A stretch of DNA of 44,248 nucleotides from a virus: positions 1 to 44,248 of IMG/VR virus record IMGVR_UViG_3300042353_000754; one strand, written 5' to 3'. This document shows, piece after piece, positions 1-44,248 of this stretch. A program made the position numbers and the translations under genes. The notes under the pieces are model-generated. The model made no database searches, was not told the origin of the DNA, and saw nothing but the letters and a program-made list of their open reading frames with translations. Numbering within the stretch: the first letter of the stretch is position 1; each line of letters begins with the position of its first letter.

Positions 1-144
1 CCTAGCCTATCAGAGAAAGAAGGTTCTTCCATGTTATGATCTTTGTTAACAGGAGCTTTTTCATATTTTTGAATAGCTTCCTTAACAGCAGCAAAATCAT
101 AAATCCTTCCATTTGCAGAAGTGAATCCAAGAACTTTCACACCG
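1..144. repeat. Terminal direct repeat, left copy
   Basis: Bases 1-144 match 44105-44248 over the full 144 bp except at positions 6, 8 and 18. This shows a circular or terminally redundant molecule. All three differences are silent in the protease gene (Ser TCT versus TCC; Arg AGG versus CGT), which fits strain variation better than random error. Confidence 0.9.
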
Positions 145-197
145 TGAACAATGTGGTTTTCTCGATCAACAGGATTTTGAATTAATGCGTTTGCCAT
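1..197 (-). CDS. Prohead protease-scaffold protein, N-terminal part (wraps over contig junction)
   Basis: This is the 5' end of the gene that continues at 44248-42325. The start is the ATG at 197-195, just after the portal stop, with an AAGGAT Shine-Dalgarno-like stretch inside the end of the portal gene. The first residues read MANALIQNPVDRENHIVHG and continue into the GVKVLGFTSANGRIYDF segment that is also encoded at the other contig end. The GTG that appears to start the 3' copy near 44244 is therefore internal, and the full protein is about 658 residues. Function is described in the entry at 42325-44248. Bases 1-20 differ from the other end only at three synonymous positions. Confidence 0.85.
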   Translation of the reverse strand, partial: MANALIQNPVDRENHIVHGVKVLGFTSANGRIYDFAAVKEAIQKYEKAPVNKDHNMEEPSFSDRL

Positions 198-208
198 ATG
201 TAAATATT

Positions 209-1993
209 TTAATCCTTCTTAGTATCGGTTGTCAATGAGTTGGAAGGCTTGGGTGCTTCAGGTTCTGGTATTTTTTTTACTTCGATATCTTTGAAAATTG
301 CATCGATAACACTTTGCGGAATTAGTGGGAAGGATGATTTCGCAATAGCCATACCAGCGGAAATTGGTAACAACCCCTGTACACATTGCGTTACTACATT
401 TACTAGGGATTGAATTTGAGCCCCATTTAAAGCAGTATCTTGAACATTGTCTGTTGCTTCACCTTCAGGTTTATTTCCTGCTGGTGCTGCATTGGGTGCT
501 GCTGCTGTTGCAGATGAACCGGGTTTAGAATTTGCTTGGGTGTTTATGTTACTTGCTTCAGTATCATTATCTAAACCAACTTCTGATCTAATTGTTTGAA
601 TCGACTTAACACCCATATCTAAATACATTCTGTTCATTTCTGCTTCTTTTTGATGATCTCTAGATTGAAGCGAACAAGCTTCAGCAGTAACTTTCAGATT
701 CTTTAAAACCTCTTTTGGTATTATTCCATGTTCAGCAGCTAAATTAAGTTGTGTCCATGCAAGGGATTTGTTTGGTTCAAATCTGCATTCAGCCAAGGAT
801 CTTCCTACAATACCCTGCCACCGTTCAAAGGTTCTTCTTGCTGGTGCTTCTGCAATCAATGCGGATGAATAGTTGTTATTTGAAGCATCACCAGAAACTA
901 AGGTTTCACTAATGCCAAATCTAGTGGCAAGGGATCTTAAATTAGCTTGAAGGACTTCAATCAATCCAGCAGCATCAACATTTATGCCGGGGAATTCATA
1001 ACTAATATTTTCGGGGGTTGTAATGATAGATCCATAACCAAAGCGTTCAAGCTTCATGTTATTACCCGTCATTGGATTATTATCAGTAATCGTTGCATCA
1101 ACCGTTGCATCTACAAGGTTAGACATTGAATCAGGTGCAACATTGGCAACTTTGCGAATCATCGCAATCTTTGCTCTAGCTTTTGCCATCGTTACAGTAG
1201 AAGCTAAAATATCTTCACAATTGTTTAAATTTTGAAACACCGGATAGAAGGAAGTTAAACCCCTCTTTGCATTTGCATTAGTTCCAAACTTAATGTGAAT
1301 AATATCTGATGCAGGGATAAATTTTGGTTCTTTTGTTTCCCAAGGCTTTTCAATAACCTGATATCCAAGAACAGAATTTATATCATCTTCTTCCGCAATT
1401 ATCCCAAATGAATCTTTTGGTGAACCTATATCCGTTGCATAACCTCTTACAAGTTCAGGTTCTATGAATCTAATTACAAGCATTCCATTTGCTTGAGGAA
1501 ACTTCCTGATGAACACTTCACCATCAACATGAAGCCGATAAACTATCTCGTTTTCAACTTCAACCATGTTGTTATATTCTCTGAAAATATCCAGAGTATT
1601 TTGGCATCGTTTCAATATGTCTTCAGGAACTGGTGTTCTTAAATCAATATTTGCTACCCGCCACTTAAATCCGGTAGCACCAACAACAAAATTCTGAAAA
1701 CATCCAACGATCCCATGAGCAAACTCATTTACAGCATAGACATACCTTGCCCTGTCTCTGATGCTCTTTAATTGCCACCAAGTCAGATAAACGGGTAATT
1801 GCTCACCTGAAAGGTAATTATCTCTAATTGCAAGCTGTACGGGATCTATCCAACCGTTTTGACCAGCGGAAGGGAATTGAAAAGGATTGTATGCACCCGA
1901 ATCATTCCAGAAAGGCCCAAACCCTGAAGAATATTCACCAGAACCATAACTAATGGATTCTTTAACTTTTTTACTTGGGTTTTTAGAATTCAT
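209..1993 (-). CDS. Portal protein
   Basis: 594 residues. This is the dodecameric ring at the capsid vertex through which DNA enters and leaves and to which the connector binds. The N-terminal third (WWQLKSIRDRARYVYAVNEF, then a VVGATGFKWRV stretch) and the central block (INVDAAGLIEVLQANLRSLATRFGIS, SGDASNNNYSSALIAEAPARRTFERW, described here only in part) are typical of tailed-phage portals. The C-terminal 100 residues are low-complexity, rich in Ala, Pro and Asn, and probably disordered. It lies directly upstream of the protease-scaffold gene with an 11-base gap, the usual head-gene order. The ATG at 1993 lacks a strong Shine-Dalgarno. Family assignment is by recognition of the pattern; length fits the family. 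Confidence 0.88.
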   Translation of the reverse strand: MNSKNPSKKVKESISYGSGEYSSGFGPFWNDSGAYNPFQFPSAGQNGWIDPVQLAIRDNYLSGEQLPVYLTWWQLKSIRDRARYVYAVNEFAHGIVGCFQNFVVGATGFKWRVANIDLRTPVPEDILKRCQNTLDIFREYNNMVEVENEIVYRLHVDGEVFIRKFPQANGMLVIRFIEPELVRGYATDIGSPKDSFGIIAEEDDINSVLGYQVIEKPWETKEPKFIPASDIIHIKFGTNANAKRGLTSFYPVFQNLNNCEDILASTVTMAKARAKIAMIRKVANVAPDSMSNLVDATVDATITDNNPMTGNNMKLERFGYGSIITTPENISYEFPGINVDAAGLIEVLQANLRSLATRFGISETLVSGDASNNNYSSALIAEAPARRTFERWQGIVGRSLAECRFEPNKSLAWTQLNLAAEHGIIPKEVLKNLKVTAEACSLQSRDHQKEAEMNRMYLDMGVKSIQTIRSEVGLDNDTEASNINTQANSKPGSSATAAAPNAAPAGNKPEGEATDNVQDTALNGAQIQSLVNVVTQCVQGLLPISAGMAIAKSSFPLIPQSVIDAIFKDIEVKKIPEPEAPKPSNSLTTDTKKD

Positions 1994-2039
1994 GGTTTAG
2001 TTCTTGGGTTTACAATTTGCGGGGGAAGTTTAGGTAAGG

Positions 2040-2339
2040 TTATGCGTTATAAGTAACAAACCCACTTAATCTACCTGATGCGTTACCTACCACCGTTAAT
2101 TTAATTCCCGCATCACTACGAATCAAACCTACTGATTGCATTGCTTGCGAAAAGATTTGATAGCAAGGAATATGAATCAATCCGGTTAATGCTGTTGTTC
2201 CATCAGCTTTAAAAAACTGTACCGAACAATCTCCATCGCCCTGCAATGTGAATGCGTGAATGTGGCTTGCCCCACTAGCAGCAATTGTTACTGTTCCCGG
2301 TATCGTTTGCGAAATCGCCATTGATGAGTCTGAAGGCAT
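2040..2339 (-). CDS. Small beta-rich protein, possible head accessory protein
   Basis: 99 residues, not assigned to a named family. The start has a strong AAAGGAG 7 bases upstream. The sequence is rich in Gly, Ser, Ala and Thr with alternating hydrophobics (TVTIAASGASHIHAFTLQG, then a GRLSGFVTYNA end), which suggests an all-beta fold without membrane segments. It is the first gene of the leftward late block, 46 bases ahead of the portal gene, so a virion or head role is likely by position only. The 1.2 kb gene-free region lies immediately upstream, so the late promoter is probably there. Confidence 0.6.
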   Translation of the reverse strand: MPSDSSMAISQTIPGTVTIAASGASHIHAFTLQGDGDCSVQFFKADGTTALTGLIHIPCYQIFSQAMQSVGLIRSDAGIKLTVVGNASGRLSGFVTYNA

Positions 2340-2398
2340 AATTGTTCTCCTTTGATTTTAACATAGTAACATCGATTCCTATTTTTGCAATACTTTGC

Positions 2399-2455
2399 AA
2401 GTTGACGATTTAGGAAAATTGGAAAATATTCTAAGTTGACGATTTGGAAAAATGG
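2399..2455. repeat. Direct repeat pair AAGTTGACGATTT
   Basis: AAGTTGACGATTT occurs at 2399-2411 and 2433-2445, a 34-bp period, and each copy is followed by a similar GGAAAA-TGG stretch. The pair lies 60-116 bases upstream of the first leftward late gene, so it may be a binding site for a late regulator. Function is not shown by the sequence. Confidence 0.65.
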
Positions 2456-2467
2456 TAATTATTTTTA

Positions 2468-2484
2468 GGGAGGGGAGGGGGGGG
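2468..2484 (+). other. G-run with G-quadruplex potential
   Basis: GGG-A-GGGG-A-GGGGGGGG gives at least four runs of three or more G with one-base loops, the minimum pattern for an intramolecular G-quadruplex on the plus strand. It stands out in a genome that is otherwise very AT-rich. The C-rich tract at 2808-2914 on the same strand could pair with it (CCCTCCCTCCCC near 2881-2893). Confidence 0.55.
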
Positions 2485-2583
2485 AGAAATCCTCCTCGAC
2501 AATATTAATAGGGTTTCGACAATCTCCAGGAATTAGCACCTAAGTTTGTCTTTAATATCTCGTACACAAGGTTGGTGGACAGA

Positions 2584-2733
2584 TATAATATATTCATAGT
2601 ACAGGACATTTAATATATTAAGAGTAGAGTAGGTTGAATATATTAAGACAAAGATAGGTTGAATATATTAAGAGTAGAAGAGGTTGAATAGATTAATATA
2701 AATAAAGGTTGGATGTCTTAATAGTATCTCTAT
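2584..2733. repeat. Six tandem 25-bp iterons
   Basis: Units begin at 2584, 2609, 2634, 2659, 2684 and 2709, exactly 25 bp apart. The conserved core is TTGAATATATTAAGA followed by a purine-rich tail ending in AGG. The units at 2609, 2634 and 2659 are almost identical; the first (2584) and the last two are degenerate. An AT-rich block follows immediately. Such arrays usually bind an initiator or a repressor; which one applies here is unknown. Confidence 0.8.
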
Positions 2734-2807
2734 ATAAAAAAAAAAAAATATTATAATAGAATATGGATATATATATATGGATAAGAGAGGTCTTTAATAT
2801 AGCACTA

Positions 2808-2914
2808 CCTATACCCCCTACACCCCCTCACCCACCCCATTACCCACCACCCACCTACCTTACCTATGTTAACACTAGATACCCTCCCTCCCCTTGACCG
2901 AGCCACCCCCACCC
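2808..2914 (+). other. C-rich, G-poor tract
   Basis: About 105 bases of repeated CCC, CACCC and CCTCCC runs separated by A or T, with almost no G on the plus strand. Strong strand asymmetry of this kind is often seen near origins or sites of unusual DNA structure. It faces the G-run at 2468 across the iterons and AT-rich block. No gene is encoded. Confidence 0.6.
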
Positions 2915-2946
2915 AATTTATTTTTATTTTTTTTTAAACTTCTGTA

Positions 2947-3428
2947 TGAATATATTCAACCTAATAATTCTTACCTAAATACCCTAGTGTATTGGATATC
3001 TTAACAAACACCCCAATTGTAAACAATCAGTTGAATCTATTCATATAGACTGGACATAAACCTTCCTAAAACAGATCCAGCTTCCCCCTTTAAGCTTCCC
3101 CTATTGCATCAGGAGCTTCCCCTATATCAACCCAATTGTTTACGATTCTATATGAATCTATTCATATAAACTGGATGAAAACCTTACCTGATAAACCCTC
3201 AAAAGTTTAATCTATTCATATAAACTGAGACAAAACCTTCCCAAAACCATTCAAAAACATAACAACCTAATCAATGTAAACTAACCAAATAACCAAATAA
3301 TACATTATTTCACAATATAATGAATGTATTCATACAGTTTGAGCCAAAACATTTTAAGCTTACAGATTACCTAATCATTGTAAACAACCTAAGAACAACC
3401 CAAAATCATAGAAAATAATATATTCATA
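2947..3428. repeat. Dispersed palindromic elements TGAATNTATTCA
   Basis: Copies lie at 2947-2958 (perfect palindrome TGAATATATTCA), 3032-3043, 3153-3164, 3207-3218 (TTAATCTATTCA) and 3321-3332 (TGAATGTATTCA), with a half copy near 3418. Those at 3032, 3153 and 3207 are followed by the conserved tail TATARACTGRR and then an AAACCTT-like stretch. The element shares the GAATATATT core with the 25-bp iterons; the 2947 copy reads AGGTTGAATATATT on the minus strand, an inverted iteron. They probably bind the same protein. Confidence 0.65.
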
Positions 3429-3456
3429 CAAAACCAACAATCTTTCCAAACTTGTC

Positions 3457-3516
3457 TTGACAATGTATTCCAAGCATAATATATTAAACTTATAAGGTTA
3501 AACGAAGTGTTTGACC
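3457..3516 (+). promoter_or_regulatory. Early promoter PE1 with operator-like inverted repeat
   Basis: -35 TTGACA at 3457-3462, 17-bp spacer, -10 TATATT at 3480-3485. Ten bases further on is the inverted repeat GGTTAAAC-gaagt-GTTTGACC (3496-3516). The same arrangement occurs at 6465 and 6945. It drives the first small early genes. Confidence 0.8.
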
Positions 3517-3551
3517 GGGTAACTTGTGAACGATTTGAAAAGGGGATTGAA

Positions 3552-3770
3552 ATGGCTAATGTATCAAAGTTTGTTGTTGGTCAAAAGGTTGTTAACAATG
3601 ATAAGAATTCTTGGTATTTCGGTAAAGTTTGCATTGTTAACGAAGCAACTTTTTTCCCTGCTAGAACAGGGAGGTTTAAAAGCGAAGATATGTTTGTTTA
3701 TTCTGTATCTTTTGAAAACTATGGTTTTGCTCTCCGTGAAACTGAAATGTTGCCAGTAAGCTGCAACTAA
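3552..3770 (+). CDS. Small early protein of unknown function
   Basis: 72 residues; no family recognised. The ATG at 3552 is chosen because AAAAGGGGAT precedes it at the usual distance, as in most early genes here; an upstream ATG at 3507 lies inside the operator-like repeat and lacks a ribosome site. The sequence starts MANVSKFVVGQKVVNNDKNSW and looks like a small beta-barrel: a KFVVGQKV opening, then strands ending in an ALRETEMLPV segment, resembling SH3-like or regulatory folds. First gene of the rightward early series from promoter 3457. Confidence 0.6.
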   Translation: MANVSKFVVGQKVVNNDKNSWYFGKVCIVNEATFFPARTGRFKSEDMFVYSVSFENYGFALRETEMLPVSCN

Positions 3771-3810
3771 CACCATTACTATTTACTTTACACTTACCTA
3801 GGGGAATCAG

Positions 3811-4059
3811 ATGAACATTGAACTAAGCGAACAGGATTTGAAACTTATCAGAAATTCTTTAGGAAGGTTCTATGCAGAACTTTGCGAAGAAAAAAAGATT
3901 GTAAAGTCAAAGATTGAAAAGAACCCAAAAAGCATATTAAACATATGCAACAACTACCAAGGAAGATTAAAGGAAATTAATCAAAAGCTGGAAGAAATCT
4001 TGAAGCTTGAAAACCGGGTATTTATCCAAAACAATGCACCAGTAAAGAAAGGGGTTTAA
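3811..4059 (+). CDS. Small helical early protein, unknown function
   Basis: 82 residues, rich in Lys, Glu and Asn, and predicted mainly helical with a likely coiled coil in the middle (KKIVKSKIEKNP, then YQGRLKEINQKLEEILKLEN). An AGGGGA ribosome site lies upstream of the ATG at 3811. It is translated with the next gene: its last codons contain the AAAGGGG ribosome site used by the gene at 4062. No domain or catalytic motif is recognised; position suggests an early host-takeover or regulatory role. Confidence 0.6.
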   Translation: MNIELSEQDLKLIRNSLGRFYAELCEEKKIVKSKIEKNPKSILNICNNYQGRLKEINQKLEEILKLENRVFIQNNAPVKKGV

Positions 4060-4061
4060 TC

Positions 4062-4439
4062 ATGCTTAAGGCTTTAAAGGTTCTAGAAATGCGTTATTAC
4101 GGGACAATCTACGGAAGTTACTTCCTAGGTTGTTCCGGCATAGGTAAGGCCAAAATAGAGGGAATAGAGGGGGAAGTATTCATTACATGGGGAAGGGAAA
4201 TAAAGGCAAAAAACATACGGGAATTTGAATCCAAAACGCATTCAACCTACCCCCAACTTGTGTACTATCCTACTAGCAAAAACGGTAAATCAATCAAGAA
4301 GTACGAAATGATTATACCTGTTGTTGTTATGAACTTGATGCAACCAGCTTTAGGACTAATGAACAAAGAAGATGGAACAGAAAAAATGATTCCAATCTAT
4401 TATCCTGAACCAAAATCTAAACCAAGGAAGGTTAAATAA
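4062..4439 (+). CDS. Hypothetical early protein
   Basis: 125 residues, no recognised family. The central part is beta-rich and holds a GEVFITWGREIKAKNI stretch; the C-terminus is basic and proline-rich (YYPEPKSKPRKVK). There are no membrane segments or cysteine clusters. The start overlaps the ribosome site embedded in the end of the previous gene (AAAGGGGTTTAATC before the ATG), so the two are translationally coupled. Part of the 3552-4701 early transcript. Confidence 0.55.
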   Translation: MLKALKVLEMRYYGTIYGSYFLGCSGIGKAKIEGIEGEVFITWGREIKAKNIREFESKTHSTYPQLVYYPTSKNGKSIKKYEMIIPVVVMNLMQPALGLMNKEDGTEKMIPIYYPEPKSKPRKVK

Positions 4440-4443
4440 TCTA

Positions 4444-4701
4444 ATGCGAAACAGGAAACTAACAGAACACCCTACGGAGTGCCGAAAATGTGTCAAAAAA
4501 TTGACCAAATATACTTACAGCGGGAGATTATGCAAAAGCTGCTATCACACTAAATTAGGTGATACTGTAGAAATTATTTGCATTCAACAACAAAAAATTT
4601 CCATTTTAACAAATAAAGTTCGTACCCAAGAAAATCGTATACACCAGCTTCTTCAAAGGATTGTCCAGCTTCAAAAGGATCTTACCCTCCTAGATTTTTA
4701 A
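4444..4701 (+). CDS. Zinc-ribbon plus coiled-coil early protein
   Basis: 85 residues. An N-terminal four-cysteine zinc site is visible: CRKC near residue 13 and CKSC near residue 30, spaced like a small zinc ribbon. Residues from about 50 onward form a probable coiled coil with heptad-like leucines and glutamines (TNKVRTQENRIHQLLQRIVQ). This suggests a nucleic-acid or protein adaptor that dimerises. It starts 4 bases after the preceding stop and has only a weak ribosome site, so it is probably coupled to it. It is the last gene before the next promoter at 4742; no hairpin terminator is obvious in the gap. Confidence 0.6.
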   Translation: MRNRKLTEHPTECRKCVKKLTKYTYSGRLCKSCYHTKLGDTVEIICIQQQKISILTNKVRTQENRIHQLLQRIVQLQKDLTLLDF

Positions 4702-4741
4702 TTTATTTTATTTTATTTTCTAACAATCTTGCCAATATGTA

Positions 4742-4812
4742 TTGACAATGTTCATACAGGGATATATACTAATATTGTGTTGATGATTGAACTTTAACAA
4801 AGGGGTTTTGCA
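4742..4812 (+). promoter_or_regulatory. Early promoter PE2 and leader
   Basis: -35 TTGACA (4742-4747), 17-bp spacer, -10 TATACT (4765-4770), followed by AATATTGTGTTGATGATTGA and then AAAGGGG before the ATG at 4813. The promoter and leader are nearly the same as those at 5705, which points to a duplicated regulatory cassette. Confidence 0.8.
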
Positions 4813-5019
4813 ATGAACGAAGTAATTAAATCAATGGCTGAATTTTTTGAATCTAAAAACATCAAGGCAACAAAGATGGAAGTATTTTCTTTCATCGTTA
4901 TCAGCTTGAAGGAAACTTACGGAATGTCAAACAAGGATGCAATAAACCTTGTTTTTGGTGAAAACAGGTATGAAGCTATGGTTGACCAGCTTTACAAACA
5001 ATTTACTGAAGCTATGTAA
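4813..5019 (+). CDS. Small helical early protein
   Basis: 68 residues, first gene behind promoter PE2, with AAAGGGG eight bases before the start. Predicted all-helical: an N-terminal helix (MNEVIKSMAEFFESKN), a second around residues 20-35, and a C-terminal amphipathic helix (YEAMVDQLYKQFTEAM). The fold could suit a small DNA- or protein-binding factor, but no family is recognised. The gene at 5061 follows 41 bases downstream with its own AAAGGGG site. Confidence 0.55.
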   Translation: MNEVIKSMAEFFESKNIKATKMEVFSFIVISLKETYGMSNKDAINLVFGENRYEAMVDQLYKQFTEAM

Positions 5020-5060
5020 GCTTCAGGGGTTATTTTTACTTTTTATAAAGGGGTTTAGAA

Positions 5061-5300
5061 ATGTACGAATTTGTAAGAATGCACGATGGAATTGATAGAA
5101 ATGATAATACCTATGGGTATATTGGGCATCAAGGTGATATTGATATGTTGGGTTGGATGTTTTGCTCCAGCACTAAAAGCGTTCAGGAAGCGATTGATTC
5201 GCTGGAATCTGAACACCCAATAAGACATAACAACTTAAGGATTATGTCTAAAAAAAGGGCAATCAGGGCTTTAAAACAAGAGTACAAAAAAAGGTTTTAA
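5061..5300 (+). CDS. Hypothetical early protein
   Basis: 79 residues. It starts at 5061 behind AAAGGGG. The N-terminal part is acidic and aromatic; the C-terminal 25 residues are strongly basic (RIMSKKRAIRALKQEYKKRF), which could bind nucleic acid. No known domain is seen. It belongs to the transcript from promoter PE2 and is followed 25 bases later by the gene at 5326. Confidence 0.55.
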   Translation: MYEFVRMHDGIDRNDNTYGYIGHQGDIDMLGWMFCSSTKSVQEAIDSLESEHPIRHNNLRIMSKKRAIRALKQEYKKRF

Positions 5301-5325
5301 TTCACATTTTACAAAGGGGTTTAAC

Positions 5326-5685
5326 ATGAAGATTCTTAAAAACACATTATCCGTTGATTTAGATATTTGGGAAGATCCGGGTGATTATCCAAACAATGCA
5401 GGGCAATTCCCGCTTCCATCCTCATATTGTCTACAGGACATAACCGGGAATCTAATTATTCAAATTGAACCTGAAGATCGAGAAGCGGAAGATTGGGAAG
5501 AACTTGGAGCAGCTATAAACCTTTATACCCTAATGGAAGATCATAGGATCATCATTCAGGGGGTTAAAATCTTAACTTGGCAATTGTGTCCTGAAGTTCA
5601 TCCAGATCCAAATTTAGCCACTAATTTAGACTGTTGGACAATTGTTCCTTATGAATGGGATGATTCTAATTTAGAAATAAACTAA
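5326..5685 (+). CDS. Acidic hypothetical early protein
   Basis: 119 residues, strongly acidic (many Asp and Glu, for example IEPEDREAEDWEELGAAINL at the centre) and rich in Trp and Pro. Acidic early phage proteins often mimic DNA or bind host enzymes, but nothing in the sequence proves that here. The ATG at 5326 has AAAGGGG seven bases upstream. It is the last gene of the PE2 unit; the next promoter begins 20 bases after its stop. Confidence 0.55.
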   Translation: MKILKNTLSVDLDIWEDPGDYPNNAGQFPLPSSYCLQDITGNLIIQIEPEDREAEDWEELGAAINLYTLMEDHRIIIQGVKILTWQLCPEVHPDPNLATNLDCWTIVPYEWDDSNLEIN

Positions 5686-5704
5686 TAAATCTTTACAATT
5701 TGTA

Positions 5705-5773
5705 TTGACAATGCAATTACAGATTGTATATTAATATTGTGTTGATGATTGAAACAAAACAAAGGGGAATGAA
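5705..5773 (+). promoter_or_regulatory. Early promoter PE3 and leader
   Basis: -35 TTGACA (5705-5710), 16-bp spacer, -10 TATATT (5727-5732), then AATATTGTGTTGATGATTGAA and AAAGGGGAATGAA before the ATG at 5774. This leader is a near copy of PE2. Confidence 0.8.
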
Positions 5774-5977
5774 ATGAAAAATATCTTAATTGCAATGGAA
5801 CACCAGATTGTAAACAGAACAGATAAAGCTGTTCAGGTTGATTTTTGTGAAAGAAAAGTTTGGTTACCAATAAGCCAAATTGAATTCAAAGATGATTGCA
5901 TTTTTACTAGCTATTGGATGGCTAAGTCTAAAATGCTTTTGCCTTGGAATCAAAATAGAACCTGTTTTGTTGGCTAA
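5774..5977 (+). CDS. Small beta-rich early protein
   Basis: 67 residues starting behind AAAGGGG. The sequence alternates polar and hydrophobic residues (QIVNRTDKAVQVDF, KVWLPISQIEF) with several Trp and ends in CFVG, suggesting a small beta fold. A sense-strand resemblance to short phage proteins that begin with an I-x-x-x-T-DKAV-hV pattern is noted, but no function is known. A short hairpin overlaps the stop codon (5959-5983). Confidence 0.55.
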   Translation: MKNILIAMEHQIVNRTDKAVQVDFCERKVWLPISQIEFKDDCIFTSYWMAKSKMLLPWNQNRTCFVG

Positions 5978-5983
5978 CAGGTT
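5959..5983 (+). promoter_or_regulatory. Small stem-loop at the stop codon
   Basis: AACCTGTT (5959-5966) pairs with AACAGGTT (5976-5983) around a 9-base loop. No U-run follows directly, so it is more likely an RNA-processing or stabilising hairpin, or a weak attenuator, than a terminator. Confidence 0.4.
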
Positions 5984-6028
5984 AAGGTGTTTAGGTGTTG
6001 TTTTTTACTTTTTACAAAGGGGTTTGAA

Positions 6029-6232
6029 ATGGCTTTAATTGGAAATCCAGATGCTTTTGAAAAAATATCAACTTTAACTAGAAGGGAAGTTGAAATTATC
6101 AGAGCAGCAATATCATTAACTTCTATTGATGCTGAAGATTCTAGACTAAATAGAATGGTGATAGGTTGCACCATCGAAGATTTAAATCGAATACACCATA
6201 AAATTTGCAACAATCAAATAGATGGAGAATAA
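6029..6232 (+). CDS. Small early protein of unknown function
   Basis: 67 residues from the ATG at 6029, chosen because the repeated leader TTTACAAAGGGGTTTGAA sits directly before it. The open frame extends upstream to 5987, but without a ribosome site. The protein is mainly helical, with acidic and basic residues mixed (FEKISTLTRREVEIIRAAIS). It could be a small regulator. It is followed after three bases by a 52-residue ribbon-helix-helix gene, so the two are probably co-translated. Confidence 0.55.
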   Translation: MALIGNPDAFEKISTLTRREVEIIRAAISLTSIDAEDSRLNRMVIGCTIEDLNRIHHKICNNQIDGE

Positions 6233-6235
6233 TCA

Positions 6236-6394
6236 ATGAAATCTGAAAAGAAGAAATACCCGCAAAGTTCATTCAGGTTAACCGAAAAGGATATAGAGTT
6301 GATCGAATGGATTAGGGAAAATCAGGATCTAGATAATAAAACTGATGCAATTAGATTAGCTTTAAAATACTTTAAAAAGCTAAAGGAAAAGTAA
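6236..6394 (+). CDS. 52-residue ribbon-helix-helix DNA-binding protein
   Basis: A short gene of 52 residues. A basic N-terminus is followed by a beta strand (SSFRLTEKDIELI) and two helices, the second reading TDAIRLALKYFKKLKEK. This is the CopG/Arc-type ribbon-helix-helix pattern: a strand that enters the DNA major groove and paired helices for dimerisation. It starts three bases after the stop of the previous gene, uses GGAG within that gene's end as ribosome site, and is followed directly by a strong terminator. It is a candidate for the protein that binds the operator-like repeats at the neighbouring promoters. Confidence 0.72.
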   Translation: MKSEKKKYPQSSFRLTEKDIELIEWIRENQDLDNKTDAIRLALKYFKKLKEK

Positions 6395-6398
6395 AATC

Positions 6399-6428
6399 AA
6401 AGGAGAGGGTAAAACCTCTCCTTTTTTT
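6399..6428 (+). terminator. Rho-independent terminator
   Basis: AAAGGAGAGG pairs with CCTCTCCTTT around a 6-base loop and is followed by a run of seven or more T. It ends the PE3 transcript. Confidence 0.88.
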
Positions 6429-6464
6429 ATTTTAAAAAATCTTAATAATTCTTTTCTTTTTGTA

Positions 6465-6524
6465 TTGACAATGCGAATACATAAGCATATAGTAAAGGTA
6501 TAAGGTTGATCACTTTGATTGACC
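6465..6524 (+). promoter_or_regulatory. Early promoter PE4 with operator-like inverted repeat
   Basis: -35 TTGACA (6465-6470), 17-bp spacer, -10 TATAGT (6488-6493). The inverted repeat GGTTGATC-acttt-GATTGACC lies at 6504-6524, in the position of the transcript start. It continues into AAAATTTAAAGGGG before the ATG at 6545, almost the same as promoter PE5. Confidence 0.82.
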
Positions 6525-6544
6525 AAAATTTAAAGGGGAATGAA

Positions 6545-6874
6545 ATGACCGAAATCGAAATCAAAAACCAAGAAGCCAAAACAATTGCTGAAGAAATCCT
6601 GAACCAATTAGGCGGGAATCGTAAATTATCTGCAATGATTGCAACGCACAATGTTTATTTTAGTACAGATTCTTTAACCCAAGGGTTTTTACAGTTTGAT
6701 TTTAAAGGGTGTAGAATTGCTTCCAAGGTTCGAATCTATTTAGAATACAATGATACTTATACCTTGAAATTTTACAGCAAATCAGGCATTGAAAAGCATA
6801 CAATACAAGGTGTTTACAATGATATGTTAATTGAAGTGTTCCAAAACCATACAAAGCTTTATCTAAGTTTGTAA
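6545..6874 (+). CDS. Conserved phage protein with LGGNRK motif
   Basis: 109 residues from the ATG at 6545, which has AAAGGGG eight bases upstream; an upstream ATG at 6506 lies within the operator-like repeat and is rejected. Residues 17-55 (EEILNQLGGNRKLSAMIATH) and the later RIYLEYNDTYTLKFYS stretch recall a family of small phage proteins of unknown function with the same order: LGG, a Met/Ala-rich strand, then a strand pair ending in DTY-h-h-hF. It is the only gene between promoter PE4 and its terminator. Confidence 0.65.
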   Translation: MTEIEIKNQEAKTIAEEILNQLGGNRKLSAMIATHNVYFSTDSLTQGFLQFDFKGCRIASKVRIYLEYNDTYTLKFYSKSGIEKHTIQGVYNDMLIEVFQNHTKLYLSL

Positions 6875-6880
6875 AAAGTT

Positions 6881-6908
6881 CAGGGGGAAGAAATTCCCCC
6901 TGTTTTTT
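6881..6908 (+). terminator. Rho-independent terminator
   Basis: CAGGGGGAA pairs perfectly with TTCCCCCTG around a GAAA tetraloop, followed by six T. It ends the single-gene PE4 transcript. Confidence 0.9.
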
Positions 6909-6944
6909 ATTTAAAAAAATTCCTAATAATTCTTTCAATTTGTA

Positions 6945-7004
6945 TTGACAATGTATTTGCAAGGGTATATATTAAAGGTATAAGGTTAATCATTTCGATT
7001 GACC
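6945..7004 (+). promoter_or_regulatory. Early promoter PE5 with operator-like inverted repeat
   Basis: -35 TTGACA (6945-6950), 17-bp spacer, -10 TATATT (6968-6973). The inverted repeat GGTTAATC-atttc-GATTGACC lies at 6984-7004. From the -10 to the AAAGGGG ribosome site it is nearly the same as PE4, so the two are recent duplicates or are kept alike by selection. Confidence 0.83.
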
Positions 7005-7025
7005 AAAATTTAAAGGGGTTTAGAG

Positions 7026-7331
7026 ATGCCTTACAAAAACGATTTTACCGAACACAATCCACTTCATTGGACAGCAAACACAAATGTTTATTACATAATG
7101 AGTTTGAAGCAAATTCGGGCATTATGTGACAGCTTAAAATCTTGCTCAAGTTTTGAAGATGCTTTTAAAAAATATGAATTCATAAATAATTTGTTTCAAG
7201 ATAATCAAATTGCAATTGTTAATACTAATGTTAAAAGTTTGCCTTTAAACGGTTTTCAAGCAAAAGAAATTTTTCCTGAAGTTGTTGACAGGTGTTTAAA
7301 TATCATTAATAATTTTTGGGGAAAAAAATAA
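7026..7331 (+). CDS. Hypothetical early protein
   Basis: 101 residues, behind promoter PE5 and an AAAGGGG site. The N-terminus is polar (HNPLHWTANTNVYY); the rest is predicted helical with phenylalanine-rich segments (FEDAFKKYEFINNLF). There are no cysteine clusters, membrane segments or recognised domains. It is the last gene of the rightward small-gene series and runs head-on toward the leftward operon; a bidirectional terminator separates them. Confidence 0.55.
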   Translation: MPYKNDFTEHNPLHWTANTNVYYIMSLKQIRALCDSLKSCSSFEDAFKKYEFINNLFQDNQIAIVNTNVKSLPLNGFQAKEIFPEVVDRCLNIINNFWGKK

Positions 7332-7350
7332 AATCTAAATAAAAAAAATT

Positions 7351-7379
7351 AGGAGAGGGGTTTTCCCTCTCCTTTTTTT
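7351..7379. terminator. Terminator between convergent operons
   Basis: GGAGAGGG (7352-7359) pairs with CCCTCTCC (7365-7372), followed by T7. On the other strand the stem is flanked by AATTTTTTTT, so it can stop transcription from both sides. It is almost the same stem as the terminator at 6399. Confidence 0.88.
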
Positions 7380-7689
7380 ATAGCTTTATCTTTCCAAATT
7401 TTTCTTCTTCCTGATCAATTTCAGCTTGTGCAAATGATTCTGCAATAGCTAAATAGCTTGCAGCATCTTCTATTGAATCCAGATGAACCCCATTAGCTAA
7501 CCTTGCAAGCTTCAAATGCACCATCATGATAGCAACTTCATAGGGAGAAATTTCCCGCTTTAAAAAGATACTCCATGCTCTTGCAATACGATCAAAATTT
7601 ACTTCAGGATCATCATATGTACGGGATCTCTGTTGCATTGTCTCAACACACTTAGCAAAAAATACTTGATAATTTACTGATGATTGCAT
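7378..7689 (-). CDS. DUF6378 family protein (MazG-like)
   Basis: 103 residues. The pattern QRSRTYDDPEVNFDRIARAW, then ISPYEVAIMMVHLKLARL, then HLDSIEDAASYLAIAES matches the DUF6378 family of small phage proteins, whose all-helical fold recalls MazG-type nucleotide pyrophosphohydrolases. The acidic residues (D/E in the first and third helices) fit a metal-binding role, but the activity is not shown. It is the last gene of the leftward operon. Confidence 0.8.
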   Translation of the reverse strand: MQSSVNYQVFFAKCVETMQQRSRTYDDPEVNFDRIARAWSIFLKREISPYEVAIMMVHLKLARLANGVHLDSIEDAASYLAIAESFAQAEIDQEEEKFGKIKL

Positions 7690-7691
7690 TT

Positions 7692-7898
7692 CTAAAATTT
7701 CTCCTTTTTAACATTTTCAATAAATTTTAATTCACCATCACAAATATAAATTTGTAATTTCAGTATTGTTAAACAATTCAAATTCTTTTCAATTGAAATA
7801 CTTATAGGCATTAATTCAATTCCATTGATGGAAATACCGCAAAAATTACCGCCTGAAGGATCATAATTTACAACCCATGTTTTTTTAGTTGTTTCCAT
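7692..7898 (-). CDS. Hypothetical small protein
   Basis: 68 residues, two bases from each neighbour. Predicted beta-rich: VVNYDPSGGNFCGISINGI, followed by LTILKLQIYICDGELKF. No family is recognised. The dense packing with the flanking genes shows that it belongs to the leftward early operon (10341 to 7378). Confidence 0.55.
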   Translation of the reverse strand: METTKKTWVVNYDPSGGNFCGISINGIELMPISISIEKNLNCLTILKLQIYICDGELKFIENVKKEKF

Positions 7899-7900
7899 TT

Positions 7901-8266
7901 TTATATTTGTTTTTCGTCAAGGGATTTTACAAGAGTAATTGCTTCCTGAATTCTCTTTAACTTTCTTTCAGCGTTCTTTTCTTCCTTTATCTTAAACCGT
8001 TTTGCCTTTTCAATTACTTGATCAATAGGTATTAACCAAGTTGTTCTAGTTTTCTCAGTTATTTTTTTGATTCTCATTTCCATTTCATCAGACAATACAC
8101 CAGCATCTTTCAAGATATCTTTAGCAAATCCAAAATCATTCATGTTTACGCAATCAGTATAAATCAATTTGTTAATTGAATTCATAACACTTGTTGCAGA
8201 TTCACCTGTTATTATTCTTGCTTCAGCACTACTGACATAAACCATTCCATTGATTTTACAAGCCAT
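7901..8266 (-). CDS. Possible helix-turn-helix DNA-binding protein
   Basis: 121 residues. The N-terminus (GMVYVSSAEARIITGESATS) and a later TTWLIPIDQVIEKAKRFK segment recall the two ends of excisionase or MerR-like winged helix domains, in which a recognition helix is followed by a strand with W-L-I-P. The C-terminal 30 residues are a lysine/glutamate-rich helix. The match is only suggestive. It starts one base inside the preceding stop (8266), so the genes are coupled. Confidence 0.5.
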   Translation of the reverse strand: MACKINGMVYVSSAEARIITGESATSVMNSINKLIYTDCVNMNDFGFAKDILKDAGVLSDEMEMRIKKITEKTRTTWLIPIDQVIEKAKRFKIKEEKNAERKLKRIQEAITLVKSLDEKQI

Positions 8267-8832
8267 TACTTTTCCCCTTTATTAGTTGTTAAACATTCCA
8301 AAAGTTCATTCAATTTCTTATTCTGTTTTGCGTGAATTTGCAGAACAGGATAAAAAGACATAAGAATTGTTATCTTTTCATTTAGCTTTTTTGTCCAGAA
8401 GAATCCATTGTTTTCAACAGCATTTGCAGTTGCTGAAACACCAGCATTCAAAGAATCTTCCGCATTTTTACTATTCATTAGACCGGGAAACATTCGTTCA
8501 AAATGTTCTGCCATAAATTCTAGATCGTCACTTATTTTTTTTGAATTTAGTTTGTACTCCTTTTTACCAGTTATTTCTGCTTTAGACTTGATGCACCATT
8601 CCATCACATTCATTGTTACAACAATGTTAATGATTGATTCAGGATTCTTTTTAATAAGAATTAAATCAGAATCCCATTTTAATGCGAGTAAAGAAATAGC
8701 TTCACTACAGGTTGAAAACAATTCTTCAGGCATTACTTCCAGTCCTGTATATTCACGAATTAAAAAGCAACTTCTGCGGGTTGTTAATTGAATTGCTTCC
8801 AGTTGTGATATCTTTTGATTCATAGGAAACAT
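8266..8832 (-). CDS. Hypothetical helical protein
   Basis: 188 residues, predicted mostly helical, with no recognised family. The first 60 residues (ISQLEAIQLTTRRSCFLIRE, later ALKWDSDLILIKK) and the last 45 look like long amphipathic helices. There is no signal peptide or metal-binding motif. It overlaps the genes on both sides by one base, so it is translated as part of the replication/recombination operon that contains RusA and the RecE-like nuclease. Confidence 0.55.
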   Translation of the reverse strand: MFPMNQKISQLEAIQLTTRRSCFLIREYTGLEVMPEELFSTCSEAISLLALKWDSDLILIKKNPESIINIVVTMNVMEWCIKSKAEITGKKEYKLNSKKISDDLEFMAEHFERMFPGLMNSKNAEDSLNAGVSATANAVENNGFFWTKKLNEKITILMSFYPVLQIHAKQNKKLNELLECLTTNKGEK

Positions 8833-9221
8833 TATACAAAAACATCTCCAAATTTTGTCATATCAATTTCTACATAAGACTCAAAATCTTTAGAAACCTT
8901 TTCACCCAATGCAATAGTTATTGATTTAACATAATCACAATTATCATCAGTTAAATACCCACAATTCTTAAGCTGATCTAGAATTGGTTTAACTCTATTA
9001 TCCAAATCGCATTTTCGCCATTTCTTTCCCGGTCTAACAATGATCGTAATCGCAACAGGGTAATTTGGGCAAAATACTTTACCAGTTCCAATTGGTGTAT
9101 TTTCTTCTTTCCATTCCCTGTATTTTGCAGAAAGAATTGTTCTACCGTTTACATTTCGCCAACAGCTATTTGCACTAGGGGGAAGTGTAAACAATATGGT
9201 TGCTCCCCAATTTTTACTCAT
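8832..9221 (-). CDS. rusA: RusA-like Holliday junction resolvase
   Basis: 129 residues, the usual size. RusA enzymes are dimeric, metal-dependent endonucleases that cut four-way DNA junctions. The family N-terminus is seen as TLPPSANSCWR. The catalytic set is conserved: D72 and D74 in KCDLDNRVKPILDQL, K78, and an aspartate at 92-93 in GYLTDDNCDYV. These line up with the known D70, D72, K76 and D91 of the E. coli enzyme, offset by two. It probably resolves branched replication or recombination intermediates before packaging, together with the nearby RecE-like nuclease and Sak4 ATPase. Confidence 0.92.
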   Translation of the reverse strand: MSKNWGATILFTLPPSANSCWRNVNGRTILSAKYREWKEENTPIGTGKVFCPNYPVAITIIVRPGKKWRKCDLDNRVKPILDQLKNCGYLTDDNCDYVKSITIALGEKVSKDFESYVEIDMTKFGDVFV

Positions 9222-9259
9222 AATTTTCCTTTTTATAATACAAGTGGCAATGTGTGTTA

Positions 9260-9358
9260 TTAATTAGACTCGGTAAAATCTAATGCCTTTTTAGGGTTCA
9301 CAACAAGTTTACCCGTATAGCCATTGCCACCAGTTTCATTCCTGATGTATCTCCGCAT
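9260..9358 (-). CDS. Possible 32-residue peptide
   Basis: A short reading frame MRRYIRNETGGNGYTGKLVV plus 12 more residues fills most of the 147-base gap between the nuclease and rusA. The start at 9358 lies 11 bases after the nuclease stop; GGAG at the nuclease end is 14 bases upstream, a little far. The composition looks coding, but the evidence is thin. Otherwise this stretch is an untranslated spacer. Confidence 0.3.
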   Translation of the reverse strand: MRRYIRNETGGNGYTGKLVVNPKKALDFTESN

Positions 9359-9368
9359 CAGGATTGAT

Positions 9369-10160
9369 TTATCTCCAAGACCAAGCTGGAGCAGTTACTT
9401 TTGGAACAATACCATAATGAACAGGTTGAAATATTCCGGTTCTATGCGATTCAATAAACTTCCTGATCGTTTCAAATACCTGATTTTCTGATCTATCAAT
9501 ATCAGCGTTATCAAATTGCACCACCATCGAAGTTGGGTATTCCCCTTTATCACAAACGATATGATAACAATCCCTGATAGGTATTTGCATAGATCGTAAA
9601 CAAAATCTATACAGAGCAAGTTGCCGAAAATAACCGTTAAAAACGCAATCTTTCCCCCAATCACAAACATCATAAGATGCTGTTGTTTTTAGATCCAACA
9701 CCCAATTATTTTCAGGACAATAAGCATCACAAATAAATTTAACCTTTATTGGTTCAGCATCAAAAACAACTTCAGTTAAAATTTCTTGCTCTTTAACAAT
9801 CGTTGGGCAATTCAAAAAATAACTTGAAGCTGAATTTTCCTGAATAGCTGCTATCATTCTGTTTGCTTGTGCAACATCATCATGGGTAATAATTAAAGTT
9901 TCAGGTTTCAATGTCTTTTGAAATTCTTCAAAAGCTTCTTTACCCGCTTTAGTTCTTTTATCAACCATTGGAGCAACTGCAAATTTTTCTTCAACTGTTG
10001 AAGGTTCAAGAAGCATTGAATGAACTAAACTTCCTAACATCATTGCAGGGGATGAAGTTCGTTCTGTTACCTTGTCGATGTAAGTCTTTTTATACAGCAT
10101 TGGATTTTTACGAAACATTTCTAATCGTGAATGTGATATGTACTCAATTGGATAAATCAT
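9369..10160 (-). CDS. PD-(D/E)XK nuclease, RecE/exonuclease VIII-like
   Basis: 263 residues. The C-terminal nuclease domain of RecE-type enzymes (also described as DUF3799) degrades one strand of a duplex end to give single-stranded DNA for annealing or strand invasion. Visible motifs: ISHSRLEMFRKNP at the start, GSLVHSMLLEP with H47, KFICDAYC with D145, WVLDLKTT with D156 and K158 (the D-x-K core), and YFRQLALYRF with the conserved Gln-Tyr. It overlaps the Arc-like gene by 17 bases and probably hands single strands to the Sak4 ATPase and DUF669-like proteins encoded on the opposite strand. Confidence 0.85.
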   Translation of the reverse strand: MIYPIEYISHSRLEMFRKNPMLYKKTYIDKVTERTSSPAMMLGSLVHSMLLEPSTVEEKFAVAPMVDKRTKAGKEAFEEFQKTLKPETLIITHDDVAQANRMIAAIQENSASSYFLNCPTIVKEQEILTEVVFDAEPIKVKFICDAYCPENNWVLDLKTTASYDVCDWGKDCVFNGYFRQLALYRFCLRSMQIPIRDCYHIVCDKGEYPTSMVVQFDNADIDRSENQVFETIRKFIESHRTGIFQPVHYGIVPKVTAPAWSWR

Positions 10161-10341
10161 CTGTTTGTAACTCCTCTTTCAATTTAAAATAGTTTTCAAG
10201 AATTTCCAAAGTTTGACCGTTCATCGTACGATTCTTTGCCAAAGCTAAATGATGAATCTTTGTTTTCAAGTCTGAACCCAACCTGAAAATAATCCAAAGC
10301 TTTTCCCGTTCACCTTTTTTCGTTCCTCTTTTTTTCGCCAT
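10144..10341 (-). CDS. Arc-like ribbon-helix-helix repressor
   Basis: 65 residues. A very basic N-terminus (MAKKRGTKKGEREK) is followed by IIFRLGSDLKTKIHHLALAK and then NRTMNGQTLEILENYF, the strand-helix-helix layout of Arc-type repressors with the conserved N-R-T/S-h-N start of the second helix. A perfect AAAGGAGG ribosome site lies 8 bases before the ATG. It is the first gene of the leftward operon, with the divergent promoter region directly upstream, so autoregulation and control of the rightward genes at 10512 onward are likely. Confidence 0.8.
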   Translation of the reverse strand: MAKKRGTKKGEREKLWIIFRLGSDLKTKIHHLALAKNRTMNGQTLEILENYFKLKEELQTDDLSN

Positions 10342-10369
10342 TTTTTTTCCTCCTTTTGGCTACAAAAAA

Positions 10370-10397
10370 ATTATAACAATAACAGTTGTAATTGTAA
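10370..10397 (-). promoter_or_regulatory. Leftward early promoter
   Basis: On the minus strand: -35 TTACAA (10397-10392), 16-bp spacer, perfect -10 TATAAT (10375-10370), 29 bases ahead of the Arc-like start codon. The segment contains repeated TGTAAnnnnnTTACA-like half sites, candidates for an Arc-type operator. Confidence 0.65.
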
Positions 10398-10443
10398 TAC
10401 CAGTTACAAAAATATTATTTTTTCTAATTTTGTCTAATTGCTA

Positions 10444-10472
10444 TTGCATTTCATTTTAATGATTCTTATACT
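10444..10472 (+). promoter_or_regulatory. Rightward early promoter (divergent)
   Basis: -35 TTGCAT (10444-10449, weak), 17-bp spacer, -10 TATACT (10467-10472). It lies back to back with the leftward promoter at 10370-10397, so one repressor could control both. Confidence 0.5.
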
Positions 10473-10511
10473 ACGAATGTGATGTGGGAGTATGGAAAAG
10501 GAATTCTCCGA

Positions 10512-10730
10512 ATGATTTCTAGAAATGAAGCAGCAAAACCTACAAACCTACAACCGGGTTCAGAAGAAAAAAAGCTTCTGATGGTTGCAAGAAGTTTTTA
10601 CGGTTTACCAATATTTCATCCTAGAGATTTAAAGCACGAATTTCATTCATGCGACAATACCGGAGATAAAAACAATAACGCTAAAATGTCAATCGACATT
10701 AGCGAATACACCCATATTGAAGAACATTGA
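10512..10730 (+). CDS. Hypothetical small early protein
   Basis: 72 residues from the ATG at 10512, which has GGAAAAGGA ten bases upstream; an earlier GTG at 10479 lacks a ribosome site. The sequence contains KKLLMVARSFYGLPIFHPRD in the middle and an acidic C-terminus. No family is recognised. It is the first gene after the divergent promoter and is followed directly by a long stem-loop terminator whose left arm overlaps its stop codon, so it may be expressed separately from the genes downstream. Confidence 0.5.
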   Translation: MISRNEAAKPTNLQPGSEEKKLLMVARSFYGLPIFHPRDLKHEFHSCDNTGDKNNNAKMSIDISEYTHIEEH

Positions 10731-10793
10731 CCAACGGTTACTAGGATCGTTTCCTAGGATCATAGACATATCATACCGTTGGTCAATTTTTTT
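10726..10793 (+). terminator. Long nested stem-loop terminator or attenuator
   Basis: ATTGACCAACGGT (10726-10738) pairs perfectly over 13 bp with ACCGTTGGTCAAT (10775-10787), followed by six T. The 36-base loop contains its own hairpin, CTAGGA (10741-10746) with TCCTAG (10752-10757). The left arm includes the TGA stop of the preceding gene. The stem lies just before the Sak4 operon, which has no obvious promoter of its own, so controlled read-through is possible. Confidence 0.8.
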
Positions 10794-10817
10794 ACTTTTT
10801 TAAAGGGAGGTTCATTT

Positions 10818-11579
10818 ATGAACATTACAAAACCTACAAGTTTTGGGCCTATGAACAAACCTAAATGCGTTTTGTTTGGGCCTGAAGGTTCAGGTAAATC
10901 TACTTTAGGTTCTAAGCTTGAAAAACCTTTATTTCTAAATGTTGAAGATGGAATTTCAGGCATCGATGTTGATGCAATCCGCATTAATACTTGGACTGAA
11001 TTTGTATCTACCATCAAAGAAATTCTAAAGGAAATTTCTGGAAGCAAAACATTTGACTATAAGAACATAGTCATTGATTCTTTAACTGCTTTAGAAAGGT
11101 TGTTGCATCAACACATTTGCACCCAAAGCAATTCAAGTTCTATTGTACTTGCTTGCGGGGGATATGGTAAAGGGTTGGTTGAAGCATCAACCCAAATGTC
11201 ATTAGCAATCAATTCCCTATGCAGTAAAAAAGATTTGGGTGTTTGGTTCTTAGCTCATAGTACTATCAAAAATGTTAACGATCCTACCCGTGGAGAGTAT
11301 GCAGCTTTCCAAGTGAGGGGAGATAAGAGTCTAACGGAATGGGCTACCAGTTGGGCCGATCTAATCGGGTTTATTGAAATCGATTTGTTGATTGATGAAG
11401 ATGGTAAAAGCGTTATTAAAAAGGAAGGTGATAATGTAAAGCGTACGGTTACTGTTACTCCTAGAGGCGGTTTAACCGCAAAATCTAGAATACCGGGTAT
11501 TTCTGGTGTAATGTCTGTTGATGTATTTGTTTCTAAAATCAATTCTATTTTTTCTAGTTCTAAGAAGGAGAATGTATAA
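10818..11579 (+). CDS. Sak4-type RecA-like ATPase
   Basis: 253 residues. The Walker A box GPEGSGKST is at residues 21-29; NIVIDSLTAL serves as Walker B; VWFLAHSTIKNVNDPTRG is a later sensor-like segment. The order and length fit the phage nucleotide-binding family (AAA_24) that contains Sak4, a RAD51-related single-strand annealing protein. The start at 10818 is set by AAAGGGAGG 7 bases upstream. The gene is followed, with a one-base overlap, by a DUF669-like gene, a pairing common for Sak4, where the partner acts like a single-strand binding protein. Confidence 0.85.
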   Translation: MNITKPTSFGPMNKPKCVLFGPEGSGKSTLGSKLEKPLFLNVEDGISGIDVDAIRINTWTEFVSTIKEILKEISGSKTFDYKNIVIDSLTALERLLHQHICTQSNSSSIVLACGGYGKGLVEASTQMSLAINSLCSKKDLGVWFLAHSTIKNVNDPTRGEYAAFQVRGDKSLTEWATSWADLIGFIEIDLLIDEDGKSVIKKEGDNVKRTVTVTPRGGLTAKSRIPGISGVMSVDVFVSKINSIFSSSKKENV

Positions 11580-12004
11580 TGTCTGTTGAAAATTACGATG
11601 CTTTTGGCAATGGTTCAGATGATTTTGAAATTTTTGGTGCTGAAGAAGCTAAAGAAATTTTAAAGGGTGATATACTTGCAGCGGGTGATTATCCAATAAC
11701 AATAATCAAAGCTGAAATGCGATCCAAAGAATTATCTAAATGGATTGCATTAACTGTTCGTATTGAAGATCCGCATGAAATGAGTGGGAGAGTTAAAACC
11801 TTTACCATGTACATTCAGGGAGGCCATGCAAACCCAAAAGTTTGTAGCATTCATGCAAAGATTCGCCAATCCCTAGACAAAGCTTTAGGTATGGAAAAAC
11901 TCACCTTAAGAGGCATCATAGGCCAATCTTGTATGGTTAAAATAAAGAACTCTGAAAAAGATGGCAATGTTTACGAAAACATTGAAAAATTCTTTTCGGT
12001 TTAG
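11579..12004 (+). CDS. DUF669-like single-strand DNA-binding candidate
   Basis: 141 residues. After an acidic N-terminus it shows the DUF669 pattern: an LAAGDYPITIIKAEMRSKEL opening (only part of the domain), a central strand run with TMYIQGGHANPKV, and a C-terminal NVYENIEKFFSV. DUF669 proteins occur next to recombinases and helicases in phages and are thought to bind single-stranded DNA. It shares its ATG with the stop of the Sak4 gene (TAATG) and uses the AAGGAG inside that gene's end. A terminator follows at 12016. Confidence 0.72.
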   Translation: MSVENYDAFGNGSDDFEIFGAEEAKEILKGDILAAGDYPITIIKAEMRSKELSKWIALTVRIEDPHEMSGRVKTFTMYIQGGHANPKVCSIHAKIRQSLDKALGMEKLTLRGIIGQSCMVKIKNSEKDGNVYENIEKFFSV

Positions 12005-12015
12005 TTTTTAATTTT

Positions 12016-12049
12016 TGGGGGAGGAATGAAAATTCCTTCCCTTTTTTTT
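12016..12049 (+). terminator. Rho-independent terminator
   Basis: GGGGAGGAAT pairs with ATTCCTTCCC around a short GAAA-type loop, followed by eight T. It lies between the two DUF669-like genes; the second follows only 14 bases later, so partial read-through is likely. Confidence 0.82.
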
Positions 12050-12062
12050 ATGAGGTTATTTC

Positions 12063-12446
12063 ATGGATGAACTAATTTTTTCGCCTGATGAATGTCAACC
12101 AATTCCCAAAGGAACTTATACCGCAAGAGTTCTTAAAGCAGAAATCAAAACATCAAAAGCTGGAAACAAATACATTTCTTGTGATGTTCAAATTATTCAA
12201 GGATCTTCCCAAGGTAAATTAATTGATTGCAATTTCCATCTTTGGGCAAATGATTCTAAATTTCGTTCTGATTCAAGAAGGAAATTTGCAAGGCTTGTTT
12301 CATCTTGTGGCATTCAAACAGAGATCAAGGTTAATGACCTATCAGTTATTGTTGATAAACCTTTCCTTGTTGATATCGGAGAACAGGAAGATAATTTTGG
12401 CAATGTGAATTGCATCAATGGATTTAATAAGTTGAGGGGAAAATAA
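12063..12446 (+). CDS. Second DUF669-like protein
   Basis: 127 residues with the same layout as the neighbour at 11579: IPKGTYTARVLKAEIKTSKA at the start, the long strand NKYISCDVQIIQGSSQGKLI, a FRSDSRRKFARLVSSCG helix and a C-terminal FGNVNCINGFNKL. The match to DUF669 is clearer here. The two genes probably come from an old duplication and may form a hetero-oligomer or bind different partners. It shares one base (TAATG) with the following gene. Confidence 0.75.
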   Translation: MDELIFSPDECQPIPKGTYTARVLKAEIKTSKAGNKYISCDVQIIQGSSQGKLIDCNFHLWANDSKFRSDSRRKFARLVSSCGIQTEIKVNDLSVIVDKPFLVDIGEQEDNFGNVNCINGFNKLRGK

Positions 12447-12937
12447 TGGCAAGTGTTTCAAGGCATAGCGAAAAACTTCACCGTATTCAATACCAGATAC
12501 ATGGGCAAAAAAGAAAATCATTTTATGTTGAAAATATTGGTGATGATGAAATTAAAAATCTTTTTTCTAATGTGGAAGAACTATTGTTAATTCAAAATAA
12601 TAAAGGATTAACTAAGCAATCTGAAAAATTATCTAATTGGCTTGAATCAATAAAAGGTTCTGCTGTTCATTCAAAATTAATTAAATCAGGATTGCTTGGA
12701 GATAAAGAGAAAAACAAAGTTAAAAAAGAAATACCTGATATTCTTTTTTCATGGCATGAAGTAAAGAAAATAAATTCTGTTTTACAAAACTTTTATTCTC
12801 ATTTGTTTTTAAATGAATACCCTTTCTTGTTAAACGATTTTGAATTTAAAAGGTTTTTAGAAGTAAGAAATATAATGGATAAAAAAATCAGCAAATTAAT
12901 TCCAGAAGAAAAGAACAAGGAGATTTGCAATGCTTAG
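12446..12937 (+). CDS. Stand-alone integrase N-terminal-like domain protein
   Basis: 163 residues. The first 90 residues (MASVSRHSEKLHRIQYQIHG, KRKSFYV, NVEELL, LSNWLESI, KLIKSGLL in order) follow the arm-binding/SAM-like N-terminal half of planctomycete tyrosine recombinases: strand pair R-x-I-x-(FY), G-x-K-R-K, a helix with V-E-x-L-L, then W-L and K-L-x-x-x-G-L. The catalytic half (R...H-x-x-R...Y) is absent; instead there is an unrelated lysine-rich helical C-terminus. It overlaps the helicase gene by 8 bases, so its role is probably in replication rather than integration. The resemblance is from memory of the family. Confidence 0.55.
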   Translation: MASVSRHSEKLHRIQYQIHGQKRKSFYVENIGDDEIKNLFSNVEELLLIQNNKGLTKQSEKLSNWLESIKGSAVHSKLIKSGLLGDKEKNKVKKEIPDILFSWHEVKKINSVLQNFYSHLFLNEYPFLLNDFEFKRFLEVRNIMDKKISKLIPEEKNKEICNA

Positions 12938-14549
12938 AAAATACCAGCAAGATTCAGTAGATGCTTTATTCCAGTTTCATCAAGACAACCCTAGTAAATC
13001 AACCGTTATTGTAATACCTACCGGGGGAGGTAAAACTAGGGTAATGGCTGAAGTAATCCGTAAATCATTTGAGGCAAACCATGATTGCAAGGGAATGATT
13101 CTTTCCCATGTAAAGGAACTATTAGAGCAATCAGAAAACACTTGTAAGGGATATGCAATTGCAACAGGTTTACCAGTTGAATCAATTGGAATCTTTTCAG
13201 CATCAATGAAACGAAAAGAAATCAAACCGTTGACAATTGCGGGTATTCAATCCGTATATCGTAAAGCTGATTCTTTTGGTGTATTAGATTTTGTAATGAT
13301 TGATGAATGCCATTTGATTAGCCAAAACAAAGAAACGATGTACAGGAAGTTTTTATCATGCTTGAAGATTCGTAATCCAAAATTAAAGGTAATAGGTTTA
13401 ACAGCTACACCATACAGATTGCAAAGCGGAATTATATTTGGAGAGGGCAAAACATTTGATGATTGTTGTTACGCTATTGGTGTTAAAGATTTAATAACAG
13501 ATGGATATCTTTCCCCATTGATAACCTTTGCATCTGATTCACCTGATTTAAAAAATGTAAGAATTCGGGCGGGAGAATTTTTAGATACCGATTTAAACAA
13601 AGTTCTTGAAACAGAAGAACTAGTTCAATCAGGTGTTAACGATGCAATCAAAAAAGCTAAAGATAGAAATTCAATTTTAGTTTTTGGTACAAGTGTTCGC
13701 CATGCTGAAATGATTCTTGATGAACTTAAGAAACAGAACCAAAGTTGCAGTTTGATTACTGGTGAAACACCTTTAGAAATTAGAGATTTTACAATCAATT
13801 CTTTTAGGGAAAATAAAATCAAATGGTTGGTAAATGTTGCAGTTTTAACAACTGGATTTGATGCACCCAATATTGATTGTGTAGTTGTCATGAAACCCAC
13901 AATGAGTAAAGGATTATGGTATCAGATGGTTGGGCGGGGGTTCAGGTTGAACCAAGGCAAACAAAACTGTTTAGTTCTTGATTATGGTGATAATGCAATT
14001 AGACATGGTTGTATAGATCAAATCGAAGTATCTGCCAAAGGGATTGAAATACCATCAGCAAAGGTAAAGAAATGTCCAGCTTGCAAACTTGTTTACAAGA
14101 TTCATATTCCTGTATGCCCATCTTGTGGATATGTCAAACCAAGGCATGAGATACCAGAAATATCATCTAAATTAAGCAATCAACAAAGTAAGGGTGATAT
14201 TCTAAACGGAATGAAACCTAGAGAATTTGACATAGTTTCAAGCGTTTATTCCATATACCGTAAGCACCCCCAAGCAGAACCTTGCATAATGGAAACCCAT
14301 GAAACACTTTCAGGAACATTAATCAAATCATTTCATTCATTAAAATCAGGTTTAGAATTTTCTGTATGGAAATGGTTGAAGAATCTTACAACTGATATAC
14401 CTAAACATCATTGGCATTTAGATAAAAATAAAATCCAATCAGTAGATTTTTTAGATGCTTTATCAAAGCCAATAGGTATAATCGCACACAAAAACGAAAA
14501 AGGTTATTACCAGATTGATTCATATCAGTTTGAAAAAGTATCAGTTTAA
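12930..14549 (+). CDS. SF2 DNA/RNA helicase with zinc site
   Basis: 539 residues. Motifs in order: Q-tip Y5-Q-x-D-S, Walker A PTGGGKT (30-36), DECH box IDECH (124-128), motif III GLTATPYR (near 157-164), motif V TGFDAPNIDCVV, motif VI QMVGRGFR (near 333), and a C-x-x-C...C-x-x-C zinc site (CPACKLVYKIHIPVCPSCG, near 385-403). This is the DEAD/H superfamily 2 layout used by many phages as replication or branch-remodelling helicases. It begins inside the previous gene behind AAGGAG and is followed by the Prim-Pol gene, so it is part of the replication module. Confidence 0.92.
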   Translation: MLRKYQQDSVDALFQFHQDNPSKSTVIVIPTGGGKTRVMAEVIRKSFEANHDCKGMILSHVKELLEQSENTCKGYAIATGLPVESIGIFSASMKRKEIKPLTIAGIQSVYRKADSFGVLDFVMIDECHLISQNKETMYRKFLSCLKIRNPKLKVIGLTATPYRLQSGIIFGEGKTFDDCCYAIGVKDLITDGYLSPLITFASDSPDLKNVRIRAGEFLDTDLNKVLETEELVQSGVNDAIKKAKDRNSILVFGTSVRHAEMILDELKKQNQSCSLITGETPLEIRDFTINSFRENKIKWLVNVAVLTTGFDAPNIDCVVVMKPTMSKGLWYQMVGRGFRLNQGKQNCLVLDYGDNAIRHGCIDQIEVSAKGIEIPSAKVKKCPACKLVYKIHIPVCPSCGYVKPRHEIPEISSKLSNQQSKGDILNGMKPREFDIVSSVYSIYRKHPQAEPCIMETHETLSGTLIKSFHSLKSGLEFSVWKWLKNLTTDIPKHHWHLDKNKIQSVDFLDALSKPIGIIAHKNEKGYYQIDSYQFEKVSV

Positions 14550-14568
14550 TTCATTTAAAGGGTAAATC

Positions 14569-17010
14569 ATGGAAGATATCAAATTAGCAGCATTGAAAAT
14601 TCGTGAACACGGGTTAAGTGTTTTTGCAGCTAAAACAGATAAAACACCTGTAATCAAAAGAACAAATAGAATTGTTGAATTGCGTACAAAGTTGCAATCA
14701 GAACATGAAATTGAAATAGATTTCGGCCAGCCATTAGTTGCAGGGATAGCTATCAATTGCGGGCCTGTACCAAACAAAGATAAAGATTTGGAATGTTTAG
14801 ATATTGATTGCCCAAAACTTGCAAAAACTTTCCTTGATGAACTTCTTATAAGCAATCCAGAACTAGGGGAAAAATGTAAAGGGTGTGTTGAAACAACACC
14901 ATCTGAAGGTTTACATATTTTCTATTACCTTCCTATGGGAAAAAGCAAATGTAAAGAACTTGCCATGATGTCTTTAGAAAATTCAAAGGCATGGTGTGTT
15001 GAAGCAAGAGCAAGAGGATCATGTAAATTAGTTGCACCACCAATAATAGAAACTAGGGGAGCAGGTGGTTATGTTGTAGGATTTTTTTCTAAAGCTATTT
15101 CTAAAATAGATGGAACAGTAAAACCCTACAAAATGGTTTTTGGTTCTGTTGAAAACATTCCAATGTTAACGGCTGAAGAACATGATTTTTTAATTGCATT
15201 TGCACAATCCTATGATGAAAAATCAATCAAGAAATTTGCAACTGTAAACCCCGAACCAATTCATAAATACGAAGTTGACAAAAAAAGTGCTTTAGAGCAA
15301 TGGAGGTTGGAAACTCCTTGGAATGAAGTGCTTCCAGAATCATACAGGATGATTGAAGTTAAACCGGATTACTTTCAGGTATGGCATCCTGATTCTAGTG
15401 GTTCAGCACCTAATGCAATTGCTGGTGCAAAATCAGGGGGATTAGATCGGTATTGGAACTTTAGTCCATTGGATTGGAGATTACCAGCAAACACACCATT
15501 AACAAAGGATTATGTGTTTTGTTTGTCAAGAGGTTGGAATCCCGGTTCAAGAGAATTTAAAGGATTTTACAAAAAGGTTTTTGATAAGTATTGCCCAGCA
15601 GATGAATCAGAAATAGTTGATGAAACTAGATGGGAAGATTTTGATTTCAAAGATACCACCAATTCCAAAGTTAAAACTAAAAGATCATTAGATGTTGTTC
15701 CAGATGCAGCAATAAGTTTTCCCGGTTGGATTGATACTTATGTTGAACATTGCATGAAAAACGCATTGTATCCTGAAAAAAGAATAGCTGTTGCATCTGC
15801 ACTAGGTTTATTTTCTTCCTTAGTTGGTCGTTCTGTAATGGGGCCGGGAGAAATGAAACTAAACCTTTACATTGTAATCTTAGGTTTAACAGCAAATGGA
15901 AAAGATTTCCCAAGAAAATTGAATGCTAGAATTTGTATGGAAATTGATTGCGGTGATTTGCTAATGACAAAAGTGGGATCTAGGGAGGGTTTAGAAGAAA
16001 AGGTTATGCAAGGCCCAAAGTTCCTAATGGCTGATGAAGGAGCTTTTGATTTGGAAAAAGCTAAATCAGGTGATGTAAGATTTTCAGATATCATGGGTAC
16101 AATGCTTGAATTGTTTACAGCGAATTACATAAAGAAGCGGGCAAAGGCGGGGGATGAATCAGAAGAAAATTTTATTAGATATCCGTTTCTTTCTGTTATG
16201 ACATCATCAACACCTGAAGAATATTTTAAAGCTTTATCGCCTAAAATGCTTCGATCAGGTTTTTACAATCGTTTATTGATTCTTCAGGCATCTATTAGAG
16301 GAAGGATGAACTTGCGGGGGATATCGGTACAAGAACCTATTCCAAGGTATTTAATTGATACTGCAACAAACTTGCTGATGATGAATGAAAATTTGATTGC
16401 AGGAAAAACAAAAGCATTTATTGAAGATTTAGAAATTGAAAAAGAATTTGGTAATGAAGTTTTAAACAAGGTTGAAAACGATTCAAGAATTTTAGAATTA
16501 ACACCTGAAGGTTTAGAATATTTTGGTGAACAAGTTTGGAAAAATGACGATTTATATGCAGAATATCAGAAAAAAGGGGAAGAAGAAAAAGCTTCCAGTT
16601 GTGCAAGGTTGCCAGAATTAGCTTTAAAGATAGGTTGCTTGTGGGAGCTTTCAAGAAACATTCATGCAAAAAATCTTTCCCTTGAAGGTATTACCGCTGG
16701 ATTTAATTTTGTTGTGGAAGTTAATAAAAGACAAACTGCAAACACCGTAATGATATCTGATACAAAGTTTGGTGAAATAACTGACAAGTTGTTAACAATG
16801 ATTTCAGGTTCTTCAAAGGAAATTGAACCGGGAATCATGGGTATTAGAATGATAGATGCAAAGAAACTATTAAGAAAGATTGTTCACAATGGGCAAAGTG
16901 TTGATGATGCAATCAGATATCTTCAAGATACTAATGAAATAAGCGTACGAAAAAAGAAAGATGCAAATGGACCGGGTTCAATGTATTTAGTAATTACAAA
17001 TTCCCAATGA
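14569..17010 (+). CDS. Primase-polymerase fused to DUF3987-like ATPase
   Basis: 813 residues. Residues 1-200 form a Prim-Pol (archaeo-eukaryotic primase superfamily) domain: ECLDIDCPK supplies the D78-x-D80 metal ligands and TPSEGLHIF the H117, followed by the RGAGGYVVG strand. Residues 385-700 are an ATPase of DUF3987/helicase type: P-loop GLTANGKD (439-446), in which the usual Ser/Thr after GK is Asp, and Walker B FLMADE (485-490). It likely primes and unwinds DNA at the phage origin. Its stop overlaps the end of the convergent TerL gene by 17 bases and no terminator is seen between them. Confidence 0.88.
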   Translation: MEDIKLAALKIREHGLSVFAAKTDKTPVIKRTNRIVELRTKLQSEHEIEIDFGQPLVAGIAINCGPVPNKDKDLECLDIDCPKLAKTFLDELLISNPELGEKCKGCVETTPSEGLHIFYYLPMGKSKCKELAMMSLENSKAWCVEARARGSCKLVAPPIIETRGAGGYVVGFFSKAISKIDGTVKPYKMVFGSVENIPMLTAEEHDFLIAFAQSYDEKSIKKFATVNPEPIHKYEVDKKSALEQWRLETPWNEVLPESYRMIEVKPDYFQVWHPDSSGSAPNAIAGAKSGGLDRYWNFSPLDWRLPANTPLTKDYVFCLSRGWNPGSREFKGFYKKVFDKYCPADESEIVDETRWEDFDFKDTTNSKVKTKRSLDVVPDAAISFPGWIDTYVEHCMKNALYPEKRIAVASALGLFSSLVGRSVMGPGEMKLNLYIVILGLTANGKDFPRKLNARICMEIDCGDLLMTKVGSREGLEEKVMQGPKFLMADEGAFDLEKAKSGDVRFSDIMGTMLELFTANYIKKRAKAGDESEENFIRYPFLSVMTSSTPEEYFKALSPKMLRSGFYNRLLILQASIRGRMNLRGISVQEPIPRYLIDTATNLLMMNENLIAGKTKAFIEDLEIEKEFGNEVLNKVENDSRILELTPEGLEYFGEQVWKNDDLYAEYQKKGEEEKASSCARLPELALKIGCLWELSRNIHAKNLSLEGITAGFNFVVEVNKRQTANTVMISDTKFGEITDKLLTMISGSSKEIEPGIMGIRMIDAKKLLRKIVHNGQSVDDAIRYLQDTNEISVRKKKDANGPGSMYLVITNSQ

Positions 17011-18547
17011 TCTTTTCTATTCCAATTTTAGGAATTGCCATCAATGAAAGGTTGAAAGCATCTGCAATATCAGGCGAATGCTTTAACCTTCTTTTCATTA
17101 CTTCTTTAGACTCTACAACCCTTCTACCTATTGAATCTACCACATAAATAGGTGTTCTAAGTTCCTCACAAAGTTTTTCCCTTTCATTAATCGGTAATCT
17201 TGAAATTGATATCTTTCCTTCAATTGCAAGTTCTGAAGCTTCAAACCATAGGGAAGATCGGGTATTAGGAAATTCTCTCCAGCGTACCGCTTCTGATGAT
17301 GAATTAACACCATAGAACAGATATTGCCCCCTATTATCAACAACACCACCACCTACACCACCTTCATCGATTAGCACCGGAATTTTATATTCAGGTTGAT
17401 TTTTGCTAGCATATTTATTGCAGAACTCTTTTATTTTCTCTGCAAATTCTTTAGTTGATAAACCTCGATATTCTTTCATTTCAAGAATACAACTACCCTT
17501 GCGAACAACTAAACAAGATCGATCATCACCAAAGCGGGCTGGATCTGCACCAATTTGGATTGACCAATTTTCATTCATTTCAATTGGATCTAGTAATTGC
17601 TTCAAGCACATTGCAGACCAAACCGAATTGATTGCTTTGGTTGGATATCTTCCTAAAACCTGAATATCAAATAAAGGATCTTCAACCATGTAACCCTTAT
17701 TTTCAAATTCAAAATAACCGGGTTCACCTTCTTCCCCTTCCATTGCAGACCTACATTCATTCTTTAATCTGTTTAGAACATATTCGTAATTGATTGCACC
17801 GGGGATTAATTCTTGATGATAAACAACATTTGGATGATCTAAAGCGGATAGATGAAACACTTTCCAATCTGGTGAATTCTCTGCAAAATATGCAGGGCTT
17901 GAGGAATCGTAAGGGTTGAAGATACAAAACCACAAACAATTTTCTTTTGATGCTGATAGCATCGATTCTGCTCTTTCCCAAAATGTGGGTTCAATACCTG
18001 ATGCTTCATCGAAAAGAATACACAAACCACCAGCGGAATGCCTTCCTTGAAACGCATCTGCTTTTTGTGCTGTTAATCCTTGAATGTAATGGGAAGGGTT
18101 CTTTTCTAATCTGTTTGCTTTTGGAAGCCAATTTGGATCGCCTAAACGAACTCTACGAAGTTCTTTGAAAACACCGTCACGAATTTGTTGGGATACAGGA
18201 GCAGATATTAAAACTTCAGAGGGTGTAAAATGATCGTGAAACCAACTTGCAATAACTGCACAAAGATATGTTTTTCCCTGATTGTGGGCTGATCTTACTA
18301 GAACTTTTCTTGCACCGTTTGCAACAGCTTCAAAAATTTCCATCTGTTGATTTGTTAATTTTATTTTCAGGTAGTTGCAATACTCCCTTGGATTCTTGGG
18401 AATCTGAATAATCTTCCTGTTCGCTTCCTGATACTCCTTCAGAACTTTGATTTGTTCCAATTGTGCCTGTAATGCTGGACTCGATAAGACCTTTTGCCAA
18501 TTCTTTAGCAATCTGTTTGTTGATTGCGATTTCGATGTTTTGCCCAT
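16994..18547 (-). CDS. terL: Terminase large subunit
   Basis: 517 residues. The DNA-packaging motor and nuclease. ATPase part: Walker A-like RSAHNQGKT (ending at residue 92-93) and Walker B CILFDEAS with D180-E181. Nuclease part: GADPARFGDDRS near 330, VLIDEGGVGGGV near 400, and HSPDIADAFNLSL near the C-terminus, the three acidic clusters of the RNase H-like domain. The first 68 residues before the conserved core are encoded by DNA that also codes for the end of the small subunit gene (overlap 18330-18547). The core could also start at the Met near residue 69, but the longer start has good composition. Confidence 0.93.
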   Translation of the reverse strand: MGKTSKSQSTNRLLKNWQKVLSSPALQAQLEQIKVLKEYQEANRKIIQIPKNPREYCNYLKIKLTNQQMEIFEAVANGARKVLVRSAHNQGKTYLCAVIASWFHDHFTPSEVLISAPVSQQIRDGVFKELRRVRLGDPNWLPKANRLEKNPSHYIQGLTAQKADAFQGRHSAGGLCILFDEASGIEPTFWERAESMLSASKENCLWFCIFNPYDSSSPAYFAENSPDWKVFHLSALDHPNVVYHQELIPGAINYEYVLNRLKNECRSAMEGEEGEPGYFEFENKGYMVEDPLFDIQVLGRYPTKAINSVWSAMCLKQLLDPIEMNENWSIQIGADPARFGDDRSCLVVRKGSCILEMKEYRGLSTKEFAEKIKEFCNKYASKNQPEYKIPVLIDEGGVGGGVVDNRGQYLFYGVNSSSEAVRWREFPNTRSSLWFEASELAIEGKISISRLPINEREKLCEELRTPIYVVDSIGRRVVESKEVMKRRLKHSPDIADAFNLSLMAIPKIGIEKIIGNL

Positions 18548-18788
18548 TTTCTTTTGCTCTGTTGTTGCGTTCTATGATCCATTGCATTGCTCGCCAATCT
18601 TCTGCACCATGTTCATTAATTATCTTTTGCATTGCAATGGTTGCTTGTGCTTTTGCTTTAATACATTCAACCTTGTGCCAGCGTTCTAAATCATTTTTAG
18701 AAACTCCAAAAGCTTTCATAGCTAATTTGATATCAACACCATGCTGGATATTTTCAAGCATCTCATAAAATGTATCAGGTTCAATCAT
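18330..18788 (-). CDS. terS: Terminase small subunit (probable)
   Basis: 152 residues. The N-terminal 50 residues form a helix-turn-helix-like domain (MLENIQHGVDIKLAMKAFGV, then SKNDLERWHKV), typical for small terminase subunits that recognise the phage DNA end; helices follow (EDWRAMQWIIERNNR) and a low-complexity Ser/Glu/Gly tail. It directly precedes TerL, the usual order. Unusually the last 72 codons overlap the TerL start in another frame. The ATG at 18788 overlaps the stop of the upstream gene (ATGA). Confidence 0.78.
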   Translation of the reverse strand: MIEPDTFYEMLENIQHGVDIKLAMKAFGVSKNDLERWHKVECIKAKAQATIAMQKIINEHGAEDWRAMQWIIERNNRAKENGQNIEIAINKQIAKELAKGLIESSITGTIGTNQSSEGVSGSEQEDYSDSQESKGVLQLPENKINKSTDGNF

Positions 18789-18973
18789 GTGGGGAATTCC
18801 TTACCACCGGGAAATTGAACATCTTCTGGTGTTTCAGGATCTAATAACATTCGCATCATTTCCAAAGTTTCAGAAATGTAAATTAATGAAGCTGCAACAC
18901 TTTTAGAATGATCATTCTTTTCCCAAGCTGCTATTGCTTCTATCATCCAATCTGCACCAGCTTTTTCCAACAT
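18785..18973 (-). CDS. Small protein upstream of terminase genes
   Basis: 62 residues, helical, acidic C-terminus with PETPEDVQFPGGKEF. It overlaps TerS by four bases and must be co-translated with it. No family is recognised; it could be a packaging accessory protein or a regulator of this short operon. The start at 18973 has only a weak AAGGG site 13 bases upstream. Confidence 0.5.
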   Translation of the reverse strand: MLEKAGADWMIEAIAAWEKNDHSKSVAASLIYISETLEMMRMLLDPETPEDVQFPGGKEFPT

Positions 18974-19043
18974 ATTGATTTTCCCTTATAATAATGTTAA
19001 CATTGACAATATTATTTTAACATGATTTGGAATTTGTGTAAAT
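18974..19043. promoter_or_regulatory. Divergent intergenic region with palindrome
   Basis: The 70 bases between the leftward terminase operon and the rightward gene at 19044 hold the perfect palindrome AATGTTAACATT (near 18992-19003) next to a TTGACA hexamer. Neither direction has a full consensus promoter at normal spacing, so activation by a phage factor is possible. AT-rich. Confidence 0.4.
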
Positions 19044-19571
19044 ATGGCTGATCTATATTCTACGATTGAAAAACTGAAAAATGTAATCAAAGCTAAAAGT
19101 TTGATTCGTAGAAGATCGGATATTTTTACTAAGGGCGGGTTGGGAGATCCAAACAAGCTTGTGAAGCTTGGAAAAGAATATGTTGGACTACCCAAGAAAA
19201 TAAATTCTAGATGGATGAAGCAATTAGAATATTATCCAATTGAAGGAAGTCAATCAGGATCGGTTGTTATGCGGGTTAAAACAGGCCCGGTTGCTTACAT
19301 CTACCCAAGGATAGGCCAAAAGGTATTTGTAACTTGGATCGATAAAAAAGCAAGAGGCGGGAAAATATATTGGTATGGTGTAGGAACACCATCATTAAAA
19401 GATTATTCGATTGTTGCAAGGAAATCGCATAGAGGGAGAAAAACAACAACAGGCCGAATTGGTAACCAGCAATTGAAAAAAAGACAATTAAAAAAGTCAG
19501 GGTTTAGCTACATTCCTACCAAAATTAGAATGAAAGCTGTTCGAGGAACAAGAAACCCAAGGAAAAAATAA
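19044..19571 (+). CDS. Basic hypothetical protein
   Basis: 175 residues, strongly basic: the C-terminal 50 residues have many Arg and Lys (KSHRGRKTTTGRIGNQQLKK and a closing GTRNPRKK). The central part is beta-rich (SGSVVMRVKTGPVAYIYPRI, then KVFVTWIDKKARGG). The high charge fits DNA, RNA or ribosome binding, or a capsid-interior role. No family is recognised. It is one of only two plus-strand genes between late minus-strand blocks and overlaps the next gene by one base. Confidence 0.6.
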   Translation: MADLYSTIEKLKNVIKAKSLIRRRSDIFTKGGLGDPNKLVKLGKEYVGLPKKINSRWMKQLEYYPIEGSQSGSVVMRVKTGPVAYIYPRIGQKVFVTWIDKKARGGKIYWYGVGTPSLKDYSIVARKSHRGRKTTTGRIGNQQLKKRQLKKSGFSYIPTKIRMKAVRGTRNPRKK

Positions 19572-19882
19572 TGTACCTTAATCCATATTATCGCCATGTT
19601 GCGGATTTAAAACGAGAATTTGCAATGGGAGTTACCAAAGGACATATCAAAATGATTATTGATATGTTGTCTAGAAAAGCTGAAAGAGGTAATTTAAAAG
19701 CTGCTAATATGCTTCTAAAAGCGATTCAAATGCAAAACACATTAGATGTCAGGCACGATGATAAACATGAAATAGAAATCATTATGGGTTCTCCTACAGA
19801 TGGATTAATGAAATCCATGAGGCCGGGCGGGATCGTTTTACATAATTCTGTAATTGATGAAGACGAAAAGAAACAAGGTTGA
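19571..19882 (+). CDS. Small helical hypothetical protein
   Basis: 103 residues. The first 60 residues look like a helical bundle with basic surfaces (MIIDMLSRKAERGNLKAANM), the rest is acidic and flexible, ending DEDEKKQG. The pattern resembles the DNA-binding N-terminus of some small terminase-like proteins (helix, R-K-A-x-x-G-N-x-x-A-A), but this is a weak similarity. It shares TAATG with the gene at 19044, forming a two-gene rightward unit that ends in a terminator facing the long leftward late operon. Confidence 0.55.
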   Translation: MYLNPYYRHVADLKREFAMGVTKGHIKMIIDMLSRKAERGNLKAANMLLKAIQMQNTLDVRHDDKHEIEIIMGSPTDGLMKSMRPGGIVLHNSVIDEDEKKQG

Positions 19883-19895
19883 TATAATTGGTTTT

Positions 19896-19991
19896 GTGTC
19901 TGAATAATTCTAGGACTTGTTTTAGCAATTTCCTGAGGCGAATTTCCCCCAAAGTAGAATTGCGTCAGGGGGAAAAGTTTTATTCAGACAC
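19896..19991. terminator. Convergent terminator with nested inverted repeats
   Basis: Outer arms GTGTCTGAATA (19896-19906) and TATTCAGACAC (19981-19991) are perfect complements; the inner arms TTTCCCCC (19943-19950) and GGGGGAAA (19968-19975) are followed by GTTTTATT. The outer right arm lies within the last codons of the leftward gene. The structure can end both the two-gene rightward unit and the long late transcript. Confidence 0.7.
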
Positions 19992-22900
19992 TTTAAAATC
20001 TTTGCATTGCATACATTTCTTCCAATCCGTTTTGCCATGAATATCACATAAGCGAACCCACTTCTTAGGGCAATTGCAATCTTTTCTGTCAATTACTTTT
20101 CCAATGTGTTCGCATTGTTCAGGGTTGATCATCTGCATTGGTGTTCTTGAATTCATTAAATTAGATGTTTGAATGTATTCGACATTCTCTAAAATCTGAT
20201 TAAATTCTACTGGCAAGGCTTCTTCAATAAATTCATCTACAACTTCTTCCATTATAATATCGCATTGAAAACCCCAAAAGCATTGACCATTGGCATTAAT
20301 TAAAGTCAAATTTGGGGGAGTATATTGAAGATTGTATTGTTTAACATTGATAGCGTCATTGTAAACAAATTTCATATTTACATATTTTAATTTTAATGGT
20401 GATAAAGAAATAACTTCAAGACGATCATAGAACACAAATTGATTATCAATGTATGTTGATAATGGTGCTGTTGGATCTGCATAGCTTGGTTTTGTAGATG
20501 TATTGCCATAAGCTTGATAATTCATCAACAAACCAAAATTAATCAATGGATATGTGGAAGGTAGAAAAAAATGACCACCAGAAGGAGTTTGTATTGCAGG
20601 GTTCATCCTTATATTAATTTGTTGTGTAACAGGTGTAGTAAATGCACCTGTTACAGAATAAGTAATACCTCTATCATTTGCGTTTTGATTAGCTGTAGAT
20701 AATGAATTAGGATTAAAAACATCATATCTAGGAGCATCTAATTTTGAAAAATCTTTGTGGGTTGATAAGAATTTTACAGTTAAAGAACGATTATAAGTGC
20801 TAGTTGAACCAGCATTAGGAATATAAATTCCGTCATTTGCATTTTGTAAAGTTGTTGCAATTCTAATTAAAGATTGTCCAGCAGTTTGTTTTTCATCTTT
20901 AATTTCTTCCATATATATAGAATAAAAAGTGTTAGCATTATCAAGTATTGTAATTTCATTTCCTGTTGCCCAAACATCTTCACCACCATTAATTAACAAA
21001 CAACTTTTGAATCTATCAGGTACACCAAAATCAGGGTAAACCCTTCCAGCAGAAGCAGAATAATAAGCAAATGTTGGAGATATTTCTTGAATGTTTTTTA
21101 CTAAAGACCAATCTTCATGAGGTTGATAATTATATGGTGAGGTAGGTTTTTGAATTTCTTTTTGAATATAAAAATATTCATTTGGATTTGTATTAGGAAT
21201 TCCAAAAGCAATATTATCAAAACTTTTATAATAAGTTATGGGTGTTTGATTAAAAGGAAAAATTGAGTTAGTTGTTGAAAAATTACCTATTACAAAAGAT
21301 GCTGGAATATCTGGTGAAGCGTTTACAATCTCTTGGGTATAGTCATTAACTGCAAAATTTTGTTGTGGGGGTTTTTGATAGTTTTCAAAATTAACTTTGA
21401 ATTGTGTAACCCTTTTTAATTCATCAGCAATATTAAATATTGAACATATTGATTTACTTTGAAAAGAAACAATAATATCAGATTCAAAACCACCTTTTAA
21501 AATTGCATCGTATGTTAAAGGAACTTTACCTGATGCAAGATTAGGTCTATTAGCACCAGAATTGTGAGTATAAGTATTGGTTAAAAGAGTTTTGCCAACC
21601 CACAAAACATTCCTAATTGTGGTTGTTGTTTTTCCTGATCCATCTGTTACTGATGTAATTTTTGTTCTATCGGTTTTTTGTGCAACATAAGAAATAGGTA
21701 AAGCTAAAGAATTAGGTTGTTGAATATATCCTCTGCAAACATCTTCATAATAAGTAACAGGTATTCCAGATGAATAATAATTAAAAGATCCGTTTGTATA
21801 AAATCCTGTTTCAACTTGATTATAATAATCAATATATGTTGTTGGAGTTGCTTTAATAAATTCGTTTTCTTGGATTAATGTTTGATCAAATACAGCGTGT
21901 TCAACAACATTAAATTGATTATAAACAGGTGCGACATTATTATCCCATTTGTTAGAAAAATAAGTGCATGATTGACCACCATCATACACTAAAGATTTTT
22001 TTAAATTCCAAACACTTTCTAAACCTGTAGCAAAAAAATCATTCCTTGCAGTTATAGAAATTGTTCCGTTGAATGTTCCGTATTTATTAATTTGGAACTT
22101 ATCTAATACATAACCACCTTTATAGATGTTATCCGTTGAATTCATTTCTTTAAGTTGAACTGTTTTTGCTGGAAGTGTTTTAGTTGCAGGGGTTGCATCT
22201 GATAAACAATCTTGCCATGTTTGAAAATCAGGAATAATAAATTTATCTGTAATTCCAAAAACAGAATTTGTTTTAGTATAGTTTGGGTGTGTGTACGAAA
22301 AAGAATAATCATCAACCGATTTAAAATAAACAGGAGATATTAATTTAGAAATATTATTGGAACAACTAGAATCAGATTTAAAACCTAAATGAGAAAATTC
22401 ATGAGCATCAACATATGATAAATATGTTTCATAATTTCCAATATCAACCGTAGAAGGATATGGTTTTTCTGTCGTGTAGTTTGTTACATTATAATTTGTA
22501 TTTGCTGCTATATTTTGTAATTGTGTTCCGTTGCATGGAATTGAACCACCTGAAGAAATCCAATTAAAATAATCTAATTTTTTACCTAATTCATCAAGCC
22601 AAAAAGAATTTTTATCTTTAAAATTTGATAAATCAAAAATATCTATATGACTTGTATAATTAAAATATTGTTGAGGTGTAATAATAGTGTATGGATATAA
22701 CTGCCCATAATATCTAGATAAATTTGGTGTAATACCATTGTTTAATATTGATTCAATACCAAAACTATATTTTGTTGAAAATTCAAATTGGGAATCTTTT
22801 GAAATAAATGTAATATTTTTTAGAAGATAAGATGTAAAAAAAACTGTAGAAGCATCGCCCCATTTATAATAATTAGATTGTATTGGTTCTGGGGTAGAAG

Positions 22901-23624
22901 CGGGGTAATAAAGATAACCAGCGTTATAAAATGTTCTATTAAAAGATGTGTTGCTATAATTAAAACCATCATATAAATAATAGGAATTTGCAATAAAAGA
23001 TCCAAATTGAGAATCAAAAAATATTTGATCAGCGTAAACAATATTTGAAACTGTAGAAACATTATTTATAAGAGATGGATAATAAGAAGGTGTTTGCTGT
23101 AGTCCATTACTAGCTGCAACATATGGTGATGTTCCTACCTGAGAATAAGAAGGTTTTGCAAATTCTGAAGCGTAAGGTTTTTGCGTTTTTGTTGGTAAAC
23201 CATTTACATTTAATGACAAAGGCCAAGCATTTGGATTGCTAAAACCGTAGTAATATTCATTGGGTTTTAATGTGGTTATTCCATTACATTTTAAAAATGG
23301 ATAGTAAACTAAAGAATCTGCAAATTTAAGATTTGTTGCATTTGTTCCATCTGCAAAAGTATCTGTAGTTTGATACGGTGTTAATACATAATCAAAGCTT
23401 CCTGTTGGAATCATGTAGTCGGAAAACTCAACTATGGTTGAGCCAATTGATTGCTCGTTTATTAGCGGGGTTGCTGCTTTAAAATTAGTTAATGTTAAAC
23501 TTGGATCTTGCGTTTTTTCAATGCAGTATCCACAAGTGCAACAAGAAACCATTCCTTGAGAATCAAAGATTGTGTTCCTATGAATTACATTTTCTTGAAT
23601 ATTGTTTGTTGGTCTGTATGCCAT
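19980..23624 (-). CDS. Giant Tyr/Asn/Ser-rich structural protein, putative adhesin
   Basis: 1214 residues from the ATG at 23624, chosen for its AAGGGA ribosome site; an earlier start at 23651 would overlap the previous gene. The protein is unusually rich in Tyr, Asn, Ser, Phe and Thr, without recognised catalytic motifs, fitting a large beta-structured virion surface protein. A CCTCGYC cluster is near residue 30, and the last 45 residues contain a compact Cys/His set (CEH, C-x-C, LCDIHG, C-x-x-C) like a zinc knuckle seen in planctomycete proteins. It is the last and one of the longest late genes, likely a receptor-binding or tail-tip protein. Confidence 0.6.
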   Translation of the reverse strand: MAYRPTNNIQENVIHRNTIFDSQGMVSCCTCGYCIEKTQDPSLTLTNFKAATPLINEQSIGSTIVEFSDYMIPTGSFDYVLTPYQTTDTFADGTNATNLKFADSLVYYPFLKCNGITTLKPNEYYYGFSNPNAWPLSLNVNGLPTKTQKPYASEFAKPSYSQVGTSPYVAASNGLQQTPSYYPSLINNVSTVSNIVYADQIFFDSQFGSFIANSYYLYDGFNYSNTSFNRTFYNAGYLYYPASTPEPIQSNYYKWGDASTVFFTSYLLKNITFISKDSQFEFSTKYSFGIESILNNGITPNLSRYYGQLYPYTIITPQQYFNYTSHIDIFDLSNFKDKNSFWLDELGKKLDYFNWISSGGSIPCNGTQLQNIAANTNYNVTNYTTEKPYPSTVDIGNYETYLSYVDAHEFSHLGFKSDSSCSNNISKLISPVYFKSVDDYSFSYTHPNYTKTNSVFGITDKFIIPDFQTWQDCLSDATPATKTLPAKTVQLKEMNSTDNIYKGGYVLDKFQINKYGTFNGTISITARNDFFATGLESVWNLKKSLVYDGGQSCTYFSNKWDNNVAPVYNQFNVVEHAVFDQTLIQENEFIKATPTTYIDYYNQVETGFYTNGSFNYYSSGIPVTYYEDVCRGYIQQPNSLALPISYVAQKTDRTKITSVTDGSGKTTTTIRNVLWVGKTLLTNTYTHNSGANRPNLASGKVPLTYDAILKGGFESDIIVSFQSKSICSIFNIADELKRVTQFKVNFENYQKPPQQNFAVNDYTQEIVNASPDIPASFVIGNFSTTNSIFPFNQTPITYYKSFDNIAFGIPNTNPNEYFYIQKEIQKPTSPYNYQPHEDWSLVKNIQEISPTFAYYSASAGRVYPDFGVPDRFKSCLLINGGEDVWATGNEITILDNANTFYSIYMEEIKDEKQTAGQSLIRIATTLQNANDGIYIPNAGSTSTYNRSLTVKFLSTHKDFSKLDAPRYDVFNPNSLSTANQNANDRGITYSVTGAFTTPVTQQINIRMNPAIQTPSGGHFFLPSTYPLINFGLLMNYQAYGNTSTKPSYADPTAPLSTYIDNQFVFYDRLEVISLSPLKLKYVNMKFVYNDAINVKQYNLQYTPPNLTLINANGQCFWGFQCDIIMEEVVDEFIEEALPVEFNQILENVEYIQTSNLMNSRTPMQMINPEQCEHIGKVIDRKDCNCPKKWVRLCDIHGKTDWKKCMQCKDFKVSE

Positions 23625-23632
23625 TGCTTCCC

Positions 23633-24814
23633 TTATGGTAAATCGTACCAACCTTTAACACCAGCATTATTAGTTCCGTAATATTTATTTGCACCGGGAG
23701 TTAATTCATCATTGATAAGTTTGAATTGTATAGTTGAATTTAATGCGTTTTGTTTGGGTATAACTGAAGAATCATTTGGTGTAGTAAACGCAACAGTTGT
23801 AAATGTCAGTCCAGCACCATTTGAAGTAACTATTTTTCCAGATGTTCCAGAATAAGAATTAGGACAATCTTGGAGGTTTATGAATGACATTGGAGGAACA
23901 GTAACAGAAGCGGGATTTGTTGAGGTAAATTTTAAACCTGTTGCAGTTGGATTGACAGCTACATAATAATTTGCAACACCAGCATATGAATCAGGAGTAT
24001 CATTTAAAGTAAGAAAACTTTTTCTTGTATCTTCTGCAATTTGAACTGTTTCAGAAGGGTAAAAAGTTGCATAGGTATTTGATAAAACACCATTTACGCA
24101 AGTTGTATCTGTGACAACAGTAATACCTGTAGGCCCGGCAACAAGCGAATTTAATAAAGTAACTATAGGTCTTGGATCGGAATTAATAGGATCGTTTGGA
24201 TATGGATCGTAAGAAGTTCCAACATAATAACCTACATATTTTCTTCCAGCAACTAATTCACCACCGTTGATATCTTTGCCCCAAAATGTACCCATATTTG
24301 CAGAAGATTGAGAAAGGGTATCAAAACCCAATGCAGGGTAATAACCGTTAATAATCCCTGTTTCATCTATTTCAACAAAGCATTTTGAAGAAGGATCTAA
24401 ACTTCTAAGGAATTCGTAAACATCTCTACCATCAGTTGAATCTGTACCACGATATCTAGAAACATAAACTAAACCTTGACCTGATACACCTACATTGCCA
24501 GCAAAATTACCTTGATTAGTTGGTTCATCGATATCATAAGGCATTGCATAAAGTTTAGGACAAGTTTCTCTAGTATCAAAATCAGCGAACAAACCACCAA
24601 TAACTTCTTCAAAATCTGTACCATTCCAAGTAACTTCATAGAAATCGTAATAACGATAATACCCTGTGATTTCTACTTCATCACCATAAGGTATTTTATT
24701 ATTAACTCTAAAATAAAGAAATGGTGTTAAACCTTCATTTGAAATTGTGATAGAACCTGTAGCAGCATCAAAGCCAACATTACTACCGCTTCCCTGTACA
24801 GGTTGTATTCGCAT
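23633..24814 (-). CDS. Tail fibre-like structural protein
   Basis: 393 residues. The N-terminal 110 residues form a beta domain; from about residue 265 there are fibre-type repeats: FLTLNDTPDSYAGVANYYVA and FINLQDCPNSYSGTSGKIVT share the (FL)xx-L-x-D-x-P-x-SY-x-G pattern, each followed by a strand ending in G-L-x-F. The C-terminus NNAGVKGWYDLP is a common phage fibre ending. It precedes the giant protein at 19980 and probably forms the stalk or adaptor for it. The hairpin at 24834 lies just upstream of its ribosome site AAGG. Confidence 0.7.
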   Translation of the reverse strand: MRIQPVQGSGSNVGFDAATGSITISNEGLTPFLYFRVNNKIPYGDEVEITGYYRYYDFYEVTWNGTDFEEVIGGLFADFDTRETCPKLYAMPYDIDEPTNQGNFAGNVGVSGQGLVYVSRYRGTDSTDGRDVYEFLRSLDPSSKCFVEIDETGIINGYYPALGFDTLSQSSANMGTFWGKDINGGELVAGRKYVGYYVGTSYDPYPNDPINSDPRPIVTLLNSLVAGPTGITVVTDTTCVNGVLSNTYATFYPSETVQIAEDTRKSFLTLNDTPDSYAGVANYYVAVNPTATGLKFTSTNPASVTVPPMSFINLQDCPNSYSGTSGKIVTSNGAGLTFTTVAFTTPNDSSVIPKQNALNSTIQFKLINDELTPGANKYYGTNNAGVKGWYDLP

Positions 24815-24833
24815 GATTTTTGCCTTAAATAAA

Positions 24834-24863
24834 AATAGAACACTAACAGTCTAGTGTTCTATT
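24834..24863 (-). terminator. Perfect 12-bp hairpin, terminator or processing site
   Basis: AATAGAACACTA and TAGTGTTCTATT pair perfectly around a 6-base loop. On the minus strand it is followed by TTTTTATTT, so it can act as a terminator for the lysis cassette. It lies 19 bases before the fibre gene start, so read-through or mRNA processing must let the last two late genes be expressed. Confidence 0.75.
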
Positions 24864-24886
24864 ATAACTTAAAATAACCTCATTAA

Positions 24887-25144
24887 TTAACCCTTAATAA
24901 GCAAAGCCATACATTGAATTACTTGAGGGTATTGCATGAAATTATTACTTGGATAGGACAAAACAGATTTTGCTAAATCAATTTCTGGAACAGGAATACC
25001 ACGAATTCCAGTCATTACATAATCAGCAAAAGCGTTTACAGCTTCTTCCCTTGTAGCTTCACCTTTGATAAACTTTTCAAAAACATCTAGGGAAGGATGT
25101 GCAACAGGAATTCCCGGTTGACCACCCATCATTTGAGGATTCAT
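24887..25144 (-). CDS. Hypothetical small protein
   Basis: 85 residues. The N-terminus is Met/Gly/Pro-rich (MNPQMMGGQPGIPVAHPS); the rest is helical (FEKFIKGEATREEAVNAFAD). There is no signal peptide or metal site. The AAAGGG site lies 7 bases before the ATG. It is the last gene before the 24834 hairpin, in the cassette with the secreted Cys-rich peptide and the papain-like protease. Confidence 0.55.
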   Translation of the reverse strand: MNPQMMGGQPGIPVAHPSLDVFEKFIKGEATREEAVNAFADYVMTGIRGIPVPEIDLAKSVLSYPSNNFMQYPQVIQCMALLIKG

Positions 25145-25159
25145 AAAAACACCCTTTCA

Positions 25160-25351
25160 TTAGGAACACGAACGAACAAAACGGGATTTAATTTTCCCAA
25201 ACCTACTACGATTATTAGATTGAACTTTTATTTCAACCTTCTTTTCAATTTTCTTCTCAACTGTTACAGCAGAGCATTGACCACCAGAACAGCTACCACC
25301 ACGAACAGGTAAATCAACTGCAAAACCAACCGCCAAAATTAATGAAAACAT
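25160..25351 (-). CDS. Small secreted CSGGQC-type peptide
   Basis: 63 residues. The first 14 residues are hydrophobic (MFSLILAVGFAVDL), a short signal peptide or membrane anchor. Then comes GGSCSGGQCSA, a motif common in small exported planctomycete proteins, a lysine/glutamate run (VEKKIEKKVEIKV) and a basic end with a final cysteine (SRFGKIKSRFVRSCS). Function unknown; location next to the protease suggests action at the host envelope, perhaps in lysis. AAAGGAT precedes the ATG. Confidence 0.6.
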   Translation of the reverse strand: MFSLILAVGFAVDLPVRGGSCSGGQCSAVTVEKKIEKKVEIKVQSNNRSRFGKIKSRFVRSCS

Positions 25352-25371
25352 TTCAAAATCCTTTCAAAAAG

Positions 25372-26331
25372 TTACAAATTCCAGTCAATAATTCTTGCTG
25401 GATATCCTTCAAAATTTGAAAAAGAAAACACTTCTTCTTTGCAAATTCGATCCATATCAGATTCTTTAATCCAATATGATCCCTTTGGTTCTCCAAAATT
25501 ACCGGGTGATGTTCCATGAGAATTACCCCAAGAATTCTGAATTAGGAATATTAGACCAAATTCAGGATGTGTAGTAAATCCCAAACATGATTGTTGATGT
25601 CCCCAAGTTTGATTCCTTGAAGCTAATTGGATTGATGGTGTTCCAGATGGTTTAACTTTTAAATCACTAAAACCCCACCAACTAGAAGCGATTGTAACGG
25701 GATATCCATTTGCTAAAGCTTGTTTTACTTGTGAAGCGTTTACAAGTTTGCTTGTAGATTTTATCTTAAAATTATTAGCTTTTTCTTTTAGGTTCATTGG
25801 GGGTTTATCGCCATTTGACCAAGCCATTTCAGCAGCAGCACCAAATGTGAAAGAACCATCAGATTCTTTAATCGGTTGAGGATAACTAGGGTCTAGGGGA
25901 GGACAACCATCTTCATTTAATGATTCTGCCATTGATGAACCAAAAGAACCTTCACCAGTTCCACGAAGACCGCCACGGGATCGAGATTGCCCATAATTAT
26001 ACAAAATAAATGGAACTCTAAATTCCTCGTAAGATTGTCCTAGTGTTACGATTTCAACAGCTTGCAAAGTTGCAAGCATTGCTAAAGCACCTTGAGCGAC
26101 ACAAGAACCAGTTTTTTGATTCCAAGGGAAAAAATCATAGCCACAAGCTTTATTAACTACCTTATATAACAAAGCTTCTTTTGCTTCAACATCTTCCCCT
26201 GAAATCATAAATGGAACTAATGTTGCATTAAATTTATCTTGAAGTTCTTGAGGTTGGGATTCAATTGGTAACCAACCAAATTTGTTTGCAATTTCTACAG
26301 TTTTTTTAAAACCACCAAATGGTTCATCCAT
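25372..26331 (-). CDS. Papain-like (C1-type) cysteine protease
   Basis: 319 residues. The papain triad is visible in the right order: Cys77 in NQKTGSCVAQGA (with Gln72 as the oxyanion residue), His245 in WGHQQSCLGF and Asn266 in the typical LIQNSWGNSHG. There is no signal peptide, and the first 60 residues look like a helical propeptide-like segment. It overlaps the secreted-protein gene at 26331 by one base. Papain-type enzymes are rare in phages. As no lysozyme- or amidase-type endolysin can be recognised, it may cut host envelope protein during lysis or entry; a structural role is also possible. Confidence 0.85.
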   Translation of the reverse strand: MDEPFGGFKKTVEIANKFGWLPIESQPQELQDKFNATLVPFMISGEDVEAKEALLYKVVNKACGYDFFPWNQKTGSCVAQGALAMLATLQAVEIVTLGQSYEEFRVPFILYNYGQSRSRGGLRGTGEGSFGSSMAESLNEDGCPPLDPSYPQPIKESDGSFTFGAAAEMAWSNGDKPPMNLKEKANNFKIKSTSKLVNASQVKQALANGYPVTIASSWWGFSDLKVKPSGTPSIQLASRNQTWGHQQSCLGFTTHPEFGLIFLIQNSWGNSHGTSPGNFGEPKGSYWIKESDMDRICKEEVFSFSNFEGYPARIIDWNL

Positions 26332-26957
26332 TATTTTAACTCCTTAGAAATTTGTAGAAATGTTGATGTTAATAAATCCTTAACATCTTGTGTAAGTTTT
26401 AATTCAGCATCTTTAGGAAGTTTTTCATTTAACCTTTTACCTATAACACTTCTTAGATTAGATAATTCTTCAGGTTTAAATTTATCATCAATTGTTTTTT
26501 TAGCTGTTTTAAAAACACTTCCTAAAGTTTCATATTCAGGTTTTTGGATATCTGTAGACAATTGGGTATAAAACATAGACAACCATTTTACTGAATCTTT
26601 ATTTTCTTTTGATGCTGCTTTTGTAATGTCTGATTCTGTTGGATTAACTGGAATAGGTTCAGGATTTTCACCAATTAAAACTGTTGTAAATGCTGGATCA
26701 GAAGGCCCAAATTCATTTCCAGCATATGCAAAAACTCTGTAAGCACCTTCAGATTGAGCCGTAACAATCAAAGTTTTAGAATCTTTAAGAAGATCAACAG
26801 GGAAAATATTTAAACCTTTATCAACCGAAACCCACTTAACAGATTTTGCTTCTGTTCTTGCAGGGATCGTTATAAATGCCCCTATTTGCCCTGTAACCTT
26901 TGCGGGTAGTTCTACCGTTGGAATTTGCAGAAACACTAATAAAACGATGTTTAGCAT
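26331..26957 (-). CDS. Secreted protein with beta-sandwich-like N-terminal domain
   Basis: 208 residues. The first 10-12 residues (MLNIVLLVFLQIP) form a short hydrophobic export signal. Residues 15-95 look like a beta sandwich (GQIGAFITIPART, KSVKWVSVDKGLNIFPVDLL, YRVFAYAGNEFGPSDPA), a pattern I recall in exported planctomycete and planctomycete-phage proteins. After a proline-rich linker (ENPEPIPVNPTE), the C-terminal half is helical. The start overlaps the stop of the HNH frame (ATGCTAA). Role unknown; it may be a partner of the papain-like protease. Confidence 0.6.
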   Translation of the reverse strand: MLNIVLLVFLQIPTVELPAKVTGQIGAFITIPARTEAKSVKWVSVDKGLNIFPVDLLKDSKTLIVTAQSEGAYRVFAYAGNEFGPSDPAFTTVLIGENPEPIPVNPTESDITKAASKENKDSVKWLSMFYTQLSTDIQKPEYETLGSVFKTAKKTIDDKFKPEELSNLRSVIGKRLNEKLPKDAELKLTQDVKDLLTSTFLQISKELK

Positions 26958-27244
26958 GGTCTATTCCTTATTCTTTCAGACATTGTTTTGCAATCTGTTC
27001 GACACCACTTATTAAAAGATCGCCAATTTTTTAAATGACCAAAAAGAAAATGACATTCCCGGCAAAGCGTTATTAAATTAGATTCATCATATTCTAATTT
27101 TTCATCTACTGAAAAAGGTATTACATGATGAATCTGTAAATCTTTGGGATCGACTTCTAAACAAGCTGCACAAGTTGGATACTTTTCTAAATACCTATTT
27201 CTTACTTTGTGCCAATCCGATCCCCTATTACAAAAAAATCGAAA
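26951..27244 (-). CDS. HNH endonuclease domain without its own start codon
   Basis: An open frame of 97 codons. It reads DWHKVRNRYLEKYPTCAACL, then LQIHHVIPF, then NLITLCRECHFLFGH and WRSFN near the end: C-x-x-C, the H-H of the HNH core, the middle N and C-x-x-C-H of a zinc-supported HNH nuclease. HNH proteins are often needed for packaging or act as homing nucleases. There is no ATG, GTG or TTG before the domain; an in-frame TGA is at 27247-27245. It lies in +1 frame relative to the gene at 27228-27536, whose last codons contain T7. Frameshifting, transcript slippage or an assembly error could fuse them. Its stop overlaps the next start. Confidence 0.75.
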   Translation of the reverse strand, partial: FRFFCNRGSDWHKVRNRYLEKYPTCAACLEVDPKDLQIHHVIPFSVDEKLEYDESNLITLCRECHFLFGHLKNWRSFNKWCRTDCKTMSERIRNRPC

Positions 27245-27536
27245 TCAAAAGCTTCAAACCAATCTTTAAAATGTTAGCCCAAGGAAGTTTAGTAACTTCA
27301 GGAGAATCTTTCATTGTGATTGCTTGTTCTAAAATTGCTGCAAAATCTTCAAGGTTCAAATCTTGAACTTCGCCAATAATCGGCCTATCTTCCGGTATAA
27401 CCTGATTAGCTGCATAGCCAACGATATTCCAAATAGCTTCCGCAAATTCTTTATTAGATGGTTCATTTGTACCTTTGATTTTATTTATAACTAATAAAAT
27501 AGAATCCATTGGTAACGAGTCTGGAAACTTAATCAT
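27228..27536 (-). CDS. Small protein of the lysis/HNH cassette
   Basis: 102 residues. The N-terminal 60 residues are helical and acidic (NKEFAEAIWNIVGYAANQVI); the end is strongly hydrophobic (WANILKIGLKLLISIFL), a possible membrane tail. It overlaps the holin-like gene at 27529 by 8 bases. The last codons ATT TTT TTG TAA contain seven T, a slip-prone run directly before the HNH frame (see 26951-27244). Alternatives: a stand-alone membrane-associated protein, or the N-terminal part of a frameshifted HNH fusion. Confidence 0.6.
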   Translation of the reverse strand: MIKFPDSLPMDSILLVINKIKGTNEPSNKEFAEAIWNIVGYAANQVIPEDRPIIGEVQDLNLEDFAAILEQAITMKDSPEVTKLPWANILKIGLKLLISIFL

Positions 27537-27801
27537 TTTTAGAGTCCTTCCGTAAAATTTTTGTATGGTTTAAAACTTCTGCCAAGATTCTCATAGATTC
27601 AGTTTGTACTTTAGTAACTTCATTTATTGAGCTTTCTAATCTATCTATAAACAACATATGCCTTTGGTGTAGTGGTAATAATATATTACTTCCCAACCAT
27701 CCAAAACCTTTGTAAGTTGTCCATAACATGAAAACTAAAAAGCCTAAAGAAACTCCAAACTTTTCAAATATTTCTATAAAATTTATTTCAGAAAACATCA
27801 T
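27529..27801 (-). CDS. Holin-like single-span membrane protein
   Basis: 90 residues. One hydrophobic segment at residues 14-28 (FGVSLGFLVFMLWTTY) is followed by a basic-amphipathic helix and a probable coiled coil (IDRLESSINEVTKVQTESMR). This layout is seen in BhlA-type holins and other small phage membrane proteins. Position beside the secreted protein and protease genes supports a lysis role. It could also be a tail-associated membrane protein. Confidence 0.6.
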   Translation of the reverse strand: MMFSEINFIEIFEKFGVSLGFLVFMLWTTYKGFGWLGSNILLPLHQRHMLFIDRLESSINEVTKVQTESMRILAEVLNHTKILRKDSKND

Positions 27802-27835
27802 GTTTTATTCCTGTAATAAATAAACATTCTAACAT

Positions 27836-28021
27836 TTACGGTTGTAAAATGAAATAGTCTTTTAACAACTTTTTGAGTTGTTGAACCTTAGTTTCTATAT
27901 CCGAACCATCAGGGAAAAAATCCTGATCATTAATAGTTCTTTTGTTGTTTCTATTAATATATGTAATGGAATAACCTTTTATTCCTTCCATAGTCGTTAC
28001 TTCAGTAATTAATATTTCCAT
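27836..28021 (-). CDS. Small hypothetical protein
   Basis: 61 residues. It begins with two strands (MEILITEVTTMEGIKGYSIT), then a polar turn (NRNNKRTINDQDF) and a C-terminal helix (QQLKKLLKDYF). No family is recognised. It is placed between the tail fibre gene (8 bases away) and the holin-like gene, and is the first gene of the cassette that follows the fibre module. Confidence 0.5.
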   Translation of the reverse strand: MEILITEVTTMEGIKGYSITYINRNNKRTINDQDFFPDGSDIETKVQQLKKLLKDYFILQP

Positions 28022-28029
28022 TATTTCTC

Positions 28030-31000
28030 CTAGATTTTGATGATGAAGTTAAGGCCAATACTTGGTTGCATATTATTATGAGAACCACCACCGCCAGTAT
28101 TGTTGTTGTTTGTAATGCTTGGGGTAAATGTGTGTTGGTGATCTGGCTGAGTGGTTAGCGTTAACCCTGCTGCTGGACTACCTGTCCAAACTGTTCCGGG
28201 ATATGGGTCGTATCTACTCCCACCACTTCCAACATAAGTTAAAACTTCTTTACTTAGCGTATGCGTGTGACTTCCTGCACTTGAAGTATTTCCACCACTC
28301 ACGGTATTAGGGTGACTATGTGCGGGAATTTGTGAAGATAACAATGTCTCGTTTTCAGTTCCAACTGTTCCACCAAGTGTGCGGTTTGTTAGCCCAGTTC
28401 CTTGTCCTACACCAACCCCAACTCTTGATCTCATATCGGGCAAGTTGAATGTGGTGCTACCATCGCCTTGGCCGTATGGGCTTGCTGTTTGGCCTAATGC
28501 TGTCCACAATGCTGAATATGTCGATCTTGAAACTGCATTACCGTTACACAATAACCACCCTGTTGGTGCTGTAGTTGTAACGGTTCCAGCACTTACTGTT
28601 TGAGTAATTGCACCAGCAAACATTTGCATTGATGCAGATGGAATTGTTGTTCCAGAAGAAACTGTACCCCATGAAGAATTTGTTCCATCAGTTGTTAAAT
28701 ATTTTCCGCTATTACTTGTTTGACTAGGTAGCAAAGCATTTATTGCTGCATTAGCTGTAGTCTGCCCTGTTCCCCCTTTTGTTATAGGTACAGTAGCAAG
28801 TGTAGTTGTAATCGATGTAGAACCAGAACCACTAACATCACCACTTAATGTAATAGTTTGATTAGCAGTTAAATAAGTTGAAGTATCCAATGAAAATGTA
28901 TTTGATGCTGTCATTTTTATAAAGCTTGCAGAAACATATGTTAACCCTGCTAATGAGGTTAAAGATGCTGATGAAGCTTGACCACCCAAACCTAATAAAG
29001 TGTAAGTTGGAATATTTAAAACATTAGAAACTAAAGTTGATGCACCTGAAGAACCAGTAACAGTTAATGATGTAATTCTATTTGTGTAAGCTGTATCCCA
29101 ATTGCTTTGGGAGCTAGTTGAAGGAATTGAATATCCACTAGTTAAACTAAAAACACCAGTTCCAGAAGTATAAGTTAAACCCGTAGCAGTTGAAGAAACA
29201 GATGATCTTGCTCTAGTATCCGTGTAATAAAGGTTGGTATCTTCAGAAATGTTTTTGGTTGTACCAGCAACATTTGTCCACAACTTTGTTGAAGAATTAT
29301 ATTGAAGAATATTGTTGTTAGCTACACTAGTAATTGAAACATCATGTATTTCATCTAGTTCATATCCGTTTTGAATCTTTACAGTTACTACACCTTGAGT
29401 TGGGTGGCTTCGTACTACGATACCAACATACACAAGATGAGTTGGTGCAGAAGGTTTTGTTGATGTCCATGTACCAGCAGTTGTACCACTTAAATATAAT
29501 TGTGTTCCTTCTGCATAATCAGATGTATCTAAATCAATTAGATTTCCAACTATGATTAAATAACCATTGTTATTATTTGTTATATTTGTACGAACAATTC
29601 CAAAAGTCTGTGCTGAAGTTGCATCACTAGTTGCCAAAGCTTTTGCAACTGTCGGAAGGTTTCCATGACCACCATTGATGTAAACAATTGTTCCTTTAGT
29701 TAATGTTGCACCAGAATTGTTATAAACTTCTGCAATCAGGTTTTCAGCTTCAGAAAGATTAGATCCTGTATATCCGATTGTAAAATCAGGATAAGTTCCT
29801 GTGATTGAAATGGAAGTTCCGGCAGTTAATGTAACAGTTTGATCAGGTTCAGAATTGGTAACAGTAACAGCACCTGTTGTTACATCTACACTAATACCTG
29901 TACCAGCAGTAATAGAAGTTACACCACCTGAAGAACCAGAATAAGCAATAGTGAAATCTGGATATGTACCAGTAATGGTTATATCTGTTCCTTCAGTTAA
30001 CGAAACAGTCTGATCGGGAGCAGAATTTGTAATAATCCCTGTTGCATTATCGTAGGAAATTCCAGTTCCAGCAGATAAGGATAATCTTGCATCAGAATTT
30101 GTATATTGGGTAATCGTTGTTGCAATGGTAAAATCTGGGTATGTTCCTGTAACAGAAATACCTGTTCCATCAGTCAAAGAAACTGTTTGATCAGGAGCTT
30201 CATTAGTTATAGTTACATCACCTGTTGCAGCATCTACTGATATTCCAGTTCCAGCAATAATTGAAGAAACACCAGCACCACCTGTGTAAGCAGTAGTTTG
30301 AGTAGTTGCATCAGGAAAAGTTAAACCAGTTGGAATTACTTTCATGTGGCTTGAACCAGAATAGGTATCAAGACCATCAAAGTTTATCATTGTTCCTTGT
30401 GTGTGATCAGCAGATAATTGAACACCAAAGAAATCACCAGAAACTTCAGTATCATGCGTTGTACCAAAACTTGTAATTGAACCTGTCATAGTTCCACCGC
30501 TTAACGGCAGATAACTTGTGTTCCCATCAAAATCAATTGTAAAATCAGGATATGTTCCTGTTACAGATATATCTGTTCCACCAGTTAACGCAACTATTTG
30601 ATCTGGTTCTGAATTTGTAATAATTCCTGTTGCATTATCGTAACTTATGCCAGTACCAGCGGATAATGCTAATCTTGCATCTGAATCCGTGTATTGAGTT
30701 ATGGTTGAATCAATCGTAAAGTCAGGATAAATTCCAGTAGCATTAATGCCAGTTCCAGAGGTGATCGAAACAATTTGATCAGGAGCATCATTGGTAATAG
30801 TAAAGTCTGGATATGTACCTGTTATAGAAATTGCCGTTCCGTTGGTTAATGAAACTGTTTGATCTGGAGAATCATTAGTAATAGTAAAATCAGGGTAAGT
30901 TCCTGTTACAGAAATCGCTGTACCATTTGTCAATGTAACTGTTTGATCTGGCAAAGAATTAGTAACAGTAACATCGCCTGTTGTAACATCTACGCTAATG

Positions 31001-32472
31001 CCTGTTCCAGCAATAATAGATGTAACACCACTAGCAACTCCAGAATAACCAATGGTAAAATCTGGATATGTTCCAGTAATGGTTATATCTGTACCTTCAG
31101 TTAAGGTAACAGTTTGATCAGGTAAAGAGTTAGTAATAGTAAAATCAGGATATGTACCTGTTACAGAAATTGCTGTTCCATCAGTCAATGTAACAATTTG
31201 GTCTGGTGCATCATTAGTAATAGTAAAATCAGGGTAAGTTCCTGTTACAGAAATTGCTGTTCCATTAGTTAATGAAACAGTTTGGTCAGGCAAAGAATTG
31301 GTTACAGTAACATCACCTGTTGCAGTATCTACGCTAACACCAGTCCCAGCAATAATTGAAGTTACACCAACAGCACCATCTGAAGCAGCAGTAATTCTTC
31401 CATAAGCATCAACTGTAATATCTGCATTGGTATAAGCTTTTGCAGATACACTAGTTTTTGATAAATCAATTTTAATTGTTCCAGAAGTTGTAACAGGGGA
31501 ATTAGAAATTGTTAATGTTGAATTAGTGGAAGACAATCCAACAGAAGTAACTGTTCCAGAACCACTAGCATTGCCATCAAAAACCTGATGAACAATACCG
31601 TTTGAATCACGAACATATCCTTTTTTATCTGCAACATTTATTGCAAATTCATTAGTTTCCATATCACCAGAAGTTGGAACTGATGAGGGTATATATGATC
31701 TTTTTGGTTTAACTGGAATTGGGGGATTAGGATTTCCAGCATCAGGAGTAAAAAACAATGTATCAGAATTTACAGAAGTCAATGTACCTGATGAAAATGT
31801 TAGATAAAATGAACCATAACCAGTAACAACTAAATCAGTAAAAGTTGCATACCCATCAACAGCGGTTATTGTCGTAGTTCCTGTTAATGACCCAGATCCA
31901 GTTACTACATTGATTGAAACATCAACATCATCTGTTGCTGTTGGAATTAAATTTCCATCTTGATCTACTATTTTAATTGTTGGTTGAGTTGTAAATGGAT
32001 CACCAGAAACAACTCCCGCTGGTTGAACATCAACTATTAATGCAGTAGGAATTTGGACATCTGAAACAAACCATACAGAAAGACTAACTGTAGTATTATC
32101 CCAAACATATGTTCCTGATTCTGGGTAAGCACTTATGTCAAAAACAACTGGGTTTACATTAGTAATGTCTACGCTAAAATTGTCGCTGTTAGAAAGACCA
32201 GAAGGAAACCCAGTAAAAGGTAAATCATCATTCCAAACATAATTTAAATTTTGAACAAAAAGAGCATATCCACCATGATAAACAGGTGGTTCTACGGAGT
32301 TATCGTAATAAGGTGATCCTTCACCACTAAATTCATAAAATATGGTTCCGTTTTCAGAATAACTAAAAGAAGCACTAAAACTATAATAATTCATTTCAAT
32401 TGAATAAGGATCTGCAAATGTTCCAGATCCTGATATAGTTCCACCAGAATAACTATTTATCGTTAAACTCAT
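28030..32472 (-). CDS. Large tail fibre protein with collar domain
   Basis: About 1480 residues; the ATG at 32472 shares TAATG with the preceding stop (an ATG six bases earlier is also possible). N-terminal 160 residues: beta domain; about 150-245: Ig-like domain (AGVVSGDPFTTQPTIKIVDQ). Then ten copies of a repeat ending in TGTYPDFTI, a module found in many aquatic phage fibres (KGTIVYINGGHGNLPTVAKA, later SHPTQGVVTVKIQNGYE), and a C-terminal tail-collar domain (GWLLCNGNAVSRSTYSALW, GDGSTTFNLPDMR, then His-rich SHPN/HSH/HQH loops) for metal-assisted trimer folding. Probable receptor-binding fibre. Confidence 0.88.
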   Translation of the reverse strand: MSLTINSYSGGTISGSGTFADPYSIEMNYYSFSASFSYSENGTIFYEFSGEGSPYYDNSVEPPVYHGGYALFVQNLNYVWNDDLPFTGFPSGLSNSDNFSVDITNVNPVVFDISAYPESGTYVWDNTTVSLSVWFVSDVQIPTALIVDVQPAGVVSGDPFTTQPTIKIVDQDGNLIPTATDDVDVSINVVTGSGSLTGTTTITAVDGYATFTDLVVTGYGSFYLTFSSGTLTSVNSDTLFFTPDAGNPNPPIPVKPKRSYIPSSVPTSGDMETNEFAINVADKKGYVRDSNGIVHQVFDGNASGSGTVTSVGLSSTNSTLTISNSPVTTSGTIKIDLSKTSVSAKAYTNADITVDAYGRITAASDGAVGVTSIIAGTGVSVDTATGDVTVTNSLPDQTVSLTNGTAISVTGTYPDFTITNDAPDQIVTLTDGTAISVTGTYPDFTITNSLPDQTVTLTEGTDITITGTYPDFTIGYSGVASGVTSIIAGTGISVDVTTGDVTVTNSLPDQTVTLTNGTAISVTGTYPDFTITNDSPDQTVSLTNGTAISITGTYPDFTITNDAPDQIVSITSGTGINATGIYPDFTIDSTITQYTDSDARLALSAGTGISYDNATGIITNSEPDQIVALTGGTDISVTGTYPDFTIDFDGNTSYLPLSGGTMTGSITSFGTTHDTEVSGDFFGVQLSADHTQGTMINFDGLDTYSGSSHMKVIPTGLTFPDATTQTTAYTGGAGVSSIIAGTGISVDAATGDVTITNEAPDQTVSLTDGTGISVTGTYPDFTIATTITQYTNSDARLSLSAGTGISYDNATGIITNSAPDQTVSLTEGTDITITGTYPDFTIAYSGSSGGVTSITAGTGISVDVTTGAVTVTNSEPDQTVTLTAGTSISITGTYPDFTIGYTGSNLSEAENLIAEVYNNSGATLTKGTIVYINGGHGNLPTVAKALATSDATSAQTFGIVRTNITNNNNGYLIIVGNLIDLDTSDYAEGTQLYLSGTTAGTWTSTKPSAPTHLVYVGIVVRSHPTQGVVTVKIQNGYELDEIHDVSITSVANNNILQYNSSTKLWTNVAGTTKNISEDTNLYYTDTRARSSVSSTATGLTYTSGTGVFSLTSGYSIPSTSSQSNWDTAYTNRITSLTVTGSSGASTLVSNVLNIPTYTLLGLGGQASSASLTSLAGLTYVSASFIKMTASNTFSLDTSTYLTANQTITLSGDVSGSGSTSITTTLATVPITKGGTGQTTANAAINALLPSQTSNSGKYLTTDGTNSSWGTVSSGTTIPSASMQMFAGAITQTVSAGTVTTTAPTGWLLCNGNAVSRSTYSALWTALGQTASPYGQGDGSTTFNLPDMRSRVGVGVGQGTGLTNRTLGGTVGTENETLLSSQIPAHSHPNTVSGGNTSSAGSHTHTLSKEVLTYVGSGGSRYDPYPGTVWTGSPAAGLTLTTQPDHQHTFTPSITNNNNTGGGGSHNNMQPSIGLNFIIKI
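29770..31285 (-). repeat. Internal repeats of the tail fibre gene
   Basis: Ten copies of a unit coding for DQ-(TI)V-(ST)LT-x-GT-x-I-x-(VI)TGTYPDFTI, some back to back and some separated by a second unit coding for GVTSIIAGTGISVD...VTVTN. DNA identity between copies is high enough for recombination, so copy number may vary between relatives. Confidence 0.85.
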
Positions 32473-33635
32473 TACCATGTACCCCCATCAGAATACACCC
32501 AAGCTTGTTCATCTTCATTATTGTATGTTAATACCTGACTAGTTAAACCACCCGCTGGAAGTGGGCTTATTTCGCTTGTGCTAACACTAGTTATCTGCCC
32601 AAAGGAATTAACCGTAACAATAGGAATGTTAAATGAATTTCCATATGTTCCAGCAATTACACCAGAAGAAGAAAGATCAACCGCTAGAAATCCATTAGAA
32701 GTAATTGGTGTAGAAGTTACAGATAATGTCGATGAAACTAATCCAACAGATGTAACTGTACCAATACCACTACCGGGAGTTCCTACAGATAAATTTACTG
32801 CTGATGTTATTCTACCATCAGGCCCAATTGTAATTTGTGGAATGGACGAATTGCTTCCGTATACACCTGTAGTTACTCCAGTTGGAGCAGTTTCTAAAGT
32901 TATGTTTCCATCTGTTGTTCTTGGAGAATTTGTTACAGTTAAACTTGCTGAAAGAATACCAACAGATGTTAAACCTTGCGTTGGTATTGAAATTGATGTT
33001 GTAGTTGCATCTGTTACTTGACCTTTTGCATTAACTGTAATAATTGGAACTTGTGTTGCACTACCATAAGTTCCAGAAGAAACACCAGTAGTTGCAATAT
33101 TAGCAATTATGGTTCCAGAGTTTGTAATAGGAGAACCGGAAATTGTAAAATCTGTTGATGTTATTGCAACAGAATTTACTGTACCAACAGAACCACCTGT
33201 AACAACTTGAAGCGGTGATGCTGTTGTACCATCACCTGTAAGCGTTCCATTACGAGATACTGAAGTTAAATAAGTTCCTGATAAATCTGGTAAATCTGCT
33301 TGTGTTATTTTTCTAAAATCAGGAACACTATTTTTAGTTGAAGAAGCTGCAAGAAAAGTATTTTGCCCTTGTGAAATAAAACTTAAATCAATAACACCTT
33401 GAGAAGTAACAGGAGAATTTGAAACAGAAAAAATATTGTTTTGAGCAGTCAAGCCAACAGAAAAAGAAGAAGGAGTAAAAGAAACATAACGAAAAACAGC
33501 AACAGAAGAATCATTATTGATAACAACTTTTGAAGACGGATCGTTAATTGTTGCAACAATCTGAGGTACAACAACAGTTGCTTTAACGGGGTCTTCATTA
33601 ACAATAACCCTTGCAAAAATATCTGTATTAGCCAT
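32472..33635 (-). CDS. Tail fibre/baseplate protein with beta repeats
   Basis: 387 residues. After an N-terminal attachment domain it has three to four copies of a fibre repeat: GTYGSATQVPIITVNAKGQV, GVYGSNSSIPQITIGPDGRI and GTYGNSFNIPIVTVNSFGQI, each preceded by a strand pair with S-x-L-x-(VI)-(TS)-x-(ST)-P. It ends EQAWVYSDGGTW and shares TAATG with the large fibre gene. It probably forms the proximal part of the same fibre. Its start shares one base with the stop of the gene at 33635. Confidence 0.78.
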   Translation of the reverse strand: MANTDIFARVIVNEDPVKATVVVPQIVATINDPSSKVVINNDSSVAVFRYVSFTPSSFSVGLTAQNNIFSVSNSPVTSQGVIDLSFISQGQNTFLAASSTKNSVPDFRKITQADLPDLSGTYLTSVSRNGTLTGDGTTASPLQVVTGGSVGTVNSVAITSTDFTISGSPITNSGTIIANIATTGVSSGTYGSATQVPIITVNAKGQVTDATTTSISIPTQGLTSVGILSASLTVTNSPRTTDGNITLETAPTGVTTGVYGSNSSIPQITIGPDGRITSAVNLSVGTPGSGIGTVTSVGLVSSTLSVTSTPITSNGFLAVDLSSSGVIAGTYGNSFNIPIVTVNSFGQITSVSTSEISPLPAGGLTSQVLTYNNEDEQAWVYSDGGTW

Positions 33636-33985
33636 TATGGGTTTACCCTTGTAACTTCAGGTGAAACTGTAAAATTTCCTTGAACTAAACGAATTACATC
33701 CGCACCTGTTTCAATTTCTAAATCGTACTTATAAGCACCAGCAGCAAGAATTGTCGTATCATCTGCAAGAATATCTAAGGTAATCGTATTATCTAATAAT
33801 GTAATTCTTCCGTTTTCAGTTGTTAATTCAATTATTATTGTTGCCGATTCAACTGTAGGTCTTACTTGCATTCTTGCAGTTGATGAATTGTAATCCGGTA
33901 AAGTTCCATCAGCATTTACAACCGTTATTATTCGTTGAAATGTTGCACCTTGTTCGCAAATTATATTGTATGTTCCAGCGTTCAT
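33635..33985 (-). CDS. BppU/Ig-like baseplate protein
   Basis: 116 residues. The layout GTYNIICEQGATFQRIITVV, then a QVRPTVES stretch, then AGAYKYDLEIETGADVIRLV and LVQGNFTVSPEVTR is the common N-terminal domain of baseplate upper or fibre attachment proteins (a beta sandwich; strand ending in G-x-h-x-V-S-P-E-V-T). It sits between the tail-tip gene and the fibres, so it may attach fibres to the tail tip. Overlaps the following gene by one base. Confidence 0.7.
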   Translation of the reverse strand: MNAGTYNIICEQGATFQRIITVVNADGTLPDYNSSTARMQVRPTVESATIIIELTTENGRITLLDNTITLDILADDTTILAAGAYKYDLEIETGADVIRLVQGNFTVSPEVTRVNP

Positions 33986-33994
33986 AATTTTCCT

Positions 33995-35290
33995 TTATAC
34001 AGTTGGTTCTTCTGCCATGATATAAGGCAAAGCATTGAACATTAATTCAAATGGATAACTAGGATATATTGGTTTTTTTTCTGTTTTATCCCAATTTACT
34101 GGTAATGGGTCAGGAGGAACATCTAAGGAAACAACAGGATAATATTTTTTGTTTGCGTTACTCATTGCCAAATTATGTCCAGCGTTTACATAGCTTAAAT
34201 TTAAAGGATTAATAACACCTGTTGGAGTTGCTGGATAAATATTTCCTGTTTTGTCATAAGAAAAAATAGGAATGTATAAAAAGTTAAATGTAATATCAGT
34301 TAAAAGTATTGTGTTTATATCGGGTAAATCTGCTGCATTAGCTAAAGAATAATCAAACACATCAAATTGATTTCGCATTTTTTGCGTATTAGAAAATCCA
34401 ACAAAAAGCAATTCACCGGGGGCAAAACCATAAAACCATTTTTGATTTACCCTTCCTAAACCTTGATAAATATTTGTTGATGCTGTCGAATTAGGATCAA
34501 CAAAATTGTAAGGAACATCAAACCAAGTAATTTTAATAGTTGTTTTTGGAATTAATGTTTTTCCAAAGAAACCGGGGATAGTTGTTCCATTGATTGGGGG
34601 ATCAGTAACATCAGAAACAAACTGAAATTGACCACCTTTAAGGGTTAAATATTCTGCTGAAGTTTCCGTTGTGAATGTTGTAAAACGCATATATTCACGG
34701 AATGGAGAACCAGCAATTGTTATTTGTGTTCCATCATCTTTTGAATAAGTATTATCAGGCCCAATGATTGCATATTCACCGGGGTGTTCTGCTTCTAGTG
34801 CCAACATCGTTGGATCATTAATTGCAAGGTAAGGTCTTGGGCCAAACTCAACTGTTACTTCATACTTTGAATAGATTGTAAAATATGGTGCTGTTAATTG
34901 ATAGGAAGTATCTGAAGCAGTAACCCAAGGAACTAAAGGTGAAGAAGGATCTTCTTGCGATTCTCTAAGTAAACCCAAACCACGAATTGAAGAAATACTA
35001 TCAGCATAAAGCCATCGATATTGTGGGTGTGCCATTGGCGAAGATCGTTCCAAAGATCCATCGTTAAAAAGTTCGCTTATTTTTGTAGTACCTAAAGCTT
35101 GTTGACAAAATGCAACTAATGGGTTTTGTTGTGCAAGATCCGTACCAAATCCATCAACAAGATAAGTCATTGATGCTCTAGAATTACCATCAGAATTAAA
35201 TGATGCGGAATTGGGTGAACTACTTCCGATTCGTTCGGCAATAGTGTTATCAACCCAAGCTGTTTCTAAACCAATTGGAATCGTTGGCAT
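33995..35290 (-). CDS. Tail structural protein of unknown family
   Basis: 431 residues, beta-rich, without signal peptide or catalytic motif. Conserved-looking blocks: AHPQYRWLYADSISSIRGLG, KYEVTVEFGPRPYLAI and NQKWFYGFAPGELLFVGF. It follows the tape-measure gene (9 bases away) where distal tail or tail-tip proteins are coded, so a distal-tail role is likely by position. AAGGAAAAAAA precedes the ATG. Confidence 0.65.
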   Translation of the reverse strand: MPTIPIGLETAWVDNTIAERIGSSSPNSASFNSDGNSRASMTYLVDGFGTDLAQQNPLVAFCQQALGTTKISELFNDGSLERSSPMAHPQYRWLYADSISSIRGLGLLRESQEDPSSPLVPWVTASDTSYQLTAPYFTIYSKYEVTVEFGPRPYLAINDPTMLALEAEHPGEYAIIGPDNTYSKDDGTQITIAGSPFREYMRFTTFTTETSAEYLTLKGGQFQFVSDVTDPPINGTTIPGFFGKTLIPKTTIKITWFDVPYNFVDPNSTASTNIYQGLGRVNQKWFYGFAPGELLFVGFSNTQKMRNQFDVFDYSLANAADLPDINTILLTDITFNFLYIPIFSYDKTGNIYPATPTGVINPLNLSYVNAGHNLAMSNANKKYYPVVSLDVPPDPLPVNWDKTEKKPIYPSYPFELMFNALPYIMAEEPTV

Positions 35291-35299
35291 TTTTTTTCC

Positions 35300-37777
35300 T
35301 TATGATGGTGCTTCAAAAGAACCACCTGAACCAGAATAATCAGTATCGTTTGTAAATCCTTGTGGTTTATCTCCAATTTTTGATTGTGCTTCAATCATTC
35401 CCTGTGCAACTGCTGCTGCAAGATTGTTCTTTTCTAGATTTTTACTAATATCATTCAAAGCTTCTTCTTGTGTTTTTTGCCCTTGCCCTGCCATCATTGC
35501 CGATTTACGGATATCATCGCCAATACCTGAGATTGAAACCTCTTGAGCTTCACGAACCGCTGCACCAACAGAAGCATCTTTTTTAATTTTAGAGGGTTTT
35601 TTTTCTCTTTCCTTACCTGTTAACCCTGATGAAATCATATCAGCACCGGAATTTCTTAATTTTTCTCCCGCTTTATCAGCATCATCGCCCATTTTCATCA
35701 AGGTTTTTCCAAGATCACCTGTTAACGGAATCTTGCTGATTAGAAACCCAATTCCTTTTATTGCTGCACCTACTACTTGGTAAAATGCACCCGCTGCCCA
35801 ACCTATCGCACCTACCAAAATCTTTACACCGTCTGCCATTAATTTAAAGCCATTCATCATAATTTCAGTTATGCCAATACCATCAAAAAATGCTGCAAAC
35901 ATTTCGCCAATTATTTCAATAAATTCTGCAAAAGCATCAATCAAAGGAGTAACAACAATAACTAAACCTTCAAGAATTTTTGCTGCAAAAACTAATACAG
36001 GGGCAAACACTTTTAAAATTGTTGCACCCGCTTCCATTAGAGGCCCGGCTAATGCTTTAAATGCGTTAATTACAACATTAATGGAAGGTTGAATTAACTT
36101 CATTGCATAATCAATGTAATCAGCAAATTGGCGAAACAATGGCAATAGTGTTTGAATTACTGGTGCAAGAGATCGACCAATTACACCACCTAAATCATTT
36201 AGAATAATTCCAAATTGTTCCATCAATGCGGGGTTAGATTTTTCAATGTATGAACCAAACATTCCAATTGCACCTGAAGCAATAGCAACTGAACCAGTTA
36301 CAGAATTTAAAGCCATTCCTAAACCTGATGCAGCTTTACTTGCTACGCTACTTGCAGCACCACCAACAGCACTACCAACAGAACCACCAACAGCAGCACC
36401 AACAGTTTTTAATCCTGAAAATTTTTCTCCAACTAAACCACCTTTTGATATTTGTGATGCACCGGGAATTTTATTTATTAAAGAACTAAAAGCTTTTTTT
36501 AAATCAGGAATTATAGAAGATACTGATGATTTACTTTCCTTTTCCTTTTTACTTTCCTTTTCTTTTTTACTTTCTTTTTCTTTACCTTTTCCAATATTTA
36601 TAATTGCTTGCTTGATTTCAATAACTGCTTTAGCTATAGAAATCCCTTTTGCTTTAGGTTCTTTTTTAGACTTATCTTTGTAACCTTCTTTTTTAATATC
36701 TGTTTTTTCTTTTTCATCCATCGATGAATCAGGAGTGTAATCAGGCCCGGACTTTTCTTTAGATTCTTTTTTGGGTTGTTCTTTAGTTTTTGTTAATTCG
36801 TTTACAATCTCTGTTCCAATTTCAAGAACAGCATTAGTAATTAGTATTGATGCTTCATAAACAGAAGTAACGATAGAAGCAAAACCGGAAGAAATATCTT
36901 CAGCAAAATTTGCTTTACCTTCTGTTTCTTTTTTCTTTTCTGCTTTTGATTTTTCAGGTTTACCAACATCTAGTTTTATTTTTCCAACAGATGCAACAAT
37001 TTCTTTTGTCATATCCTTTACAGAAGTTGTTACAGATTTAAAACCTGATGAAAGTTCCTTTGAATAATCTTTTGATTTATCTTTAGATTCCTTAACAGAT
37101 TCTTTAGAAGATTCCTTTATTGTTTCTTTAGATTCTTTAACAGACTTGTCCTTGATTGATTCTTTAACAGATTCTTTTTTAGATTCTTTAACAGATTCTT
37201 TAGATGATTTTTCGGAAGATTCTTTAGATGATTTTTCAGAAGATTCTTTAATAGATTCTTTGGGTTCTTTACCTAATTTGATTTTAGAAATTGCTGATAT
37301 AACTTGCTTTGTTGAGGTTGCAATTGCTGTAATGATTGATTTAAAACCTGATGAAATTGGCTTCGTATAATTTATAGGATCTTTAGGTTTAACAGCCTTA
37401 GATTCTTTTTCTTTTATAGTATCTTTTTTATTTTCAGATTTTGATTTTTTTTTCTCAGGTTCTTTTTTGATTTGTTTTTCAACCGGGGAAACTAATTTTA
37501 TATTCTGAATTGCGTCTACAATTCTTGAAAATTCAGATGTTAAATCTTTTGTTTCTTCCTTCTTAACATCTTTTTTATTTACTGGTGCAACTAATTTAAT
37601 CTGCTTAACAGAAGTTACAACCGCTTTTTGCATTGTCTTAATTGAATTAGAAACTTTATCAAAATTACCTGTAAAAGCGGTTGATGAATTCTTTATGTTT
37701 TGGGCAATTGCTTCAACAGCTTTTACAACATCTGCTGTAAAATCTGAACCGGAATCAATTGGAATATCTTTAGCCAT
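35300..37777 (-). CDS. Tape measure protein
   Basis: 825 residues from the ATG at 37777 (GGAAAA upstream); a TTG further up at 37810 is rejected. This protein sets tail length. Residues 1-420 consist of repeated modules with SSGFKS(IV)-x-T-x-S-x-x-x-x-T-K and K-I-K-L joined by lysine-, glutamate- and serine-rich linkers (KESVKESKKESVKES type). Residues 430-780 are hydrophobic and Gly/Ala-rich with transmembrane-like helices (AGATILKVFAPVLVFAAKIL), as usual for tape measures. At roughly 0.15 nm per residue (known rule) the tail would be about 120 nm, siphovirus-like. It overlaps the frameshift product's stop by 8 bases. Confidence 0.85.
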   Translation of the reverse strand: MAKDIPIDSGSDFTADVVKAVEAIAQNIKNSSTAFTGNFDKVSNSIKTMQKAVVTSVKQIKLVAPVNKKDVKKEETKDLTSEFSRIVDAIQNIKLVSPVEKQIKKEPEKKKSKSENKKDTIKEKESKAVKPKDPINYTKPISSGFKSIITAIATSTKQVISAISKIKLGKEPKESIKESSEKSSKESSEKSSKESVKESKKESVKESIKDKSVKESKETIKESSKESVKESKDKSKDYSKELSSGFKSVTTSVKDMTKEIVASVGKIKLDVGKPEKSKAEKKKETEGKANFAEDISSGFASIVTSVYEASILITNAVLEIGTEIVNELTKTKEQPKKESKEKSGPDYTPDSSMDEKEKTDIKKEGYKDKSKKEPKAKGISIAKAVIEIKQAIINIGKGKEKESKKEKESKKEKESKSSVSSIIPDLKKAFSSLINKIPGASQISKGGLVGEKFSGLKTVGAAVGGSVGSAVGGAASSVASKAASGLGMALNSVTGSVAIASGAIGMFGSYIEKSNPALMEQFGIILNDLGGVIGRSLAPVIQTLLPLFRQFADYIDYAMKLIQPSINVVINAFKALAGPLMEAGATILKVFAPVLVFAAKILEGLVIVVTPLIDAFAEFIEIIGEMFAAFFDGIGITEIMMNGFKLMADGVKILVGAIGWAAGAFYQVVGAAIKGIGFLISKIPLTGDLGKTLMKMGDDADKAGEKLRNSGADMISSGLTGKEREKKPSKIKKDASVGAAVREAQEVSISGIGDDIRKSAMMAGQGQKTQEEALNDISKNLEKNNLAAAVAQGMIEAQSKIGDKPQGFTNDTDYSGSGGSFEAPS
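37070..37270 (-). repeat. Short tandem repeats coding for K-E-S linkers
   Basis: The plus strand shows repeated AGATTCTTTAACAGATTCTT-like units of 12-15 bases that translate on the minus strand into SVKES, SKES and SEKSS units. They encode a highly charged linker in the tape measure and are a likely site of slippage. Confidence 0.75.
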
Positions 37778-38135
37778 TTGGTTTTTCCGGTATTTTTCCA
37801 AATTTATCAACCCAAGATTTATTTAATTGCTTGGGTGAACCACCTAACATAGAACCCGTTTTCATAAAATTTTGATACTTATTAAACATTGCTAATTCTT
37901 CAGGTACTACTTTTTTCCTAGTATCCCATTCATGCTTTTCATCGTGTATTTCTAGTGGTATCCCCTTATCATCTCTTTTTCTGTAGTACAGTTCAACAAT
38001 CTGCATATCGGTTAATTTTTCTATCTCCCAAGGCCTTAATAGATAAGGTTTATCCATTAAGTGAACATAGTAATTAATTAAATTAGGCGGGGGAATAGGT
38101 TCATATCTTTTGGATGAACTTACTCCCTCCTTGCG
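37770..38135 (-). CDS. Tail assembly chaperone C-terminal (T-like) extension made by -1 frameshift
   Basis: This frame (121 codons after the slip site) has no stop between 38135 and 37770 and is entered from the gene at 38120-38542 by a -1 shift at 38135-38144. It reads RYEPIPPPNLINYYVHLMDK and then LLRPWEIEKLTDMQIVELYY, a PWEIE-x-L-T pattern typical of the second part of tail assembly chaperones. The fusion product would be about 257 residues. The ATG at 38057 could start a shorter 95-residue protein, but it has no ribosome site. It lies directly before the tape measure gene, as in lambda G/GT and many phages. Confidence 0.8.
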   Translation of the reverse strand, partial: RKEGVSSSKRYEPIPPPNLINYYVHLMDKPYLLRPWEIEKLTDMQIVELYYRKRDDKGIPLEIHDEKHEWDTRKKVVPEELAMFNKYQNFMKTGSMLGGSPKQLNKSWVDKFGKIPEKPNG

Positions 38136-38542
38136 TTTGGGAAACTTTTTTCCCTTACGATTTCCATAACTGCTTCAAATCTTTCTTTTTCAGAAAGAAC
38201 TAAATCTTGCATTTCATTTTCAGGAGCAGAAAAAAGTATTGAAGCGAATGTTAAAACACCTACAGGAGTTGTTAAAAACGCTACACAATTTTCTGATCCA
38301 AAAGAATAAACACCTGAAGCAATATCTCTAGTAACACCACTTACAGCTTCTCGAAATTCAACAGGTTCAAGCCGATCCTTCAAAGTAAAAATTGAATCTA
38401 AAGCTTTTTTTTCCATCGACTTTTCAAAATCAGCTTTTACTTTTTGAGTAATCAAACTTGCAGTATATTTTTTCCCCTTAAATTCAATCGTTTGTGAACC
38501 TTCACCAGATGAATTCAAAATATTTCCTACTGAATCTGCCAT
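38120..38542 (-). CDS. Tail assembly chaperone (G-like)
   Basis: 140 residues, the same size as lambda gpG. It binds tape measure and tail-tube proteins before tube assembly and is not in the finished virion. The N-terminus (TIEFKGKKYTASLITQKVKA) and helical middle (KALDSIFTLKDRLEPVEFRE) fit this class. Its last codons carry the slip sequence TTTCCCAAAC, and the normal stop is at 38122-38120. It lies between the tail-tube genes and the tape measure. Confidence 0.8.
   Translation of the reverse strand: MADSVGNILNSSGEGSQTIEFKGKKYTASLITQKVKADFEKSMEKKALDSIFTLKDRLEPVEFREAVSGVTRDIASGVYSFGSENCVAFLTTPVGVLTFASILFSAPENEMQDLVLSEKERFEAVMEIVREKSFPNARRE
38135..38144 (-). promoter_or_regulatory. -1 ribosomal frameshift site
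   Basis: On the minus strand the bases TTTCCCAAAC, read in the frame of the upstream gene as ..T TTC CCA AAC, contain two overlapping X-XXY-YYZ heptamers: T-TTC-CCA and C-CCA-AAC. Both allow full re-pairing in the -1 frame. The purine-rich AGGAGGGAG and the zero-frame stop follow within 20 bases; a weak stem GTTCAT/ATGAAC lies further down. Confidence 0.82.
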
Positions 38543-38557
38543 TTTTCCCCCTTAGAT

Positions 38558-38938
38558 TTAACCAACAATGATAGAATAAGCACCTTTAGTTGCTAATGTA
38601 ATAGACATTTTTTGGATGTCTTTTGCACCAGCATCATAATTAATACCTGTGATCAGGCAATTAGTAATAGTAACTGCACCGGGTGTTACATCGTCACCAT
38701 CGTTTATTGTTACAGTTCCTGATTGACCTTGTTTCAATCCGAAACCAGAATTAACTTCTAACAGGTCTAAAGTTATTTCAGCGGAATACATACCAATTGC
38801 ATGAGAATCAAAACCTAAACCTGTAAAATTAGTTGTATCAACAACTTCAGCTTTTGAATTAACTGAAATGTTTGTTGCTGGAATGTTTGTTAATGCACCA
38901 AAGTTAATTGATCCTAATCTTCCTGATAAAACAGCCAT
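38558..38938 (-). CDS. Tail tube protein paralogue 2
   Basis: 126 residues, beta-rich. It contains YSAEITLDLLEV and a C-terminal TNCLITGINYDAGAKDIQKM block that corresponds to ENCTVTQVTYDMPVKDLQKV in the neighbour at 38962, so the two are diverged copies. Size, position before the chaperone and the beta pattern fit tail-tube (major tail) proteins with the HK97 gp6/lambda gpV-like fold. One may be the main tube protein and the other a minor or terminal ring. Confidence 0.68.
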   Translation of the reverse strand: MAVLSGRLGSINFGALTNIPATNISVNSKAEVVDTTNFTGLGFDSHAIGMYSAEITLDLLEVNSGFGLKQGQSGTVTINDGDDVTPGAVTITNCLITGINYDAGAKDIQKMSITLATKGAYSIIVG

Positions 38939-38961
38939 TGTATAAACTCCTTAAATTAAAT

Positions 38962-39462
38962 TTAGAATGCTACATCACTAAAATTTACTTCTGGACTTGC
39001 TGAAGGAATTAAAGTTAGCTTTACTTTTTGAAGATCCTTTACAGGCATATCGTAAGTAACTTGCGTTACAGTACAATTTTCAAAAATAAAAGTTAAAGGA
39101 TCACCCGCATAAGCTAAATATTCATTTGCTGATAAAGTTGCTTGTGTGCTTGTTGGAGATGCTGCAAGAAATGCAGTTCTACCACCAGTAGGAGATAAAG
39201 TAACATCTGCTTTCATACCAGCAAATATTGGAGGCAATGCAACTTTATCATAAAGAATCTCAACAGTTATTTCTGCGGATTGAATACCTAAAACAAGTTC
39301 TGTATAACCATTTGAAGCATAAGAGGAAGATTCAGGTGTTTCAATTTTTGTTGCAATGGTTGCTGTAGTAACTGGAAGTGTACCAGTACCTACAACTCCA
39401 TCTGTTCTAGTTAAATCAAATAAAGCAATTTTACCTGTAAGAAATATATTATCTACTGGCAT
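38962..39462 (-). CDS. Tail tube protein paralogue 1
   Basis: 166 residues, beta-rich, with QSAEITVEILYDK and LTFIFENCTVTQVTYDMPVK; related to the gene at 38558. An inserted loop (SPTGGRTAFLAASPTSTQAT) makes it longer. It has AGGAG at the usual distance. With the neighbour it occupies the place of the major tail protein gene. Which copy forms most of the tube cannot be told from sequence. Confidence 0.68.
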   Translation of the reverse strand: MPVDNIFLTGKIALFDLTRTDGVVGTGTLPVTTATIATKIETPESSSYASNGYTELVLGIQSAEITVEILYDKVALPPIFAGMKADVTLSPTGGRTAFLAASPTSTQATLSANEYLAYAGDPLTFIFENCTVTQVTYDMPVKDLQKVKLTLIPSASPEVNFSDVAF

Positions 39463-39476
39463 TTTTTATCTCCTAG

Positions 39477-39953
39477 TTAAACCAAACCTTGTTCCATAAA
39501 ACCATATTGTACCCTAAAACCCGTAACATTGTAAACAGTTTGTGGTTGTCCATTGATTGAAAAAGGTTGAATACCTTTGATGGAAATTCTTGTAGGACTT
39601 ATAGAACCAGCGAATTGATTAATCCTATAAATTTCTTTTCTTATTTTGTAACGGTCTTCAAGATCAGTAAATTCTAAATCCCTTGTATAAGTCTGAATAT
39701 AATAAACCCTAAAGTTATAAAGGAATTCAACAATACCACCAAATGTTTCTACACCTAATTCTTCACCATCATCAGAAGGGGAAACAACTACAGATGGAAA
39801 CACATCTGTTTCACGAATTACAGCACCTTTTCTTTTGTATACCGTGTAACCTAATGCAGCTAAATTTGTAGCCAAAGCATCTTCAATAGTGGTATAACGA
39901 TCAGCGGGATTTGCTGTCATTATAGGCCGATTTGTTTTCATTACTTTTTGCAT
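39477..39953 (-). CDS. Tail completion/terminator-like protein
   Basis: 158 residues. Layout: helix YTTIEDALATNLAALGYTVY, strand VFPSVVVSPSDD, strand EFLYNFRVYYIQTYTRD, a helix DRYKIRKEIYRIN and C-terminal strands (NVTGFRVQYGFMEQG). This alpha/beta pattern and position just before the tube genes fit tail terminator or completion proteins that cap the tube at the head side. Starts with a TAATG overlap. Confidence 0.6.
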   Translation of the reverse strand: MQKVMKTNRPIMTANPADRYTTIEDALATNLAALGYTVYKRKGAVIRETDVFPSVVVSPSDDGEELGVETFGGIVEFLYNFRVYYIQTYTRDLEFTDLEDRYKIRKEIYRINQFAGSISPTRISIKGIQPFSINGQPQTVYNVTGFRVQYGFMEQGLV

Positions 39954-40276
39954 TAGCTGCTTTTCCTAGTACAGTCTAAACCGTAATATTCTTGATTTCC
40001 CTGATTATCTACACTATTTACATAGTATTTTTCAGCGTTTGAATCAGTTATTTCGCAATCAATTTGCGGAACTAATGGGGTTATATTAGTTTTCCAAACC
40101 AAAAATTTAGTAATGTTTTCAACCTTCATAACCCCTGATTGATCTTGGTAAGCAACTGTAATTGCTCTACGATACCCGTAATTAGTTGTTGCAGTATCAC
40201 CAGCGGGATTAAGCAATATAAGAACTTCAGGGTTATCAAAAACATTGTATTCTTGCGATAAGTCTAAAGTAGGCAT
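39953..40276 (-). CDS. Head-tail connector protein (putative)
   Basis: 107 residues from the ATG at 40276 (MPTLDLSQEYNVFDN...), chosen for TAGGAG five bases upstream; a GTG two codons earlier is rejected. Beta-rich with YRRAITVAYQDQSG and NITKFLVWKTN. By order (capsid, small protein, this gene, tail completion) it probably belongs to the head-closure or stopper group. No firm family. Confidence 0.55.
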   Translation of the reverse strand: MPTLDLSQEYNVFDNPEVLILLNPAGDTATTNYGYRRAITVAYQDQSGVMKVENITKFLVWKTNITPLVPQIDCEITDSNAEKYYVNSVDNQGNQEYYGLDCTRKSS

Positions 40277-40284
40277 AAACACTC

Positions 40285-40497
40285 CTACATGAATTGAGTA
40301 CGGAATTCTTGGGGGTTTAATGCTGCTGCTACCTTATTGCATTCCGTTACATTCAAAAGTTGTTGTTGTCTCCATTCAGTTCTGGAAACACTAACACCTT
40401 CCCAAGAATATGATGGTTGAGGATTTGCAGAATCTGCTAACAATGCTGCAATATAATTATCTCGAATGGTAAGAATATTTTCAGCGGGTGTAGGCAT
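40285..40497 (-). CDS. Small head-tail region protein
   Basis: 70 residues. Helix ENILTIRDNYIAALLADSAN, then PSYSWEGVSVSRTEWRQQQL and a final helix ending EFRTQF. Small proteins with this order (R-x-N-Y-x-A-x-L, P-x-Y-S-x-x-G, then a Trp/Tyr helix) occur between capsid and connector genes in many phages. TAGGAG precedes the ATG. It is the first gene after the terminator that follows the major capsid gene. Confidence 0.6.
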   Translation of the reverse strand: MPTPAENILTIRDNYIAALLADSANPQPSYSWEGVSVSRTEWRQQQLLNVTECNKVAAALNPQEFRTQFM

Positions 40498-40515
40498 TGC
40501 AAATACTCCTATAAG

Positions 40516-40557
40516 AAAAAAAGCCTGTACAGAAAAGGGAATAACTGTACAGGCCTT
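40516..40557 (-). terminator. Terminator after the major capsid gene
   Basis: On the minus strand CCTGTACAG pairs with CTGTACAGG (plus a G-C pair) around a 12-base loop and is followed by seven T. It lies 19 bases after the capsid stop and reduces read-through into connector and tail genes, giving excess capsid protein. Confidence 0.88.
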
Positions 40558-40575
40558 GAGGGTTTTACCTGAGGG

Positions 40576-41796
40576 TTATGCAGGTAAACCTTGAACGACA
40601 TAGCGAGGATCAAGAACACCAACCGAACCCCACCAAGAAGCCTTGATAGCAACTGTAATATCTTGATTGAACTCGGCCCAGTTATTTGCAGGAGCTTGAA
40701 CTACTTCTAGTGGTTTTGCTTCTCTCCAACAGAAAGCCTTTTTAAAGTTGCCAAGGAAAACATACTTATCAGCAGTTCCAGCAGCAACACCACTATTTAC
40801 AAGAAGATTTCTTGCATTTGCAGAAGTCAAAATCTTGTAATTAGTATCCAAAGGATTTGGACTTTCAAGCTGTTCAACATCGCCACTAGTAGCAAAAGGA
40901 CCGTTCTTAGTAACTGTTTGAGGATTAAGAATCCTACTTGCAGTATACTTTTGGAATGGCATAACTAGGATTGACATTGCACCGGGTTCAAATACCTGAA
41001 TCGGTTTTCCGGTATTTGGATCTTTCATGTTATAAAACAATTGTTCAAGAGTATTAATACTTGACCAATTGCTTAAAGAATAAGATGCAACTTTGTTTAC
41101 AAAGCCGAATGTCATTCCCGCTTGTGCTGTAGTGCTATAAGTGTTTAGGGTTGATTCTGCACCTACAGCAGTTCCATAAACATAGCTACCAGTTAAACCC
41201 AATACGGTGTTTAAAATTCGTTCTTCACGAACTAAACCGCAATAAGTTCCAACCGATTCAGCACTAGATAAAGCTTGGGAAGTTTTATCGGAGTAAATCA
41301 TTTCAGCAGTAATTGCACAAATTCTACCAACCTTTTCGATTGCTGGAATGCGTACATAGTTACCACTAAATTGAGTTTGGGAATATGGCATACCGGGTTG
41401 AACAACATCAGGGGAAGGACTGATATCAGATAGCCAAGGAATCAATTCACTAGAAAGATTTTGACCAGCGGGAATTGTAGATACCAATTCATCGCCAATC
41501 ATGTTTGCTAGTTTGTATTTTTCCTGAACAGTAGTGATAAGAATCTGCCCGGTGATTGCTGCAAAATTACTTGCATCAACCGCTTCAGATGCTTCCATAA
41601 ACACTCGATCAGGCCCATTGAACCGTTGCATCTTTTCGGCCCAATCATCGCCAATGATACCTTCTGCAAGGCCTCTAAGCGATACATTCCTTAAACTGAT
41701 ATCACCCTTGGCAATAGATTCTGCCAAGTAGGTTTTAGTTTTTAAAACACCGTTTTGCTTGCCAAATGCTTTAAGCTTTTTTCCTAGATTCTTCAT
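40576..41796 (-). CDS. Major capsid protein (HK97 fold)
   Basis: 406 residues. The first 75 residues are helical and basic to mixed, a likely scaffold-like arm; the core starts near ASNFAAITGQILITTVQEKY and includes GNYVRIPAIEKVGRICAITA, VGTYCGLVREERILNTVLGL and the late FKKAFCWREAKPLEVVQAPA. The pattern fits HK97-type capsid proteins. Position after the decoration gene and protease-scaffold, and the terminator behind it, support high expression. AGGAG precedes the ATG. Confidence 0.85.
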   Translation of the reverse strand: MKNLGKKLKAFGKQNGVLKTKTYLAESIAKGDISLRNVSLRGLAEGIIGDDWAEKMQRFNGPDRVFMEASEAVDASNFAAITGQILITTVQEKYKLANMIGDELVSTIPAGQNLSSELIPWLSDISPSPDVVQPGMPYSQTQFSGNYVRIPAIEKVGRICAITAEMIYSDKTSQALSSAESVGTYCGLVREERILNTVLGLTGSYVYGTAVGAESTLNTYSTTAQAGMTFGFVNKVASYSLSNWSSINTLEQLFYNMKDPNTGKPIQVFEPGAMSILVMPFQKYTASRILNPQTVTKNGPFATSGDVEQLESPNPLDTNYKILTSANARNLLVNSGVAAGTADKYVFLGNFKKAFCWREAKPLEVVQAPANNWAEFNQDITVAIKASWWGSVGVLDPRYVVQGLPA

Positions 41797-41828
41797 TCTC
41801 GAAATCTCCTAAAAATTAAAAAGTTTGT

Positions 41829-42299
41829 TTAACGGGATACTGAATTAAGTGAGGATAGCAATTGGAATTTTACAGTTCCATTACCAGCTAAAGATTCTAC
41901 AACCCTACCAATTGCTAAAGCAGCAGTTGCAACTTTAACAAGTGATTGCGGGAGCAGTACACTAGCAGCGGAACTAGGCCCAACATAATCGCCAATAACT
42001 AATGCAACACCTGTATAATCACCTTCATAAATACCGGAGCAATCAATTCTGATTTGATTAGCTACAGAGTTACCGTAGATTTTTTCAACATCTTCAAGTT
42101 TAGTTTGACCAGATATTCCAAGAAATGCTGTTGCAAAATTTTCTTGGGTTGTTGCTAAGTTGGTTGTCCAAGTAAAATCAGCAGCAGAAATTACTTCACC
42201 TGAAACTTGTGCAACAAGGTCGCCTAAAGCGATTGCAGAAGTTGTATCAACTTCAGCCATAACAGGATTAGTAGTATTGAAACTGTATCGAATCGCCAT
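41829..42299 (-). CDS. Capsid decoration or accessory protein (putative)
   Basis: 156 residues, beta-rich, Ala/Val/Gly-rich: VDTTSAIALGDLVAQVSGEV, later FLGISGQTKLEDVEKIYG and LAIGRVVESLAGNGTVKFQL. This matches small proteins coded between protease and capsid genes that decorate the capsid surface (pattern A-x-G-D-L-V and F-x-G-h-(SA)). AAGGAG precedes the start. The function is inferred from order and composition. Confidence 0.65.
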   Translation of the reverse strand: MAIRYSFNTTNPVMAEVDTTSAIALGDLVAQVSGEVISAADFTWTTNLATTQENFATAFLGISGQTKLEDVEKIYGNSVANQIRIDCSGIYEGDYTGVALVIGDYVGPSSAASVLLPQSLVKVATAALAIGRVVESLAGNGTVKFQLLSSLNSVSR

Positions 42300-42324
42300 T
42301 GTAGAAACTCCTTAAATAGTTTGT

Positions 42325-42897
42325 TTATTTACCTAATACGGATTCAAGAAATTGTTTGTAACTGGATTCGCTTCTTGATTGCAAACCAGATGAAATTGGT
42401 TTAACGGAAGATTTAACTAAGGCAACTTTCTTCCTATCGTTGATTGCTTCACTCCATAGTTTAGAATCAATTGCTGAAAGTTGTTTGATGAATACTTTGG
42501 TTGGTTCAAGATTAGATTCTTTAATCAGATTCACAATCTTTTCTTCCTTAAGCTTTTCAGCTTTCCATTTTCGCAAAGAAGCTAATTCCGATTTAGATTC
42601 TTTTTTGGGTTCTTCTTCTTCTTCATCATCGACTTCAAGAACAGCAGATTCAGAACCAACTTTTTCTTTTGGATCTTCTTCTGCTTCTTCCATAGGTTCA
42701 CCTTCACCTTCGGACATACCACCGGAGAGGCCAAGCATTTCAAGAATCTTTTGGGATTTTTCTTCATCAGAACCTTCCCCTTCGCAAACTTCTTTTACTT
42801 TTGCGTAAACATCATCTGCTTCTTCCATCATTGGTTCTTGCATAGCTTCTTCTTGTTGCATTGGATTTTCTTCTTCCATCATTTTCTTATTGTCCAT
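42325..42897 (-). CDS. Internal scaffold protein (nested start)
   Basis: An in-frame ATG at 42897 is preceded by a perfect AAGGAG with 8-base spacing and would give a 190-residue protein beginning MDNKKMMEEENPMQQEEAMQ. It equals the acidic, helical C-terminal third of the protease gene, as in lambda C/Nu3 where the scaffold is made from a start within the protease gene. Expression cannot be proved from sequence, but the ribosome site is one of the best in the late region. Confidence 0.65.
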   Translation of the reverse strand: MDNKKMMEEENPMQQEEAMQEPMMEEADDVYAKVKEVCEGEGSDEEKSQKILEMLGLSGGMSEGEGEPMEEAEEDPKEKVGSESAVLEVDDEEEEEPKKESKSELASLRKWKAEKLKEEKIVNLIKESNLEPTKVFIKQLSAIDSKLWSEAINDRKKVALVKSSVKPISSGLQSRSESSYKQFLESVLGK

Positions 42898-44248
42898 TTC
42901 ATCATCTCCTTCTTGTTCACCGGGGTCACCGGGTTTAGTTTTAAATATTGCTCTTGGTCTTCCTGAAAATCCACGATCAAATTGATCTGAATTCCAAGTT
43001 TTACCAATACCATCTCCAAAAGGATTATCAGGTTTTTTTACACCTTGTTTCCTAAGAAATACACCTAATTCGTATGGATCACTAGGTTGGTCTTTATATG
43101 CTTCATCTACAGAATCATCTTCCCCAACATCTTTAGATGTACCTTTTTTAAAACTTCTTCCAAAGGCTTTTTGTGCTGGTTTATAATCGTAATCTGCTGG
43201 TAATTGATTTGGAAACCCCGGTGTAGGTTTAAATAGAGAAGAATTTCTTTTCATAAAATCTTCGCCTTGCTTCCTATCCAATTCATTCTTCTTTGCTTTA
43301 TTCGCTGCATTGCCAGCTTCTTTTGCAATCTTCTTATCCATTGGTTTACCCTCTTGTTCAGATTTTGATTTTTTATCTTTAAGATGCTTTGCCCACAAAT
43401 CTTTTTGAATCTTTCTTTCTTTTTCGCTTTTCTTTATTTCGTCTTCAATCCATGCTACTTGCCTTTTACCTTCTTCACTTCCTGAAGCAGCAAGTTTTTT
43501 CATCTTGTCATAAAATGTTTTTGTAACAGTAGAACCAAAAACAACTGGTTCATCTGATTCGTTATATGCTGATCTTTGATCATACCCTTGATCAGCGGGA
43601 GATTTTTCTTTTCGATTAGGAATCTTTTTAACTTTCAAAATCCAATCCGCATGAGTATTTTTATTTTCATCATCGTAGATTTTTAAAGTATCTTCGCTTC
43701 CCCTACTATTTCTAATTGAATATATTGTTCCCTTATCAAATTTTTTAATGTTTTTTATTGTTCCAAAACCACCCCTGTATTGAACAGAATCACCTGTTCC
43801 TACATCTTGAGTTGCTTCTTCAATAACTTTATTCGCCATTGGCTTAACTTCTGATTCAAATATTGTTTTTGTTGTTGCAGGGTTAGCAACTAGATCAACC
43901 GATTTAACTTTATCAATTCTAGTAATTCTTTCCGTTCCATCTGGATCAACAGAATACTTTCCTGAAACTAAATGGGAAAATCCAACATCACCTAAACCGT
44001 TATGTTCAGCGAACCATAGAAACGATTCAATCCCCTCTGCATGAGGGTTATAATGAAAATCGGCATACAACCCATCTTTTTGCAAAGTCACATTTTCAAG
44101 CCATCCTAGACGATCAGAGAAGGAAGGTTCTTCCATGTTATGATCTTTGTTAACAGGAGCTTTTTCATATTTTTGAATAGCTTCCTTAACAGCAGCAAAA
44201 TCATAAATCCTTCCATTTGCAGAAGTGAATCCAAGAACTTTCACACCG
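42325..44248 (-). CDS. Prohead protease-scaffold fusion, main part
   Basis: Together with 1-197 the protein has about 658 residues. Residues 1-150: prohead serine protease with KAPVNKDHN (catalytic His) and DVGFSHLVSG (catalytic Ser) and the closing VDLVANPATTKT typical of Mu-like/U35-type proteases. Residues about 160-215: a beta domain (VQYRGGFGTIKNIKKFDKGT). Middle: long basic Lys-rich region. From about 470: acidic, Met/Glu-rich helical scaffold, ending SSYKQFLESVLGK. Protease and scaffold shape the procapsid, then the protease removes the scaffold. The insert between both parts is unusually long. It is cut by the contig end. Confidence 0.85.
   Translation of the reverse strand, partial: GVKVLGFTSANGRIYDFAAVKEAIQKYEKAPVNKDHNMEEPSFSDRLGWLENVTLQKDGLYADFHYNPHAEGIESFLWFAEHNGLGDVGFSHLVSGKYSVDPDGTERITRIDKVKSVDLVANPATTKTIFESEVKPMANKVIEEATQDVGTGDSVQYRGGFGTIKNIKKFDKGTIYSIRNSRGSEDTLKIYDDENKNTHADWILKVKKIPNRKEKSPADQGYDQRSAYNESDEPVVFGSTVTKTFYDKMKKLAASGSEEGKRQVAWIEDEIKKSEKERKIQKDLWAKHLKDKKSKSEQEGKPMDKKIAKEAGNAANKAKKNELDRKQGEDFMKRNSSLFKPTPGFPNQLPADYDYKPAQKAFGRSFKKGTSKDVGEDDSVDEAYKDQPSDPYELGVFLRKQGVKKPDNPFGDGIGKTWNSDQFDRGFSGRPRAIFKTKPGDPGEQEGDDEMDNKKMMEEENPMQQEEAMQEPMMEEADDVYAKVKEVCEGEGSDEEKSQKILEMLGLSGGMSEGEGEPMEEAEEDPKEKVGSESAVLEVDDEEEEEPKKESKSELASLRKWKAEKLKEEKIVNLIKESNLEPTKVFIKQLSAIDSKLWSEAINDRKKVALVKSSVKPISSGLQSRSESSYKQFLESVLGK
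44105..44248. repeat. Terminal direct repeat, right copy
   Basis: Equal to bases 1-144 except at 44110, 44112 and 44122. It lies inside the protease gene (codons of the KAPVNKDHN region). Overlap of both ends closes the genome to about 44104 bp. Confidence 0.9.

Follow-up and report, generated by a model that had tools for sequence, protein, structure and literature searches.

The window analysed here, a 44,248-nucleotide stretch of viral DNA (IMG/VR record IMGVR_UViG_3300042353_000754), encodes a 163-residue protein, termed P0001, that is a chimera of two domains. The N-terminal part is related by sequence to a domain found at the start of planctomycete tyrosine recombinases, and the C-terminal part is a small module shared with other proteins encoded at the same place in related phages. 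The gene itself occupies a slot between the genes for an SSB-like protein and a helicase, and it is present in the window and absent from close relatives. The features of the slot are as follows, with the evidence for each in brackets.

12063 to 12446, + strand: SSB-like (DUF669) gene, left wall of the slot (Pfam DUF669, E 1e-14; PHROG SSB)
12434 to 12439, + strand: GAGGGG, likely ribosome-binding site of P0001 (sequence; aligned empty sites of L002, L003 and L007)
12446 to 12937, + strand: P0001, chimeric slot protein of 163 aa (open reading frame and empty-site comparison)
12446 to 12718, + strand: residues 1-91 of P0001, matched to the planctomycete tyrosine-recombinase N-terminal domain, arm-binding position (HMM, 31.3 bits; model)
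12719 to 12751, + strand: residues 92-102, linker of low model confidence (model)
12752 to 12898, + strand: residues 103-151, slot module, predicted two-helix hairpin (HMM, alignment, model pLDDT 91)
12917 to 12922, + strand: AAGGAG, lying just inside the 3' end of P0001 and probably the ribosome-binding site of the helicase gene (sequence; compared junctions)
12930 to 14549, + strand: gene for a superfamily 2 helicase, bounding the slot on the right (Pfam ResIII and Helicase_C; PHROG DNA helicase)

The original prediction, made from the letters of the window, had described an open reading frame at 12446-12937 coupled to the helicase gene, and both points were borne out. The reading frame is real, the first base of its ATG is also the last of the SSB stop codon, and its 3' end overlaps the helicase start at 12930 by eight bases. 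The order of genes is two SSB-like DUF669 genes, P0001, the superfamily 2 helicase and then a primase. The two neighbouring DUF669 genes span positions 11579-12446, the Pfam match being strong for the second and weak for the first. The AAGGAG stands seven bases ahead of the helicase ATG, and in the relatives with an empty site (L002, L003 and L007) the position of the GAGGGG serves the helicase instead. The G+C content of P0001 (26.2%) is the lowest among the 12 window genes compared, and that of the window is 34%.

Relatives of the N-terminal part were collected with four peptides that served only as bait. These peptides brought 53 loci out of 84,980 species genomes, all of them titled planctomycete, and an HMM of the integrase N terminus was built from 47 of the 53 with P0001 excluded, the other six being cut, too short or broken. 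When scored as a single sequence, P0001 matched this profile over residues 1-91, collinearly from Met1, with 31.3 bits (E 1.1e-11), while the best of 20,000 shuffled versions of P0001 reached 12.5 bits. Among 9,702 six-frame segments from 92 sequences (the window and 91 phage loci, duplicate contigs included), P0001 was the sole match at E 0.1. At the level of sequence, these comparisons demonstrate that residues 1-91 derive from the N-terminal domain seen in tyrosine recombinases of the planctomycete type and have diverged from it.

The planctomycete relatives, where unbroken and uncut, are proteins of ~380-510 aa. In six relatives scanned with Pfam, the same N-terminal domain precedes a SAM-like domain (SAM_5) running from residues 89-95 to ~194 and a catalytic domain (Phage_integrase) that starts near residues 196-210. 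With the N terminus of these integrases the comparison adds a domain that Pfam did not match in any of the six, their first 88 residues giving no hit. A profile of the SAM-like core-binding domain, prepared from 41 relatives, scored -1.2 bits on residues 92-163 of P0001, and the PF00589 catalytic domain was matched neither in P0001 nor anywhere else in the window; there was also no PF00589 integrase in 15 related records. The protein had originally been likened to the arm-binding/SAM-like part of planctomycete recombinases, and of that likeness the domain in the arm-binding position stands, whereas the SAM-like part does not. The accompanying statements that the catalytic half is missing and that no integrase exists in the window agree with the PF00589 scans.

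The identity between P0001 and its relatives is 18-25%, and 12 of the 27 columns conserved at the level of at least 80% in the integrase domain are kept, with MAS, I14, R23, E44, L46, W, L and GL as the retained core residues. The RLGK motif that follows the third strand (R in 45, L in 44, G in 46 and K in 39 of the 47 relatives) is absent from P0001, which has YVEN at residues 27-30. With RLGK lost and only 12 of 27 columns kept, the DNA bound by the relatives may no longer be recognised by P0001, whose DNA specificity may have changed or gone. The N-terminal domains of planctomycete integrases (for example L024, L040 and L065) are like P0001 in the collinear match and the core residues, but P0001 is unlike those integrases in its missing SAM-like and catalytic domains, in the loss of RLGK and in the phage module fused to it. 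The coding sequence of the domain has a G+C content of 28% in P0001 compared with 57% in the planctomycete integrases (13 of the 47 averaged).

An AlphaFold2 model of P0001 shows three strands, a helix and further helices, with a mean pLDDT of ~95 over residues 1-80. Foldseek searches with this model gave nothing under 0.001 in the PDB and nothing under 0.001 among viral models, where the first match was a DNA_BRE_C protein (weak, E 0.03). Structure re-alignment listed the arm-type integrase domains 3rmp (Z 3.8, 1.8 A over 48 residues) and 3ju0 (Z 3.7), both tied with unrelated folds whose Z was as high or higher. The original prediction was to be refuted by the lack of a structural match to recombinase core-binding domains; taken literally, that is the outcome, the two arm-type domains being the only recombinase structures listed. 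A fold search of the PDB with the model of the module alone gave no match below E 2.5.

The C-terminal third of P0001 is a slot-specific module and not filler. An HMM made from nine distinct copies of the module, P0001 left out, scored 54.3 bits on residues 104-145, where shuffled sequences reach ~13, and the P0001 module is 30-49% identical to the nine other rows of the alignment. The 'orphan domain' originally proposed is thus no orphan, since it is fused to a module common to other slot cargo. The module had first been hinted at by the L012 protein, whose match of 30 bits was barely above shuffles, and the wider set settled the matter. A faint resemblance between residues 86-101 of P0001 and the module start (2.5 bits) is not significant.

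The module is ~45 residues long and opens 13 other slot proteins encoded between the SSB and helicase genes. These proteins (the TPR type of L119, L123, L133, L126 and others) have the slot and the module in common with P0001, but they differ in that the module is N-terminal, as opposed to C-terminal in P0001, and in that other bodies stand behind it: a TPR body in L119, bodies of no Pfam family in L133 and L126, and others. When 2.9 million viral contigs were scanned, the module was located at 13 loci, all of them on the 13 contigs that the helicase search had found, and among 15 whole records it occurred once in each of five and was absent from the remaining ones. The single match in 294 planctomycete genomes was chance-like and contained two stops, and no convincing family was found for the module in Pfam and PHROGs. 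At the search sensitivity used, the module is confined to the SSB-helicase slot.

The DNA of the L144 and L133 slot genes is 72-82% identical over the module (nucleotides 1-120) and nearly 100% identical over the bodies that follow, the mosaic junction being sharp and located at the module end (~base 120). In this one pair, the module has been exchanged against otherwise near-identical cargo. The bodies of L133 (567-1265), L124 and L144 have what we take to be a PD-(D/E)XK-type look with the catalytic residues lost; a Pfam scan of the L133-type body found nothing. Pairwise dN/dS of the module could be computed for 33 of 36 pairs and was below 1 in every one; for the pairs that include P0001 it was 0.20-0.77, a rough estimate over 37 codons. 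The position of the module at the opposite end of P0001 argues, from this one case, that its retention has to do with its function as a protein and is more than that of a joint for recombination.

It could be that P0001 is a decaying relic, the drifting product of a chance fusion between an integrase fragment and an old slot gene, and the strong divergence, the low G+C content and the loss of RLGK are what decay would leave behind. However, the frame is intact and fitted to both neighbours, with the Shine-Dalgarno-like site for the helicase lying inside the P0001 end, the core residues and the Trp are kept, the fold is predicted with confidence and the module has dN/dS below 1. A relic is considered rather improbable.

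To describe the slot across the clade, related contigs were gathered by a search with the window helicase. The census comprises 40 non-duplicate records in which SSB and helicase are both present and helicase identity is more than 56%; contigs fetched twice were counted once, and the distant L152 and L159, together with L005 (a contig without SSB), were left out. The slot was empty in 10 records, held other cargo in 29 and held P0001 in one, the window. The contents were classed as listed here, with part of the cargo scanned by Pfam and near-identical proteins placed by eye.

Empty slot, 10 records: L002, L003, L007, L014, L015, L118, L131, L140, L142, L143
Module-first proteins, 13 records: L012, L119, L120, L123, L124, L126, L128, L129, L133, L134, L141, L144, L147
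HNH+AP2 proteins, 9 records: L013, L121, L122, L130, L135, L136, L145, L146, L148
GP88, 2 records: L004, L006
Radical-SAM QueE-like gene (presumed) and a second gene, 2 records: L008, L018
Third family, 2 records: L011, L132
A single further slot protein, family not assigned, 1 record: L116

L142 and L143 were scored as empty, since nothing separates the SSB stop from the helicase start and the apparent gap is an insertion within the helicase. The insertion after the DEC of motif II in the L142-L146 helicases is presumably intein-like (Hint-like). At L008:3427-4718 and L018:4707-5998, a radical-SAM gene that we take to be QueE-like is accompanied by a gene that we take to be TGT-like, which suggests 7-deazaguanine chemistry as slot cargo. 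The GP88 copy of L006 (2012-2713) carries an in-frame stop and that of L004 is intact. By eye, the slot proteins of L011 and L132 have a common N-terminal stretch unlike the module, perhaps a second slot head.

The closest relatives without the gene have helicases 98.9%, 98.1% and 89.4% identical to that of the window, and in the empty relatives with 98-99% identical helicases the SSBs are 97-99% identical. The nearest empty relatives (L003) share ~92% DNA identity with the window on both flanks, and in comparison with the empty site the insertion runs from ATG to ATG (12446-12929, 484 bases). The fusion to an integrase domain was seen once among the phage sequences searched, in the window only. 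The SSB-helicase interval is a hypervariable slot in a clade of uncultured tailed phages.

One interpretation would have P0001 bind DNA and assist the phage in its own replication, with the domain on the phage origin and the module on the helicase or SSB. Such a role would suit the site between SSB and helicase, the overlapping start and stop codons and the retention of the module in this slot only, but relatives with almost the same helicases and SSBs have an empty slot and others carry HNH, GP88, TPR or QueE-like cargo. Empty or differently filled slots mean that replication in the clade has no step for which P0001 is needed, so a service in replication is unlikely. The earlier suggestion that the domain had been recruited for replication is weakened by the same relatives.

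The HNH+AP2 genes in the slot of 9 of the 40 records are typical of free-standing homing genes. Taken with the mosaic junction at the module, they raise the prospect that P0001 is a DNA-binding regulator or a homing-associated slot protein, acting in cargo spread or in the control of early transcription. Note, however, that P0001 has no nuclease and that the HNH+AP2 proteins have no module; a role of this kind is judged improbable. A broken HNH homing endonuclease might also be imagined as the source of the N-terminal part of P0001, which would then be its AP2 domain and no integrase piece, as the AP2 domains of the slot HNH proteins occupy the same slot and presumably have a related general strand-helix layout. 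Against this, a profile of the slot AP2 domains scored -0.4 bits on P0001 compared with 31.3 for the integrase profile, a profile-profile comparison of AP2 with integrase found nothing and a Pfam scan found no HNH domain in P0001, which makes an AP2 origin very hard to credit.

The reading that is favoured, tentatively but as a serious possibility, is that P0001 is a chimeric slot cargo protein, integrase domain plus module, that interferes in trans with integrating elements. The N-terminal domain would keep a surface that binds DNA or contacts an integrase, and it would be used in trans against an integrating element of the host (a prophage, satellite or island), either blocking sites or serving as a decoy. 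The module would act as a phage-specific handle that renders the payload soluble or multimeric, or docks it on a phage partner, for example SSB or helicase, and translational coupling would cause P0001 to be made when the phage begins to replicate. As P0001 has no nuclease, blocking, decoy or recruitment is likelier than cutting. The presence of a common module in unrelated proteins at the same position speaks for a site of interchangeable payloads and less for a gene of replication, and interference with integrating elements is, as far as function can be inferred, likelier than replication service. An inhibitor of host or prophage recombinases, as originally proposed alongside the replication role, is possible and resembles the favoured reading.

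The nearest precedent for P0001 is Odn of Vibrio phage ICP1. Odn (origin-directed nuclease) combines the DNA-binding RepA_N domain of a satellite with a homing-endonuclease domain of the phage at a locus whose content differs from isolate to isolate, and its T5orf172 nuclease acts on the satellite origin, so that the DNA-binding domain of a competing element has been taken by the phage and turned against that element (PMC8263062). Odn and P0001 are alike as phage chimeras in a variable locus with an N-terminal domain related to a DNA-binding protein of a mobile element, and they differ in that P0001 has a helical module where Odn has the nuclease, and an integrase domain where Odn has RepA_N (PMC8263062). 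For P0001, the mobile-element type of the N-terminal domain is assigned by homology to integrase and DNA binding by it is putative, RLGK being lost, and Pfam and PHROGs scans found no nuclease domain in the protein, whose C terminus is the module. Domain mosaicism of phage proteins is described as fragments common to otherwise unrelated phage proteins (PMC10684548); the present case differs from that general pattern in that a single small module belongs to a single place in the genome. No report of the slot, the module or the fusion was found in titles and abstracts of the open literature, subscription papers lying outside the scope.

A broader proposal, possible though doubtful, is that the slot is a plug-in payload system in which a constant docking tag is combined with swapped bodies at either end and P0001 is the member aimed at integrating elements. 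The helical module would dock, where replication takes place, on a partner from the phage, and the bodies (TPR, others and the stolen integrase DNA-binding domain) would be joined at either module end and swapped by recombination. If this were true, the lineage could change what is brought against host or mobile-element functions. The new part is the slot system with its constant module, and the integrase fusion is a single example of it. The clade is present in dozens of public contigs and offers a defined place where small payloads swap before or behind a constant module. Two questions become testable. One is the binding partner of the module, and the other is whether DNA-binding pieces from the integrases of competing elements are taken up by phages as weapons, as ICP1 did with a satellite replication protein.

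Searches with P0001 alone gave nothing trustworthy in Pfam, PHROGs, NCBIfam, PDB sequences or phage, plasmid, viral and genome contigs. An NCBIfam match (E 1e-4, 20.4 bits against a cut-off of 1377) was taken as chance, weak matches to RhoGEF, ECT2, ribonucleotide reductase and a Helicobacter phage protein were set aside as mutually inconsistent, and the one match in 294 planctomycete genomes (E 0.0073), which lay inside unrelated frames, was also taken as chance. The window terminase was under 30% identical to known phages among the matches listed. Relatives of the primase were present in 19 of the 294 planctomycete genomes, with up to 37% identity, which fits a planctomycete host without showing it. 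The idea that all cargo consists of host mimics was rejected as unsupported: the L133 body had no relative in 246 planctomycete genomes, and the L119 TPR body had matches in 51 of the 246, TPRs being generic.

The integrase N terminus gave 80 matches in 42 of the 294 planctomycete genomes, nine of them in frames under 250 aa. For five of these nine, all from genome G172, catalytic parts were nearby or joined after internal deletions; for the remaining four no downstream part was found, and three of these lie near a contig end. In G172, the integrases of L209, L210 and L211 consist of the N-terminal domain and the catalytic end only (model positions from ~310), the parts being joined in frame in L210 and L211, so that several integrases with internal deletions are present in this one genome. 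Among the first 53 loci, eight short frames were re-examined and most continue in another frame, the exception being L023. Here, an 86-aa open reading frame (2501-2761) encodes the integrase N-terminal domain only and stands directly before a complete integrase of the same family (from ~2799); it is possibly a free-standing domain in bacteria or a remnant of duplication.
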